Of a stretch of DNA of 64,000 nucleotides, positions 1-64,000 are shown in pieces (position 1 is the stretch's first letter; each line of letters starts with the position of its first letter). Source of the stretch: Ectothiorhodospira haloalkaliphila ATCC 51935. Its GTDB lineage: Bacteria; Pseudomonadota; Gammaproteobacteria; Ectothiorhodospirales; Ectothiorhodospiraceae. The position numbers and the translations under genes were made by a program. The notes under the pieces are model-generated. The model made no database searches and was not told the origin of the DNA. It worked only from the letters and a program-made list of their open reading frames with translations. The stretch spans positions 1,068,010 to 1,132,009 of the forward strand of contig NZ_KK214998.1 in NCBI RefSeq assembly GCF_000633935.1, read 5' to 3'.

Positions 1-45
1 GGGGTCATCCCCCCTTTTCCCTCAAGATCAAGAAAGGAGTTCGCC

Positions 46-411
46 TTGGACACGTTCAAGCTGGTCAGACCGGAACACCTGAACCACTACGGTTATCTGT
101 TCGGGGGATTTCTGCTCAAGTGGGTGGACGAAATCGCCTGGATTGCCGCCAGCCGGGACTATCCCGGCTGCCGCTTCGTGACGGTGGCCATGAACAGCGT
201 GGAGTTCCACAAGGGCGTTCATCAGGGAACCGTGCTGCGTTTCAGCAGCCATGAACATCAACGGGGCAGGACTTCCGTGCAATACGCGGTGAGTGCCTTT
301 GCGGATGACCTGGAGAGCGGCCGGGAAGAGCCGATCTTTTCCACCTGCGTCACCTTTGTGCATCTGGATGGCGAGGGGAACAAGACACCCCTGCCCGAGG
401 GCACGGACTGA
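46..411 (+). CDS. Acyl-CoA thioesterase, hotdog fold
   Basis: This 121-residue protein matches the hotdog-fold acyl-CoA thioesterases (YciA/BFIT type), which hydrolyse acyl-CoA to free acid and CoA in the cytoplasm. The segment HLNHYGYLFGGFLLKWVDE (residues 11-29) is the family signature: an N-x-x-G-x-x-F-G-G-like turn followed by a helix carrying the catalytic Asp/Glu. A downstream beta-rich half contains VAMNSVEFHKGVHQG. The start is TTG at 46, chosen because AAGAAAGGAG lies 6 bases upstream and the family signature begins soon after. The protein is slightly shorter than YciA and ends just after the hotdog sheet. The substrate cannot be told from sequence. It is the only plus-strand gene before 4.3 kb. 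Confidence 0.8.
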   Translation: MDTFKLVRPEHLNHYGYLFGGFLLKWVDEIAWIAASRDYPGCRFVTVAMNSVEFHKGVHQGTVLRFSSHEHQRGRTSVQYAVSAFADDLESGREEPIFSTCVTFVHLDGEGNKTPLPEGTD

Positions 412-447
412 CGGGCGTGGCTTCCCGGCCTCGCCCCCCTCATCCCA

Positions 448-1374
448 TTACCAGGGCACGGCTTCGGAAGACACCGGCTGGGGCAGTTCGAAGACCGTCT
501 CCAGCCGCTGGATCAGCCCACGCATTTCGTGACCCAGCAGGGTGAACTCCGCATCCATGCGGGCCAGGGCGTCCTCCGCCTCGGCCACACCGCCCTCTTC
601 GATCAGCTCATCGGCCATGCGCAGGCGCTTGATGGACAGATCATCCGCCAGCACGAAACTCAGGCGCTCGTTCCAGTCCAGGGCCAGTTGCACCACCTGC
701 TTGCCCACTTCCAGGTGCTTGGCGATCTCCTCCCCTGCCAGGTCCTGCCCACGGCAACGGACCACCGACTGGGTGTCCTTGGGGTCACGCAGTTCGCAGG
801 CATCCCCCAGCTCAAAGCCCTCGTCACCGTGGCCCTGTGACACCCAGCGGGTCATCAGGGAGGCGGGAGGATTGGCCGGCTGCGGCAGGGCCGCGGGCAG
901 GCTGCCCAGGGACTCACGCAACAGGCTGACCAGGTCATCGGCCAGGCGTTCACTGGAGGCATCCACCACCAGCCAGCCGGCCACGGTATCCACGTAGGCC
1001 ATCAGGCGGCGTGAGCGGGTGAAGGCCTGGGGGAGTAGTTCGGCGGTGATGGCTTCGCGCAACTGCTTGCGTTCGGCACGACCGACGCTGCGGGCCTCGC
1101 CGGCCTCGATCTCGGCCACCCGCTCTTCCAGCATCTCGGCCACGACCGAAGACGGCAGCAGCCGCTCCTGGCGCCGGGCGCAGATCAGCAGGCAACCGGC
1201 GGCACCGTGCACCAGGGCCGTTGTGTCGCTGCCCAGGGGCTCGGTCCAACCCATGGTGGACAGGGTCAGAGGGCCGCAGGGTTTGAAACGGTGATCGGCA
1301 AGCTTGTCTTCGAGTTCCGAGGCGGAAAGACCCAGGGGGTCCCCCAGGCGGAAGAGTCTGGCATTCTTGAACAT
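448..1374 (-). CDS. rdgC: Recombination-associated protein RdgC
   Basis: The 308-residue product begins MFKNARLFRLGDPLGLSAS and matches RdgC across its length, which is the usual family size (about 300 residues). RdgC forms a ring-shaped dimer that binds double-stranded DNA without sequence preference and limits RecA activity. The segments CGPLTLSTMGWTEPLG and WERLAD-like SSERLADDLVSLLRESLGSL are typical. It lies 60 bp downstream of the GAF-domain gene on the same strand, so it may be the last gene of that transcript, although a separate promoter is possible. The convergent thioesterase gene ends 36 bp away. Confidence 0.92.
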   Translation of the reverse strand: MFKNARLFRLGDPLGLSASELEDKLADHRFKPCGPLTLSTMGWTEPLGSDTTALVHGAAGCLLICARRQERLLPSSVVAEMLEERVAEIEAGEARSVGRAERKQLREAITAELLPQAFTRSRRLMAYVDTVAGWLVVDASSERLADDLVSLLRESLGSLPAALPQPANPPASLMTRWVSQGHGDEGFELGDACELRDPKDTQSVVRCRGQDLAGEEIAKHLEVGKQVVQLALDWNERLSFVLADDLSIKRLRMADELIEEGGVAEAEDALARMDAEFTLLGHEMRGLIQRLETVFELPQPVSSEAVPW

Positions 1375-1434
1375 GAAGTGACCGGTGGTGGGAAAGGCCC
1401 GGGATTATACCCGCCGTGACCTGATCTTGCTCAG

Positions 1435-2151
1435 TCAGGTCTTGCTCAGGGAATCATGGACCTGGGACAGGATCTCGGTAGCCACCATCAGCACATGATC
1501 CCGGGCAAAGCCCGCTTCGATCATCTCGTCGTAAAGGGTGTGGGCCATCAGGCGCGCCACCTTCTCGGGGTCATGGGTCATGCGCCCGGTGCGGCGTGCC
1601 TCGCGGGCCAGGGTGAGTTGCATGAAGTGGGTCTTGAGCAGACCCTGAAGCCGATGGATGTGGATGGCCTTGGATACCACCAGGGCCAGGATGCTGGCCA
1701 TGCGCAGATCCAGGCCATCCAGTCGTTCCCGGTCAATGGGGCTGTCCACATTGATCACACCGACCACCTGGTCTTCCAGGATCACCGGCACCGAGACCAC
1801 ATCCACGGTACCGGACTCGCCGCGGCGGGCCAGGGGTGCATAGGGTGAATGATGCAGATCCTTGATCAGCAGCGGTTCCCCGGAACTGGCCACCCGCCCG
1901 GCAATGCCGTCTCCCAGGGGCTGGGCATGCTGTCTGGCCTCCTCCGTCAGACGTCCACAATGGGCCTCCACCCTGAGATGCGGCAGCTCCTCGCCATCGT
2001 TCCTGCTGACCAGCATGATGGAGCAGTGGTGGCAGGTCATGGCATGGGCCACCAACGTGCTGAGTTGATCCAGCCCTTCCTCGAGGGATTGGGTGGTCTC
2101 CACGAAGCGGGACAGTTCGGTGAGTCGTTCGGTAAAGGAGGCATCGTACAT
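1435..2151 (-). CDS. GAF domain signalling protein
   Basis: This 238-residue soluble protein has a GAF domain at roughly residues 20-165. Its features are a CHHCSIMLVSRNDGEELPHL strand region, a GDGIAGRVASSGEPLLIKD segment and VSVPVILEDQVVGVINVDS, the last being the typical GAF strand that ends in a short-chain residue. A charged helical tail follows (about 170-238). There are no membrane segments and no output enzyme domain. GAF domains bind small ligands or chromophores; the paired cysteine and histidines in MTCHHCSIM might bind a metal or thiol ligand, which is a guess. It starts 9 bp after the histidine kinase gene, so the two are surely cotranscribed and probably work together. Confidence 0.75.
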   Translation of the reverse strand: MYDASFTERLTELSRFVETTQSLEEGLDQLSTLVAHAMTCHHCSIMLVSRNDGEELPHLRVEAHCGRLTEEARQHAQPLGDGIAGRVASSGEPLLIKDLHHSPYAPLARRGESGTVDVVSVPVILEDQVVGVINVDSPIDRERLDGLDLRMASILALVVSKAIHIHRLQGLLKTHFMQLTLAREARRTGRMTHDPEKVARLMAHTLYDEMIEAGFARDHVLMVATEILSQVHDSLSKT

Positions 2152-2160
2152 GGCAGGCTC

Positions 2161-2859
2161 TCAGGTCAGTACTTCCGGGAGACGCAGGGTGAAACAGCCA
2201 CCCCCCAGGTTGCCCCGGTTGGATAACTCCACATAACCCCGTCGCGTTTCGTCCGCATGCATGTCGGCCACCAGGGCACAGAAGTAAAGCCCCAGCCCGG
2301 TGCGTCCCTGCGTGGGGTCGAAATCGCCCTGGTCCTCCAGCGACCGGCGCCCCAGCATGGATTCGGGGTAGCCGGCGCCGTTGTCGTCCACCTGAAGGAC
2401 CAGCCACCCCCGTTCCTCACGGGCCCATATGGACAGCTTATCCTGAGTGTAGCGGATGGTATTGTTGATCACGTTTTCCAGCAGGCTGTTCACCAGGCCG
2501 CGATCCATCACCCAGATCAGATCCGGGTCACAATGGAGTTCGCAACGCACCTCACGGTGATCCATGAGGGGCTTGTTACTGAGCCAGTAATCCTCCAGCA
2601 GTTCCTGGATCATCACCGGGGCGAAACGGGGCGTGAAACCACCTGTGCTGTTTCGGTAGAGGGTCAGCAACTGGATCAGCGCATCATTGACACGGCGTGC
2701 CTCGTAGCGGAGTTGGGTGAGGCGGTCAGGATCGCACTGGATGGGGGCGCCTGAATGATCCTCCAACAGGGTGTCCAGTGAGTTGAGCACCATGTTGAGC
2801 GAGTTCTTCATGTCATGGATGCTGATGGCCAGCACCGCGCTGAAATCCAGTCGACTCAC
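2161..2859 (-). CDS. Sensorless soluble histidine kinase
   Basis: This short 232-residue histidine kinase has no membrane or sensor region. The phospho-acceptor is His15 in the H-box AISIHDMKNSLN, followed by the DHp helices and a HATPase_c domain at about 100-230. The ATPase motifs are the N-box ENVINNTIRYT, the G1 box VDDNGAGYPES and the G2 box GRTGLGLYFCALVADMH. The start is GTG at 2859. It lies between the REC-TPR regulator (58 bp upstream) and the GAF protein (9 bp downstream), so the signal is probably sensed by a partner, with phosphate passing to the upstream receiver. The partnership is inferred from adjacency only. Confidence 0.82.
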   Translation of the reverse strand: MSRLDFSAVLAISIHDMKNSLNMVLNSLDTLLEDHSGAPIQCDPDRLTQLRYEARRVNDALIQLLTLYRNSTGGFTPRFAPVMIQELLEDYWLSNKPLMDHREVRCELHCDPDLIWVMDRGLVNSLLENVINNTIRYTQDKLSIWAREERGWLVLQVDDNGAGYPESMLGRRSLEDQGDFDPTQGRTGLGLYFCALVADMHADETRRGYVELSNRGNLGGGCFTLRLPEVLT

Positions 2860-2917
2860 ATCCTCACCCCGTTAGCTGCTTTCCATCATCCTAACCGTTT
2901 CACGGGGAACAAGACCA

Positions 2918-4135
2918 TCAAAGGTCCTCCTGGCGCAGCATCTCTGCCCGTTCCACCTCCCCCAGATGGGACAGCCCCTGGATCAAGGCAGCCCGGACCA
3001 GGGCGGGTGGCTGCCCGCGGGAGAGCTGAACATCCAGGGTGTCCAGGATGGCCTCCTTGTCCAGTGCCAGTTCGTTGCAAACCAGCAGGTGCCCCACCAG
3101 CTCCCACCAGGGGAAATCTTCATGCCCCCGCAGTTCCGTGCGCATCTGTTTGAGGCAAGCTCCCGCCTCGCTGGACTCCCCATGCCTGGCCAGCGCATGA
3201 GCAAGCCAGACAGCGTCTGAGGGGTGACCGGCACCCTGAGACTGCCCCAGCTGCACGGCCTGTTTCCAGGAGGCCACAGCCTGCTCCCAATGCTGAAGTT
3301 CCATGGACAGACGCCCCAGTTGACGTTGACGCCCCAGGGATCTTCCCGAGCGCCGGATCGCCTCGATCAGAACCTTGAAGGCGTCTGCGGAGCGCCCCTG
3401 GCGTTCCAGGGAGCCAGCCAGTCGATCGTGGGCAGACATGAAGTGGGGTGTCACCTCCAGGGCCTTGCGATAACAGGCCTCCGCCCGGCCATCGTCACCG
3501 CGCATCTCTTGCGCCTGCCCCAGGGCCACATGGGCCCAGGCCACTTCCTGCTCCGCCAGGGCAGCGCGCGCTGCCGCTTCCATGCCGTCGGCGTCGTTTT
3601 CCTCGAGGGCCAGATCCGCCTGCAGACGCAACACATCGGCCCGCTGGCCGCGCCCCGTTGCCAGCATGTCCTGCAGCAGACTGCGGGCGCCGGAGAGATC
3701 CTTTTGCGAGAGCGCATCGGCCACTGGCCTCAAGGGCAGACGGCGGCGCAGCACCCGCTGCAGCCGGACGGCCAGCAGGTCCTTGGTGATGGGTTTGGCC
3801 AGATAGGCATCGGGCGCACTCTCCAGAGCGGCCATGACCATCTCCGGGGTGTTCTCGGCAGTGATCATCAGGAAGGCGGTGCCCACACCCACCCGCCCCT
3901 CGCGGCGGGCCGTTTCCAGCAACTGCTGCCCGTCCATGCCAGCGCCCAGGTTGTAGTCGCACAGAACGATGTCGTAGCGTTTGGCGCGCAACCGGCCCAG
4001 CGCATCCTCCGCATTGGCCGCCACATCCGGCTCCTGCCGCGCCCCCATGGAAAGCAGCATTCCCGATAGATTGGAGCGCATGGTATGGAAATCGTCGATG
4101 ATCAGGACCGACAACCGCTCCAGCACATGATCCAT
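2918..4135 (-). CDS. Response regulator with TPR output
   Basis: This 405-residue protein has an N-terminal receiver domain (about 8-125) joined to a tetratricopeptide-repeat region (about 140-390). Receiver residues visible are the acidic pair Asp14-Asp15 in VLIIDDFHTM, phospho-acceptor Asp60 in IVLCDYNLG, the Thr of FLMITAEN and the Lys of YLAKPIT. There is no DNA-binding domain, so output is probably protein-protein interaction through the TPRs. The start at 4135 is preferred over an upstream in-frame ATG at 4234 because GGGAGG lies just upstream and the receiver starts at once. It heads the signalling set with the kinase and GAF genes and is divergent from the tetraheme cytochrome gene. 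Confidence 0.85.
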   Translation of the reverse strand: MDHVLERLSVLIIDDFHTMRSNLSGMLLSMGARQEPDVAANAEDALGRLRAKRYDIVLCDYNLGAGMDGQQLLETARREGRVGVGTAFLMITAENTPEMVMAALESAPDAYLAKPITKDLLAVRLQRVLRRRLPLRPVADALSQKDLSGARSLLQDMLATGRGQRADVLRLQADLALEENDADGMEAAARAALAEQEVAWAHVALGQAQEMRGDDGRAEACYRKALEVTPHFMSAHDRLAGSLERQGRSADAFKVLIEAIRRSGRSLGRQRQLGRLSMELQHWEQAVASWKQAVQLGQSQGAGHPSDAVWLAHALARHGESSEAGACLKQMRTELRGHEDFPWWELVGHLLVCNELALDKEAILDTLDVQLSRGQPPALVRAALIQGLSHLGEVERAEMLRQEDL

Positions 4136-4316
4136 TCGTGTTTTGCCTCCCGTGGCCAATGGGCACCTGATTCTGCCCGCATGGGGCGTTGGTGAAAAGA
4201 CCCACCATACCGTCCCAAACGACAGCCGGGGCATTCTGCTACAGTCATTGAGGGAATCGTCTCGCGCGACTCCCCCGGTCTACAAACACGAACTTACCAA
4301 CTTCAAGGAGTCCGTC

Positions 4317-4793
4317 ATGGGCAGGTTCTGGGTCATCCTGATCGTCGTCATCGTTCTGGCGCTGCTGGTGGGTGGGGGTGTGGGCGGCCACCACGTGTCC
4401 AAGCAGAACGACTTCTGCATCGCCTGCCATGCCTATGAAAAGGTCTCCTGGGATCATGGTGACCATGCCTTCACCAACTGCCTGGATTGCCATACCAAGG
4501 GCCTGGTGACCGACAAGGTGCAGGGGGCCCGCAAGGTCTACCTGATGTTCACCGGTCAGAACAACCCCCACAACGACCCGCCGTCGCAACTCCACCCGCA
4601 GAAGACCAGCGACAACTGTGCCGCCTGCCACATGACCAGCGAAGTGGAAGCGAATGATCCGGCATTCTTCGCCCAGCACACGGGCATGATGGAAAACTTC
4701 GACACCTGCCAGAGCTGCCACGATTATTCGGGACACGACCCGGAGCTACAGGCCCTGCGCTTCGAGGCACCGCGGTTCGCACAGGAGGATTAG
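4317..4793 (+). CDS. NapC/NirT-type tetraheme cytochrome c
   Basis: This 158-residue protein has one N-terminal membrane helix (residues 4-22, FWVILIVVIVLALLVGGGV) and four CxxCH haem-binding motifs: CIACH, CLDCH, CAACH and CQSCH. That layout is the tetraheme quinol dehydrogenase type (NapC/NirT/CymA), which carries electrons from membrane quinols to periplasmic oxidoreductases. It is shorter than classical NapC (about 200 residues), so it may be a separate small subfamily. AAGGAG sits 6 bases before the ATG at 4317. No terminal reductase is adjacent. The neighbouring ccm genes make the machinery that attaches its haems. The electron acceptor is unknown. Confidence 0.85.
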   Translation: MGRFWVILIVVIVLALLVGGGVGGHHVSKQNDFCIACHAYEKVSWDHGDHAFTNCLDCHTKGLVTDKVQGARKVYLMFTGQNNPHNDPPSQLHPQKTSDNCAACHMTSEVEANDPAFFAQHTGMMENFDTCQSCHDYSGHDPELQALRFEAPRFAQED

Positions 4794-4815
4794 ACGCGCC
4801 CGCCGGCAGCCCGGA

Positions 4816-4983
4816 TCATGGCGGCGGGCTCTCCTGGAGCCTTGCCAGCCGGGCCAGCTGACGGCGCAACGCAATGCGCCGTCGGCGCAGCCAGATCATC
4901 TCCCCCACCAGCACCAGCAAGGCCGCCCCATAGGAGCCCCAGACGAACGGCCCGTGGCCGCCCATGGCGAGAAATTCCATCAT
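4816..4983 (-). CDS. ccmD: Cytochrome c biogenesis protein CcmD
   Basis: This is a 55-residue single-span membrane protein with the CcmD layout: a short N-terminus (MMEFLAMGGHGPFVWGSYG), one helix (about 20-35, AALLVLVGEMIWL) and a basic tail RRRRIALRRQLARLARL. CcmD helps CcmABC release haem-loaded CcmE. The first of two consecutive ATG codons overlaps the ccmC stop as ATGA at 4980-4983, so the gene is translationally coupled to ccmC. It is the last gene of the cheV-ccmABCD transcript. No ccmE follows it, because ccmE lies in the divergent operon. Confidence 0.85.
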   Translation of the reverse strand: MMEFLAMGGHGPFVWGSYGAALLVLVGEMIWLRRRRIALRRQLARLARLQESPPP

Positions 4984-5729
4984 GCCTTGCCCCCCATGCG
5001 TTCGAGCACCCACTTGGCGCGGCGTTCACGTTCCAGCAATTCCAGCCGCGCCCGCCAAAGCACCACCGCGATGGCATACATCCAGCAGGCGAAGGTCATG
5101 AGCATCAGCGCCACAAACATCACCGTTTCCATGGTGGGCGCACTGGTCACGGTGATGGAGGCCCCCTGGTGCAGGGTGTTCCACCACACCACAGAGAAGT
5201 AGATGATGGGCACGTTCACCACCCCCGCCAGGGCCAGCACGGCACTGGCATTGGCCGCCCGCTGACGATCCTCGATGGCCCCATGCAGCGCCATGTAACC
5301 CAGATAGAGGAACAGCAGGATCAACTGGGAGGTCAGGCGTGCGTCCCACACCCAGTAGGTGCCCCAGGTGGGCTTGCCCCACAGGGCCCCTGTCCACAGG
5401 CAAAGAAACGCAAACAGGGCGCCCGTGGGGGCAATGGCCTTGGCCATCACCTCGGCGGTCTTCACCCGCCAGATCAGGCCGATGGCCGCATACACGGCCA
5501 TGAGCACATAGAGGAACATGGACATCCAGGCCGCCGGCACATGGATGAACATGATGCGGTAGCTGTCCCCTTGCTGGTAATCCGGCGGGGCCACCACGAA
5601 GCCCACATACAGACCGGCGACACACAGTATCGCCGCCAGACCCCCAAACCAGGGAATCAATCGCCCCGACAGGTCATAGAAATTCGGTGGTGAAGAGAAC
5701 TTGAACCACTGCACACGCGGTTGAGCCAC
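4980..5729 (-). CDS. ccmC: Haem exporter subunit CcmC
   Basis: This 249-residue integral membrane protein has six predicted helices and the tryptophan-rich WWD-type signature GKPTWGTYWVWDARLTS (about 125-141) on the periplasmic side. It also has the conserved His residues of IMFIHVPAAW and WWNTLHQGAS. CcmC binds haem and loads it onto the chaperone CcmE. Size and motifs match the family. It starts 13 bp after ccmB and overlaps ccmD by 4 bp. Confidence 0.95.
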   Translation of the reverse strand: MAQPRVQWFKFSSPPNFYDLSGRLIPWFGGLAAILCVAGLYVGFVVAPPDYQQGDSYRIMFIHVPAAWMSMFLYVLMAVYAAIGLIWRVKTAEVMAKAIAPTGALFAFLCLWTGALWGKPTWGTYWVWDARLTSQLILLFLYLGYMALHGAIEDRQRAANASAVLALAGVVNVPIIYFSVVWWNTLHQGASITVTSAPTMETVMFVALMLMTFACWMYAIAVVLWRARLELLERERRAKWVLERMGGKA

Positions 5730-5742
5730 GGCCTTCCTCCAG

Positions 5743-6420
5743 TCAGTCCAGCATGATGCGCAGCGCCGCGGCGATCGCCCAGGGCGCCAACAACAGGGTA
5801 AAGATCAGCAATGCGGCCAGCAGCGACAGGTGGGCATCGGGGCTCGACCCGTACATGACCGCATCCACGGCCCCTGCCCCCATGATCAGTGCCGGCACAT
5901 ACAGGGGCAGGATCAACAGCGAAATCAGCACGCCCCCGCCCCGCAGTCCCAGCGTGAGCCCCGCGCCGATGGCCCCCACCAGGCTGAGAATGGGCGTACC
6001 CAGCAGCAGGGCCATCATCAGCACAGCGATTTCGGTGCCATCCAGGTTGAGCTGCATGCCCAGCAAGGGCGATATCAGCACCAGGGGAAGGCCCGTGACC
6101 AGCCAGTGGGCAAGAATCTTCATCAACACCAGCAGTGGCAGGGGCTGCGGTGTGAGCAACAGCTGCTCAAGGGAGCCGTCGCGGAAGTCATCGGCAAACA
6201 GGCGCTCCAGGGAGAGCATGGTGGCCAGCAGGGCGGACACCCACAGCACCCCGGGTGCCATGCTGCGCAGCAACTGAGGATCGGGCCCCACCCCCAGCGG
6301 GAACAGGGACACCACCACCACGAAGAACCCCAGCACCACCAGTGCATCCTGGCGACGACGCATGGCCAGCAGCAGATCCCGTCTCAGCAGGGCCATCAAG
6401 GCCCGTAACAACGCGCTCAT
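5743..6420 (-). CDS. ccmB: Haem exporter membrane subunit CcmB
   Basis: This 225-residue, six-helix membrane protein matches CcmB, the permease partner of the CcmA ATPase. Characteristic segments are FVVVVSLFPLGVGPDPQLL (about 33-51) and LERLFADDFRDGSLEQLLL (about 71-89). CcmAB uses ATP to release haem-bound CcmE from CcmCD. The start overlaps the ccmA stop by 4 bp (ATGA), and the length equals the family norm. Confidence 0.95.
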   Translation of the reverse strand: MSALLRALMALLRRDLLLAMRRRQDALVVLGFFVVVVSLFPLGVGPDPQLLRSMAPGVLWVSALLATMLSLERLFADDFRDGSLEQLLLTPQPLPLLVLMKILAHWLVTGLPLVLISPLLGMQLNLDGTEIAVLMMALLLGTPILSLVGAIGAGLTLGLRGGGVLISLLILPLYVPALIMGAGAVDAVMYGSSPDAHLSLLAALLIFTLLLAPWAIAAALRIMLD

Positions 6421-7106
6421 GCACCCGTCCCCAGGGTGAGTGTGCGCTGGGTGCCGCGCACAGGTACGGCCTGGTGGGTGGTGAGAATGATCATGCCCCG
6501 GGCGGCCAGATGGGCCTCCAGTGCCTGCCTGAGCACTTCGATCACCTGCACATCCAGGGCGGCAAAGGGTTCATCAAGAATCCACAGGGGCCGTCGCAGC
6601 AACAACAACCGGGCCAGGGCGACGCGCCGTTTCTGGCCTTGAGACAGCAGCTTCACCGGCAGGTCCGCATGTCCGCCCAGGCCCAGTTCCTCCAGCATGG
6701 AGAACACCACCTCAGGCGCCTGCGGGCAGCCGTGCAGCCGGCACTGGCTTTGGATGTTTTCCTCGGCGCTGAGTTCATCCTTGAGCGCATTGTGATGCCC
6801 CAGATAGGCCAGGTGCCCCCCAGGGCCGTCATCCAGGCGACGCACCGGCACACCGTTCCAGGTCATTTCCCCCTCCATGGGGCGGGTGAGCCCGCACAGC
6901 ACCCGCAACAGGCTGGTCTTGCCGGCGCCGTTGCGGCCAGCCACCTGCAGGAGTTCCCCGGCCTCCAGCGAGAACGTCAGGCCATTGAAGAGCAGGCGCT
7001 CGCCGCGCTCCAGCACCAGGCCGTCCACCGCAAGGCAATGCGCCGGAAAGGGCTGCGGGATCGGGGCATCCAGCGCGCCGCCCGGCACGGCTGCAGCATC
7101 GCTCAT
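6417..7106 (-). CDS. ccmA: Cytochrome c biogenesis ATPase CcmA
   Basis: This 229-residue ABC ATPase has a Walker A motif (GRNGAGKTSLLRVLCGL, about 57-73), a signature loop LLSQGQKRRVALARLLL and a Walker B motif LWILDEPFAALD. CcmA drives the CcmABCD complex. The ATG at 7106 overlaps the stop of cheV as ATGA and is preferred to an in-frame GTG two codons upstream. The N-terminus is about 20 residues longer than in E. coli CcmA and is Ala/Pro-rich. The overlap shows translational coupling to the chemotaxis gene. Confidence 0.93.
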   Translation of the reverse strand: MSDAAAVPGGALDAPIPQPFPAHCLAVDGLVLERGERLLFNGLTFSLEAGELLQVAGRNGAGKTSLLRVLCGLTRPMEGEMTWNGVPVRRLDDGPGGHLAYLGHHNALKDELSAEENIQSQCRLHGCPQAPEVVFSMLEELGLGGHADLPVKLLSQGQKRRVALARLLLLRRPLWILDEPFAALDVQVIEVLRQALEAHLAARGMIILTTHQAVPVRGTQRTLTLGTGA

Positions 7107-8029
7107 GACCACTGCCCCAACTGCCGCATGCGCTCTCGCACGGCTTCGGCCAGATCGTCCGGATGGTATTTCTGCACGAACTTGTCCGCTCCGGTGCGAC
7201 GCACCATGTCCACGTTGAAGACGCCGCTGATGGATGAATGCAACAGGATGTAGAGATCCTTGAGACGCTCGTCCTCGCGGACCCGCGTGGTGAGCTGATA
7301 CCCGTCCACTTCCGGCATCTCGATATCCGACACCATCATGATGAATTCACGGGCCACATCCACACCCTCGGCCTGAAGGCGCTCGATCAGCTCGATGGCA
7401 TGCTTGCCATCGGTCACCAGGGTGCACTGCACGCCCAGTTGTTCCAGGGCGGCGCGAATCTGATTACGGGCCACCGTGGAATCATCCACCACCAGCACCT
7501 TGCAGTCCTCGGCACGAAAGCCATCACTGAGATCTGCCGACACCTGAGTGCTGGCATGCACCACCTGATCCAGCACCTTCTCCACATCCAGGATCTCCAC
7601 AATGCGATCATCCAGCAGGGTAATGGCGGTGACGAAGGCATTGCGACCCGTGGCCCGGGGCGGTGGCTGAACCTGCCCCCATTGGGTGTTCATGATGCGC
7701 TCCACGCGACGGATCAGGAAACCATGCACCGAGCGGTTGTACTCGGTAATGATGATGTAACCATCCTCCGGCGACTTGAGGGGCGGGCCGCCAATGGCGA
7801 GAGAGAGGTCCATCACCGGCATGGTGATGCCCCGCAGGGTAGCGATCCCCTTCACCAGCGGATGGGAACCCGCCAGATGGGACAGGGGCTGATAAGGGAT
7901 GACCTCCTGAACCTTGAAGATATTGATGCCATAGAGTTGCTGGCCCTGGAGCTGGAACAGCAGCAACTCGAGTCGGCTGCCGGCCACCCGATTGGATTCC
8001 AGGGATGACCCCCAACGATCTTCAACCAT
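7103..8029 (-). CDS. cheV: Chemotaxis coupling protein CheV
   Basis: This 308-residue protein has an N-terminal CheW-like domain (about 12-150; LLLFQLQGQQLYGINIFKV is the first strand pair) and a C-terminal receiver domain (about 175-300). Receiver residues are the Asp pair in CKVLVVDDSTV, the phospho-site in MMVSDIEMPEVDGYQ, the Ser/Thr site in ILLHSSIS and the Lys in DKFVQKYHPDD. CheV couples chemoreceptors to CheA and allows adaptation through its receiver. The start at 8029 has GGAG 8 bases upstream; a longer frame to 8212 lacks support. No other chemotaxis gene is present in the window. It is the first gene of the ccmABCD transcript. Confidence 0.9.
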   Translation of the reverse strand: MVEDRWGSSLESNRVAGSRLELLLFQLQGQQLYGINIFKVQEVIPYQPLSHLAGSHPLVKGIATLRGITMPVMDLSLAIGGPPLKSPEDGYIIITEYNRSVHGFLIRRVERIMNTQWGQVQPPPRATGRNAFVTAITLLDDRIVEILDVEKVLDQVVHASTQVSADLSDGFRAEDCKVLVVDDSTVARNQIRAALEQLGVQCTLVTDGKHAIELIERLQAEGVDVAREFIMMVSDIEMPEVDGYQLTTRVREDERLKDLYILLHSSISGVFNVDMVRRTGADKFVQKYHPDDLAEAVRERMRQLGQWS

Positions 8030-8378
8030 GTCGACACTCCAGATGACCCACCTTCGTCCCATGGTACCAGTGCGCCCGGAAGGGCACACGCTCGCACCCG
8101 CCATCCATCCCGGGACTTCGTGCATCGTTTTCTGACCTGGATCATACTGATAAATCGCAACCATAGAACCTGAGGCCACCCAGGTTGTCTTGAATACGAA
8201 TGAACAAAACAAATGCCCAGGCCGGACGGTGCAAATGGGGGCACCAACCCGCTTGCGACCCCGTCTGTGATGGTGCTATGAATGGCCAGCGCCGCCCCGG
8301 GCGGCCAGGCGCACGGATGGAAGTGCCTCAAGGAAAGACCATGATCATTGGGTGGAAACACCCTGGCAGGAGAATGCA
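8030..8378. promoter_or_regulatory. Divergent control region between cheV and ccmE
   Basis: This gene-free stretch of 349 bp must hold the promoters of both cytochrome c maturation operons. Visible elements are a dyad AACCTG-N8-CAGGTT at 8167-8186, an AT-richer block around 8145-8220, and a GC-rich self-complementary stretch (GCCGCCCCGGGCGGC) near 8292-8306 that could form a hairpin in the ccmE leader. I see no FNR-type TTGAT-N4-ATCAA box. Which protein, if any, binds the dyad is unknown. Confidence 0.4.
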
Positions 8379-8834
8379 ATGACGCCTCGACAGAAGAGAC
8401 GAATGGCTGGCGTGGCGCTCGTCGTGCTGGCGGTTTCCACCGCCTCGGCCCTGGCCCTGAGCGCCTTCCGCGAGAACCTGATGTACTTCTATGGGCCCTC
8501 CCAGATCGCCCAGGGTGAAGCACCGGGCGAGCGCATCATCCGCCTGGGCGGACTGGTGGAGGAAGGATCCATCCAGCACAACGATACCGACCTGACCGTG
8601 CAGTTCAGCATCACCGACACAGCCCACAGCATCCCCGTGGAGTACGTGGGCCTGCTGCCTGACCTGTTCCGTGAAGGTCAGGGTGTGGTGACCCACGGTC
8701 GCCTGGGCAGCGACGGCATCTTCCGCGCCGAGCGGGTGCTGGCGCGACACGATGAGAACTATATGGCCCCCGAGGTGGCCGCAGCACTGAAGGCCGCGGG
8801 ATATGAGGAACACCCCGGCGAGAAGGCGTACTGA
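8379..8834 (+). CDS. ccmE: Haem chaperone CcmE
   Basis: This 151-residue protein has one N-terminal membrane anchor (about 9-30) and a periplasmic OB-fold. The haem-attachment residue is His124 in VLARHDENYMAPEV, the invariant CcmE motif. CcmE receives haem from CcmC and carries it to CcmF for ligation to apocytochromes. The start at 8379 has AGGAGA just upstream; an upstream in-frame ATG at 8352 is less likely. It opens the plus-strand ccmEFGHI operon and ends 2 bp before ccmF. Confidence 0.95.
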   Translation: MTPRQKRRMAGVALVVLAVSTASALALSAFRENLMYFYGPSQIAQGEAPGERIIRLGGLVEEGSIQHNDTDLTVQFSITDTAHSIPVEYVGLLPDLFREGQGVVTHGRLGSDGIFRAERVLARHDENYMAPEVAAALKAAGYEEHPGEKAY

Positions 8835-8836
8835 CC

Positions 8837-10870
8837 ATGATCGCGGAAATCGGTCAGCTCGCCCTCATCCTTGCCCTCCTGATGGCCGCCGTGCAGGGCA
8901 TCATCCCCCTGATCGGCGCCCATCGGGGCACGCCCGCCTGGATGGCCACCGCTCACACGGCCGTGGGCGGTCAGTTCCTTTTCCTGGCGATCGCCTACAT
9001 TGCGCTCACCTACGCCTTCATCACCCATGATTTCTCGGTGGCCTACGTGGCCAACCACTCCAACTCCGAGCTGCCGTTGATGTATCGCATCTCCGGGGTC
9101 TGGGGCGGCCACGAAGGGTCATTGCTGCTCTGGGCGCTGATGCTATGTGGCTGGTCGCTGGCCGTGTCCTGGCTCAGCAAGGGGTTGCCCACGGACATGG
9201 CGGCGCGCACCGTGGCCGTGATGGGCCTGGTGAGTGTGGGCATCCTCTCGTTCACCCTGTTTACCTCCAACCCCTTCGAAACCCTCTTCCCGGTACCGGC
9301 CGACGGGCGCGATCTCAATCCACTGCTGCAGGATCCGGGTCTGGTGATCCATCCCCCCATGCTGTACATGGGCTACGTGGGGCTGGCCGTGCCCTTTGCC
9401 ATTGCCATCGCCGCCCTTATCGGCGGGCGACTGGATGCCGCCTGGGCCCGCTGGACGCGGCCCTGGGCCACCGTGGCCTGGGCTTTCCTGGGGGCCGGCA
9501 TTGCCCTGGGCAGCTGGTGGGCCTACTACACCCTGGGCTGGGGCGGCTGGTGGTTCTGGGACCCGGTGGAAAATGCCTCCCTCATGCCCTGGCTGGCTGC
9601 CACGGCATTGATTCACTCCCTGATCGTCACGGAAAAGCGAGGGGCGTTCCGCACCTGGACGGTGCTGCTGGCCATCATGGCCTTCTGCCTGAGCCTGCTG
9701 GGCACCTTCCTGGTTCGCTCCGGCGTGCTGGTTTCCGTGCATGCTTTTGCCACTGACCCTGCTCGAGGCGTGTACATCCTCGCGCTTTTGCTGGTGGTCA
9801 CCGGGGTCTCGTTCGCCCTGTATGCCTGGCGTGCCCCCAACGTGCACAGCCATGCCGAATTCAAGCCCGTGTCCCGGGAGGGAGGGCTGCTGGCCAACAA
9901 CGTCATCTGGATGGTGGCCCTGGCCGCCGTCCTGTTGGGCACCCTGTATCCCCTGCTGCTGGACGCCCTGAACATGGGCAAGATCTCCGTGGGACCGCCT
10001 TACTTCAACGCGGTGTTCGCGCCGCTGATGCTGCCCATGATCTTCCTGGTGGGCCTGGGGCCACTGCTGCGCTGGAAGAGCGCTTCCGCCCGGGAGATCA
10101 GCCTGCGCTTCTGGCACACCTTGCTGGCGGCCCTGGCGGTGGGTGTGGTCTTCCCGCTGGCCATGATGGGCAGTACATCGCTGATGATCACCCTGGGCGT
10201 GGGCCTGGCGGTCTGGATCATCCTGGCGTCCGGGCGTGATCTTTACAGCCGGCTGCGCCAGCGCGGCACGCCGCTGACCACCCTGCGCAAGCTGCCTGCC
10301 AGCTACTGGGGCATGACCACCAGTCACGTGGGCTTTGCCATCCTGGTGATCGGCATCACCCTGCTCATGGCCTTCGAGCAGGAGCGTGATGTGCGCATGG
10401 GTCTGGGGCAGAGCCATGAACTGGGTGGTTATACCTACGAGTTGCGGGATGTCTACAACGTGGCCGGCCCCAACTGGGATGCCCTGGAGGCCCACGTGCA
10501 TGTGACCCGCAACGGTGAACCGGTCACCGACCTGTATCCCCAGCGGCGGGTGTACCGGGTGCAGACCCAACCCATGGCCCAGGCGTCATACCAGTCCCGA
10601 TTCACCCGTGACATCTTCGTGGCGCTGGGCGAGCCCATGTCCGGCAACACCTGGTCATTGCGGCTCTATCACAACCCCTTCCAGATGTGGCTCTGGATCG
10701 GGGCCACGTTGATCGTGCTGGGGGGCTTCGTGGCCGCCACTGACCGCCGCTACCGTGTGTTCTCCCGGCGGAGGGCCACTGAGCCGGCCTCGCAACGCAT
10801 CGATAACGCTGGCGGGATCGCTGACCAGGATGCCGCACCCCGGCCTGCCCAACGGAGCCCCTCGGCATGA
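8837..10870 (+). CDS. ccmF: Cytochrome c haem lyase subunit CcmF
   Basis: This 677-residue membrane protein with many helices matches CcmF, the core of the haem ligation complex with CcmH and CcmI. The WWD signature is GWGGWWFWDPVENASLMPWL (about 235-254). Other conserved blocks are GVWGGHEGSLLLWAL and DPGLVIHPPMLYMGYVG with haem-coordinating histidines. Length is close to the usual 640-680. Its stop overlaps the ccmG start. Confidence 0.96.
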   Translation: MIAEIGQLALILALLMAAVQGIIPLIGAHRGTPAWMATAHTAVGGQFLFLAIAYIALTYAFITHDFSVAYVANHSNSELPLMYRISGVWGGHEGSLLLWALMLCGWSLAVSWLSKGLPTDMAARTVAVMGLVSVGILSFTLFTSNPFETLFPVPADGRDLNPLLQDPGLVIHPPMLYMGYVGLAVPFAIAIAALIGGRLDAAWARWTRPWATVAWAFLGAGIALGSWWAYYTLGWGGWWFWDPVENASLMPWLAATALIHSLIVTEKRGAFRTWTVLLAIMAFCLSLLGTFLVRSGVLVSVHAFATDPARGVYILALLLVVTGVSFALYAWRAPNVHSHAEFKPVSREGGLLANNVIWMVALAAVLLGTLYPLLLDALNMGKISVGPPYFNAVFAPLMLPMIFLVGLGPLLRWKSASAREISLRFWHTLLAALAVGVVFPLAMMGSTSLMITLGVGLAVWIILASGRDLYSRLRQRGTPLTTLRKLPASYWGMTTSHVGFAILVIGITLLMAFEQERDVRMGLGQSHELGGYTYELRDVYNVAGPNWDALEAHVHVTRNGEPVTDLYPQRRVYRVQTQPMAQASYQSRFTRDIFVALGEPMSGNTWSLRLYHNPFQMWLWIGATLIVLGGFVAATDRRYRVFSRRRATEPASQRIDNAGGIADQDAAPRPAQRSPSA

Positions 10871-11406
10871 AAAGACTGATGTATCTGCTGCCCATGGGGC
10901 TGCTGCTCCTGCTGGGCCTGTTCCTGCTCATCGGCCTGGGGCTCAATCCGCGTCTGGTTCCCTCCCCCCTGGTGAACCAGCCGGCCCCAGGTTTCGAACT
11001 GCCGGCCCTGGAGGAACCCGAACGCATGGTGGGGTCGGCGGACTTCGAGGGCGAGGTGGTGTTGTTCAACATCTGGGCCAGCTGGTGCGTCTCCTGCCGT
11101 CACGAGCACCAATTGCTGGTGCGCATGGCCGACCGCTACGGCATCCCCATTTATGGACTCAACTACAAGGACGAACGCCGTGACGGCCTGGAGTATCTGC
11201 GGGCCTTCGGCAACCCCTACGTGTGGAACGCCCATGACCTGGAGGGTCGCGTCGGTATCGACTGGGGCGTGTACGGCACGCCGGAAACCTTTGTCATCGA
11301 CGGCGAGGGCCGGATCCGTTACAAGCATGTGGGCCCACTCACCTGGGACAAGGTTCAGGATGACATCCTGCCCCTGGTGGAGCGCCTGCGGAGTGAAACC
11401 CTATGA
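10867..11406 (+). CDS. ccmG: Thiol:disulfide interchange protein CcmG/DsbE
   Basis: This 179-residue membrane-anchored thioredoxin-fold protein has an N-terminal helix (about 5-26) and an active site WASWCVSCRHEH with Cys74 and Cys77. CcmG reduces apocytochrome CXXCH thiols or the CcmH disulfide before haem attachment. The family Gly-Val-Tyr-Gly segment (DWGVYGTPETFVID) with its cis-proline is present. It overlaps ccmF and ccmH by 4 bp at either end. Confidence 0.94.
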   Translation: MKRLMYLLPMGLLLLLGLFLLIGLGLNPRLVPSPLVNQPAPGFELPALEEPERMVGSADFEGEVVLFNIWASWCVSCRHEHQLLVRMADRYGIPIYGLNYKDERRDGLEYLRAFGNPYVWNAHDLEGRVGIDWGVYGTPETFVIDGEGRIRYKHVGPLTWDKVQDDILPLVERLRSETL

Positions 11407-11879
11407 AGGCATGGTGGCCCCTGATCCCGCTGCTGGCGCTGCTGGCCTTCTCCCCCGTGGCCTCTGCCGGTGGGGTCGACCCCACCGATTTCGATGAACC
11501 GGGGCTGGAGGAGCGCTACCGCGCCCTGCTCCATGAACTGCGCTGCACCGTCTGCCAGAATCAGTCTCTGGCGGACTCGGATGCCGGCCTGGCCCGGGAT
11601 CTGCGTCGGGAGTTGCGCACCCAGCTCAACGCCGGCTCCAGCGACGACCAGATCATCGACTACATGGTGTCGAGATACGGTCAGTTCGTGCTCTACCGCC
11701 CTCCGTTCTCGCCCGCCACCTACCTGCTGTGGATCGGACCGTTCGTGCTCCTGGGGCTGGGCTTCGTGGTGCTGTATCTCACCTCCCGCGGCAGCCGTCA
11801 GGGCGCCCGGACCACCGGCGTGGACAGCGCCGCACGCGAGCGGGCCCGGCGCCTGCTGGGTGAAGGAAAAGACGTATGA
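11403..11879 (+). CDS. ccmH: Cytochrome c biogenesis protein CcmH
   Basis: This 158-residue protein has a signal peptide (about 1-22), the redox motif LRCTVCQNQSLADSDAGLA (Cys48 and Cys51) and a C-terminal membrane helix (about 100-125). CcmH presents apocytochrome to CcmF as part of the haem lyase. It is the short CcmH type, with the TPR part encoded separately by ccmI, as in Pseudomonas, rather than fused as in E. coli. It overlaps both neighbours by 4 bp. Confidence 0.95.
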   Translation: MKAWWPLIPLLALLAFSPVASAGGVDPTDFDEPGLEERYRALLHELRCTVCQNQSLADSDAGLARDLRRELRTQLNAGSSDDQIIDYMVSRYGQFVLYRPPFSPATYLLWIGPFVLLGLGFVVLYLTSRGSRQGARTTGVDSAARERARRLLGEGKDV

Positions 11880-13165
11880 CCATTGGTTTCTGGATTGCAG
11901 CCGCGCTGCTGATGCTCACGGCCATCGTCATGGTGATGTGGCCCTTCCTGCGTGGTCGCACCGGGCCGGGCGTGGAAGCACGCGGCCTGAATCTCACCAT
12001 TTACCGGCAGCGCATGGCCGAACTGGATCAGGAACTGGCCTCGGGGCTCATGAACCGGGAGCAGTACGAGGCTGCACGCCTGGAACTGGAAGACAACCTG
12101 ATCACGGATGTTGAGGATGACTCTGAGACATCCTCGCCGCCGAGAGCGGCCTCCCCTCACCGTCAAGGAGGGTTGGTACTGCTGGCCACCGCCATCCTGG
12201 TGCCCATCCTGGCGCTGCTGATCCACTTCCAGCTGGACCATGGCGGCCCGGACCCACGCCAGACCATCGCCATGGGGCAGGCTCCCTCTGCCGGCGGGGG
12301 ATCGGAGCAGGGCGCGAGCCAGCATGATCTTGAGGAAGTGGAACGCATGATCGGCCAGCTCAGGGCTCGCCTGGAGCAGGAGCCGGATGATGCCGAAGGC
12401 TGGGTGGTGCTGGCCCGCACCTACCGCTTTCTGGAACGGTTCGGCGACGCCGCCCAGGCCTACGAGCGGGCCCATGACCTCATCGGCGATGACCCGACCC
12501 TGAACGTGGACTATGCCGAAACCCTGGTGGTGGCCCAGGATGGCCGTGTCTCCACCCGGGCCGCCGGACTGCTGGACACGGCCCTGGAGCAACAGCCGGA
12601 CAACCAGAATGCCCTCTGGCTGGCGGCCATCGGCGCCTTCCAGGCGGGTGACCTGAGCCGTTCTCAGGAGCATCTGCAACATCTTGAAACCCTGGTGGAC
12701 CCTGACACTGGCTCGGCTCGTGCGGTGGAGGATGCACTCCGGGAGGTGAACGCGGCCATGCAGCAGGAGCAGGCCGACAGCGCCCGGACCCCGACTGCCC
12801 CGCAAGGCGATGCCAAGGTTCTGGAGGTCACCATCGAACTGGATGATGCCCTGGCCGAGCGGCTCTCCGGGGATGAACACGTGATGGTGTTCGCCCGCCC
12901 GGTGGATGGTCCCCGCATGCCCCTGGCGGTGGTCCGCACCGAGGCCCGCTTCCCGCTTCAGGTCACCCTGGAAGACGGCGGTGGCATGGGCATGGCCGCA
13001 CAGAACGCCATGAGCGAGTACCAGTGGATCGAAGTGGTGGCCCGCGTCAGCGAAGGCGGCATGGCCGAGGCACGCAGCGGCGATCTGGAGGGGATCAGTG
13101 ATCCGGTGGATCCGTCGGATCCGGAGGGCCGCGTGAATCTGCGCATAGACCGGGTGCTGCCGTAA
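11876..13165 (+). CDS. ccmI: Apocytochrome chaperone CcmI (TPR)
   Basis: This 429-residue protein has two N-terminal membrane helices (about 2-22 and 95-115) separated by a cytoplasmic loop holding the coiled-coil segment YRQRMAELDQELASGLMNRE. A periplasmic TPR region (about 150-290) and a beta-rich C-terminal domain follow. CcmI binds the C-terminus of apocytochromes c and delivers them to CcmFH. It is the last gene of the operon; downstream lies a REPIN-like palindrome. Confidence 0.9.
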   Translation: MTIGFWIAAALLMLTAIVMVMWPFLRGRTGPGVEARGLNLTIYRQRMAELDQELASGLMNREQYEAARLELEDNLITDVEDDSETSSPPRAASPHRQGGLVLLATAILVPILALLIHFQLDHGGPDPRQTIAMGQAPSAGGGSEQGASQHDLEEVERMIGQLRARLEQEPDDAEGWVVLARTYRFLERFGDAAQAYERAHDLIGDDPTLNVDYAETLVVAQDGRVSTRAAGLLDTALEQQPDNQNALWLAAIGAFQAGDLSRSQEHLQHLETLVDPDTGSARAVEDALREVNAAMQQEQADSARTPTAPQGDAKVLEVTIELDDALAERLSGDEHVMVFARPVDGPRMPLAVVRTEARFPLQVTLEDGGGMGMAAQNAMSEYQWIEVVARVSEGGMAEARSGDLEGISDPVDPSDPEGRVNLRIDRVLP

Positions 13166-13188
13166 GCATCCCGCCATCCTGGACGCCG

Positions 13189-13300
13189 CCCCCTCATCCC
13201 CACCCCCCAAGGGGGAGAAGGGGGCACAGAGCAGGTGGGACCTGGCTACCTGCAGCCTGAGCCCCTCTCCCCCCGTGGGGAGAGGGGTTGGGGTGAGGGG
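13189..13300. repeat. REPIN-like nested palindrome, CCCTCTCC family
   Basis: Two related units (13189-13224 and 13261-13300) of the family CCCTCTCC...GGGGTTGGGGTGAGGG lie in inverted orientation. Between them is a small hairpin GCAGGT-N11-ACCTGC (13231-13253). The arrangement of two REP units facing each other is that of a REPIN. Related units in this window are at 25397-25462, 26079-26115, 28344-28380 and 49305-49330. It sits between ccmI and the next gene and may also stop transcription or protect mRNA ends. Confidence 0.7.
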
Positions 13301-13381
13301 TGGGTGCTGGGATAAGCCCCATGAAATGCAGTAAGCTCACCCCCTCAAGTTACCGCCCGGCACCGATCAGGAGCCTGTTTC

Positions 13382-14608
13382 ATGCCCCCGCAGCCCCCCA
13401 CGCAGCAGAACACACCCACCGACAAGGCACTCCCCCACCGGGATCTGTGCACCGATTGCGGCATCACCCGCACCCACGATCCGCGCCGCTGCGGCCACGC
13501 CTGCCAGTTCATCCAGCCCCGTTACCCGCGAATGGAGGCCCAGGTCCACGGCCGTGCCCGGGACCCGGAGCGGGACGATGAGCTTTTTTTCGGCCCCTAT
13601 CAGTCAATGCACCAGGCCGCGCTGCAACCGCCCCGGGAAGGCGCCCAATGGACGGGGATCACCACCCGCCTGGCCGAGCGCCTGCTGGAAACCCACCAGG
13701 TGGATGCCGTACTCACCATGCGGGCCGCCGACGATGATTTCTGGCGCCCCGAACCTGTGCTCGTCACCCGGGCCGAGGACATGGCCCGCTGTCGGGGCAT
13801 GCGCATGGGCTATGCCCCGCTGCTGGCCCACCTGGAACCAGCGCTGGCTCAGGGATACAAGCGACTGGCGGTGATCGGCCTGCCCTGTCAGGTGTATCCC
13901 CTGCGTGTGCTGCAGCAGGAACTGGAGATCGAAGCACTCTACGTGATCGGCACACCCTGCTCCGACAACACCACCACCGAACGCTTCCACGATTTTTTGG
14001 CATTGCTGGCGGATCAACCCGAGACCGTCACCTACCTGGAGTTTCGCGCCGACTACCATGTGGAACTGCGCTTCACCGACGGGCGCGTGAAGACCATCCC
14101 CTTCCTCAAACTGCCCATCTCCAGGTTGCCCAAGGATTTCTTCCCACTGACCTGTCAAACCTGCGTGGACTACACCAACGTGCTGGCGGACATCACTGTC
14201 GGTTACATGGCTGGGCGAGGGGAGCAATGGCTGGTGGTGCGCAATGATCGCGGACGCGAGATGCTGGAACTCCTGGAGGATGAGGTGACCCTCAAGGCAC
14301 CCACCAGTGCCGGCAAGCGTCAGGGGCCGGTGACCGGTTTCATGAAGAACACCGAGCGCGCCGCTGGCGGCCTGCCGCTGCGCAGCATGCCCGACTGGGC
14401 CAGGCCCATCGCTGCCTTTTTCATGCCCCGCATCGGCCCCCGCGGCCTGGAATTCGCCCGCGCCCGTGTGGAGATGAAGGCGGTGGAGACGGTCCTTCAC
14501 CTGCGTCGCGCCATGCCCAAGCGCATGCACAACATGATACCGGATCATGTGTGGCGCCTGGTGGAACCTTATGGACTGGAGCCGAAAGAGGGGGAACGGG
14601 GACGTTAA
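13382..14608 (+). CDS. BciB/HCAR-family F420-type Fe-S flavoprotein
   Basis: The 408-residue protein belongs to the coenzyme F420 hydrogenase/dehydrogenase beta-subunit family and most resembles the BciB/HCAR branch. Those enzymes reduce the 8-vinyl group of divinyl chlorophyllide (BciB) or 7-hydroxymethyl chlorophyll a in plants (HCAR), using ferredoxin. Supporting segments are the Fe-S binding cysteines Cys23, Cys26, Cys37 and Cys41, then FFGPYQ, GAQWTGITT, GLPCQVYPLR, YVIGTPCSDN, YHVELRFTDG and CQTCVDYTNVLADITVGYM. From memory all have clear counterparts in plant HCAR. AGGAGCCTG precedes the ATG. It is alone, not in a photosynthesis cluster. A bacteriochlorophyll role is inference; other F420-type reductases remain possible. 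Confidence 0.7.
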   Translation: MPPQPPTQQNTPTDKALPHRDLCTDCGITRTHDPRRCGHACQFIQPRYPRMEAQVHGRARDPERDDELFFGPYQSMHQAALQPPREGAQWTGITTRLAERLLETHQVDAVLTMRAADDDFWRPEPVLVTRAEDMARCRGMRMGYAPLLAHLEPALAQGYKRLAVIGLPCQVYPLRVLQQELEIEALYVIGTPCSDNTTTERFHDFLALLADQPETVTYLEFRADYHVELRFTDGRVKTIPFLKLPISRLPKDFFPLTCQTCVDYTNVLADITVGYMAGRGEQWLVVRNDRGREMLELLEDEVTLKAPTSAGKRQGPVTGFMKNTERAAGGLPLRSMPDWARPIAAFFMPRIGPRGLEFARARVEMKAVETVLHLRRAMPKRMHNMIPDHVWRLVEPYGLEPKEGERGR

Positions 14609-14611
14609 TCC

Positions 14612-15538
14612 CTACCCGCCAGAGCGGGCACCGGGCAGTGCTTCCCTGGCCAGTTTCCGCCCCAGGGCGATCACCGGCCCCGCCCGGTGAAACTCGTGGA
14701 TCATGCAGACATTCTTGGGCACGCTGATCACCAGGTCCGGTCGGAAGACCGCCAGATGCTGCCGGGTGATGGCCGCCTGCATGGTATCCAGGGAGCGCAT
14801 CAACACCTCGGACAGGGCCAGCCCTTCGGCGGCCGATGGACTGGTGTCGTTGCCGAAGGACTCCACATAGCCACGCATCCGCTGTAACAGCCCATTCTTG
14901 TTCTGGGTCGCCCCCCGACCATCGGATTCCGGTTCAGACTCGGGGGCTGGACCGTTCACGTCCACCACAATGGTCAGGTCCGTCAGCGTGCGCAGCGTGG
15001 GCGCCACCGGCACCGGATTGAGCAGCCCCCCATCCACCAGCGTGCGTCCCCGGTAGCGATGTGGCGTGAAGACCGCCGGGATGGCAATGGAGGCGCGGAT
15101 GGCATCGAACAGGGAACCATCGCTCATCCATACCTCCCGGCCCCGATCGATGTCCACGGCCACGGCCGTGTAGCTGATGGGCAGGTGCTCGATATCACTC
15201 TCCCCCACCAGCTCCTTGAGCTTCTTCATCAGCTTGTCGCCGCGGATGATCCCGCCCCCGGAAAAACTCCAGTCCAGCAGACCCAGCACATCCGACTGCT
15301 CCAGACCCGTGACCCATTCCGCGTAGGTATCCAGCTCCCCCAGGGCATAAATCCCCCCGACCAGCGCCCCCATGGAACTGCCGGCGATGGCACGGATCTC
15401 ATAGCCCTGAGCCTCCAGCTCCTGGATCACACCAATATGCGCCAGCCCGCGGGCTCCGCCAGAGCCCAGCACCAGGGAAACCGTGCGAGCGTTGGACGAA
15501 ATGGGCAAGGAGTCTGCTGCATTCATGCTGGATGGCAC
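14612..15538 (-). CDS. Patatin-like phospholipase, RssA type
   Basis: This 308-residue patatin-fold serine hydrolase has the oxyanion loop GSGGARG (residues 25-31), the nucleophile elbow GSSMG (Ser55) and the catalytic Asp in VDGGLLNPVPV (about residue 185). Patatins use a Ser-Asp dyad to hydrolyse lipid acyl esters. There is no signal peptide or transmembrane helix, so it is cytoplasmic or peripheral. The start may be ATG 15538 or ATG 15526; neither has a strong Shine-Dalgarno. It is convergent with the BciB-like gene, whose stop is 3 bp away. Substrate unknown. Confidence 0.88.
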   Translation of the reverse strand: MPSSMNAADSLPISSNARTVSLVLGSGGARGLAHIGVIQELEAQGYEIRAIAGSSMGALVGGIYALGELDTYAEWVTGLEQSDVLGLLDWSFSGGGIIRGDKLMKKLKELVGESDIEHLPISYTAVAVDIDRGREVWMSDGSLFDAIRASIAIPAVFTPHRYRGRTLVDGGLLNPVPVAPTLRTLTDLTIVVDVNGPAPESEPESDGRGATQNKNGLLQRMRGYVESFGNDTSPSAAEGLALSEVLMRSLDTMQAAITRQHLAVFRPDLVISVPKNVCMIHEFHRAGPVIALGRKLAREALPGARSGG

Positions 15539-15548
15539 CGTCGAATTG

Positions 15549-15554
15549 TATAAT
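15549..15554 (+). promoter_or_regulatory. Candidate -10 box for the MscK-type gene
   Basis: A perfect TATAAT lies 77 bp upstream of the mechanosensitive channel start, in the short AT-rich gap between divergent genes. No good -35 hexamer is seen 17 bp upstream, so this is only suggestive. Confidence 0.35.
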
Positions 15555-15630
15555 CACAAGATAATTTAAACGGCGGCATTACGGATACCCCGGTAGCACA
15601 ATGCCACTCTTGCCCTCCTCCCGGAATACC

Positions 15631-18600
15631 ATGTCCCGCATCCTGCTCAGCCTGCTGATCCTGTGTCTGACACTGCCGTTATCATTCCCGCTGCATGCCC
15701 AGGAGCATGGTCCAGCCCCCATGGCGCAGATCTCCCAGGCAGAACTGGAGGCACTGCTGGGCGAGATGGAAGCAGGCAGAGACCGACTGCTCCCCCTGAT
15801 CGATGCCATTGACACCGGTCCAGCCGAAGACTGGCTGGAGCAAAGCCCCGAACAACACCTGAGCCAGCGGGCCGGGGACACGAGCCTTGCGAGCACGGAA
15901 CAGGCACTCTGGCAAACTGCATTGGAGCGAGAGCAGTCCGCGGCGGATCGCGTGCGTGGTGCCCTGGATCGGGCCACCACGGCGCGGGCCACGCCAGAGC
16001 GACTGAGTGACTTCATGGATCGGATTCAGCAGACGGTGGCCCCCCTGCAACCCGTCGAAGACGAGTGGACCATCAACGAAATCGATCAGGAACTGACCAC
16101 CCTTGAGCGGCGTCGCCAGCAGGCCGCCCTGGAACTTGACCAGAAACGGCTCACCCTGAGTCGCCTGGAGGAGCAGTCTCGCAACCAGGCCGAAACCCTG
16201 GAGCGCCTGGGTCGCGAACGCCAGGGGGCCATCGACCAGGTTCAGGCCGTCAATGATGTGGACATGCCCCAGGCACGGGAAGCCGCTTCCGAGGCACTGA
16301 TCCGTCAGGCGGATGCCCGCATCATCGCCGCCCAGCTGGACGCCCAGACATTGCTTCCGCGCATGGAAACCCTGGCCCTGGAGGTCCGCGCCCTGGAACT
16401 GGAGTCCCGCTGGCTGGCCCTGCGGGCCACCCAGATGCAACGGGCACTGAATGAGCGTTCCACGGAGGAACTGCGCAGCCTGCGCGGCGATCTGCAGCGG
16501 CTGTTGAACCAGGAGCCGGATGCCCGCACACGCTTTGCCGATGAGATTCAGGCACTGAATGCCCGTTTCGAGCAGATCGCCCGCACCCAGAGTCGCATCC
16601 GGGAACTACAGGCCGACCGCGAACGCTACACGCGCCTGGAGCAGGACCTGACCCAGACGCTGCTCAATGTGCGTGAACGCCTGGAGGTCAGCGGCCTCAA
16701 CGAGGCCCTGGGTGGACTGTTTCTGGAGGAACAGCGACGGCTGCGAGACCTGGACGAGGTACGATTCACCCTGGCCACCATCGAACGGGAACTGTCTCAG
16801 GCACGGCTGCGCAGCATCAGCCTGCGGGAACAGGCCTCGCGCCTGCCCACCCGCCCGGTCATCAGCACCGTCGACGACCCGGCTCAAGCGGAGATGACCC
16901 GCATCCAGCAGCAGACCCTGGCCGCGCATCTGCAGTCAGAGGAGGTCCTGGCGGATCAATTGCGCCATGCGGACCTGCGGGCTCGATCGGTGGTGGCGCT
17001 GGTGGACGAACTGCAACAGATCCTCAGGGAAACCCTGCTTTGGTGGCCCAGCCACCTGCCGGTGAGCCTGGACTGGGCCATGGGGACCCCAACCGCTGTC
17101 ACCAGCCTGGCGGACCCGGCCTCATGGCGGGAAATCCGCTGGGCACTCAGGGAGGTGACCATCGGCAGCCCGATTGCCATGCCGCTCACGCTGATGGTGG
17201 TGGGCCTGCTCTTCGCCTGGGGCCGCGGCACGCCGGCCCACCTCCAGGCACTGGCGGAAAAGACCCGCCACCGCTTCACTGATCACATCAAGCTCACCCT
17301 GCAGGCCCTGTGGTGGAGCCTGGTACGGGTGATCCCCATCCCGCTGCTGCTCATGATCACCGCGCTGCGCCTGGAATGGATGCCGGAGATGGAATTCGGC
17401 GTGGAGGTATTGGCCGCCATGCTCTTCAGTGCCTCCATCTGGTGGCTGGCGGGGCACCTGGTCCTGCTGTTCACCTCAGCCCATGGCGTGGCCCGCGCCC
17501 ATTTCGGCTGGAACGAGCTGACCCTTCAGCGCCTGCGACGCCATCTCACCTGGTTCCTCCCGGCCCAGTTGGGCCTGATCCTGTTCCTGGCCCTCACCTT
17601 CGCCCATCCCAGTGAACTGGTGTTCGATATCTTCGGACGCCTGGGCCTGCTGGCCGCCGTCATCATCACCGGCCTGCTGGGCTGGAACCTGCTGGCACCG
17701 CCCCCCGAGGACACCCCCTTCCCCCTGAAGGAACGCCGCCGACGCCTGCTGCGCATGACCCTGGCGGCGGTCACCCTGACGCTGGCGGGCCTCACCCTGG
17801 CCGGTTACCTGCTGACCGTGGGGGAGCTGATGGCGCGCATCATTGACACCGCCATCGTGCTGGGTGTCGTGTGGCTGGCCTACAGCCTGGCCGCCCGGGC
17901 GCTGATCCTCAGCGAAACCCGCCTCCTCCTGCGTCGCATGCGCGAGCAGCGGGCCAAGGCGGCGGCCGTGGAGAGCAGCAGCACCGTGGGTGCCGAGGGG
18001 GGCGTGGAAATCCCCGAGCGCCACCTGAGCCTGGAGGACGTGAACCAGCAGACCCGGACCCTGCTGCGCACCACCGCCGGAGCGGGCGTGATCCTGGCCC
18101 TGTTCTGGGCCTGGTCAGACGTACTGCCGGCACTGACCTGGCTGGATGGAATCACCCTCTGGTCACGCACCATCGTGGTGGGCGATGCCGAGATCCTCAG
18201 CCGGGTGAGTCTGCAGGATTTCCTGCTGGCAATCTTCCTGGGCATCGTCTTCACCCTGGCGGCCCGCAACCTGCCCGGCCTGGTGGAGATCCTGCTGGCC
18301 CGCAGCACCACGCTGGATGCCGCCGATCGTTATACCACCACCATGCTGCTGCGCTATGTGCTGGCCGTGGTTGCGGTGATCATCGTCTTCTCCCTGCTGG
18401 GCCTGCGCTGGAGTGAACTGCAGTGGATGGTGGCGGCCCTCACCCTGGGCCTGGGCTTCGGCCTGCAGGAGGTGGTGGCCAATTTCGTCTCGGGTCTGAT
18501 CGTGCTGCTGGAACGCCCCATCCGCGTCGGCGACACCATTACCATCGGCGAATACAGCGGCACCGTGGCCCGCATCCGCACCCGCGCCACCACCATCGTG

Positions 18601-19023
18601 GATTGGGACAATCGGGAGATCGTTGTTCCCAACAAGAACTTCATCACCGAGCGCCTGATCAACTGGACCCTGTCCGACACCACCACCCGCCTGGTGATCC
18701 CGGTGGGTGTCAGCTACGACTCGGATGTGGACAAGGTGCGGGAGATCCTGCTGGAAGTGGCCCGCGAAAACCCCCAGGTGCTGGACGAACCGGAACCCAC
18801 CGTGTTCTTCCTCAAGTTTGGCGACAGCGCCCTGACCTTCGAATTACGGGTGTATGTCTGTCAGTTACGTGAACGGCTGGTCACCATCAGTGAACTGCAC
18901 ACCACCATCATCAAGCGTTTCCGTCAGGAGGGCATTGAAATTGCTTATCCTCAGATGGATCTGCATATCCGGGACATGGCCCCCCTTGCGGCCACCGGCG
19001 CCAACCTTCAGGGAGGCCAATAA
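15631..19023 (+). CDS. MscK/KefA-type mechanosensitive channel
   Basis: This very large (1130-residue) MscS-superfamily protein resembles MscK (KefA). It has a signal peptide (MSRILLSLLILCLTLPLSF, with the start chosen at 15631; 15601 is in frame), then a long periplasmic coiled-coil region (about 30-470). About eleven membrane helices follow (about 480-940), then the MscS pore helix and beta domain. The pore helix region is LGLGFGLQEVVANFVSGLIV and the beta domain contains ERPIRVGDTITIGEYSG and DWDNREIVVPNKNFITERL. Such channels open under membrane tension to release solutes on osmotic downshift. It stands alone, divergent from the patatin gene. Confidence 0.9.
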   Translation: MSRILLSLLILCLTLPLSFPLHAQEHGPAPMAQISQAELEALLGEMEAGRDRLLPLIDAIDTGPAEDWLEQSPEQHLSQRAGDTSLASTEQALWQTALEREQSAADRVRGALDRATTARATPERLSDFMDRIQQTVAPLQPVEDEWTINEIDQELTTLERRRQQAALELDQKRLTLSRLEEQSRNQAETLERLGRERQGAIDQVQAVNDVDMPQAREAASEALIRQADARIIAAQLDAQTLLPRMETLALEVRALELESRWLALRATQMQRALNERSTEELRSLRGDLQRLLNQEPDARTRFADEIQALNARFEQIARTQSRIRELQADRERYTRLEQDLTQTLLNVRERLEVSGLNEALGGLFLEEQRRLRDLDEVRFTLATIERELSQARLRSISLREQASRLPTRPVISTVDDPAQAEMTRIQQQTLAAHLQSEEVLADQLRHADLRARSVVALVDELQQILRETLLWWPSHLPVSLDWAMGTPTAVTSLADPASWREIRWALREVTIGSPIAMPLTLMVVGLLFAWGRGTPAHLQALAEKTRHRFTDHIKLTLQALWWSLVRVIPIPLLLMITALRLEWMPEMEFGVEVLAAMLFSASIWWLAGHLVLLFTSAHGVARAHFGWNELTLQRLRRHLTWFLPAQLGLILFLALTFAHPSELVFDIFGRLGLLAAVIITGLLGWNLLAPPPEDTPFPLKERRRRLLRMTLAAVTLTLAGLTLAGYLLTVGELMARIIDTAIVLGVVWLAYSLAARALILSETRLLLRRMREQRAKAAAVESSSTVGAEGGVEIPERHLSLEDVNQQTRTLLRTTAGAGVILALFWAWSDVLPALTWLDGITLWSRTIVVGDAEILSRVSLQDFLLAIFLGIVFTLAARNLPGLVEILLARSTTLDAADRYTTTMLLRYVLAVVAVIIVFSLLGLRWSELQWMVAALTLGLGFGLQEVVANFVSGLIVLLERPIRVGDTITIGEYSGTVARIRTRATTIVDWDNREIVVPNKNFITERLINWTLSDTTTRLVIPVGVSYDSDVDKVREILLEVARENPQVLDEPEPTVFFLKFGDSALTFELRVYVCQLRERLVTISELHTTIIKRFRQEGIEIAYPQMDLHIRDMAPLAATGANLQGGQ

Positions 19024-19044
19024 CGCCCCAAAATGGCGCAAATA

Positions 19045-19062
19045 CGCACTATAACGGTGCAT
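19045..19062. promoter_or_regulatory. NtrC-like dyad upstream of gltB
   Basis: The 18-bp sequence CGCACTATAACGGTGCAT fits the NtrC enhancer consensus TGCAC-Y-N5-R-GTGCA with correct internal spacing. It lies about 200 bp upstream of gltB in the 235-bp gap after the channel gene. Two bases downstream is TGGCTCAATTCCTTGC (19064-19079), which recalls a sigma-54 -24/-12 element but has one base too many between GG and GC. Nitrogen control of gltBD is biologically sensible. Binding is unproven. Confidence 0.45.
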
Positions 19063-19258
19063 ATGGCTCAATTCCTTGCTCTTTTGGCGACAAACACTGG
19101 AACAATGAAAAGTTAAGCTTTAATCTCCCAAGCCCGCCGGTTGATGGCCTTCCGCGCGGGCCTGTAAGAGTGGGCCTCCCCCAGCCCTTGCAACGCCAGC
19201 CCCCTGCGTCAGATTGCCGCGGATGCCGACCAGCGACCAGATATCAGCGAGGTCAACG

Positions 19259-23924
<4,666 letters not shown>

Positions 23925-23932
<8 letters not shown>

Positions 23933-25391
23933 GCCAACCGGATTCATGGAATACGACCGTCGCGACCGGCACTATGAGCCGGCCGCCGACCGCATCGTGC
24001 ACTATCGGGAATTCGTCATCCCCCTGAAGCCCGATCAGGTACGTGAGCAGGGGGCTCGTTGCATGGACTGCGGCATCCCCTTCTGCCACCAGGGCTGTCC
24101 GGTGAACAACCTGATCCCCGACTGGAATGACCTGGTCTACCGGGACGACTGGGAACAGGCCATCAAGGTGCTGCATTCCACCAACAATTTCCCGGAGTTC
24201 ACCGGGCGCATCTGTCCGGCGCCCTGCGAGACCTCCTGCACGCTCAACATCGACGACACGCCGGTGACCATCAAGACCATCGAGTGCGCCATTGTCGACC
24301 GGGCATGGGAAGAGGGCTGGATCAAACCCCAGGTGGCCCATCGGCGCACCGGCAAGACCGTGGCCGTGGTCGGTTCCGGCCCTGCCGGCCTGGCCTGCGC
24401 CCAGCAACTGGCCCGGGCGGGTCATAACGTGGATGTCTTCGAAAAGGCTGACCGCATCGGTGGTCTGCTGCGCTATGGCATCCCGGACTTCAAGATGGAC
24501 AAGGGCCATATCGACCGGCGCATCGCCCAGATGCGCACCGAGGGGGTGCGCTTCCATACCCTGTCCCATATCGGCGTGGACGTCCCCGTGTCCCGGCTCC
24601 AGGACGATTACGATGCCCTGGTCCTGGCCGGTGGTGCCGAGAAACCCCGTGACCTGCCCGTCCCCGGCCGGGAGCTCAACGGCGTGCACTTCGCCATGGA
24701 CTTCCTCACCCGCAACAGCAAGCGGGTGCAGGGCGTGTTCGTGCCCGACGAAGACTTCATCAGTGCCCAGGGCAAGCACGTGCTGGTCATCGGTGGCGGC
24801 GACACGGGCTCCGACTGTATCGGCACCTCCAACCGCCACGGCGCGGCCCACGTCACCCAGGTGGAGATCCTGGACAAGCCACCGCAGAAGGAAGACAAGG
24901 GCCTCACCTGGCCCGATTGGCCCAACCGCATGCGCACCTCCAGCTCCCAGGAGGAAGGCTGTGACCGCATGTGGAATATCGCCACCAAGGGCTTCATTGA
25001 TGATGGCCATGGCAACGTGAAGGCGGCCAGGTTGGTCACGGTGAAGTGGGAAAAGGACGCCGAGGGTCGCTTCCAGATGAGCGAGGTGCCGGGCACCGAG
25101 CAGGAGATCCGCTGCGATCTGGTCCTGCTGGCCATGGGCTTCGTGCATCCGGTGCAGGAAGGCATGCTGGCCGAGCTGAAGGAAAAGGCCAATCTGGAAC
25201 TGGATGCCCGCGGCAACGTCAAGGGCAGCACCGAGGGCGAGCAGGCCTATCACACCAGTGCCGAGGGCGTGTTCGCTGCGGGCGACATGCGCCGGGGCCA
25301 GTCCCTGGTGGTCTGGGCCATCCGTGAGGGACGCCAGTGTGCCCGCGCGGTGGACCAGTGGCTGATGGGGCGTACCGACCTGCCGAGGTAG
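23925..25391 (+). CDS. gltD: Glutamate synthase small subunit GltD
   Basis: The 488-residue beta subunit passes electrons from NADPH through FAD and 4Fe-4S clusters to GltB. Seen are the N-terminal Fe-S cysteines [17 protein letters not shown] and CPAPCETSC, the FAD-binding fold [20 protein letters not shown], and the NADPH-binding motif [17 protein letters not shown]. The C-terminal segment [18 protein letters not shown] is the usual second FAD motif. The ATG at 23925 has GAAGGGAG upstream and lies inside the last codons of gltB, implying coupled translation. Confidence 0.97.
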
Positions 25392-25396
25392 GGGCG

Positions 25397-25462
25397 CTCC
25401 CGCCAGCGGGAGAGGGGTTCATGGAGCCCCTCTCCCCTCCCCCACTTTACCCCCACCCTCAC
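25397..25462. repeat. Palindromic repeat, CCCTCTCC family
   Basis: Two units meet head to head: CTCCCGCCAGCGGGAGAGGGG (from 25397) and its reverse CCCCTCTCCCCTCCCC, separated by TTCATGGAG. The second continues into CCCCCACCCTCAC. It follows gltD and probably serves as its terminator or mRNA-stabilising structure. The family is the one at 13189-13300. Confidence 0.6.
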
Positions 25463-25535
25463 ATCGGGCACTCTCAAGGCATCGTGATCCATCCCGTCGG
25501 GATGTCCGTCATCGTCTGTCCAGGGAGCCCATGCC

Positions 25536-26027
25536 ATGCCAGAGACGCCCACCTCGGTCCATGACTTCGAGGCCACCGACATCCAGGGCAATCCTCGCCC
25601 ACTGTCGGAATTCGCCGGAAGGGTCCTGCTGATCACCAACGTGGCCAGTCAATGCGGTTTCACGCGCCAGTACAGTGGCCTGCAGGCACTGCAGGATCGT
25701 TTTCATGAGCGCGGTTTCGACGTCCTGGGCTTTCCCTGCAACCAGTTCGGCAATCAGGAACCCGGGGATGAATCCCAGATCGCCGAATTCTGCAGCACGC
25801 GCTTTCAGGCAAACTTCCCCATGTTCGCCAAGGTGGAAGTGAACGGCAACAACGCCCACCCCCTGTACCAGCACCTCAAGGCCCAGGCCCCGGGCCTGAT
25901 GGGCACTCAGGCCGTTAAATGGAACTTCACCAAGTTCCTGGTGGACCGTGAGGGGCAGGTGGTGCGGCGGTATGCATCCAATACGGATCCGAAGGATATC
26001 GCCCAGGATATTGAGCGCTTGCTATAA
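25536..26027 (+). CDS. Glutathione peroxidase family protein
   Basis: This 163-residue, full-length glutathione peroxidase homologue uses Cys rather than selenocysteine. The catalytic set is Cys40 (NVASQCGFT), Gln74 ([10 protein letters not shown]) and Trp129 ([12 protein letters not shown]). These enzymes reduce hydroperoxides with glutathione or, in many Cys-type bacterial members (BtuE type), thioredoxin. There is no signal peptide, so it acts in the cytoplasm. It is flanked on both sides by CCCTCTCC repeats and is probably its own transcription unit. Confidence 0.93.
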
Positions 26028-26078
26028 AGCCCGTGCCACCGCGCCCCACTTACCCAAGATTGACTGCGATCATCAAGA

Positions 26079-26115
26079 CCCTCTCCCGCTGGCGGAAGAG
26101 GGGTTGGGGTGAGGG
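26079..26115. repeat. REP-like unit, CCCTCTCC family
   Basis: A single unit, ACCCTCTCCCGCTGGCGG followed by AAGAGGGGTTGGGGTGAGGG, forms an imperfect hairpin 24 bp upstream of the SDR start and 51 bp after the peroxidase stop. It is the clearest full-length unit of the family in this window. Confidence 0.65.
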
Positions 26116-26139
26116 CCGCTTTCATCAAGGACATGCCCG

Positions 26140-27006
26140 ATGAACATCTCCTCCTCCGACCCCACCCAACACACCGCTCTCATCACCGGTGCCAACTCCG
26201 GTCTGGGCAAGGCCATCGCCATGGACCTGGCACGCCGGGGCATGACCCTGGTGATGGTATGCCGATCCCTCTCCCGCGGAGAACAGGCCCGCTGGGAAAT
26301 CCGTGCGGAGACCGGCAACGAAGACATCTACCTGATCACCGGTGATCTGACGGAGCAGGCCGACGTCCGCCGTGTGGCCGCGCAATTCAAACGGGACTTC
26401 AAGGCCCTGCACCTGCTCATCAACAATGCCGGCAGTGCCTTCCCGGAGCGGCGCCTCACCGGCGATGGTGTGGAGAAAGCCCTGGCCATCAACCATGTAG
26501 CCCCCTTCCTGCTCACCCAGCTGCTGCTGCCGCGTCTCCAGTCCAGCGCCCCGGCCCGGATCATCAACGTGGGCACCCGGTTCAACACGGCCATGGACCT
26601 GGACGACCTCAACTGGGAAAAGCGCCGCTATCGCATGATGCAGGCCTACGGGCAGTCCAAGCTGGGGATGCTGCACACCACCTTCGCGCTGGCGCGTCAG
26701 CTGGAGGGCACCGGCGTCACCGTGAATTGCGTCTTTCCCGGGGTGTTCATGTCCAACCTGGGAGGCACCGACGGCGCCCAGAATGCCTTCTGGCGCGCGG
26801 TGGCACGCTGGCTGGGCTGGGCCATCCCCCCGGCAGAGCGCGCTGCCCAGGGCGTGATCCACCATGCCACCGCACCCGAGTCCGCCGCGCTGAATGGCCA
26901 GTATCTCTCCCGCAAGGGTCCCATCAAGGCACCGGCGCAGGCCAGGGATCCGGCCATGAACCAGCGGGTGGTACAGGCCACCGAAGCCCTCATCGCCCCG
27001 CCATAG
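26140..27006 (+). CDS. Short-chain dehydrogenase/reductase
   Basis: This 288-residue SDR resembles retinol dehydrogenase or WW-domain oxidoreductase types. The cofactor motif is TGANSGLGKAI (TGxxxGxG) near residue 16, followed by LLINNAGSAF, and the catalytic YxxxK is in QAYGQSKLGM. The Arg after the second strand (VMVCRSLSRG) suggests NADP(H). There is no membrane segment. The substrate is unknown. It lies between two repeat-containing gaps and has no operon partner. Confidence 0.88.
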   Translation: MNISSSDPTQHTALITGANSGLGKAIAMDLARRGMTLVMVCRSLSRGEQARWEIRAETGNEDIYLITGDLTEQADVRRVAAQFKRDFKALHLLINNAGSAFPERRLTGDGVEKALAINHVAPFLLTQLLLPRLQSSAPARIINVGTRFNTAMDLDDLNWEKRRYRMMQAYGQSKLGMLHTTFALARQLEGTGVTVNCVFPGVFMSNLGGTDGAQNAFWRAVARWLGWAIPPAERAAQGVIHHATAPESAALNGQYLSRKGPIKAPAQARDPAMNQRVVQATEALIAPP

Positions 27007-27218
27007 GCACGACTGCGGACGAATGCGAGCCCTCGCCCCCCAAGCCGGCCGCCCTCCACGACATCACGATGGTGGGTCATCCCTGATGATGCAAGATGTT
27101 CCGAGCCCCTCTCCCCGGCACACTGTCTGGCATCCTGGCCACGGATGCGTCATATTTCCTGTGGCCCCAGAGCCGGCAAAATCAAGCACAACAATACGTA
27201 CCACCGAGGAGATCACTG

Positions 27219-28337
27219 ATGTCCATCAAACGCCGCGACTTTCTCAAGGTCGGCACGGCGGTGGCCACGGGCGCCGCCGTGCTGGGCGCGCCCGCCATCG
27301 TCAAGGCCCGCGATCGCTTCAACTGGCGCATGACCACCACATGGCCCAGCGGGCTGCCCTTCTTCCAGACCGGCCCGGGCAGTGCCACTGATTTCGCCCG
27401 TCGGGTGGAGGAGATGTCGGACGGACGCATCCGCATCCGCGTCTATTCGGCCAACGAACTGGTACCCGCCTTCGAAGGCTTTGACGCCGCCTCCTCCGGC
27501 CGCCAGGTGCAGCTCAACCATGGCTGCGCCTATTACTGGGCCGGCAAGTCCTTTGCCGCCCAGTATTTCACCACAGTTCCCTTCGGCATGACCTTCCAGG
27601 GCCACAATGCCTGGCTGAATGAGGGTGGCGGCTACGAGCTCTACAAGGAGGTGTATGCGCCCTTCGACCTGATCCCCCTGGTGGTGGGCTGCACCGGCGT
27701 GCAGCCCATGGGCTGGTTCCGGGAACCGGTGGAGAGCGTGCGGGATTTCCGGGGACTGAACATCCGCATGCCGGGCCTGGCCGGGGACATCTACAACGCC
27801 ATCGGCGCCAATGCACGACTGCTGCCCGGCGGCGAATTGTTTGCCGCCCTGGAACGCGGCGCCATCGATGCCGCCGAGTGGGTGGGCCCCTATTCCGACC
27901 GGGAGCTGGGCCTGCACCGGGCCGCCAGGTACTACTATTCCTCCGGCTGGCATGAGCCAGCCACCAGCACCGAGGTTGTGGTGAACCGCCGCGCCTGGGA
28001 GTCCCTGCCCAAGGACCTGCAGGCGGTGATGCGCAATGCCGCCGCGGCCTGCAACATCACCTCCCACGCCTGGCTGGAGGCCCGCAACGCCGATGCTCTG
28101 GACGACCTGGTGAACAACCACGGGGTGCAGTTCGGCCCGGTGCCCGATGACGTGATCGAGGCCCTGCTGGAGGCCACACGGGACATACTCAGCGACCGCG
28201 CCGCGGACGATGAGCTCACCCGCAAGGTCCACGAGAGCTACTTCAGGTTCAAGGCTCGCCACGACCGCTGGCAGGCGAACTCTGAGACCATGTTCCAGAC
28301 CCAGATTCGGGATCTGGGACAGAAGATCCTGGGATAA
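27219..28337 (+). CDS. TRAP transporter substrate-binding protein (TakP-like)
   Basis: This 372-residue periplasmic binding protein has a Tat signal (SIKRRDFLKVGTAVATGAAV, residues 2-21). The substrate-contact region (RMPGLAGDIYNAIGANARLL and GELFAALERGAIDAAEWVGP) resembles TakP, which binds 2-oxo acids with the help of a cation. DctP-family proteins hand substrate to the DctQM membrane complex. The start at 27219 has CGAGGAG upstream and begins the Tat motif, so the longer frame to 27096 is rejected. dctQ and dctM follow after a 66-bp gap that contains a REP-like hairpin. The 2-oxo acid substrate is inferred from motif likeness. Confidence 0.9.
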   Translation: MSIKRRDFLKVGTAVATGAAVLGAPAIVKARDRFNWRMTTTWPSGLPFFQTGPGSATDFARRVEEMSDGRIRIRVYSANELVPAFEGFDAASSGRQVQLNHGCAYYWAGKSFAAQYFTTVPFGMTFQGHNAWLNEGGGYELYKEVYAPFDLIPLVVGCTGVQPMGWFREPVESVRDFRGLNIRMPGLAGDIYNAIGANARLLPGGELFAALERGAIDAAEWVGPYSDRELGLHRAARYYYSSGWHEPATSTEVVVNRRAWESLPKDLQAVMRNAAAACNITSHAWLEARNADALDDLVNNHGVQFGPVPDDVIEALLEATRDILSDRAADDELTRKVHESYFRFKARHDRWQANSETMFQTQIRDLGQKILG

Positions 28338-28343
28338 CACGCG

Positions 28344-28380
28344 CTCACCCCAGCCCCTCTCCCCTTGGCGGGAGAGGGGC
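28344..28380. repeat. REP-like unit inside the TRAP operon
   Basis: A CCCTCTCC-family unit in reverse orientation (CTCACCCCAGCCCCTCTCCC then TTGGCGGGAGAGGGG) sits between the binding-protein gene and dctQ. A hairpin here could stabilise the upstream mRNA and lower dctQM expression relative to the abundant binding protein, as reported for REP elements in other operons. This role is inference. Confidence 0.6.
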
Positions 28381-28403
28381 TTCATGCTGCCTGGGAGGCA
28401 TTC

Positions 28404-28961
28404 ATGTCCCGACTCCTGCTGCGCATCGAACGCGCTCTGAACCAGGTGACCCGCCTGGCTGGCTGGATAGCAGCCATCAGCATGGCGGCTCTGGTGCTGC
28501 TGGTCTTCGCCAACATGGCGGCCCGCTATGCCTTGGGCATGGGCAGTGTCTGGTCCCAGGAACTGGAATGGTATGTGCTGTCACTCACGGTGATGACGGG
28601 CATCGCCTATGCCATGCGCTCCGACGAGCACGTGCGGGTGGATGTCTTCTCCCATCATCTGAACCGCGTGGGCAAGCTCTGGCTGGATGGTATCACCATG
28701 CTGCTGGTGGCCATTCCCGTCTCCCTGCTGATCCTTTACTACTCCTGGCCTTTCGTGCAGATCTCCTACGTGCGCGGTGAAGGCTCACCCAACGCCGGCG
28801 GGATGCCCTGGCTGTTCCTGCCCAAGGCCATGATCCTGGTCGGCTTTGCGCTGATCATCATCGAATCGGCGCGACAATTGCTCCGCATTGGCCGGCGCCT
28901 GGTCTTCCATTACCGCCATTCACGTCGTCACAAGGCAGGGAGCACCGGTCATGCCGCTTGA
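28404..28961 (+). CDS. dctQ: TRAP transporter small permease DctQ
   Basis: This 185-residue membrane protein has four predicted helices (about 20-40, 52-72, 95-115 and 140-160) and the DctQ signature VWSQELEWYVLSLTVMTGIAY. It also has the conserved DEHVRVDVF loop. It pairs with DctM to form the sodium-driven uptake complex. The ATG at 28404 has GGGAGG just upstream. It overlaps dctM by 11 bp. Confidence 0.9.
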   Translation: MSRLLLRIERALNQVTRLAGWIAAISMAALVLLVFANMAARYALGMGSVWSQELEWYVLSLTVMTGIAYAMRSDEHVRVDVFSHHLNRVGKLWLDGITMLLVAIPVSLLILYYSWPFVQISYVRGEGSPNAGGMPWLFLPKAMILVGFALIIIESARQLLRIGRRLVFHYRHSRRHKAGSTGHAA

Positions 28962-30276
28962 GTACATCGCCCTGATGATGGTGGCCGCCTTCTTCGTCCT
29001 GGTCCTCACCGGCATACCAGTGGCCTTTGCCGTGGCGGCGGTGGGCTTCATCTTCGGCTTCATCGGCTTTGAAGGCTGGTTGTTCGAACTGCTGCCCGCC
29101 CGCATCTTCGGCACCATCACCAATTACACCCTGCTGGCCATTCCCTTATTCGTCTTCATGGGGGTGATGCTGGACAAGACCCGGGTGGCCGAACGCATGC
29201 TGGAGGTCATCGGCCATGCCAGCGGCGCCCTGCCCGGGGGCATGGCCCTGGCGGTGATCATGGTGGGCGTGCTCATGGGGGCGGCCACCGGGATCGTCGG
29301 GGCAGCCATCGTCACCCTCACCCTGATGGCCCTGCCCACCCTGCTCAGGCGCGGCTACAAGCCCACCGTGGCCTGCGGCACCATCTGTGCCTCGGGCACC
29401 CTGGGGCAGATCATCCCCCCAAGCCTGGTCCTGCTGGTGCTGGCAGACACCATGAACCTATCGGTGGGCAGTCTGTTTGCCGCGGCCCTGATCCCGGGAC
29501 TGCTGCTGGCCACCCTGTACGTGCTGTATCTGTTCGTGCTGGCCTGGTTCTATTCCGCCGACGTACCGGCCCTGGATGCGGCCGAGCGGGCCGCCATGAG
29601 CACCCGTCAGTTGATCCGGGACCTGTTTACCTCGGTACTGCCCCCGCTGGCATTGGTGCTCGCGGTGCTGGGGGCCATCATCGGCGGCATCGCGGCCCCC
29701 ACCGAGGCGGCTGCCGTGGGCGCGGTGGGGGCCGTGGTGGTGGCGGCGGTGATGGGGCGGCTGAGTGGGCCCGTCATGTCGGAGACCCTGAAGGTCACGG
29801 TGCGCATCACCGCCATGGTGTTTTTCGTACTGATCGCCTCCCAGGTGTTCGCCCTGGCCTTCCGGGGGCTGGATGGGGAGTTCCTGGTGGAGGCCATGTT
29901 CGACTGGGTGCCCGGCGGGCCCTACGGCACGCTGCTTTTCATGCTGCTGCTGATCTTTCTGCTGGGGTTCTTTCTGGAGTGGATCCAGATCACCTACATC
30001 GTGGTGCCGCTGTTCATGCCCTTCCTGGCAGGCTACCCGGAGTTCTCCATGGTGTGGATCGCCATCCTGGTCGCCATGAACCTGCAGACATCGTTCCTCA
30101 CGCCACCCTTTGGATGGTCGCTGATCTTCATGAAGGGGGTGGCGCCCCGAGGCATCAAGACCACGGACATCTACAAGGGCGCCATCCCCTTCGTGATCAT
30201 CCAGCTGGCCGCCCTGGGGCTGCTGGTGGCCTTCCCGCAGATCGCCCTGTGGCTGCCGGAAGCCATTGGGTGGTAA
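28951..30276 (+). CDS. dctM: TRAP transporter large permease DctM
   Basis: This 441-residue membrane protein with about twelve helices is the transport subunit of the TRAP system. Family blocks are AIPLFVFMGVMLDKTRVAERM, the tight Gly-rich turn AATGIVGAAIVTLTLMALP and CGTICASGTLGQIIPPSLVL. The last is followed by PTEAAAVGAVGA in the second repeat. It couples sodium entry to uptake. It ends the operon, and a small DUF2283 cassette begins 28 bp later. Confidence 0.94.
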   Translation: MPLEYIALMMVAAFFVLVLTGIPVAFAVAAVGFIFGFIGFEGWLFELLPARIFGTITNYTLLAIPLFVFMGVMLDKTRVAERMLEVIGHASGALPGGMALAVIMVGVLMGAATGIVGAAIVTLTLMALPTLLRRGYKPTVACGTICASGTLGQIIPPSLVLLVLADTMNLSVGSLFAAALIPGLLLATLYVLYLFVLAWFYSADVPALDAAERAAMSTRQLIRDLFTSVLPPLALVLAVLGAIIGGIAAPTEAAAVGAVGAVVVAAVMGRLSGPVMSETLKVTVRITAMVFFVLIASQVFALAFRGLDGEFLVEAMFDWVPGGPYGTLLFMLLLIFLLGFFLEWIQITYIVVPLFMPFLAGYPEFSMVWIAILVAMNLQTSFLTPPFGWSLIFMKGVAPRGIKTTDIYKGAIPFVIIQLAALGLLVAFPQIALWLPEAIGW

Positions 30277-30304
30277 TGGATACCATGGACCAACCCGTCA
30301 TCAA

Positions 30305-30541
30305 GTGAAAACAACAAAGTATTTCCAGGCAACACGAGCAAGGCCTGATCGTGCCAGAATCAAGGACGAGTGGATCTGCCATGTCGTCGAGCACCCGGAA
30401 AGAGAATTCATCCAGGCGGACGGTCGCATCAGACGATGGGCGAGCATCAAGGAGATGGACGAGCGGTATTTGAGGGTGGTGTTATTGGCGGACGGGGAAA
30501 CCATCCATAACGCCTTCTTTGACAGGAGCTTCAAACCATGA
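30305..30541 (+). CDS. Small conserved protein paired with DUF2283
   Basis: This 78-residue protein is not from a family I can name. It begins KTTKYFQATRARPDR after a GTG start and includes HVVEHPEREFIQADGRIRRW and YLRVVLLADGETIHNAFFDR. The DGETIHNAFFDR ending is typical of small proteins that sit immediately before DUF2283 genes. The fold looks alpha/beta with a basic N-terminus. The start is weak: no clear Shine-Dalgarno precedes GTG 30305, and an in-frame TTG at 30266 also exists. Its stop overlaps the next start as ATGA. Two small coupled genes suggest a toxin-antitoxin-like pair, but nothing proves it. Confidence 0.65.
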   Translation: MKTTKYFQATRARPDRARIKDEWICHVVEHPEREFIQADGRIRRWASIKEMDERYLRVVLLADGETIHNAFFDRSFKP

Positions 30542-30735
30542 AAATCAGCTACTTCCATGACACGGACACGCTCTATATCGAGTTCCGTGACGAAGGGATT
30601 ACCGAATCCAGGGATCTGGATGAAAGAACCCTCCTTGACGTCGATGCAGACGGCAACGTGTGCGCCATTACCTTCGAGCACGCCAGCGAAAGAACCGATG
30701 TGAGCCATCTTATCGTGGAAGGCATCGCAGCTTAG
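30538..30735 (+). CDS. DUF2283 domain protein
   Basis: This 65-residue protein starts MKISYFHDTDTLYIEFRDEG and contains TRDLDE-like ESRDLDERTLLDVDADGNVC, the hallmark of DUF2283 (small acidic alpha/beta proteins of unknown role). AGGAGC precedes the ATG, which overlaps the upstream gene by 4 bp. The acidic composition beside a basic partner is typical of small interacting pairs. Function unknown. Confidence 0.8.
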   Translation: MKISYFHDTDTLYIEFRDEGITESRDLDERTLLDVDADGNVCAITFEHASERTDVSHLIVEGIAA

Positions 30736-30757
30736 GCGCCATTTGTTCCGAGGCAGC

Positions 30758-31522
30758 TCAGCCAAACAGCTCCACGAAAAAGATCACCGTCGTGATCGCC
30801 CCCACGAGAACAATGCCGTTGCGCAGGACATTCGGTGGCAGGCGGCGGCCAATTCGGGCGCCGGCGAAACCACCCAGGACGGCCGCCAGTGCCATGGGGG
30901 GGAGTTCGGGCCAGGAGATGGCGCCGCCGGCCATGTAGATGGCCACGGCAATCACGGTGAGCACCGCGGAGAGCAGGTTCTTCAGGCCGTTGGCCACGTT
31001 CAGGTCATGCACACCCAGCAGGCGGAACATGGCCAGCATGACGATGCCCATGCCGCCGTTGAAATACCCGCCATAGCCGCACACGGCCAGCACGCCGACC
31101 CGCCCCCAGAGGCCGTGACCCCGCTTGGCGCGCCGGGCCAGAAACCCATGCAGACGCGGCCCGAAGGCGAACAAGACCGTGGCAAACAACAGCAGCCAGG
31201 GCACGATCGCCCGGAAGGCCTGATCCGAGGTGGCCAGCAGCAGCAAGGCACCTGCAGCGCCCCCCACGGCGCCGATGACCACCACCGCCAGCACCGACAA
31301 CCCCGCTGGGGCCTTGATGAGATCCCGATAGGCCCAGGCACTGGCCAGATAGCCCGGCAGCAGCGCCGCCGTGCCAGTGGCATTGGCCGCCACCGGAGGC
31401 ACACCGGTGAACACCAGGGCTGGCAGGGTGAGGAAGCTCCCCCCACCGGCCAGGGCATTGATGATACCGGCGAAGAAGGCTGCCGTGGCAATGATCAGAA
31501 TGCTAAGGGGTTCCAAAAACAC
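30758..31522 (-). CDS. TauE/SafE family permease
   Basis: This 254-residue membrane protein has about eight helices in two repeats. It has the TauE/SafE signature GIINALAGGGSFLTLPALV (about 16-34), followed by ANATGTAALLPG, and the second-repeat motif GYGGYFNGGMGIVMLAMF. Members export sulfite, sulfonates or organic sulfur compounds. The start is uncertain: GTG at 31522 has GGAG 7 bases upstream and overlaps the end of the hydrolase gene by 20 bp; TTG 31516 is the alternative. The overlap means the two genes are cotranscribed. Confidence 0.85.
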   Translation of the reverse strand: MFLEPLSILIIATAAFFAGIINALAGGGSFLTLPALVFTGVPPVAANATGTAALLPGYLASAWAYRDLIKAPAGLSVLAVVVIGAVGGAAGALLLLATSDQAFRAIVPWLLLFATVLFAFGPRLHGFLARRAKRGHGLWGRVGVLAVCGYGGYFNGGMGIVMLAMFRLLGVHDLNVANGLKNLLSAVLTVIAVAIYMAGGAISWPELPPMALAAVLGGFAGARIGRRLPPNVLRNGIVLVGAITTVIFFVELFG

Positions 31523-32417
31523 GGGCGTGCTCCGAGAGTTCAACAGGGTCCTGATGCCGAAGGTGGGGACGCAGCCAGTCCAGGATGGGGTCCACGTGGC
31601 GGGCGAAGCCCTCGGGGTCGTTGTGCTGCACGCCGGGCAGTGTGAGCACCGTGGCCCGGGGATTCTCCTGGGCCAGGCGACGGGCGTGCCACAGGGGCAC
31701 CACGGTATCCTCGCTGCCATGCACCAGCAGCAGTGGCGCCTGTATGCGCGCCACGGTGGTGCGCGGGGCAATGTCATCGAAGCGATGACCAATCAGCCAT
31801 TCCACGCTACGGTTGATGATCAGCCCCAGCGGCCGGCGGGGGATGCCCCGCTCCTGGAGCCAGCCGTTCATCATGGGTTCGGGATGGGAAAAGGCAGACA
31901 GACTGATCACCGCTCGGATCCCCGGGTTGCGCGAGGCGGTGAGCAGCACCGCCCCGGCCCCCACGGAGTGGCCCAGCAGGATGAAGTCCCCGTGACCTCG
32001 AGCCCGCAGGGCCCCCATGACCGCCTCGGCATCCTCGGCAAAACGGGGCAGTGAAGCGAAGGTGTCATCATCGCTCTGGCCATGACAGCGAGCATCGAAG
32101 ACCGCGACATTCAGGCCCTCGCTCAGCAGTCTGGGCACCATGAACAGCAGATGCGAACCATTGGCCCCCCAGCCATGCACCATCACCACCACCGGCGCGC
32201 CGGGGTGGGGTAGATACCAGGCGGCGGACAGGGTCCTGCCCCGGCGAGTGGGCACCCGAACCCGCTCGGCCAGGATGGTCAGACGTTCGGGATCATCCAC
32301 CCAGCGCCGATCCCGAATGCGAAACGCCCATTGCAGCCAAAGGCGCAAGGCAAACAGGCCCAGGGTGACCAGCACCGGGGCCGCGATAAAAAGCATCAGT
32401 GTTGTCATGATTTCCAT
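31503..32417 (-). CDS. Membrane-anchored alpha/beta hydrolase
   Basis: This 304-residue alpha/beta hydrolase has an N-terminal hydrophobic helix (about 5-25) that probably anchors it in the inner membrane. It has the oxyanion segment VVVMVHGWGANGSH, nucleophile elbow LLGHSVGAGA, acid in LLVHGSEDTVVPL and the catalytic His in GVQHNDPE. All triad residues are present. It resembles the BAAT/FrsA-like or YqkD-type hydrolases whose natural substrates are unknown. The start at 32417 is favoured over 32477; ATG 32408 is also possible. It is cotranscribed with the TauE/SafE permease. Confidence 0.85.
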   Translation of the reverse strand: MEIMTTLMLFIAAPVLVTLGLFALRLWLQWAFRIRDRRWVDDPERLTILAERVRVPTRRGRTLSAAWYLPHPGAPVVVMVHGWGANGSHLLFMVPRLLSEGLNVAVFDARCHGQSDDDTFASLPRFAEDAEAVMGALRARGHGDFILLGHSVGAGAVLLTASRNPGIRAVISLSAFSHPEPMMNGWLQERGIPRRPLGLIINRSVEWLIGHRFDDIAPRTTVARIQAPLLLVHGSEDTVVPLWHARRLAQENPRATVLTLPGVQHNDPEGFARHVDPILDWLRPHLRHQDPVELSEHARVFGTP

Positions 32418-32483
32418 GGGCCATCGGCCCTGATTAAAGTGACATTCCAGGGCACTTCCGCCCCGCGGCATGTTCAAACAGAC

Positions 32484-32627
32484 ATGGACATTCCACTACT
32501 GATCATCGGTGCCCTGCTCATCGCCACCCTCACGGCCTTCGTGCTGGGCGTGCTGCCGTATCCCATCGGCTGGATCATTCTGACCATGGCTTTCATCGGA
32601 CGCCTGATGTTCATCAAGGCGCGCTGA
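32484..32627 (+). CDS. 47-residue membrane protein
   Basis: This small protein of two hydrophobic segments begins MDIPLLIIGALLIATLTAFV, with a Pro-Ile-Gly turn (LPYPIGWII) before the second helix and a basic C-terminus (FIKAR). Bias towards real coding is suggested by the two well-formed helices and positive-inside end. There is no clear Shine-Dalgarno. It lies in the gap between the divergent hydrolase and dsbA-like genes. Function unknown. Confidence 0.5.
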   Translation: MDIPLLIIGALLIATLTAFVLGVLPYPIGWIILTMAFIGRLMFIKAR

Positions 32628-32971
32628 TGGTATTTCGCTGCCTTGGGCCAGTATAATGCCCAGCCATCGGCTCACCATTGATCATCAGCCCTGAATCCGG
32701 GCATGATCAGGGCATACGCTGGATAATGGGAAGGGCGGCCAGAAGCTGCCACGGTCCCGTTTGGCATGGCGCCGGACGTGAACCTGGATTCACGCGGTCC
32801 CGGGGCATTGGGCCCCTTTCCGAAAGGCTGTGATGACACCACCTTTCATTGGCGGCGGGCTGGTGCCCGTCCATGACCGAGCACCCAGATCCCATACCCG
32901 ATCCTGAAGTCATCCACCCGGGGTGGTCGGCCTGAAACCGAAGCAAATGATCCTGCCCCTGGAGCAAACTG
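32628..32971. promoter_or_regulatory. Gene-free leader upstream of the DsbA-type gene
   Basis: This 344-bp stretch has no convincing gene. It contains a perfect TATAAT (32652-32657) oriented to transcribe towards the DsbA gene, which would give a leader of about 310 nt. The leader includes a stem CGTGAA-CCTGGA-TTCACG (32777-32794) flanked by GC-rich complementary sequence, and a block GGCATTGGGCCCC. I do not recognise any known riboswitch consensus in it. Confidence 0.35.
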
Positions 32972-33610
32972 ATGCCGTTGACCCGACGTCGATTCAATCA
33001 ATTCCTGGTAGGAGGGCTGAGCCTGGCCCTCGCTCCCGTCACCCTGGCCGAGTTGCGGGAGGGTCGGGACTGGCGCGCCATCTCCCGTCCTCAGAGCGAG
33101 GCCCCTGAGGGCAAGATCGAGTTGCTCAAGTTCTTTTCCTACGGCTGCCCCTTCTGTGGGCAGCTCAATCAGGTGATGAAGCCCTGGCTTGAGGATTTGC
33201 CAGAGGATGTGGTGTTCCGCCGTGTTCCGGTCTCCTTCAATCGCTCGGCCTGGGCCAATCTCTCCCGCGTGTACTTCGCCCTGGAGGCCACCGGGGAACT
33301 GGAACGACTGGATCAGGAAGTCTTCGATGCCATCGGCCAGCGCCGTGAACGGCTGTTCACCGAGCAGGCGATCATGGACTGGATGGACGACCGCGACGTG
33401 GATACCGAACGGTTTGCCGAAGCCTTCCATGCCTCCCGTACTCAGACCCTGGTGGCACGCGGCGACCGTTTGCAGTCCCGATTCCGCATCAACAGCGTCC
33501 CCACCCTGGTGGTGGATGGCCGCTACGTGGTTGTGGGCGAAGACGCCCGCACCTATCAGGACCTGCTGGATATCACCGAACAACTCATGGACAAGGCCCG
33601 TGCCGCCTGA
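32972..33610 (+). CDS. DsbA-family thiol:disulfide oxidoreductase with Tat-like signal
   Basis: This 212-residue periplasmic thioredoxin-fold protein has active-site Cys59 and Cys62 (SYGCPFCGQL) and the cis-Pro loop INSVPTLVVDG. An inserted helical domain (about 95-160) is typical of DsbA. It oxidises cysteine pairs in exported proteins. The signal region TRRRFNQFLVGGLSLAL (residues 4-20) has a twin-arginine motif rather than the plain Sec signal usual for DsbA. The following basic-protein gene starts 115 bp downstream. The redox partner (DsbB) is not in the window. Confidence 0.88.
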   Translation: MPLTRRRFNQFLVGGLSLALAPVTLAELREGRDWRAISRPQSEAPEGKIELLKFFSYGCPFCGQLNQVMKPWLEDLPEDVVFRRVPVSFNRSAWANLSRVYFALEATGELERLDQEVFDAIGQRRERLFTEQAIMDWMDDRDVDTERFAEAFHASRTQTLVARGDRLQSRFRINSVPTLVVDGRYVVVGEDARTYQDLLDITEQLMDKARAA

Positions 33611-33725
33611 CTCCTCGCCCACCCGCCTTGCAATTTCCTCATCCACTCATGGAGACAAAGACCATGATGTCAGCCGTTCACCTGTCATCCCGCCTTCCCT
33701 GGCTCATTCACGCGACGACCTAGCC

Positions 33726-34028
33726 ATGAACGATTCCCAGCCCACCTCTCCGCGCCGTCGGCTGCAAAGCCTGCTGGCCATCCCTGATAGCCAGCGCACC
33801 GAAGAACAATGGGATGAGCTCATCGAGCTGGAAATCTCCCTGGCTCCGGTCAACCAGAAAAAACCCGGCGAACAAAGCGCCGAACCGGCTGGCCGCGCAC
33901 CACGCGGCGGCGGCCCCAAGCGGCCCCGCGCCGGCGGAAACGGCGGCGCACGCAAGAAGACCTTCAGCAACAAGAAGACCGCCTCGCAGGGCGGCCGCAG
34001 CGCCCCCCGGGGAGCCGTGAGCGAGTAG
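33726..34028 (+). CDS. Small protein with basic Gly/Arg-rich tail
   Basis: This 100-residue protein is not from a family I recognise. The first 50 residues look folded or helical (RRRLQSLLAIPDSQRTEEQW, then ELIELEISL). The C-terminal half is disordered, rich in Gly, Arg, Lys and Ala, with RGGG and GGR elements that resemble RNA-binding tails. It starts at ATG 33726 and ends 21 bp before the convergent spoT stop. Codon choice matches the neighbours. A nucleic-acid role is inference from composition. Confidence 0.6.
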   Translation: MNDSQPTSPRRRLQSLLAIPDSQRTEEQWDELIELEISLAPVNQKKPGEQSAEPAGRAPRGGGPKRPRAGGNGGARKKTFSNKKTASQGGRSAPRGAVSE

Positions 34029-34049
34029 GAACGACCGCGCCGGGGACCT

Positions 34050-36239
34050 TTATCCCCGTGCCCGGGAGATGCGCAGCACCTCGGGCACCCGGCGCAGGCG
34101 GCGCATCAGGTCCGCCAGATGCTTGCGGCTGCGCACGCTCAGGGTGAAGGTGATGGTCGAGGCATGGCCATCGCGTTCGTCGAAGGAGACATTCTCGATA
34201 TTCGAACCCATGTCGGCGATCACCGAGGCCAGATTCGCCAGCACACCCCTTTTGTTGGCTGTCTGTGCACGGATCGCAGCAGCGTACTCCTGGGTGGAGT
34301 CTTCCGACCAGGCCACCGGGATCCACTTGTCCGGCTTGTTGCGATACTCGGCCACGTTGCGACACTGCTCTCGATGCACCACCAGCCCCCGGCCGGCACT
34401 CATCACACCCACGATGGGGTCGCCAGGTATGGGGTGACAGCACTTGGCGAATGACAGCACCATGCCTTCGGTGCCCTTGACTGCAAGGGGCTTGCCCAAG
34501 ATGGCCGGCGACGGCTCAGCCTCATCGGCTTCCGCGTCCGCGTCGTCGCTGCAAAGACGGCGTGCCACCAGGGTGGCCATACGGTTGCCCAGCCCCACAT
34601 CGCCCAGCAAGGCGTCCAGGTTGGGGAGTTGCAGATCCTCCAGCAGACCCTGCATCTGCTCCGGGGGGATCTCCTCCAGGCTCTTGCCAACGCCGATCAG
34701 GGCCTTGTCCAGCAAGCGACGACCCAGGTTGACCGCCTCACCCTGCTGCAGGTTCTTGAGATAATGCCGAATCGCGGCCCGGGCCTTGCCGGTGACCACG
34801 AAATTCAGCCAGGCGGGATTGGGCCGCGCGCCAGGGGCGGTGATCACCTCCACCGTACGGCCACTCTCCAGTTTGGTGGACAGCGGCGCCAGGCGCCGGT
34901 CGATCTTGGCCGCCACGCAGGTGTTGCCCACATCCGAGTGCACCGCGTAGGCAAAGTCCACCGCCGTGGCCCCCTTGGGCAACTCCATGATCTCGCCGCG
35001 AGGCGTGAAGATGTAAACCTCCTCGGGGAAGAGGTCCACCTTCACGTTTTCCAGAAACTCCATGGAGTTGCCGGCAGCCTGCTGGATCTCCAGCACCCCC
35101 TTGAGCCATTCCCGTGCCCGGGCCTGGGCGGAGGCGGACTGCCGATCACCCGCCTTGTACAGCCAGTGGGCCGCAATACCGCTTTCGGCCACCCGGTCCA
35201 TCTCCTCGGTACGGATCTGTACCTCAATGGGGATGCCATGGGGGCCAAACAGGACGGTATGCAGGCTCTGGTAGCCGTTGGCCTTGGGGATGGCGATGTA
35301 GTCCTTGAAGCGACCAGGCACCGGCTTGTACAGGTTGTGGACCACGCCCAGGGCCCGGTAGCAGGCATCCACGTCGGTGACCACGATGCGAATGGCAAAG
35401 ACATCGAAGACCTCTTCGAAGGAGAGGCGTTTTTGCTGCATCTTGCGGTAGATGCTGTAGAGGTTCTTCTCCCGGCCGATAATGCGCGAGACGATCCCCG
35501 CTTCCTCCATGCGCGAGCAGATGGCCGTCTCGATCTTTTGCATCACCTCCTTGCGATGCCCGCGGGACTTTTTGACTGCGTCCTGAAGCACCTTGTAGCG
35601 CAGCGGGTTGTGGGAGGCGAAGCCCAGCACTTCCAGTTCGCGCCGGATGGCGTTCATGCCCAGGCGCTGCGCTATGGGGGCGTAGATCTCCAGGGTTTCC
35701 CGGGCAATGCGTCGCCCCTTGTCGGGGCGCATGACCCCCAGGGTGCGCATGTTATGCAGGCGGTCGGCCAGCTTGACCATGATCACCCGCAGGTCCCGGG
35801 TGATGGCCAGCATCATCTTGCGGAAGTTCTCGGCCTGGGCCTCGGCCTTGGAGCGGAATTTGAGATGGGTGAGCTTGGAGACGCCATCCACCAGCTCGGC
35901 CACATCCTCGCCGAACTCCTCGATGATGCGTTCCTTGCTGATGTGGGTGTCCTCCATGACGTCATGGAGGATGGCGGCAATGATGCTGCGGTGATCCATC
36001 CGCATCTCGGCCATGGTCTTGGCCACGGCCAGGGGATGGACGATATAGGGGTCGCCGCTCAGGCGGGTCTGGCCCTCATGGGCCTCGGCGCCAAACAGGT
36101 AGGCCCGATACACCTCGCTGACCTGATCGGGCTCCAGGTAGCTCTCCAGATAGGCGCACAGGTCCTTGGCCATGAACCGGGTGGTGTCCAGGGACGCGGA
36201 GCTACTGGGGGCCTGGCTGGGGGTGGCACTCTCGACCAT
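34050..36239 (-). CDS. spoT: Bifunctional (p)ppGpp synthase/hydrolase SpoT
   Basis: This 729-residue long RelA/SpoT homologue has an HD hydrolase domain with HPLAVAKTMAEM and ILHDVMEDT (HD motif near residue 90), a synthetase domain (about 220-340), a TGS domain starting near ATAVDFAYAVHSDVGN, and a C-terminal ACT domain (about 655-729). An intact HD motif indicates ability to degrade ppGpp, so SpoT rather than RelA. It controls the stringent response to starvation. It lies downstream of rpoZ and gmk, as in other gammaproteobacteria, 58 bp after the rpoZ stop. Confidence 0.95.
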   Translation of the reverse strand: MVESATPSQAPSSSASLDTTRFMAKDLCAYLESYLEPDQVSEVYRAYLFGAEAHEGQTRLSGDPYIVHPLAVAKTMAEMRMDHRSIIAAILHDVMEDTHISKERIIEEFGEDVAELVDGVSKLTHLKFRSKAEAQAENFRKMMLAITRDLRVIMVKLADRLHNMRTLGVMRPDKGRRIARETLEIYAPIAQRLGMNAIRRELEVLGFASHNPLRYKVLQDAVKKSRGHRKEVMQKIETAICSRMEEAGIVSRIIGREKNLYSIYRKMQQKRLSFEEVFDVFAIRIVVTDVDACYRALGVVHNLYKPVPGRFKDYIAIPKANGYQSLHTVLFGPHGIPIEVQIRTEEMDRVAESGIAAHWLYKAGDRQSASAQARAREWLKGVLEIQQAAGNSMEFLENVKVDLFPEEVYIFTPRGEIMELPKGATAVDFAYAVHSDVGNTCVAAKIDRRLAPLSTKLESGRTVEVITAPGARPNPAWLNFVVTGKARAAIRHYLKNLQQGEAVNLGRRLLDKALIGVGKSLEEIPPEQMQGLLEDLQLPNLDALLGDVGLGNRMATLVARRLCSDDADAEADEAEPSPAILGKPLAVKGTEGMVLSFAKCCHPIPGDPIVGVMSAGRGLVVHREQCRNVAEYRNKPDKWIPVAWSEDSTQEYAAAIRAQTANKRGVLANLASVIADMGSNIENVSFDERDGHASTITFTLSVRSRKHLADLMRRLRRVPEVLRISRARG

Positions 36240-36297
36240 GGGGCATGCTTGCGGGCCTGTCTTGCCCGCGGATCCCGATGAGGATCCGCACGGGGGA

Positions 36298-36558
36298 CTA
36301 GATCTCCGTTCGCACCTCCTCTTCGCTCACCTGGGAGGGGCCAGCGTGCTCCCGAGCCACCACTTCATCCAGCACTTCGGGGCCCACCAGCCCGTCGGCG
36401 ATCTCACGCAGGGCCAGTACGGTGGGCTTGTCATTTTCCCAGTCCAGATGGGCATGGGCACCGCCAGCCAGTTGCCGGGCACGCTTGGCAGCGACCAGCA
36501 CCAGGTGGAAGCGGTTGTCCATATTGTCCAGGCAATCTTCAACAGTAACGCGGGCCGT
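36298..36558 (-). CDS. rpoZ: RNA polymerase omega subunit, ACG in start position
   Basis: Omega stabilises the beta-prime subunit of RNA polymerase. The conserved family N-terminus [20 protein letters not shown] is encoded in frame, but the codon where the initiator Met should be is ACG (36558-36556), not ATG. No ATG, GTG or TTG lies in that frame for at least 40 bp upstream. An AGGAG (36574-36570) stands 11 bases before the ACG. The first conventional start is the ATG of Met15 (36522), which would give a 74-residue protein without the conserved N-terminal strand. So either ACG initiates (86 residues) or a shortened omega is made. The gene lies 41 bp downstream of gmk. Confidence 0.8.
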
Positions 36559-36599
36559 GGTCGGCTCAACTCCTGATTCTTTCGGGAAAACGGTTAATA

Positions 36600-37271
<672 letters not shown>

Positions 37272-37315
37272 TTAACCCAATGACCGGTCCGAGTGCAGGC
37301 GGGGGCATCCCCGAC

Positions 37316-37350
37316 CCCGTGGGAGCGGCCCTCGGCCGCGAAGGGGTTCC
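37316..37350. repeat. Pseudomonas-type REP element
   Basis: The sequence CCCGTGGGAGCGGCCCTCGG then CCGCGAAGGGGTT has the layout of the classical Pseudomonas REP (a GTGGGAGCGG...CCGCGAA palindrome with a GGCCGC/GCGGCC stem). It lies 35 bp upstream of the long hairpin element and may be part of the same composite insertion region between gmk and the thioredoxin gene. Confidence 0.6.
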
Positions 37351-37384
37351 GAGGCCTCCGCTCTCAAGGTTTGGCACCGTGGTG

Positions 37385-37502
37385 GAACCTCGGTGGGGCG
37401 GCATGCCTGTCCGCGGGACGCCGTGAATACCTCCCTGTAGGCTTGATCGCCGCATCCCTGCGGCGAACACCCGCTCCCAGGCATGCCGCCCCACCGAGGT
37501 TC
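37385..37502. repeat. Long hairpin element, copy 1
   Basis: Outer arms at 37385-37409 and 37478-37502 are perfectly complementary over 25 bp. Inside them a second pair, GCGGG (37413-37417) and CCCGC (37470-37474), encloses the core GCGGGACGCCGTGAATAC then CTCCCTGTAGGCT, followed by a small hairpin TCGCCGC-ATCCCT-GCGGCGA (37447-37466). The core is shared with copy 2 at 48136-48250, but the outer arms are unrelated. It lies between the gmk and thioredoxin genes. Confidence 0.85.
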
Positions 37503-37547
37503 GGATACTCAGGTGGCTTTCGGTGAAAAAAGCCGTGAAAGAGCGAT

Positions 37548-38594
37548 TCAATCCATCAGATCCACCTCAATGCCCTGTTCATACAGGGACTGGGCGCGGC
37601 CATCCAGATAGCGTTGCAGTTCCGGCTCGTCCCGGTAGGCGCCTGTGGCCACATACGCCATCACCGACTGCACATGGAAGCTGCGCAGATACCCCTCCGT
37701 GCGGATCACCTCACCATCCTCGGACGTGTACAGGGCCATGGTGGGGGTGTATAGCACGCCGGCCTCACGGGCCCATTCCCGGGCCGTGGTGCTCACGCCA
37801 TCGGGGGTGATCAGCGGGGTGTCGGACCAGATGTCCACCTGGGCCACCTGGAAGCGCTCCAGCTGGGCCTGAGTCTCCTCACGCTGCAGGATATCCCCAT
37901 GCAATTCGTCACAGGCGGAGCACTGGGCCTGCTCGAAAAAGATCAAGAGAGGTTTGTCACCGTCCTCGAGAGCCGCTGCCAAGTCCATGGGGGGCTGCAT
38001 CCAGTCCTCGCGGACATGCAGTTCTCCGGACGCCGGTTCACCGCCAACCTGCTCGAAATACTCGGGAAAGCTCATTTCGTTCTCGAGGCCCTCGCCGATG
38101 TAGGACAGGGCGGCGCGGAATCGATGCGGCTCGTAGTAGCCGTTCAGGCGGGCCACGGTCTCGAAGTCTTCGTTGAACATCAGCAGGGTGGGCGTGAACT
38201 GAACGCCCAGGTCACGGGCAAAGTCGCGCTCGGTGGTATCACGGCCTTCCATGTCGGTGACCTCGCGGGCGCCCCACATGTTGATGGCAATGACGTGGAA
38301 GTACTCCTGGGCCTTTTCGGCGATGTCGTGCTGACCGAAATTGTCGCGGATCAGCTTCTCGCAATAGGGGCAGCCATCCTGGTAAAAATACAGCATCAGC
38401 CGCTTGCCCTCGGCGGCGGCCTCCTCCACATCCTCGCGAATATCCAGGAAGGACTCATGGAACCAGGGGGGCGGCTCCACCCACCCGGGATTGACCATGC
38501 CGGGCGCCAGCCGGGGGCCGTCTTGCGCGACCCCCGCAGCAGGCAGGCACATCAGGGCGATCAAGCTCACCCAACGATAGAGTTTTATTGTCAT
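37548..38594 (-). CDS. Periplasmic protein with two thioredoxin-like domains
   Basis: This 348-residue protein has a signal peptide (about 1-23) and two tandem thioredoxin folds. Domain 1 has the active site DGCPYCEKL (about 70-80) and domain 2 has QAQCSACDEL (about 220-230). Each domain has its own cis-Pro segment (FTPTLLMF and YTPTMALY). It resembles SoxW-type thioredoxins of sulfur oxidisers, but the duplication is less usual. It probably shuttles electrons to periplasmic disulfides. AGGAGG precedes the ATG. It is downstream of the actin-like gene, 76 bp away. Confidence 0.8.
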   Translation of the reverse strand: MTIKLYRWVSLIALMCLPAAGVAQDGPRLAPGMVNPGWVEPPPWFHESFLDIREDVEEAAAEGKRLMLYFYQDGCPYCEKLIRDNFGQHDIAEKAQEYFHVIAINMWGAREVTDMEGRDTTERDFARDLGVQFTPTLLMFNEDFETVARLNGYYEPHRFRAALSYIGEGLENEMSFPEYFEQVGGEPASGELHVREDWMQPPMDLAAALEDGDKPLLIFFEQAQCSACDELHGDILQREETQAQLERFQVAQVDIWSDTPLITPDGVSTTAREWAREAGVLYTPTMALYTSEDGEVIRTEGYLRSFHVQSVMAYVATGAYRDEPELQRYLDGRAQSLYEQGIEVDLMD

Positions 38595-38670
38595 GTTGCC
38601 TCCTTTGGCTCAGGCCATCGGCCTTGAATGAACCTAGACCAAGAGCATCAGCCGAGCAACTTGACAAACC

Positions 38671-39729
38671 TCAATCCGCGCCGCCATCACCCTCCGGCGA
38701 TCCATCACCGCTACGCTCACCCATGCCGACCTGCAGCGCGTTGTAGCGTGCCCAGGCATGGAACCCGCGGGCATTGGCGGTAATGGGCTCGTCCACGGTT
38801 CGGGCATGGGGGATCATCTCGCGCAGATAGCGAGACATCACCTGCCCGCCGCCGCCCGTGATGAGCACGAAGGGATAGTCATCCACCTGCCATAGGGAGT
38901 TGATCTCCACCAGCAGCTTGGTGGCCAGATCCTGGAACACCTGATCCCGCAGGCCGCTGATATCCACCTTGCGCCCGGAAACATTCAGCTCACCGTCGAT
39001 GATGGCTTCATCCAGGGTGTAGGTCTCCCGTTCCAGGCCATACCTGGCATTGAGCAACTCGGCGATTTCGTCGTATCCGTGGGAGATGCCGATGGGCACG
39101 GTGCGGCTGAAGGCCGGGGCGTATTCGCCGTCCACGATGGTGGCGAAATCACTGGTACGAAAGCCCACATCGATGATGCCCACCCGGCCATCCAGCATGG
39201 GACTGTCCTCGCGCAGGTTGCCCCGTTCATCCAGCACCATGGACCAGAAGGTGCCCACGGGCTGGGGCACCACGTCGATACGGTCCAGACGCACGCTGTA
39301 GGCGTGACGCTGACTGCCGATACGACGAATGACTTCGTGATCCCCCTGCAGGCGTCTTACCAGGTCGTCGGCCATGTGCATGCGACCCGGCGGCAGACCG
39401 GTGACCACGAAAAAGCTGTTGAGGCTCTCCTTGCAATACAGGGCGAGCGTGCCCAGACAGAGGATGAGGATGTCATCCCCTTCGGCGCGTGTGGAGGAGA
39501 GCCCCCGGTAGGCGATGCGGGAGTGGCGGATGGCCAGATCGCCCAGGAAATACTCCCGCCCCCCAACCGACACGCGCAGATCCTCCGTGGGCGGGGGCCG
39601 CTTGAAGCCCAGCGACATGGGTGCCTGGGTCCCGGCCTCGCCCACCACGCTGGGGAAGACGTAACCGTTCTGTCCATCCTCCGCCTTGATGTAGCCGTAG
39701 CCCATGTCCAGCCCGATACAGCGATCCAT
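38671..39729 (-). CDS. ParM/Alp-type actin-like ATPase
   Basis: This 352-residue protein is of the ParM/StbA or Ta0583 type. Nucleotide-binding motifs are the phosphate-1 loop IGLDMGYGYIKAEDG, the phosphate-2 loop GIIDVGFRTSDFATIVDG (about 170-187) and the adenosine motif FVLITGGGGQVMSR. Such proteins polymerise into filaments that move plasmids or organise the cell. Here the gene is chromosomal, in a housekeeping neighbourhood, with no adjacent DNA-binding adaptor (ParR/AlfB). The C-terminus is a Gly/Asp-rich tail. It lies downstream of fbp on the same strand with 159 bp and a terminator hairpin between. Role unknown. Confidence 0.82.
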   Translation of the reverse strand: MDRCIGLDMGYGYIKAEDGQNGYVFPSVVGEAGTQAPMSLGFKRPPPTEDLRVSVGGREYFLGDLAIRHSRIAYRGLSSTRAEGDDILILCLGTLALYCKESLNSFFVVTGLPPGRMHMADDLVRRLQGDHEVIRRIGSQRHAYSVRLDRIDVVPQPVGTFWSMVLDERGNLREDSPMLDGRVGIIDVGFRTSDFATIVDGEYAPAFSRTVPIGISHGYDEIAELLNARYGLERETYTLDEAIIDGELNVSGRKVDISGLRDQVFQDLATKLLVEINSLWQVDDYPFVLITGGGGQVMSRYLREMIPHARTVDEPITANARGFHAWARYNALQVGMGERSGDGSPEGDGGAD

Positions 39730-39842
39730 AAATGTCGTCCTCTTTTGGATGGAGGTCAGTGGGTGGTTCAGTGATGACGTGGGCGTATTACAGACCCTTC
39801 AGCCCCGGTTTGGCAAACACATCGTTCGCAAAACGCACAAGA

Positions 39843-39857
39843 CCCGGCAAAGCCGGG
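39843..39857 (-). terminator. Terminator-like hairpin after fbp
   Basis: On the minus strand, CCCGGC-TTT-GCCGGG followed by TCTTGTG forms a compact hairpin about 30 bp beyond the fbp stop. The following T-tract is weak, so some readthrough into the actin-like gene is likely. Confidence 0.5.
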
Positions 39858-39888
39858 CCTTGTGGGATGGGACGACCCCTGGGTCACC

Positions 39889-40899
39889 CTACTCCTGGTG
39901 GTAACCGGTAACGCGGTCCACCTCGTTGCGGGACCCCAGGATCACGGGCACGCGCTGATGGATATCATCGGGGCTCAAGGTCATCATGCGCTCCCGACCG
40001 GTGGTGCAGGCGCCGCCCGCCTGCTCGATGAGAAAGGCCATGGGATTGGCCTCATACATCAGACGCAGCTTGCCGCCCTGCCCCTTGGCCTGGATCTTGG
40101 AATCCAGGGGATACATGAACACCCCGCCACGGGTCAGGATGCGATGCACCTCGGCCACCATGGAGGCGATCCAGCGCATGTTGAAGTCCTTGTCCCGGGC
40201 GCCGTCCTTGCCCTCCAGGCATTCGCCGATGTAACGCTTCACCGGCTGCTCCCAGAAGCGCATGTTGGAGGCATTGATGGCGAATTCCTGGGTATCTTCC
40301 GGGATCTGCACATTGGAGTGGGTGAGCAGAAACTCACCGAAATCACGGTCCAGGGTGAACATGTTGGTACCGGTGCCGGTGGTCAACACCATCATGGTGG
40401 AGGGCCCGTACACACAGTAACCGGCGGCCACCTGCTCCGTACCGGGCTTGAGGAAATCTTCCTTGCTGGGGTTACGCACGCCGGGGGGCGCCTTGAGGAT
40501 GGAGAAGATGGTGCCCACCGAGACGTTCACATCGATATTGGAGGAGCCGTCCAGCGGGTCGAACAGCACCAGATACTTGCCCCGGGGCGCGTCTTCCGGC
40601 AGATGATAGACGTCATCCATCTCCTCGGAGGCCAGGGCAGCCACGTGGCCGTTGTGGGCCAGGGCCTCGATGAAGATCTCGTTGGTGATCACATCCAGCT
40701 TCTTTTGCTCCTCCCCCTGCACGTTCTGGGTGCTGGCGGTGCCCAGCACACCCACCAGATCGCCCTTGTTGACCAGGTCGGAGATTTTCTTGCAAGCCAC
40801 GGAGATGTCGTTGAGCAGGCCGGTGAACTCCCCGGTGGCCCCCTCGAACTTGCGCTGGGTTTCGATGATGAAGTTGGTGAGAGTGGTACCGATATGCAT
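39889..40899 (-). CDS. fbp: Fructose-1,6-bisphosphatase class I
   Basis: This 336-residue enzyme hydrolyses fructose 1,6-bisphosphate in gluconeogenesis and, in autotrophs, the Calvin cycle. Metal-binding motifs are the Glu pair in [11 protein letters not shown] and [20 protein letters not shown] (about 118-137). The substrate-binding segment [16 protein letters not shown] follows, with the family C-terminal [15 protein letters not shown]. Length matches class I. It is probably monocistronic: a hairpin follows it, and 209 bp separate it from the DUF4399 gene upstream. Confidence 0.96.
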
Positions 40900-41108
40900 G
40901 TTGCCGTTTTCCTATGGTGGTGTTGAAAGATCCTGACGCAGCCATCGTTGTTGTGGAATCTACCGGAGCGCTCCGGGGGCCACGCATCACTGTTGGCTAT
41001 ACTAACAGAACCTTTTATCACCTCCCATGGTGTGGGGCCTCAGGGCAAGACACGACCATCCTGCCTGCCCTGCACCCTCAGCCCACCGCACCCCTCATCC
41101 CCGGGCAC

Positions 41109-41549
41109 CTACTCCACCATGATCGTGATCTGCTCGGACACCACCGGCGGATCAAAACTGGCATGCCGATAATCCATGAACAGCAACTGCAGCGTGTGCG
41201 TGCCCGGCTCCAGTTCCAGTTCCGTCTCCGTCTGACCACCGCCGAAATGCACGGTCTGGTCAGTGAAAGGCAGCGGCGCATCCAGGTTCACATCATCCAG
41301 ATCCTTGTTCACCAGCAGGTGATGATGGCCTGTATCAGGGCGATCCACCCCCGCCGGCGCAACGCCTGCCCCCTTGAGCCCCATGCGCACCGTCACCGGC
41401 GAACTCACGGTCTCCCCATCCGTTGGTGTGATGAAATAAACCTCTGCCCCTTCTGGCGGCGCCGGACGATTGAGATCCGCCTGGACAACCCCCAGGGGCA
41501 ACAATGCGGCGACAGCCAAAGTGATCACTGCACGGGACATCACGCTCAT
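41109..41549 (-). CDS. DUF4399 periplasmic protein
   Basis: This 146-residue exported protein has a signal peptide (about 1-24, cleaved near VVQA-DL) and a DUF4399 domain. Its marks are VYFITPTDGETVSSPVTVRM, the histidine cluster DTGHHHLLVN and the terminal Ig-like strands HTLQLLFMDYRH. The HHH near the middle suggests copper or other metal binding, but the family is uncharacterised. AAGGAGG precedes the ATG at 41549. It stands alone. Confidence 0.8.
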   Translation of the reverse strand: MSVMSRAVITLAVAALLPLGVVQADLNRPAPPEGAEVYFITPTDGETVSSPVTVRMGLKGAGVAPAGVDRPDTGHHHLLVNKDLDDVNLDAPLPFTDQTVHFGGGQTETELELEPGTHTLQLLFMDYRHASFDPPVVSEQITIMVE

Positions 41550-41763
41550 GACACGCCTCCTTCCAGTTATTCTGTTCGTTTGCTTGATCCTGCTGGTTGA
41601 CTATAGCACTGCGGATTAATCGCCGCAGATGGCCACCTCGTGAACGCCGCACCGCTTGATCGGCATGGCCAAACTCCAGATACTCACAGGCACATCTTCA
41701 GGATTCTGCCGTTCCCCATGAAAAATGGCAGCCGCACATCCACACGACCGGGAGTCATCCATC

Positions 41764-42792
41764 ATGTCCAGCACAATTTCCCTTGCGCCGCATCCCGCGG
41801 CCACCCTACCCACCCATCCAACGATCCAGATGGCCGAGGCCGCCACCGATGGCACCGCTGGCAAGGCCGAGGCATCTGCTCAGACACTGCCCCCAGCCCT
41901 TACCGGCGAGCGTCGCACGCTGCAAAGCAAGGCGGGCAGCCTGTGCTACTACCACGCAGCCCCCAAAAGCGAGGAGCAGCGTACCGACGTCCCCCTGCTG
42001 CTGATTCACAGTGTGAACGCCGCCGGCTCCGCCTATGAGGTCAAGCCACTTTACGATCACTATGCCAAATGGCGCCCTGTGTATGCCCTGGAACTGCCCG
42101 GCTTTGGTGGCTCGGACCGCAGCGACCGGGCCTATACGCCTCGCCTGATGACCGATGCCATCCACGCCATGGTGGAGGAGATTCAGCGCCTGCACGGCGA
42201 AGGCAAGCCGGACGCCATCGCCCTCTCCCTGGGCTCGGAGTTCCTGGCCCGCGCCGCCCACGAATCCCCCGACGCCTTCCGCAGTATCGGCCTGGTGAGC
42301 CCCACGGGTTTCAAGGGCACCGGGCGCCTGGATGGCCCGGCCGAGAGCACCCGTGGCATGCCCTGGCTGCACACCTTCTTCGTGCGTGCTCCCTGGAGCC
42401 AGGGGCTGTTCAATGCCCTCACCAAGCGCAGCGTGATCCGCTACTTCCTCAACAAGGCCTGGGGCTCCAAGGACATCGACCTGGGCCTGCTGGAATACAG
42501 CGTGGCCACCACCCGCCAGCCCGGAGCCAAGAATGCCCCCTACCACTTCCTGGCCGGCAACCTCTTCAGCGCCGACATCACCACCATCTACGAATCCCTG
42601 AAGCTGCCGGTGTTCATGGTGCATGGCGAGCGGGGCGACTTCGTGGACTTCAAGGGTAAGGCAGTGGTGGCCAAACGCCCCAACTGGCTCATCTACGAGA
42701 TGCCCACCGGTGCCCTGCCCTATTTTGAAATGCCAGAGTCCTTCGTGGCCGAGTACGAGGCCTTTCTGCAGAACCAGGTGATGAAGGCGTAA
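41764..42792 (+). CDS. Alpha/beta hydrolase-like protein lacking catalytic His
   Basis: This 342-residue alpha/beta hydrolase-fold protein has the oxyanion region LLLIHSVNAAGSAYEVKP, a nucleophile elbow AIALSLGSEFL (Ser155) and the acid Asp292 in MVHGERGDFVD. The position where GHxPxxExP would supply the catalytic His reads TGALPYFEMPE, so the His is replaced by Ala317. It may be non-hydrolytic or act as a ligase or binding protein. The N-terminal 45 residues are low-complexity, Ala/Pro/Thr-rich. The ATG at 41764 or an internal ATG at 41830 could be the start. sohB follows after 15 bp and is likely cotranscribed. Confidence 0.75.
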   Translation: MSSTISLAPHPAATLPTHPTIQMAEAATDGTAGKAEASAQTLPPALTGERRTLQSKAGSLCYYHAAPKSEEQRTDVPLLLIHSVNAAGSAYEVKPLYDHYAKWRPVYALELPGFGGSDRSDRAYTPRLMTDAIHAMVEEIQRLHGEGKPDAIALSLGSEFLARAAHESPDAFRSIGLVSPTGFKGTGRLDGPAESTRGMPWLHTFFVRAPWSQGLFNALTKRSVIRYFLNKAWGSKDIDLGLLEYSVATTRQPGAKNAPYHFLAGNLFSADITTIYESLKLPVFMVHGERGDFVDFKGKAVVAKRPNWLIYEMPTGALPYFEMPESFVAEYEAFLQNQVMKA

Positions 42793-42807
42793 GGCGGATT
42801 CCCTCAG

Positions 42808-43818
42808 ATGGAATTCATCTACGATTTCGCCATCTTCCTGGCCAAGGTGCTCACCATCGTGGTGGCCATCCTGGTGGTGCTGGGCAGTCTTGCCAGCACC
42901 GCCGCCAGCGCCCGGGATCGCGGCCAGGACCACCTCAACGTGCGTCGTCTCAACGACCGCTACCGCCATATGGAGAACACCCTGAAAAAGCGCTTCGCCG
43001 CGCCCAAGGGGTGGGCCGCGCGCCTCAAACGCCTGCGCAGTGGCAAAAAGGCCGAGACCGGGCTGGATCCGTCCCCGGACCCGGACCGGGCCCGCATCTT
43101 CGTGCTGAAGTTTCACGGCGACATCCGGGCCTCCCATGTGGCGAGCCTGCGCGAGGAGGTTTCCACGGTGCTCACCCAGGCCCGTCCGGAGCTGGATCAT
43201 GTGGTGGTCTGCGTGGAGAGCGGTGGCGGCATGGTGCCCCATTACGGCCTGGCGGCGTCACAACTGGTGCGACTGCGGGATGCGGGGCTCCAGGTCACGG
43301 TGTGCGTGGACCGGGTGGCCGCCAGCGGCGGCTACCTGATGGCCGCCGTGGCCCACCGCATCATCGCGGCCCCCTTCGCCATCGTCGGCTCCATCGGCGT
43401 GGTGGCGCAACTGCCCAACTTCCACCGCTGGCTCAAGCGTCGCAACGTGGATATCGAGTTGCTCACCGCCGGCGAATACAAGCGCACCCTCACGGTGCTG
43501 GGTCGCAACACCGCCGAGGGGCGGGCCAAGTTCCAGGAGGACCTGGAGGAGACCCACACCCTGTTCAAGACCTTCCTGTCCCGCTATCGCCCCTCCCTGG
43601 ACATGGATCAGGTGGGCACCGGGGAGCATTGGTACGGGGAACAGGCCCGCCCCCTGGGTCTGGTGGACGAACTGGGCACCAGCGACGATGTACTGATGAA
43701 GCTGGCCCGGGAGCATGATCTGTACGAGGTCACCTACAAGCGCCGCCAGAGCCTGGGCAAGCGCATGGGGACCGCGATGGAGAGCATCACCGACCGCCTG
43801 CTGGGGGGGCGGGGATGA
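42808..43818 (+). CDS. sohB: Inner-membrane serine protease SohB
   Basis: This 336-residue membrane-anchored S49-family protease is related to signal peptide peptidase. It has an N-terminal helix (about 8-28), the nucleophile Ser in DRVAASGGYLMAAVAHRI and the general-base Lys in TAGEYKRTLTVLG, followed by EDLEETHTLF. It degrades membrane or exported peptide fragments. Start at 42808, 15 bp after the hydrolase-like gene. A terminator lies between it and the convergent tRNA. Confidence 0.93.
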   Translation: MEFIYDFAIFLAKVLTIVVAILVVLGSLASTAASARDRGQDHLNVRRLNDRYRHMENTLKKRFAAPKGWAARLKRLRSGKKAETGLDPSPDPDRARIFVLKFHGDIRASHVASLREEVSTVLTQARPELDHVVVCVESGGGMVPHYGLAASQLVRLRDAGLQVTVCVDRVAASGGYLMAAVAHRIIAAPFAIVGSIGVVAQLPNFHRWLKRRNVDIELLTAGEYKRTLTVLGRNTAEGRAKFQEDLEETHTLFKTFLSRYRPSLDMDQVGTGEHWYGEQARPLGLVDELGTSDDVLMKLAREHDLYEVTYKRRQSLGKRMGTAMESITDRLLGGRG

Positions 43819-43878
43819 GGGGGTGAACGAAGCCTGGAGAGTGACCAGTCTCCCCGGCAACCACCTCAGGCACCCGCC

Positions 43879-43918
43879 AAAAAAAACGCCACGAAGGGAT
43901 AACCCTCGTGGCGTTTTT
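43879..43918. terminator. Bidirectional rho-independent terminator
   Basis: A long stem AAAAACGCCACGA / TCGTGGCGTTTTT with an AGGG-ATAA-CCC top (one bulged A) lies between convergent sohB and tRNA-Pro. The A-run and T-run make it functional on both strands. Confidence 0.85.
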
Positions 43919-43923
43919 CGATC

Positions 43924-44000
43924 TGGTCGGAGTGAAAGGATTCGAACCTTCGACCCCCGCCTCCCGAAGGCGGTGCTCTACCAGGCTGAGCTACACTCCG
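43924..44000 (-). tRNA. tRNA-Pro(CGG)
   Basis: A full cloverleaf of 77 nt is on the minus strand. The acceptor stem CGGAGTG/CACTCCG is perfect, the D-loop is AGCTCAGCCTGGTAGAGC, the anticodon arm is CCGCC-TTCGGGA-GGCGG with anticodon CGG, and the T arm is GAAGG-TTCGAAT-CCTTT. Discriminator A and the CCA end are encoded. It reads CCG proline codons. No integrase is next to it. Confidence 0.96.
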
Positions 44001-44098
44001 ATGAACCGTAGGGCCCACCGGCCCGACAGGCTGCGTATTGTGCTACGAAGCATCGCGAAAGTCCAACTCCGCGAAACCCCATCCACCACCCGCCGTAG

Positions 44099-45067
44099 TC
44101 AATATCCCCGACCCACGGAAAACCGCGCCAGCGAAGCCATGGCCTCCCGGTAAGGGCTCTCCGGCAGGACAGACAGGGCCTCAATGGCATTGTCCGCCTC
44201 CTGCTCCGCCATGCGACGGGTGTACTCGATGGACCCCGTGGCCTGGATGGCGGCCAACACCCGCTCGGCATAATCACGTCCGCCCTTCTCGATGGCCTCG
44301 CGCACCACAGCGGCATCCGCCTCGCTGCCCACACGCATGGCATGGATCAACGGCAGCGTCGGCTTACCCTCGGCCAGATCATCACCCATGTTCTTGCCCA
44401 TCGCATCACGGTCACCGCTGTAATCCAGCACATCATCAATCAGCTGGAAGGCCGTGCCCAGGTGCATGCCGTAAGCCGCCAGCCCCTGAATCACCGCCTC
44501 GGGCTGTTCCGCCAGCACCGGGCCGACGCGCCCGGCCGCATCGAAGAGCTTGGCCGTCTTGGACTGGATCACATGCATGTAGCGCTCTTCGGTGGTGTCC
44601 GCGTCATGGCAGTTGAGCAACTGCATCACCTCACCCTCGGCCACCGTGCTGGTGGTGTGGGAAACGATCTCCATGATGCGCATGTTGCCGATCTCCACCA
44701 TCATCTCGAAGGAGCGGGAGTAGAGGAAATCGCCCACCAGCACACTGGCCTCGTTGCCGAAGCGCGCATTCGCGGTCTCCCGGCCTCGGCGCATCTCCGA
44801 GGCGTCCACCACGTCATCGTGCAGCAGGGTGGCCGTGTGGATGAACTCGATGACCGCAGCCAGCTCGATGTGCTGCGTACCCCGATAGCCACACGCCCCG
44901 GAGGACAGCAGCACCAGCATGGGACGCAAGCGCTTGCCGCCACTACTGATAATGTAATGGCCCAGCTGGTTGATGAGCACCACGGGGGATTGCAGACGCC
45001 GACATATGCAGTCGTCCACCGCCTTCATATCGTCGGCGATCAGGTCGCGAATCTGGTTAAGGTCCAT
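44099..45067 (-). CDS. ispB: Octaprenyl diphosphate synthase IspB
   Basis: This 322-residue trans-prenyltransferase elongates farnesyl diphosphate with IPP to make the ubiquinone side chain. The two Asp-rich motifs are LLHDDVVDASEMRRG (first, DDxxD) and FQLIDDVLDYSGD (second). KTAKLFDAAG and NMGDDLAEGKPTLPLIHA are typical. The start at 45067 is chosen because MDLNQIRDLIADDM aligns with the E. coli N-terminus; an in-frame TTG at 45133 and ATG at 45106 would extend it. It is divergent from rplU, the usual gammaproteobacterial arrangement. Confidence 0.93.
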   Translation of the reverse strand: MDLNQIRDLIADDMKAVDDCICRRLQSPVVLINQLGHYIISSGGKRLRPMLVLLSSGACGYRGTQHIELAAVIEFIHTATLLHDDVVDASEMRRGRETANARFGNEASVLVGDFLYSRSFEMMVEIGNMRIMEIVSHTTSTVAEGEVMQLLNCHDADTTEERYMHVIQSKTAKLFDAAGRVGPVLAEQPEAVIQGLAAYGMHLGTAFQLIDDVLDYSGDRDAMGKNMGDDLAEGKPTLPLIHAMRVGSEADAAVVREAIEKGGRDYAERVLAAIQATGSIEYTRRMAEQEADNAIEALSVLPESPYREAMASLARFSVGRGY

Positions 45068-45164
45068 GGACGGAATTTGATCACTAAGGGAAGGAGCCTC
45101 GGGCATGCTAGGAACGGAGTGGTTAAGTGTCAAGGCGTATCCCTGAGTTTGCGTGTGTTTCTAT

Positions 45165-45193
45165 TTGACCACCGCTTGCGGCGCAGGTAAACT
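45165..45193 (+). promoter_or_regulatory. Candidate sigma-70 promoter of rplU-rpmA
   Basis: TTGACC (45165-45170), a 17-bp spacer and TAAACT (45188-45193) stand 43 bp upstream of the rplU ATG. Spacing is ideal and the position fits a short leader, in which rplU mRNA structure could be autoregulatory. Confidence 0.55.
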
Positions 45194-45235
45194 TCCGCGT
45201 CTTTGGATTGAAGACCTTTTCGGAGAACATCAAAG

Positions 45236-45547
45236 ATGTACGCGGTTATCGCTACCGGTGGCAAGCAGTACCGGGTTGCCCAGGGTGAAAAACTCCGGGT
45301 CGAGAAGCTCGACGCGGAGGAAGGCGCCTCTGTGGAATTCGACAACGTCCTGCTGGTCGGCAGCGGCGAAGACATCAAGGTGGGTGCACCCTACGTGGAA
45401 GGCGGCAAAGTAACCGCGACCATCAAGGCCCACGGGCGCGGCGAAAAGGTGGAGATCATCAAGTTCCGCCGTCGCAAGCACTCCCGCAAGCAGATGGGGC
45501 ACCGCCAGCACTACACCGAGCTGGAAATCACTTCCATCGCCGGTTGA
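45236..45547 (+). CDS. rplU: 50S ribosomal protein L21
   Basis: The 103-residue protein matches L21 throughout: [20 protein letters not shown] at the N-terminus and the basic [20 protein letters not shown] near the end, which contacts 23S rRNA. It is first in rplU-rpmA, 20 bp before rpmA. Confidence 0.98.
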
Positions 45548-45567
45548 TAGGCAAGAGGTAAGATCAG

Positions 45568-45825
45568 ATGGCACATAAGAAGGCAGGCGGCAGTACCCGT
45601 AACGGCCGCGACTCAGAAAGCAAACGTCTTGGTGTGAAGCGCTTCGGCGGCCAGGCCGTGATCGCCGGCAACATCATCGTTCGTCAGCGTGGCACCCAGT
45701 TCCACCCCGGCCTCAACGTGGGCTGCGGCAAGGATCACACCCTGTTCGCCAAGGCGGACGGCAAGGTGGTGTTCGAGACCAAAGGTCCCAAGGGCCGCAA
45801 GTACGTGAGCGTACTCGCCGCCTGA
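45568..45825 (+). CDS. rpmA: 50S ribosomal protein L27
   Basis: The 85-residue protein begins [20 protein letters not shown], the conserved N-terminus that reaches the peptidyl transferase centre. [15 protein letters not shown] is also conserved. It has the gammaproteobacterial form without the cleaved N-terminal extension of Firmicutes. A strong terminator follows. Confidence 0.98.
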
Positions 45826-45855
45826 TTGCCGGCCACAAGCGGCAGCAAGGACTCC

Positions 45856-45883
45856 AAAGCCCCGGCCTTCCGGGGCTTTTTTA
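45856..45883 (+). terminator. Rho-independent terminator after rpmA
   Basis: AAAGCCCCGG-CCTT-CCGGGGCTTT followed by TTTT is a classic terminator 31 bp after the rpmA stop. It separates the ribosomal genes from obgE. Confidence 0.92.
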
Positions 45884-45950
45884 ATGCCCATACCTCCCGC
45901 GCCCAACCACAGGAGAGGGTGTCGCTTTGCCCCCGAGCGACGTATCCTGA

Positions 45951-48120
<2,170 letters not shown>

Positions 48121-48135
48121 GGTGTGGGGGTAGCG

Positions 48136-48250
48136 GCCCTGCCGGGTGCCGGAGGTCTGTTGGCGGGACGCCGTGAATACATCCATGTAGGCTCTGCAGC
48201 CGCTTCCTGCGGCTGAAGCCCGCCAACAGACCTCCGGCACCCGGCAGGGC
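48136..48250. repeat. Long hairpin element, copy 2
   Basis: Arms at 48136-48167 and 48219-48250 are perfectly complementary over 32 bp. They enclose the core GCGGGACGCCGTGAATAC then ATCCATGTAGGCT and an inner hairpin CAGCCGC-TTCCT-GCGGCTG (48197-48215). The core differs from copy 1 at only two positions over about 31 nt, while the outer arms share no similarity with copy 1. It lies between convergent proB and the DsrE-like gene, so it may act as a terminator as well. Confidence 0.88.
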
Positions 48251-48275
48251 CTTGATGCATTGCGAAGGGGGGGTG

Positions 48276-48833
48276 TTACTCGATCTTGATGTAGGCGAAA
48301 CCCTTGGTGTTCTGCAGTTCGGCCAGACGCACCACGCCTGAGGGCACCATGGACACCCCGTCGTAGAGCCCATCTTCCGGCAAATCAAGGGCCGAGCGGG
48401 TGATGTCGCAGAGCTCCACCTTCACGCCATGCACGGACATCAGGGAACTGAGTCGACCGCGCAGATTGTCACGTTCGGCGGCCAGGGTGTCGTCCTCGGC
48501 GAAGGGGGAGCCTTCCAGGGGGTCGTCGGTCAGGAAACGGATGCCGTGGGAGACGGCGACGATGCGGATGTCGTGATCCATCAGTTCATTCTCGTAGTGC
48601 ACCGCCATGTTGTTGATGCTGGTGAGCATGGCGCTGAACCGGCGGGGATCAGAGAAATCTGCGTGGTAGACCACGCGGGCGGCGGGGTCCGCAGCGGCAG
48701 CCGTGGACGGCACCACCAGGAAGGCCAGGCTGATGAGAAGCCAGGCCATGGCCAGGCCCTGCCAGCGTTTCAGTCCCGAAGCCGCGGTTCGGCCTTCGTG
48801 AGCGCTCATCCCGTTCGGACAGGATTGTGTCAT
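48276..48833 (-). CDS. DsrE-family exported protein
   Basis: The 185-residue protein has an N-terminal hydrophobic segment (about 28-45, AMAWLLISLAFLVVPSTA) and a DsrE-like domain: RVVYHADFSDPRRFSAMLTS, ENELMDHDIRIVAVSHGIRF, VKVELCDITRS and MVPSGVVRLAELQNTKGFAY. DsrE proteins take part in sulfur transfer, and a single Cys in VELCD could carry persulfide. The start at 48833 is set by GGAGG 8 bases upstream; a longer frame to 48986 is rejected. It is convergent with proB. Confidence 0.75.
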   Translation of the reverse strand: MTQSCPNGMSAHEGRTAASGLKRWQGLAMAWLLISLAFLVVPSTAAAADPAARVVYHADFSDPRRFSAMLTSINNMAVHYENELMDHDIRIVAVSHGIRFLTDDPLEGSPFAEDDTLAAERDNLRGRLSSLMSVHGVKVELCDITRSALDLPEDGLYDGVSMVPSGVVRLAELQNTKGFAYIKIE

Positions 48834-48960
48834 GACGTATCCTCCATTGGTGTTCCCCATCGCCTCCTCTGGCGGCGGGTGCAGCCAAGAGTGGCAGCCG
48901 CATTGCGGCGGATCAATCTGCAGCGCAGCAAGTTCATGAAAGATGCGGGCATCAGGGGAA

Positions 48961-48989
48961 TTGACATTCCCCCCGCTTCCATGCAAGAT
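48961..48989 (+). promoter_or_regulatory. Candidate promoter of rpsT
   Basis: A perfect -35 TTGACA (48961-48966), a 17-bp spacer and a weak -10 CAAGAT (48984-48989) lie 43 bp upstream of the rpsT start. Confidence 0.45.
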
Positions 48990-49032
48990 TGCCGGCTTTT
49001 CCGGAACTGACCCGAATTTTCAGGAGATTACC

Positions 49033-49293
49033 TTGGCCAACATCGCCTCAGCTCGCAAGCGTGCCCGCCAGAGCGAAAAGAATCGCCAGCACAACATGGC
49101 CGCGCGTTCGCGCTTTCGCACTGCCATCAAGAAGGTGCTGAAGGCTGTGAAAGCGGGTGACAAGGACACCGCCACCAGCGCCTACCAGGCCGCTGTGCCG
49201 GTCATCGACAAGTCCGTTTCCAAGGGCGTCCTGCACCGCAACAAGGCAGCGCGTCACAAGAGCCGCCTGAACGCACGGGTGCGGGCGCTGTAA
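49033..49293 (+). CDS. rpsT: 30S ribosomal protein S20
   Basis: This 86-residue basic helical protein matches S20 ([20 protein letters not shown] at the start, [19 protein letters not shown] at the end). It binds 16S rRNA early in assembly. The start is TTG at 49033 with AGGAG 6 bases upstream. E. coli rpsT also uses UUG, which is part of its translational autoregulation, so the feature looks conserved here. An in-frame ATG at 48943 is upstream of the likely promoter and is rejected. Confidence 0.96.
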
Positions 49294-49304
49294 TCGACCT
49301 GACG

Positions 49305-49330
49305 CCCTTCTCCCCCTGGGGGAGAGGGGC
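49305..49330. repeat. REP-like unit, CCCTCTCC family
   Basis: CCCTTCTCCCCC-TGG-GGGAGAGGGG forms a short hairpin 11 bp after the rpsT stop. It is a partial member of the family at 13189-13300 and may support termination. Confidence 0.5.
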
Positions 49331-49361
49331 TTTCTGGTTCATCTGTGATGATGTGCCTGTG

Positions 49362-49385
49362 AACCCGGTCACCCCGGGTTTTTTT
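49362..49385 (+). terminator. Rho-independent terminator after rpsT
   Basis: AACCCGG-TCACC-CCGGGTT followed by five T residues lies between rpsT and murJ. It would isolate the highly expressed ribosomal gene from murJ. Confidence 0.85.
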
Positions 49386-49417
49386 GTGCCCGGCAAACCG
49401 CGAGCTCGCTTCAACCC

Positions 49418-50971
49418 ATGAGCCGACTGCTCAAGTCCACCGCTGTTGTCAGCGCCATGACCCTGGTGTCGCGGCTGTTCGGCTATCTGCGGGATATGGT
49501 ACTGGCGGTGAGCTTCGGCGCCAGCGGGGCCACCGACGCCTTCTTCGTCGCCTTTCGCATCCCCAACTTCCTGCGCCGGCTGTTTGCCGAGGGGGCCTTC
49601 TCCCAGGCCTTCGTGCCGGTGTTTGCGGAGTTTCGTGAGCAGCGCGGCCACAAGGCACTGAAGGATCTGGTGGACCATGTGAGCGGCGCCCTGACCCTGG
49701 TGCTGTTCCTCACCACCCTGCTGGGGGTGTTGGCTGCCCCCCTCTTGATCAGCGTGTTTGCCCCCGGATTTCACGGGGAGGATGGCCGTCACGCCCTGGC
49801 CACCGACATGCTGCGCATCACCTTCCCCTATCTGCTGTTCATCTCGCTCACGGCCATGGCCGGGGGCATTCTCAACAGCCTGGGGCGGTTCGCGGTGCCG
49901 GCCTTCACGCCGGTATTCCTGAATCTGTCCCTCATCGCCGCCGCCGTATGGGGGGCGCCGCACTTCAACGAGCCGGTGGTGGCCCTGGCCTGGGGCGTGT
50001 TCCTGGCCGGTATCGTTCAACTGGCCTTCCAGGTACCCTTCCTGGTGCGCCATGGCCTGATGCCGCGCCCCCGGCTGCGCCGGGCCCACGAGGGCGTGAA
50101 ACGCATCGCCAAGCTCATGCTCCCGGCCATCTTCGGCACCTCGGTGGTGCAGATCAATCTGCTGGTGGACACCCTGATCGCCTCGTTCCTGGCCGCAGGC
50201 TCCATCACCTGGCTGTATTTCTCCGACCGCTTCGTGGAACTGCCCCTGGCCCTGTTCGGCATCGCCATCGGCACGGTGATCCTGCCGCGCCTCTCCGGGG
50301 AATACGCCCGCAAGGACCCGCAGGCATTCAGCAAGACCCTGGACTGGGCCCTGCGCCTCTCCCTGCTGATCGCCCTGCCCTCGGCCCTGGGTCTGATCCT
50401 GCTCGCCGCCCCCATCCTCGCGGCACTCATTCAGTATCAGGAGTTCCTGGAGAGCGACACCCGCATGGCCGCCTTGTCGCTGATGGCCTATGCCATCGGT
50501 CTGCCCGCCTTCATTCTGATCAAGATCCTGGCGCCGGGGTATTTCTCCCGCCAGGACACCAAGACCCCGGTGAAGGTGGCGGTGATCGCCATGCTGGCCA
50601 ATATGGCGCTGAACCTGGCCATTGTGGTGCCCTGGGTGTGGATGGGCTGGCCCGGGCCGCATGCCGGCCTGGCCCTGGCCACGTCGCTGTCGGCCTACCT
50701 GAATGCCGGGCTGCTCTATCGCGGGCTGCGCCGCGATGGCATCCTGGTGATTCTGCCAGGCTGGCTGGGGCTGTGGTGGCGCATGCTGCTGGCAGCCGGC
50801 CTGCTCACCCTGCTGTTGCTGCTACTGACTCCGGAACTGAGCCAGTGGAGTGAGTGGCCGGCGCTGACCCGGGTGAGCGCCCTGCTGGGCCTGATCGCCC
50901 TGGGCGGCGGAGCCTATGGCTTGGCACTGCTGGCCACGGGCGTGCGACCGCGGACATTCCTGCTGAGGTGA
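49418..50971 (+). CDS. murJ: Lipid II flippase MurJ
   Basis: This 517-residue membrane protein with about fourteen helices matches MurJ (MviN), which moves lipid II across the inner membrane for peptidoglycan synthesis. Typical segments are SFGASGATDAFFVAFRIPNF with the conserved charged residues, LRRLFAEGAFSQAFVPVFAE and LIASFLAAGSITWLYFSDR. It lies between rpsT and ribF, a placement common in gammaproteobacteria outside the enterics. Confidence 0.96.
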   Translation: MSRLLKSTAVVSAMTLVSRLFGYLRDMVLAVSFGASGATDAFFVAFRIPNFLRRLFAEGAFSQAFVPVFAEFREQRGHKALKDLVDHVSGALTLVLFLTTLLGVLAAPLLISVFAPGFHGEDGRHALATDMLRITFPYLLFISLTAMAGGILNSLGRFAVPAFTPVFLNLSLIAAAVWGAPHFNEPVVALAWGVFLAGIVQLAFQVPFLVRHGLMPRPRLRRAHEGVKRIAKLMLPAIFGTSVVQINLLVDTLIASFLAAGSITWLYFSDRFVELPLALFGIAIGTVILPRLSGEYARKDPQAFSKTLDWALRLSLLIALPSALGLILLAAPILAALIQYQEFLESDTRMAALSLMAYAIGLPAFILIKILAPGYFSRQDTKTPVKVAVIAMLANMALNLAIVVPWVWMGWPGPHAGLALATSLSAYLNAGLLYRGLRRDGILVILPGWLGLWWRMLLAAGLLTLLLLLLTPELSQWSEWPALTRVSALLGLIALGGGAYGLALLATGVRPRTFLLR

Positions 50972-51016
50972 CCCGCCGGGACGTCTGTGACCCTGTAAAC
51001 GTTCCACCCCCCCACG

Positions 51017-51022
51017 TATAAT
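51017..51022 (+). promoter_or_regulatory. Candidate -10 box for ribF-ileS-lspA
   Basis: A perfect TATAAT lies 23 bp before the ribF ATG, with TGTAAA (50994-50999, a 3/6 match to TTGACA) at 17-bp spacing. It falls in the murJ-ribF gap, where the ribF operon promoter would be expected. Confidence 0.5.
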
Positions 51023-51044
51023 CGAGGCTTTTGCGGCCAATCCC

Positions 51045-51998
51045 ATGGAACTGATTCGCGGTGCCCACAACCTGAGGCCCCGACACCGGGGCTCGGTGGT
51101 CACCATCGGCAACTTCGACGGTGTGCACCTGGGGCACCAGGCGGTGCTCGGACAACTGGCCGAAAAAGGGGCCGAACTGGGCCTGCCCACGGTGGCGGTC
51201 ACCTTCGAGCCCCTGCCACGGGAATACTTCATGGGCGAGCGCTCGCCAGCCCGGCTGCAGCGCTTCCGGGACAAGCTCCTGGCCATGCGCCGTTTTTCCG
51301 TTAACCGGCTGCTGTGCCTGAACTTCAACCCGGCCCTGGCAGGGATGAGTGCCCAGGACTTCATCCGGGAACTGCTGGTGGAGCGCCTGGGTGTGCGTCA
51401 CCTGGTGGTGGGTGATGACTTCCGCTTCGGCAAGGGCCGCGCAGGCAACTTCGAAACCCTGCGCGAGGCGGGACGGGTGCATGGTTTCGATGTGGCGCAC
51501 ATGCACACCTTTCACATCGATGGGGCCCGGGTGAGCAGTACCCGCATCCGCGGCGCCCTGGCCGAAGGCCGCATGGATGAGGCTGAAAAACTCCTGGGCC
51601 GCCCCTATCGCATCAATGGGCGCGTGGCCCATGGCGACAAGAAAGGGCATTTGCTGGGCTTCCCCACCGCCAACCTGCGTCTGGGCCCCTGCCCCATGGC
51701 GGTGCGCGGCGTGTTTGCCGTGGAGGTGTTCGGCCTGCCCGGCGAGCCGGTGCAAGGCGTGGCCAATGCCGGCACCCGGCCCACGGTGGGGGGCGTCCAG
51801 AACCGCCTGGAGGTGCATCTGTTCGATGTGGATGCCGACCTCTACGGAAAACACCTGCATGTGGACCTGCTCCACCGCCTGCGGGATGAAAAACGCTTCG
51901 CCTCCCTGGATGAGCTGCGCGCGCAGATCACCCGGGACGCTGACCATGCCCGTGCATTCTTTCAGGTGCGGCCCGACGACGCCCGTTCGCCGGACTGA
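51045..51998 (+). CDS. ribF: Bifunctional riboflavin kinase/FAD synthetase
   Basis: This 317-residue enzyme makes FMN and then FAD. The N-terminal FAD synthetase domain has [20 protein letters not shown] (HxGH-type) and [19 protein letters not shown]; the C-terminal riboflavin kinase domain has [17 protein letters not shown] and [11 protein letters not shown] is needed by several window enzymes such as GltD. The ileS start is 16 bp beyond the stop. Confidence 0.95.
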
Positions 51999-52014
51999 AT
52001 CGAGGATTTCCAGC

Positions 52015-54837
52015 TTGACCGACTATAAAGACACCCTGAACCTGCCCAAGACCGACTTCCCCATGCGCGGCAACCTGGCCAAGCGCGAGCCGGACATGCT
52101 GGCCACCTGGGAAAAAGAAGGACTGTACCAGCAGATCCGCCAGGCCAGCGCCGGTCGACCCCGCTTCGTGCTGGCCGACGGCCCACCCTATGCCAATGGG
52201 GACATTCACATCGGCCATGCGGTGAACAAGATCCTCAAGGATGTCATCGTCAAGAGCCGCACCCTGGCGGGCTACGACGCCCCCTATGTGCCCGGCTGGG
52301 ATTGCCATGGCCTGCCCATCGAACTGCAGGTGGAGCGCAGCCAGGGCAAGGCCGGCAAGGGGACGGATGCCCGCGCCTTCCGTGAAGCCTGTCGCCACTT
52401 CGCCCAGGATCAGGTGAACCGCCAGCGCGATGACTTCAAGCGCCTGGGCGTACTGGGCGACTGGGAGAACCCCTACCTGACCATGGACTACGCCGTGGAA
52501 GCGGACATCATGCGCGCCCTGGGCCGCATCATCGACCGTGGCCACGTCATCCAGGGCAACAAGCCCGTGCACTGGTGCGTGGACTGCGGTTCCGCCCTGG
52601 CCGAAGCCGAGGTGGAATACGAGGACAAGACGTCCCCAGCCATCGACGTGCGCTTTCGTGCCCTGGACGACGAGGACCTGCTCAGACGCATGCATGGGGA
52701 GAGTGATGCCGGCAGCGGCCCCATCAGCGTGGTCATCTGGACCACCACCCCCTGGACCCTGCCCGCCAACCAGGCCGTGGCCCTGAACGGGGAACTGGAG
52801 TACGCCCTGGTGGCCGTGAATGACGAGCGCCTGCTGGTGGCCGCCGACCTGGTGGACAACCTCGTGCAACGCTACGGACTGGAAGGGCACCACATCATCT
52901 GTCGCGCTCAGGGCGCGGCCCTGGAAGGCCTGCTGCTGCAGCACCCCTTCTACGACCGCCAGGTACCCGTGATCCTGGGCGAGCACGTGAACCTGGAAGC
53001 CGGCACCGGCGCCGTGCACACCGCCCCGGGCCATGGTCAGGACGACTACATCGTCGGTCGCCGTTATGACCTGTCCGTGGACAATCCGGTAGGAGGCGAT
53101 GGCCGCTTCCTGCCCTCCACGGAGCTGTTCGCCGGGCTGAGCGTGACCGAGGCCAACGGCCGCATCCTGGAAGTGCTCAAGGAGCGGGGGGCGCTGGTGC
53201 ACATGGAGAAACTGCGCCACAGCTATCCCCATTGCTGGCGCCACAAGACCCCCATCATCTTCCGGGCCACCTCTCAGTGGTTCATCAGCATGGACAAGGC
53301 GGAACTGCGCGACGGCGCACTCAAGGCCATCGAGCAGGTGCAATGGGTGCCCGACTGGGGGCGCGCCCGCATCGAAGGCATGGTGAGCAACCGCCCGGAC
53401 TGGTGCATCTCCCGGCAACGCAACTGGGGCGTGCCCATTCCCTTGTTCATCCACAAGGAAACCGGCGCACTGCACCCAGACACCCAGAACCTGATCGAGG
53501 TCGTGGCCACAAAGGTGGAGAAGGAAGGCATCGAGGCCTGGTTCTCGCTGGACCCGAAGGAACTGCTGGGTGACGACGCCGAACGCTTTGAAAAACTCGG
53601 CGACACCCTGGACGTGTGGTTCGACTCGGGTGTGACCCACGCCACCGTGACCGAGCGTCGCCCGGGCCTGGGGCTGCCGGCCGATCTGTACCTGGAAGGC
53701 TCCGACCAGCACCGGGGCTGGTTCCAGTCGTCCCTGCTCACCTCCGTGGCCATGCGCGGCGTCGCGCCCTACAAGGCGGTGCTCACCCACGGCTTCACGG
53801 TGGATGCCCAGGGCCAGAAGATGTCCAAGTCCAAGGGCAACGTGGTGGCCCCGCAGAAAGTCATGGATACCCTGGGCGCCGACATCCTGCGCCTGTGGGT
53901 GGCAGCCACCGACTTCAGCGGCGAGATGGCCGTCTCCGACGAGATCCTCAAGCGCACCGCCGATGCCTATCGACGCATGCGCAATACCGCCCGCTTCCTG
54001 CTGGCCAACCTGAACGGCTTCGATCCGGCCACGGACCTGCTACCCGCCGAGCGCATGCTGCCCCTGGACCGCTGGGCCGTGGACCAGGCCCTGCAGGTGC
54101 AGCAGCATGTGATCCGCGCCTACGAGCACTACCAGTTCCACCAGATCTACCAGCGGGTGCATAACTTCTGCTCGGTGGAGATGGGCAGTTTCTACCTGGA
54201 CGTGATCAAGGACCGTCAGTACACCACCCAGGCGGACAGCCGTGCGCGCCGCTCGGCGCAGACGGCCATGTACCACATCATCGAGGCCATGACACGCTGG
54301 TTGACGCCCATCCTCTCCTTCACGGGCGAGGAGATCTGGCAGCAGATCCCCGGCGAGCGCAACGCCTCGGTGCTGCTCAACACCTGGTACGATGGACTCT
54401 TCCCCCTGCAGGACGATGCGCCGCTGGGCGTGGAGGACTGGCGCCGGGTGCTGGAGGTCCGTCAGTGCGTGAGCCGTGAACTGGAGAAGCTGCGCAACGA
54501 AGGCGGCATCGGCGCCTCCCTGGATGCCGAGGTGGACCTGTATTGCGATGCCGGCCTGCAGGAGATCCTCAGTCGCCTGGGGGATGAATTGCGGTTCGTG
54601 CTGATCACCTCTTACGCCCGGGTACATGCCCTGGGTCAGGCACCGGCCACGGCCGCGGCCTCCGCCCTGCCGGATGGCACCGCCCTGGCCATCCGCGCGC
54701 TGCGCTGCGAACATGCCAAGTGCCCGCGCTGCTGGCACCATCGGGAAGATGTCGGGGCCAGCACCGAGCATCCGGAGTTGTGCGGGCGCTGCGTGGAGAA
54801 CGTGGCGGGCGAAGGGGAGCACCGGGCATTTGCCTGA
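52015..54837 (+). CDS. ileS: Isoleucyl-tRNA synthetase
   Basis: This 940-residue class I synthetase charges tRNA-Ile. The HIGH signature is [16 protein letters not shown] and the KMSKS loop is [12 protein letters not shown]. The editing domain (about 195-400) includes [18 protein letters not shown], and the C-terminal zinc ribbon has CPRCWHH and CGRC pairs. The TTG start at 52015 is set by the family N-terminus [18 protein letters not shown] and GAGGA upstream. The open frame runs on upstream to 51577 through ribF, but that is not coding in this frame. Confidence 0.97.
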
Positions 54838-54895
54838 GCGGGCCGCAGCCCCCCCCCAAAAAAGACAACCCAAGTCAAACAGAGACCCCAACAAC

Positions 54896-55372
54896 ATGCT
54901 CAAATGGCTATGGCTCTCCTTCGGAGTGATCGTCCTGGATCAGATCACCAAACGCATTGCCGAGTACCAGTTGGTGCAATTCGCCCCCATGGAGATCCTG
55001 CCCTTCCTGAACTTCGCCCTGGTGTACAACCAGGGCGCCGCCTTCAGCTTTCTCAGTGACGCCGGCGGCTGGCAACGCTGGTTCTTCACCGCCCTGGCGC
55101 TGCTGGTGAGCGCCATCATTGTCTGGTGGCTGTACCGCCTCAAGCGGGGCGAGACGGGCACGGCCATCAGCCTGGCGCTGATCCTGGGGGGCGCCATCGG
55201 CAATGTCATCGACCGGATCCTGCACGGGCACGTGATCGACTTCATCGACGTTCACTACGTCGGCTACCACTGGCCCACCTTCAACATCGCCGACAGCGCC
55301 ATCACCATAGGCGCCGTGATCCTCATCGCCACCAGCCTGATGCCCGCACGTCCAGGGACGCAGGGCACATGA
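54896..55372 (+). CDS. lspA: Lipoprotein signal peptidase
   Basis: This 158-residue four-helix inner-membrane aspartyl protease cleaves prolipoprotein signals, such as that of the autotransporter at 60127. The catalytic Asp motifs are [20 protein letters not shown] and FNIADSAI. The gap from ileS (58 bp) contains a run of nine C followed by six A. Its stop overlaps the fkpB start (ATGA). Confidence 0.95.
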
Positions 55373-55806
55373 TCTCGCCCGGCAGCCGGGTGCGCATGCA
55401 CTACACCATCACCCTGGAAAACGGCCAGGTGGCCGACAGCACGCGGGAAGATGAAGGTGAGCCGGTGGAATTCACCGTGGGCGAGGGAGAACTGCATGGA
55501 GCCCTGGAGGGGCTGGTGACCGAACTGTCAGAAGGGGAATCGCGCACCACCACCCTGCCCCCTGAACGGGCCTTCGGCTTCGCCACCGCCCAGGCGGTGC
55601 AGACCATGGAGCGCAGCGACTTCCCCGAGGACATGCCCCTGGAGCCAGGCCTGCTGGTGGGGTTCGACACACCCAAGGGGGAGCAGATCCCGGGGCTGAT
55701 CCGGGAGATCGAAGGGGACAGGGTCACGGTGGATTTCAATCACCCGCTGGCAGGGCATGAGATCACCGTGGAGATAGAGGTGCTGTCGGTGGAAACACCG
55801 AACTGA
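55369..55806 (+). CDS. fkpB: FKBP-type peptidyl-prolyl isomerase SlpA/FkpB
   Basis: This 145-residue SlyD/SlpA-type isomerase and chaperone begins with [16 protein letters not shown], followed by the insert-in-flap domain (about 70-125) and an Ile/Glu-rich end. It lacks a signal peptide and acts in the cytoplasm. Its position between lspA and ispH is conserved in gammaproteobacteria. Confidence 0.92.
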
Positions 55807-55817
55807 ATCAGTAGCAT

Positions 55818-55837
55818 AAAGGGGACAGTCCCCTTTT
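55818..55837 (+). terminator. Terminator-like hairpin after fkpB
   Basis: AAAGGGGA-CAG-TCCCCTTTT lies 12 bp after the fkpB stop. The T-run is short, so partial readthrough into ispH is likely. Confidence 0.55.
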
Positions 55838-55929
55838 GCCCCCAAGCATCGCAGGCCCATTCGGCAGCCGTGCGCCGTTGTTGTAGGATGTGCGCCTATC
55901 CGCAACCCTCATTCTCAGGCCAGACAAAC

Positions 55930-56865
55930 ATGCACATTCTCCTCGCCAACCCCCGTGGATTCTGCGCCGGTGTCGACCGGGCCATCGAGATCGTGGAACG
56001 GGCCCTGGACCTGTTCGGCCAACCCATCTATGTGCGCCACGAGGTGGTGCATAACCGCTACGTGGTCAACGAACTCAGGGAGAAGGGCGCCGTCTTCGTG
56101 GAGGAACTGGATCAGGTGCCCGATGGCGCCACCGTGATCTTCAGTGCCCACGGCGTACCCCGCAGTGTGCGGCACGAAGCCGACAAGCGCGGCCTGCGGG
56201 TCTTCGACGCCACCTGCCCGCTGGTCACCAAGGTGCATATGGAGGTGGCCCGTCATGCCGCCCGGGGTGAGGAGGTCATCCTCATCGGTCACGCCGGCCA
56301 CCCGGAAGTGGACGGCACCCTGGGGCAGTATGATCGCAGCCAGGGCGGCGAGATTTACCTGGTGGAAAACATCCAGCAGGCCCAGGAACTGGCCGTGAAG
56401 GACCCGGATCACCTGGCCTACGTGACCCAGACCACCCTCTCCATGGACGACACCCAGGGCATCTTCCAGGTGCTGCGGGAGCGCTTCCCCAACATCCAGG
56501 GGCAACGCCGTGACGACATCTGCTATGCCACCCAGAACCGCCAGGACGCCATCAAGTCCCTGGCCGGGCAGTGCGACCTGATCCTGGTGGTGGGCTCCCC
56601 CAACAGTTCCAACTCCAACCGTCTACGGGAGATCGCCGAGAAGATGGGCATCCAGGCCTATCTCATCGATGGCGCCGAGGACATCGACCCGCGCTGGCTG
56701 GAGGGCCGTCAGCGCATCGGCATCACCGCCGGCGCCTCAGCCCCGGAACTGCTGGTGCAGCAGGTGGTGAACCACCTCAAGCCCCTGGGCGTGGAGACCT
56801 GCGTGGAACATGAGGGCCGCAGCGAAAAGGTGACCTTCTCGTTGCCGAAGGAACTACGGATTTGA
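55930..56865 (+). CDS. ispH: 4-hydroxy-3-methylbut-2-enyl diphosphate reductase
   Basis: This 311-residue 4Fe-4S enzyme performs the last step of the MEP isoprenoid pathway, giving IPP and DMAPP used by IspB. The three cluster cysteines are in [22 protein letters not shown] and [11 protein letters not shown]; the substrate loop is [12 protein letters not shown]. The start at 55930 begins the family N-terminus; the frame to 55870 is not needed. It closes the conserved block; base composition changes after it. Confidence 0.96.
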
Positions 56866-57044
56866 GCAAGAGAAGCGCTGGGCCGCCACGCAGGGCTAAC
56901 TCCGGCCAGCGGTGGAAAGCAGCTTTTTGGGTATGCCTGAACATCGCACGGGCCACTTGAGTAACCCCTCGACAGCCGATGGCGACGGGCTGCAGTCACT
57001 GTGGCATTTTCGCGCAAGCACGGTATTTGACACCTGGAACTATC

Positions 57045-58193
57045 ATGCCCCGACTCCTATTTTTGGTGAATGAACCGAACTGGTTCGTCTCACACCGGTT
57101 GGCCGTTGGTCGGGCCGCACAGGATCAGGGCTTCGAGGTCCATGTCGCCGGACCTGGGCAGGTGCCGAAGGAGATTCTTGAGGCAGGCATGACATTTCAT
57201 TCGGTGCCGCTTTGCCGTAAAGGAATGAACCCTTTTACAGAGCTTAATGCTATCTCCTCGTTGGTGAGCCTGTTTAGATCCGTGCGTCCGGATATTGCCC
57301 ATTTGGTCACCATCAAGCCATACCTTTACGGCGGCATTGCCGCCCGCATTGTGAATATCCCCGCGGTAGTTTCAGCAGTTGCAGGTCTGGGAACGGCATT
57401 TATCCGCAATGATCTCCTCGCGCGCATTTTTCGAGGTTTGCTTTATCCAATGTTCAAGCTGGCATTTGGGCATGGCCGGCAGCGCGTCATTTTCCAAAAT
57501 AATGATGACCGTGCTGTACTGGAACAATGGGGTGTGGTTTCCGCCCATCAATCAGTGGTCATCCGTGGCTCGGGGGCGGACCTTATACAATACAGGCCTT
57601 GCGCCGAAATTGAGGGTCCGCCCATTATCGCCTTCGCCGCTCGCCTGTTAAAGGATAAAGGCCTCGTCGAATTCATTGATGCCGCACGCATCCTCAAACG
57701 CCGGGGCATTGATGCTCGTTTTTGGGTCATCGGGGAGAGGGATCCCGGAAATCATGCAACGGCAACAGAACAGGAACTGGAGTTTTGGCGCACCGAAGGC
57801 ATTGTGCAGTTTCTGGGCTATCGGAGGGATGTTCCTGATCTATTCCGTCAGGCACATATCATTTGCCTACCTTCATATCGAGAGGGATTGCCCAAGGTGC
57901 TGGTGGAGGGCGCCGCAGCGGGACGAGCCGTGGTCACGACCAACGTCCCCGGTTGCCGTGATGCCATTGAACCCGACCGCACCGGGTTGCTCGTACCAGT
58001 CCGAGACACCGAGAAACTGGCAGATGCCTTACAGCGCCTGATCCAAAACCCGGATGAACGCCGTGCGATGGGCCGGGCAGGGAGGGATCTCGCCGAAAGA
58101 GAGTTCGAGATCGGCAAGATCGTTGGCGCGCACCTGGATATATATCACGAACTGTTGCAAGTACGCAGAGCGGAAAAAGCCGAACAGACCTGA
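57045..58193 (+). CDS. Family 4 glycosyltransferase
   Basis: This 382-residue GT-B glycosyltransferase resembles PglA/WcaL-like family 4 enzymes. The N-terminal domain has [16 protein letters not shown] and [16 protein letters not shown]; the C-terminal donor-binding domain has [20 protein letters not shown] and the E-x7-E motif region [18 protein letters not shown]. It adds a sugar to a lipid-linked intermediate. Its bases look more AT-rich than the upstream genes, suggesting transfer. It is the first of three glycan genes, 88 bp before the aminotransferase start. Confidence 0.88.
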
Positions 58194-58281
58194 GGAATGG
58201 TGGCATGTCGACCGACATGGTCAGCGTTCGTCGCGCATCGTTACAGCGGTTATTCATAGAGGAACCCATGGAGCCTCGTCA

Positions 58282-59457
58282 TTGAGAGACAAAAGTAAGG
58301 AATTCATCCTGTTTGCATGCCCAGACATCGGTGAAGGGGAAATTGCAGAGGTGGTGTCCACGCTTCGTTCTGGCTGGATCACCAGCGGGCAACGCACCAA
58401 GCAATTCGAATCTGACTTTCGGGCTTTCCTTGGTGGAGATGACCTGCATTGCGTTGCGGTCAACTCCGCCACTGCGGGGCTTCATCTCTCACTGGAGGCA
58501 CTGGGTATTGGCACCGGAGACGAGGTGATCGTCCCGAATTACACGTTCACCGCCACCGCGGAGGTCATACGCTATCTTGGTGCCACACCGGTACTTGTGG
58601 ATGTGGACGAACACACGTTCAACATAGATCCCGCATGCGTGGAGATGGCCATCACAGACCGGACGCGTGCCATCATGCCAGTGCACTTTGCGGGGCTGGC
58701 TTGTGACATGACCTCACTGGATGTTTTGGCAAAGCGCCATGGCCTCGACCTGGTCGAGGACGCAGCCCATGCGCTGCCAACCACTTGGCGAGGTTGCACC
58801 ATAGGCACCCTGGGTTCCGCGGCGTGCGTGTTCAGCTTCTACGCCAACAAGACCATAACCACCGGCGAAGGAGGAATGCTGGTAACAGCCGATCCTGACC
58901 TTGCAGACCGCGCCCGAAGCATGCGTTTGCATGGCATCAACAGGGACGTTTTCAACCGCTACCAATCCGAATCTCCGGATTGGTACTACGAAGTGATCGC
59001 ACCCGGTTTCAAGTACAATATGACCGATATCGCAGCAGCGCTGGGACTGCATCAGTTAAGGCGGCTGCCCGAGTTCCATGCTCGTCGGGAATATCTCGCT
59101 CAAGGTTATGACGAGCGGCTTGCTGATTTGCCAATTCGACTACCGGCCAGTGCGCCTCCGGGAGATGTACAGTCCCGGCACCTTTACCCAATTCGTCTGC
59201 TACCTGAAGCAGGTCTGGATCGCGATTCATTTATTGAGGGCATGGCGGCCCGGGGCATTGGTTGTTCAGTGCACTTCATCCCGCTACATCGTCACCCCTA
59301 CTGGCAGGCATACTGTGGTGTTTCAGCAATGGATTTCCCCGTGTCTGAAATGTTGTTTCAACAGGAGGTTTCACTACCGCTGCACACGGCCATGTCCGAT
59401 GAACAGCTTGACCGGGTTGTAAACGCGGCGCGGGAACTACTGGAGCACACATGCTGA
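58282..59457 (+). CDS. DegT/DnrJ/EryC1 sugar aminotransferase
   Basis: This 391-residue PLP enzyme makes amino sugars from keto sugars. The PLP Lys is Lys190 in [14 protein letters not shown], and the ring-stacking Asp160 is in [29 protein letters not shown] and the C-terminal [11 protein letters not shown] are family blocks. The start is TTG at 58282, with GGAG 10 bases upstream and the first family residues at [16 protein letters not shown] 26-codon frame (58204-58284) runs just before it. Neither dehydratase nor acetyltransferase is nearby, so the keto-sugar must come from elsewhere. Confidence 0.88.
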
Positions 59458-60065
59458 AGAGGTTTTTTGATATAGCGGCGGCAACTCTGGGGCTGGTGCT
59501 GCTCATGCCCCTGCTGCTGGGCATCGCCGTTTGGATAAAACTTGACTCCCGCGGCCCCGTGTTTTTTCGCCAAGTACGCGTTGGGCAACATGGCAAACCT
59601 TTTCGGATTATCAAGTTTCGCACCATGCGAACCGATAGTGAAGCCGCCGGGAAGTTGACTCTTGCGGAGGACTCACGGATCACACGATCCGGTCGATTCC
59701 TGCGTCATTACAAACTCGATGAACTGCCACAATTGATGGATGTACTGCGCGGCACCATGAGCCTGGTGGGCCCCCGCCCGGAGGTACCTGAATATGTGGC
59801 GCACTACCCAGCTGATGTAAGGGAAAAGGTTCTATCTCTTCGACCTGGGCTAACCGACTATGCTGCGTTAGAGATGCTGGACGAGAGCCGTCTTCTAGCG
59901 CAGTATGAGGATCCGCATCGAGCTTATCTTGATGTCGTGCTGCCGAGGAAGCTCGCTCAGTACCAGCAATATGCGGATAAACAATCCTTCGGAGAAGATA
60001 CCCGAATCATTCTGCGTACGATCCTCTGCCTAGCACGCAGGCGCACAGACCACGAGTCCCCTTGA
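59451..60065 (+). CDS. PglC-type phosphoglycosyl transferase
   Basis: This 204-residue monotopic membrane enzyme puts the first phosphosugar on undecaprenyl phosphate. The N-terminal re-entrant helix is [20 protein letters not shown], followed by the basic loop [10 protein letters not shown] and the catalytic Asp-Glu dyad in [29 protein letters not shown] is diagnostic. It is the short PglC form without the WcaJ N-terminal domain. It overlaps the aminotransferase by 7 bp, so the three genes form one operon for a lipid-linked glycan. Confidence 0.92.
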
Positions 60066-60126
60066 TGGCCGCGTGGGGTCACCCGAGGGCCGAACCGGCC
60101 CGACCTGCCGAGAGGTCAGCCCGACC

Positions 60127-62394
60127 ATGACCCATGCTACTCTCCGTCGCCTAGGACTCCTGCTTCTCACCCTGGCGCTGTCCGGATGCCTTGGCGGTGG
60201 TGGCGGCGGGAGCAATGTCCGCCCCACCACGGACACACCGACTGCCGAACCCACCGACAGTGCCGTGCCGACGACCGGCGATACGGTTCTGGTGGGCGTG
60301 GTTGATGGGCACTTCAACACACGTCACGTGGAACTGGTGGGCAGCGTGCAGGATACCTGGAACCTGCTCACACAGGATCGCGATGTCACCACCCCCCGGG
60401 CCGGTCAGGATGGAGTGCCGAACCATGGCACCCCCGTCGCCTCCCTGGTGGCCGGCAGGACCACCGGCACGGCCCGCGATGCGCGGCTTTTTCTCGTGCG
60501 GGCCACGGACTCCAACCAGGCCTTCGCCTCCACCCTGGCCGAAGGTGTTGAAAAGAGCATCGACCAGGGGGCCAGGGTGGTCAGCCTGAGCTTTGCGGTG
60601 CCCCCGGCGGCCCTTGCCGGCACCTCTTCAACAACAGCCCCCCTGGCGGACCGCATCCAGGAGGTGACCTACACCCCCGCGCAGGGCACCCCCGTGACGG
60701 TGGGCACCGCCCTGGTGATCAGCGCCGGCAACACCGCCGCCAGCCTCTCGGATCAGCGCTTCTACTACAACCCGACCGATCGGGACCAGCGAAGACTGAT
60801 GGAGCGCACGATCCTCGCCGGCGGGTCCTCCGGGACATCCCGGGCTGCCCAGAGCAGCTACCCCGGCGAGCGGGAGGACCTGCAGGCGCGTTTTCTGCTG
60901 GCTCCCTTTTCCAGCCGTGCCGCCGACGGCACCACCGACGATGGCTATCTCACACTGCGCGGCACCTCCGGGTCCACCCCCTTGATCGCCGGGATGCTGG
61001 CCGAGTTGATGTCGCGCTGGCCGCATCTGACCGCGCCGACCGCCACACGGCATTTGCTGGACACCGCGGACCGAGGCTCCCCCCTGTTCGACCGTAACGA
61101 TTGCGGCGAGAGCGGCACCGTCAATTGCGGCGCCTATTACATGGGGCGGGGGCTTGCGGATCTGGACGCGGCCTTGCGACCCAGGGGAGAACTGGCGGTG
61201 GCCACGGGGCTCTCGGTGGAGGGGGCGTCCGTGCCTGTCCGCCAGAGCTGGTCTGCCTGGTCCCAGGCGTTCGGGGGCGAACTGGCCGGCCTGGAGGAAG
61301 GCACGCGGGGACTGGTGGGGTTCGACACCCTGGGCCGTGACTACACGCTGCACACCGCGGACAGCCATCAGCCGCTTCGCACACACGCACGCCGACTCAC
61401 GGATCGCATGGAGGCGCAGTTGCAACGAGGTCGCCTGGAGCCCGCCCTGCACGCCCAGGTGACGCCCCGGGTTTCCATGACCAGCCGTTTTGATCCCAGC
61501 GGCGAACTGCAGGCAGGACGTCTGCATGCAGAGCTGGACGGCCTTGCCGTCTCCGCCTTCACCGCCCGGGACGAGCTTGAGGACCTGCCCGGTGACTTTG
61601 GCGCACAGCCCCACGGCATGGCCACCCTCACCCACACCGGCGGAGACCTGGCCTACCATCTGCAAGAACGCACCGGCCTGAGCGCGGACCTGCGCATGGC
61701 CCAGGGCCTGAACCTCCACACCCGTTTCTGGTCAGGCAGCGCCGACCGCAGCGCGGGACAGGCACTTCAAGGCCGGGCCTTGTCCACCTATCGATCCCGC
61801 CACCACGATGTGGGGATTTCCTACGCGGCGGGTGATCACACCCTGCTGTCGCTCACCCTGGGGCAACGACGGGAATCCGGCGGGCTGCTGGGCTCGGTGG
61901 GCAGCGGCGCCTTCAACATGGACGGGGGCACACGCCTGAACACGGCGCGCGCTGGTGTGGATATCCAGCTCAATGATCACTTTGGCCTGTGGGGCCGGTA
62001 CGAGCGCGGCTTCGTCCGGTTCCCGGAGGGCGGCGGCCTGCTGAGGTCGCTGAACGATGTGCAAACGCAGCAGGCGGGCCTGGGTCTGCACTGGCGCGCC
62101 GACGACGCGCATCAGGGCTTTTTCAGCCTGGCTCAGCCGCTGCGCGTGGAATCCGGACAGGCAGCATTCGACATTCCGGTGGGCCGCACCCTGGAAGGAT
62201 CAGTCATCCGGGAACGCCGGCAAGTCCCCCTCACCCCCACCGGCCGGCAGACCGATATCGAACTGGGCTACGCCTTTTCACCCTCCCCCACCCGGCGCCT
62301 GGAGTTCAATGTGCTGCATGTGCTGGAGCCGGACCATGTGCGCACTGCCCCTGCCGACACGGCGGTGCTGACACGGTACGGGCGGCGGTTCTGA
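60127..62394 (+). CDS. Subtilisin-like lipoprotein autotransporter
   Basis: This 755-residue S8 protease has a lipoprotein signal (LALSGC, lipidated Cys21) followed by a Gly/Thr/Pro linker. The catalytic triad is Asp60 (VGVVDGHF), His100 (PNHGTPVAS) and Ser281 (GTSGSTPLIAG), with oxyanion Asn202 (SAGN). From about residue 470 the sequence becomes amphipathic beta-strand repeats and ends in Phe, as in an outer-membrane barrel. The layout recalls Neisseria NalP, which trims surface proteins. The start at 60127 sits before the signal peptide; a frame to 60073 is longer. It follows the glycan genes on the same strand. Confidence 0.85.
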   Translation: MTHATLRRLGLLLLTLALSGCLGGGGGGSNVRPTTDTPTAEPTDSAVPTTGDTVLVGVVDGHFNTRHVELVGSVQDTWNLLTQDRDVTTPRAGQDGVPNHGTPVASLVAGRTTGTARDARLFLVRATDSNQAFASTLAEGVEKSIDQGARVVSLSFAVPPAALAGTSSTTAPLADRIQEVTYTPAQGTPVTVGTALVISAGNTAASLSDQRFYYNPTDRDQRRLMERTILAGGSSGTSRAAQSSYPGEREDLQARFLLAPFSSRAADGTTDDGYLTLRGTSGSTPLIAGMLAELMSRWPHLTAPTATRHLLDTADRGSPLFDRNDCGESGTVNCGAYYMGRGLADLDAALRPRGELAVATGLSVEGASVPVRQSWSAWSQAFGGELAGLEEGTRGLVGFDTLGRDYTLHTADSHQPLRTHARRLTDRMEAQLQRGRLEPALHAQVTPRVSMTSRFDPSGELQAGRLHAELDGLAVSAFTARDELEDLPGDFGAQPHGMATLTHTGGDLAYHLQERTGLSADLRMAQGLNLHTRFWSGSADRSAGQALQGRALSTYRSRHHDVGISYAAGDHTLLSLTLGQRRESGGLLGSVGSGAFNMDGGTRLNTARAGVDIQLNDHFGLWGRYERGFVRFPEGGGLLRSLNDVQTQQAGLGLHWRADDAHQGFFSLAQPLRVESGQAAFDIPVGRTLEGSVIRERRQVPLTPTGRQTDIELGYAFSPSPTRRLEFNVLHVLEPDHVRTAPADTAVLTRYGRRF

Positions 62395-62423
62395 GTCGGT
62401 GCCAACTACGGCAGGTGTCAGGC

Positions 62424-62558
62424 TCAGATCGTCTCCACATCAAAAGCCACGATCTGCCGCCTTTCGCGGGAGAATTCCACACCGATCAGGTGAATGGGCT
62501 TGCCGGTGGCGCGGTATTTATCGGCGTAGCCTCTGGCCTTGATCTGTTCCAGGGCAAA
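62424..62558 (-). pseudogene. 3' remnant of a DUF1703/PD-(D/E)XK protein
   Basis: Read on the minus strand, this stretch encodes FALEQIKARGYADKYRATGK, then PIHLIGVEFSRERRQIVAFD and VETI before a stop. It matches the C-terminal end of the AAA-ATPase-like/DUF1703 nuclease family as I remember it. The rest of the gene is missing: homology stops at about 62558, where higB-like sequence begins on the other strand. It marks an old rearrangement junction. Confidence 0.6.
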
Positions 62559-62759
62559 GCCCTTTACGAGAAGGGATCAACGAAAGGGGTGCAGCAAAAC
62601 CACGTCAAGAAACTGCGTCGCATTCTGGCCAACCTGGATGAAGCCAAAGAGTCGCAGGATATGGACTTACCAGGGTACAAGCTGCATGAACTGAAAGGTG
62701 ATCGAGAAGGGTTCTGGTCAGTACACCTTGGTTCTTTCACGTTAAACAGCAAGAGGTAA
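62559..62759 (+). pseudogene. Truncated higB-like toxin remnant
   Basis: The frame reads ALYEKGSTKGVQQNHVKKLR, then ILANLDEAKESQDMDLPGYK and LHELKGDREGFWSVH, the central part of HigB/RelE-family toxins. The usual N-terminus (about ten residues) is replaced by the DUF1703 remnant, and the C-terminal strands after WSVH, where NGNWRxTF would follow, are gone and replaced by a ten-residue ending. It has no start codon of its own that restores the fold. It stands 7 bp before higA, the usual toxin-antitoxin order. Confidence 0.75.
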
Positions 62760-62766
62760 CATCATC

Positions 62767-63048
62767 ATGGCCCTGTTCAACCCACCACATCCCGGCGAAA
62801 TTTTGAGAGAGGACGTCATCGAGGCCTTGGGCTTGACCGTAAGCGACGCCGCCAAGCGACTGGGGCTGACCCGAGTACAGCTTTCGCGCGTACTCAATGA
62901 GCGTGCCGGCATTAGCCCCGACCTGGCCGTGCGTCTTGAGCGCGCCGGCATCAGTACCGCGAGACAGTGGATGGCTCTGCAGTCGTCTTATAAACTGTGG
63001 CAAGCCGAGCAACGCTCGCAACCTGATGTCGAACGCCTAAAGGTCTGA
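62767..63048 (+). CDS. higA: HigA-family antitoxin
   Basis: This 93-residue XRE-type helix-turn-helix protein matches HigA: FNPPHPGEILREDVIEALGL at the N-terminus, then the DNA-binding helices AAKRLGLTRVQLSRVLNERA and LAVRLERAG. HigA neutralises HigB and represses the operon. It appears intact while its toxin is broken, so it may survive as a lone regulator or an antidote to related toxins elsewhere. Confidence 0.9.
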   Translation: MALFNPPHPGEILREDVIEALGLTVSDAAKRLGLTRVQLSRVLNERAGISPDLAVRLERAGISTARQWMALQSSYKLWQAEQRSQPDVERLKV

Positions 63049-63209
63049 ATCCCGATGGGGAGTCTGAGGCGCTGATGGTTCGCCATGCCTGGGCCTCCGG
63101 GGACAAGTATCATGCCGATGGCAGTCTATCATGGTCCCGGAGGTGGACCACTTCAGTGCTGTGCTTGGGTGGGAGCAGCCTGTGCCTGTCGTCGCCCTCC
63201 TGCTTCGTG
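63049..63209. other. Unassigned sequence between higA and the IS
   Basis: No gene can be supported here. Short frames exist on both strands, but none shows a recognisable family. It may be leftover DNA from earlier insertions next to the IS256 element. Confidence 0.3.
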
Positions 63210-63257
63210 GCATTTAAGGGAGTTAAAGTCAGATCTGGTGTATGGGGAAGGAAGGGT

Positions 63258-63314
63258 GGCGTATCCTGTTGATTGATCACGACCAAGATCTCAATCAACA
63301 AAAACGGATACGCC
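63258..63314 (+). promoter_or_regulatory. Stem-loop abutting the transposase start
   Basis: GGCGTATCC (63258-63266) pairs with GGATACGCC (63306-63314), and TGTTGATTGA (63267-63276) pairs with TCAATCAACA (63291-63300), with a 5-nt bulge and 14-nt loop. The 3' arm ends exactly at the base before ATG 63315 and covers the ribosome-binding region. It would mask the start in long transcripts that enter from outside. Confidence 0.75.
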
Positions 63315-64000
63315 ATGACCAAGTCTACCCTTCAAGCTGTTTCACAACCAGAACCTCAGGCCACGGATCCGCTGCACGAGCTGCTGCGCCAGGGTGCCCG
63401 CGACCTGATCACCCAGGCGGTCGAGGCCGAGCTGGCCACCTTCCTGGCGCAGTATGCCGAGAAGCGCCTCGAGGATGGGCGTCAGGCCGTGGTTCGCAAC
63501 GGTCACCTGCCTGAACGCACGGTTCAGACCGGGATCGGTGATGTCAGCGTCAAAGTGCCCAAGGTGCCCAAGGTGCGTGACCGCAGCGGGGGTGGCGCCT
63601 GCTTCAACAGCAGTCTGCTGCCACCCTACCTGAGACGGGCTCGCAGTGTTGAGGAGTTGATCCCCTGGCTCTACCTGAAGGGGGTCTCCACCGGGGACTA
63701 CCAGGAGGCCCTGGGGGCGTTGCTTGGCGAGAAGGCCAAGGGGCTCTCGGCCAACACAGTGTCACGGCTCAAGAAGCAGTGGGAGGACGAGCACACCACG
63801 TGGCGGCAGATGGACCTGTCAGACCGTCGCTACGTCTACTGGTGGGCAGACGGCATCTACAGCAAGGTGCGCATGGATAACCGTTTGTGCCTGCTGGTGA
63901 TCATCGGAGTCACCGAGCACGGTCGCAAGGAGCTGGTGGCTGTCGAGGATGGGTTCCGCGAGTCGGCAGATAGCTGGGAGGCGCTGCTCACCCACCTGCG
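63315..64000 (+). CDS. IS256-family transposase, partial
   Basis: The first 228 codons of a Mutator/IS256-type DDE transposase are present. The N-terminal helix-rich DNA-binding part includes [20 protein letters not shown]. It is followed by [39 protein letters not shown] and the start of the catalytic core [19 protein letters not shown], where the first catalytic Asp is WADGIY. The C-terminal part lies outside the window. ATG 63315 is chosen from the family N-terminus and has no visible Shine-Dalgarno except inside the stem-loop. Confidence 0.93.

Follow-up and report, generated by a model that had tools for sequence, protein, structure and literature searches.

The usual practice is to classify short bacterial repeats by their ends and to regard them as selfish DNA; MITEs in particular are grouped by their ends. 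Integron attC sites are a folded single strand with variable arms, in which the outer boxes are conserved and the centre varies. The TwoAYGGAY RNA motif, going by its name, has two hairpins with AYGGAY loops. PMC2864571 lists that motif for Gammaproteobacteria and others. ERIC, NEMIS and RUP are named as bacterial MITEs in PMC3733652, which also reports REP dimers whose spacers have complementary ends or small stem-loops and describes repeated 'TIR' families in Stenotrophomonas maltophilia, with their sequences in figures. For CsrA, PMC7652899 gives a SELEX consensus of RUACARGGAUGU, selected hairpins mostly with six-nucleotide loops closed by AC/GU and with four or fewer contiguous pairs, and a dimer that bridges sites 10-63 nt apart with an optimum above 18. 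The same paper gives the CsrB repeats as CAGGA(U/A/C)G, describes RsmE structures in which hairpins have ANGGAN loops, and states that very stable stems may disfavour CsrA binding.

Here we describe an element of Ectothiorhodospira in which one folded core, bearing the signature of a global-regulator site, lies inside repeats with unrelated ends and is kept as its surroundings diverge.

Two copies in the window

The window, a stretch of 64,000 nucleotides from Ectothiorhodospira haloalkaliphila ATCC 51935, contains two copies of the element. In an inverted-repeat search of the window (arms of at least 20 nt, at most 200 apart), their arm pairs are the longest and most complementary among 8 inverted pairs, the remaining 6 being 20-27 nt at 74-81%. 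The focal arms, 48135-48167 and 48219-48251, are 33 bp long and 100% complementary with 51 nt in between. Those of the second copy, 37385-37417 and 37470-37502, are 91% complementary, and their three mismatches (G/A, G/G and A/G) make a 3x3 internal loop. The sequence-only reading had already seen a hairpin with perfect 32-bp arms here, which is correct except that the arms are 1 bp longer, and its second copy at 37385-37502, with the core kept and arms unrelated to the focal ones, is likewise confirmed. Taken on the strand opposite to the one used in that reading, the core folds as a three-way junction of P1 (the arms, free in sequence) and two hairpins, P2 and P3, each usually showing GGA in the loop; we refer to this as the GGA strand. 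The features of the window are as follows.

48135-48251, minus strand (putative folded strand): focal element; perfect inverted repeat, minus-strand fold, and excess of G.U over A.C across copies
48135-48167, no strand: left arm of the P1 stem, 3' in an RNA read from the minus strand; 33 bp with 100% complementarity to 48219-48251
48219-48251, no strand: right arm of the P1 stem, 5' in an RNA read from the minus strand; from the inverted-repeat search
48167-48193, minus strand: focal P3 module; from sequence, pair covariation in 51 copies and loop conservation
48170-48172 with 48190-48192, and 48178-48180 with 48187-48189, minus strand: pairs of the focal P3, with a UUCAC bulge
48181-48186, minus strand: focal P3 loop, AUGGAU on the minus strand
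48197-48215, minus strand: focal P2 hairpin, stem 48197-48203 / 48209-48215; from sequence and P2 covariation
Within that hairpin, minus strand: focal P2 loop, AGGAA (CAGGAAG); 140 of 176 far copies likewise have GGA in this loop
37385-37502, minus strand: second element, with arms of another sub-family; left arm common to L010, L011, L017 and L018
37417-37443, minus strand: P3 module of the second element; from sequence and the core scan
37319-37340, plus strand: REP GTGGGAGCGGCCCTCGGCCGCG, 98 bp left of the core of the second element
43840-43875, no strand: site without a copy in this genome, filled in L221 (G007) and L244 (G009)

The focal element lies between a putative proB-like gene on the plus strand, ending at 48120, and a minus-strand open frame ending at 48276. 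When the minus strand of this copy is folded in silico, P1 and P2 form, and the energy model pairs part of P3 otherwise.

The folded core

An alignment of 51 diverse copies on the GGA strand is free of gaps. P2 has nine pairs interrupted by one unpaired base per side and a GGA loop, and is followed by an unpaired A. P3 is built of GCC/GGC plus a three-pair stem (e.g., UAC/GUA) with a conserved UUCAC bulge and the loop ANGGAN, after which an unpaired GU leads into the second arm. The 51 copies were kept from 109 that had GGA at a spacing of 23 and at least 5 of 7 P2 pairs. Over the 16 pairs, 96.6% of the cells are paired, a percentage that is inflated, and the P2 GGA is not independent in this alignment, because the copies were chosen on P2 pairing and on that GGA. 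Double changes occur in 12 of the 16 pairs; double-changed cells number 171 vs 46 in shuffles and 18-28 when the partners are slid. The closing pair of P2 is C-G in 50 of the 51 copies.

Since the first scan had used a fixed P3 loop, the loop was rescanned with its six positions free, and NTCCNT was found in 146 of the 150 matches listed, which are a part of the total. In the far set, a crude hairpin finder placed GGA in the P2 loop of the 140 copies given above and found it absent from the best P2 hairpin of the other 36 of 176. The two GGA are about 23 nt apart, and the spacing is 21-24 nt in 139 of the 140 far copies that have both. The P2 stems are nearly free in sequence, with 115 distinct ones among the 176 far copies by the same crude finder.

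Several copies vary on this plan. Many Ectothiorhodospira copies (for example L010, L016, L021) have, close to the arm base, a 3x3 internal loop that is GGA/GGA or GTA/GTA in the GGA strand; it is missing from the focal copy and from L034-3387. A lone copy in another genus of the family (L268, in G023) has a P2 stem unlike those of Ectothiorhodospira, yet complementary. A small repeat, GCAGATTTTTGCTCCTGCAAAATCTGC and the like, splits the P2 loop in L093 and L115 of Methylotuvimicrobium buryatense 5G and in L087 and L131 of Methylomicrobium sp. wino1.

Distribution of the core

The core GGGACGCCGTGAATACNTCCNTGTAGGCT, allowing up to 3 mismatches, occurs at 39 places in this genome, and the reversed control at 0. 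It was found in all 9 of the Ectothiorhodospira genomes sampled (1 to 34 copies each), in 1 of 15 other members of the family (one copy) and in 0 of 15 genomes of other families in the class. In a wider sample of Gammaproteobacteria, 29 of 369 genomes, representing 26 of 271 genera, have it at 1 to 438 copies, the richest genome rising to 460 with a looser pattern. That similar cores occur in other Gammaproteobacteria had been proposed, and the 26 genera bear this out. A scan of named genomes with the exact pattern matched at least 117 stretches; the 80 matches listed all have gammaproteobacterial or broader labels, such as 'Proteobacteria bacterium', and include Stenotrophomonas, Methylotuvimicrobium, Thioalkalivibrio, Arenimonas, Methylomonas and Microbulbifer. 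Across the phylum, a covariance model (E up to 1e-4) matches 34 of 397 genomes; 31 belong to the class, and the 3 outside it have weak single matches.

Nothing in Rfam reaches the gathering score in 12 kb around both window copies or in 19 further loci. The weak matches on the element are to microRNA models and to Ysr224, the latter at 30 bits at most against a gathering score of 70; these Ysr224 matches (RF02770, a Yersinia sRNA) fall on the non-GGA strand of L003, L012, L021, L024, L044, L045 and L046. The literature searched, a scope that leaves aside most subscription papers and sequences inside figures, has no description of the core, and the passages of PMC2267715 examined have nothing on it. 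Overlap with the S. maltophilia 'TIR' families of PMC3733652 is possible. Relative to the libraries and papers searched, this is a new structured family, and the small mobile DNA that carries it is of known kinds.

Spread on plasmids or phages was tentatively set aside, on a test that is weak given the uncertain cover of the host genera in the sets searched. At E up to 0.01 the window copy is without a match among 72,556 plasmid and 50,697 phage records, and at E up to 10 two other copies give only partial plasmid matches. The exact pattern is absent from viral contigs, and one copy searched against E. coli genomes has no match. Within the chromosome, copies sometimes lie in tandem: there are three with a period of 159 bp and like arms at L008/L009 (G000:C2:663811-664157) and two at 151 bp in L034 (G000:C4:56283-56462).

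Vehicles and mobility

In Ectothiorhodospira, 27 of 95 copies have the core at the centre of a 215-250 bp unit ended by inverted REPs with outward tags. By genome, these are 9 of 36, 10 of 32 and 8 of 27. The bounding REPs are of the kind GTGGGAGCGGCCCTCGGCCGCGAA. REP pairs without a core in the same genome span 70-151 bp, mostly 70-91, as counted in 308 kb made up of the window and stretches mostly chosen around copies; the REP pair at L296 4678-4914 is one that holds the core. The second window copy has the left REP only, at 98 bp from the core, which is the usual distance in REP-bounded units; near the focal copy there is no REP out to about 250 bp. The genome also contains a Y1-transposase frame that is flanked by REPs left and right and is taken for a RAYT. 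In L040 (1000-2480) this frame runs from 1417 to 1899 on the minus strand, and the REP clusters on either side repeat in steps of about 120 bp.

Methylotuvimicrobium has two other vehicles. Element A is 234 bp long with ends GGAATATGCACAAAATAACT... and is filled in two genomes. At the empty site in two other genomes there is one TAA(G) where the filled site has two; of the remaining genomes, G394 diverges there and G392 gives no clear reading. From the copies' ends, we read the target duplication as a 3-bp TWA. Element A thus has the terminal inverted repeats and the target duplication, single at the empty site, that define a MITE, as seen at one site. Element B is 160 bp long with fixed TATACC...GGTATA ends and has dozens of close copies in related genomes. 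By eye, elements A and B and the REP-bounded units have the core in common and neither the ends nor the arms. Since the core is the same in vehicles with different ends, it is presumably cargo, and the ends are presumably the signals for movement. The suggestion that this is a small mobile element distinct from ordinary REPs is upheld by the clean filled/empty pair in Methylotuvimicrobium and by the REP-bounded units; ordinary REPs are also present.

In Ectothiorhodospira, all three genomes compared have a copy at the focal locus. Empty sites elsewhere were examined for a lone arm in 11 filled/empty alignments: five show remnants of deleted copies, six show neither a remnant nor a clean duplication, and none of the 11 has a clean duplication. 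At 43840-43875 of the window, the outer left arm survives as a stub of about 10 bp, and the sister species have a copy there, beside the tRNA at 43927-44000. Because an arm end is left and two sister species are filled, loss seems likelier than gain at this site. In G009 (L244, 1100-1450), the upstream gene is separated from the element by a tandem array with a unit of about 46 bp, GAAGACTTGCTCCCTTCTCCCCGAAGG..., which is absent from the other two genomes compared.

Stop-to-stop frames within 1.5 kb of cores (2058 in all) were clustered, and inspection by eye of the 40 largest clusters revealed no family of transposases or reverse transcriptases; these clusters look like ordinary genes and frames derived from the element. 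A Y1 transposase has no match in 12 of 46 bearers of the element and also none in 4 of 34 non-bearers. Bearers without Y1 include G369, G504, G585 and G761, which are given as 100% complete and have at least 9 model matches each. Recognition by RAYT of GTAGG in the core was rejected on two counts: the TAC/GTA there is swapped for TCC/GGA, CCC/GGG and others, even at one orthologous locus, and those 12 bearers have no Y1 match.

Arms and core in resident copies

Copies fall into sub-families with common arms. The left arm of the 37385 copy is 89-93% like those of four other copies in the genome (L010, L011, L017 and L018) and one in a sister species. The focal left arm is 93-96% like its orthologues in two sister species, and outside these its next best match is 75% among 101 copies compared. 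The pairwise tests cover 36 of the 39 copies, three having been lost to the regular expression or flank limits, and 27 of the 36 have a counterpart at the same site in one or two sister species, as judged by flank identity (one by its left flank only). The sequence-only reading had found no similarity between copies and suggested that the arms are renewed in each copy, by copying or inverted duplication, and not inherited. The window's two copies are indeed unrelated in their arms, but common arms within sub-families and among orthologues go against the general statement. Renewal in each copy is likewise unsupported, given these sub-families and the 27 copies with a counterpart at the same site. 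Arms shared in this way also speak against fresh inverted duplication of the target as a general rule.

Inherited arms change in pairs. In 28 ortholog pairs in which at least 22 of 30 positions are paired in both copies, there are 86 changed arm positions: 41 are compensated double changes, 2 are other doubles and 43 are one-sided. The 41 compensated compare with 5.3 double changes expected. The independent divergence of arms in relatives, one of two signs that would have pointed to an ordinary hairpin repeat, was thus not seen; the other, arms shared between copies, was. Four loci (L012/L238, L015/L240, L033/L253 and L029/L229) carry 27 of the 41, and at these much of the outer arm is altered on both sides together. 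Such block changes make occasional copying from arm to arm, or replacement by another copy, possible. L029/L229 has similar flanks around five compensated and zero one-sided changes. Upstream of L012/L238 there is a relic of the other arm, which makes it likely that a neighbouring copy replaced the original at this locus. The arms are mostly inherited and evolve pairwise, with occasional block change possible.

Over 36 ortholog pairs, which were found by the core pattern with 3-4 mismatches and are therefore biased towards conserved cores, though fewer mismatches were seen, the P3 linkers differ at 5/540 positions (0.9%); within the P3 loop, GGA and its A differ at 2/144 (1.4%), as against 21/72 (29%) at the free (N) positions (Fisher p=1.5e-9 for GGA plus A against free). 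Over the same pairs, the left arm differs by 12.5%, P2 by 5% and the flanks by 3035/14975 (about 20%), this last figure coming from global alignments with 23% gapped columns and maybe inflated; local flank matches of the orthologues are 76-97% identical. Resident copies look constrained after insertion.

These patterns bear on the view that we are dealing with an ordinary MITE or REPIN-spacer hairpin, devoid of host function, whose core is kept by conversion and few parents and whose arms are kept by template switching. The MITE- and REPIN-like vehicles, the block changes with few one-sided ones at four loci, and the deleted-copy remnants at 5 of 11 aligned sites would all fit. However, conversion of whole copies would not let the loop N positions (29%) and arms (12.5%) diverge while GGA and linkers stay at about 1%, and copying from arm to arm is symmetric and does not predict the excess of G.U over A.C described below. 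We regard this view as distinctly unlikely.

Which strand folds

Decay that is neutral with respect to strand is expected to leave equal numbers of G.U and A.C mismatches in the arms. On the GGA strand, 101 copies (100 from Ectothiorhodospira and one from another genus) have 98 G.U vs 27 A.C, and the 155 of 176 far copies with an arm score of at least 12 have 270 vs 83. When similar arms are merged into 59 clusters, G.U is in excess in 41, A.C in 5, and 13 are ties (p=4e-8). Purine (G/A) mismatches in the arms also outnumber pyrimidine (C/U) ones. Together, the G.U and purine excesses argue that the selected folded form is the GGA strand, as RNA or single-stranded DNA, and not a two-strand cruciform.

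The bias is the same whichever way the upstream gene reads, with G.U to A.C at 104:33 when co-directed and 102:28 when opposed, and transcripts running on from that gene therefore do not account for it. In the window's genome the GGA strand is the sense strand of the upstream gene in 26 of 36 cases (p=0.01). The far set has 55 sense vs 63 antisense, and in tandem genes only, 22 vs 39 (p=0.04), which is opposite in direction to the window's genome. These orientations come from a crude codon-usage gene caller, as do the gene contexts given below. With the two ratios alike and orientation not favoured in the far set, cotranscription with the upstream gene was dropped as a general cause of the strand bias. 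The bias would need a promoter belonging to the element, a stage as single-stranded DNA or descent from parent copies under selection; inspection by eye found no promoter.

HUH (Y1) enzymes act on one DNA strand, and the folded GGA strand could be the substrate of such an enzyme, with the like-looped hairpins as its recognition sites and with arms kept paired because only well-folded copies move. A strand-specific fold independent of gene orientation is what this would produce, dispersal to 438-460 copies is in keeping with it, and the REP ends in Ectothiorhodospira point to HUH enzymes. It is harder to reconcile with the 12 of 46 bearers without a Y1 match, some of them 100% complete, or with the lack of a recurring transposase family among the 40 largest clusters beside the core. 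The vehicles with different ends make the ends look like the signals for movement, and the apparent constraint on copies after insertion is also against it. On balance, a single-stranded DNA module is unlikely.

A candidate CsrA-binding module

We slightly favour the reading of the element as a mobile, clamped, double CsrA-binding RNA module carried by unrelated short mobile elements, with its transcription, CsrA binding, the clamping role of the arms and the effect on the host all conjectured from the DNA. The P3 module reads UACANGGANGUA, which fits the published CsrA/RsmA consensus. As the sequence of a CsrA/RsmA site calls for, GGA is in the loops of short hairpins, with A before it and a C-G closing pair. 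The focal P2, CAGGAAG, fits the CAGGA(U/A/C)G repeats of CsrB, while its loop, AGGAA, has five nucleotides and is unlike ANGGAN. The stable stems of P1 and P2 count against the CsrA reading, as do the 36 of 176 far copies with no GGA in the best P2 hairpin, the 11 of 147 far copies that overlap called frames, and the gene orientations of the far set. The window's genome has two csrA matches. A csrA match is found in 43 of 46 bearers vs 32 of 34 genomes without the element, so its presence does not discriminate. The three bearers without one are all drafts: G364 (31 copies, 85% complete), G219 (98%) and G032 (75%).

The GGA strand would most likely act as RNA. The arms, once transcribed, would force the cassette to fold inside any transcript. 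A CsrA/RsmA dimer may then dock on both GGA loops, so that each copy would tether CsrA or act as its decoy. The module would spread within chromosomes as cargo, on REPIN-like units in Ectothiorhodospira and on two inverted-repeat families in Methylotuvimicrobium. A more ambitious proposal, to which we give rather less than an even chance, is that a CsrA/RsmA docking cassette has spread across Gammaproteobacteria as the mobile cargo of unrelated transposition systems, namely REPIN-like units and two or more kinds of inverted-repeat elements, that the arms of each vehicle serve as a sequence-free clamp, and that copies are then fixed and constrained, leaving tens to hundreds of decoys or tethers per chromosome that set the level of free regulator.

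The placement of copies among genes could also suit an RNA element with another partner or role, such as a 3'-end stabiliser, an RNase III site or a terminator-like hairpin, in which the GGA loops are not for CsrA. No copy overlaps a called gene in the window's genome (0/36), as against 1/32 and 0/27 in two sister genomes and 11/147 far copies overlapping called frames. Copies in the window's genome lie between convergent genes 13 times and divergent genes 5 times. With this placement and the long perfect stem, such a role has some appeal. A plain stabiliser, however, needs no fixed loops, junction or bulge, the GGA-GGA spacing is fixed, and a U-run directly after either arm is absent in the copies inspected by eye. 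We consider a role of this sort very unlikely. One sub-family has a T-run about 12 nt past the right arm, on the other strand.

Should CsrA bind the core, a whole regulatory network would be supplied and tuned by mobile repeats, and as many as several hundred sites in a genome would have a role open to testing. The element is also a case for measuring how inverted arms keep their complementarity.

Comparison with known systems

The REPIN/RAYT system of GTAG-type REPs is similar in that 27 of 95 Ectothiorhodospira copies lie in inverted REPs and a REP-flanked Y1 frame is present. It differs in that the core-loaded units are 215-250 bp vs 70-151 for empty ones, the core is shared across genera, no REP lies within about 250 bp of the focal copy, and a Y1 match is missing in 12 of 46 bearers. 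Like the bacterial MITEs ERIC, NEMIS and RUP, the element is short and non-coding, with inverted ends, a long hairpin and, in one family, a target duplication; here, in contrast, the central core is conserved and the ends are unrelated. Integron attC is also a folded single strand with variable arms, but in the present element it is the centre that is conserved and the outside that varies. TwoAYGGAY, going by its name, likewise has two GGA-loop hairpins; the Rfam 15 scans of 12 kb around the window copies and of 19 loci, in a library that may not include this family, list no match to it. Finally, CsrB and RsmY/RsmZ have in common with the element the GGA hairpin loops, the ANGGAN loops, the CAGGA(U/A/C)G repeats and a spacing that a dimer could bridge. 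Unlike them, the element, known here from DNA alone, is dispersed and mobile, and each unit puts two sites on a long stem whose sequence is free.
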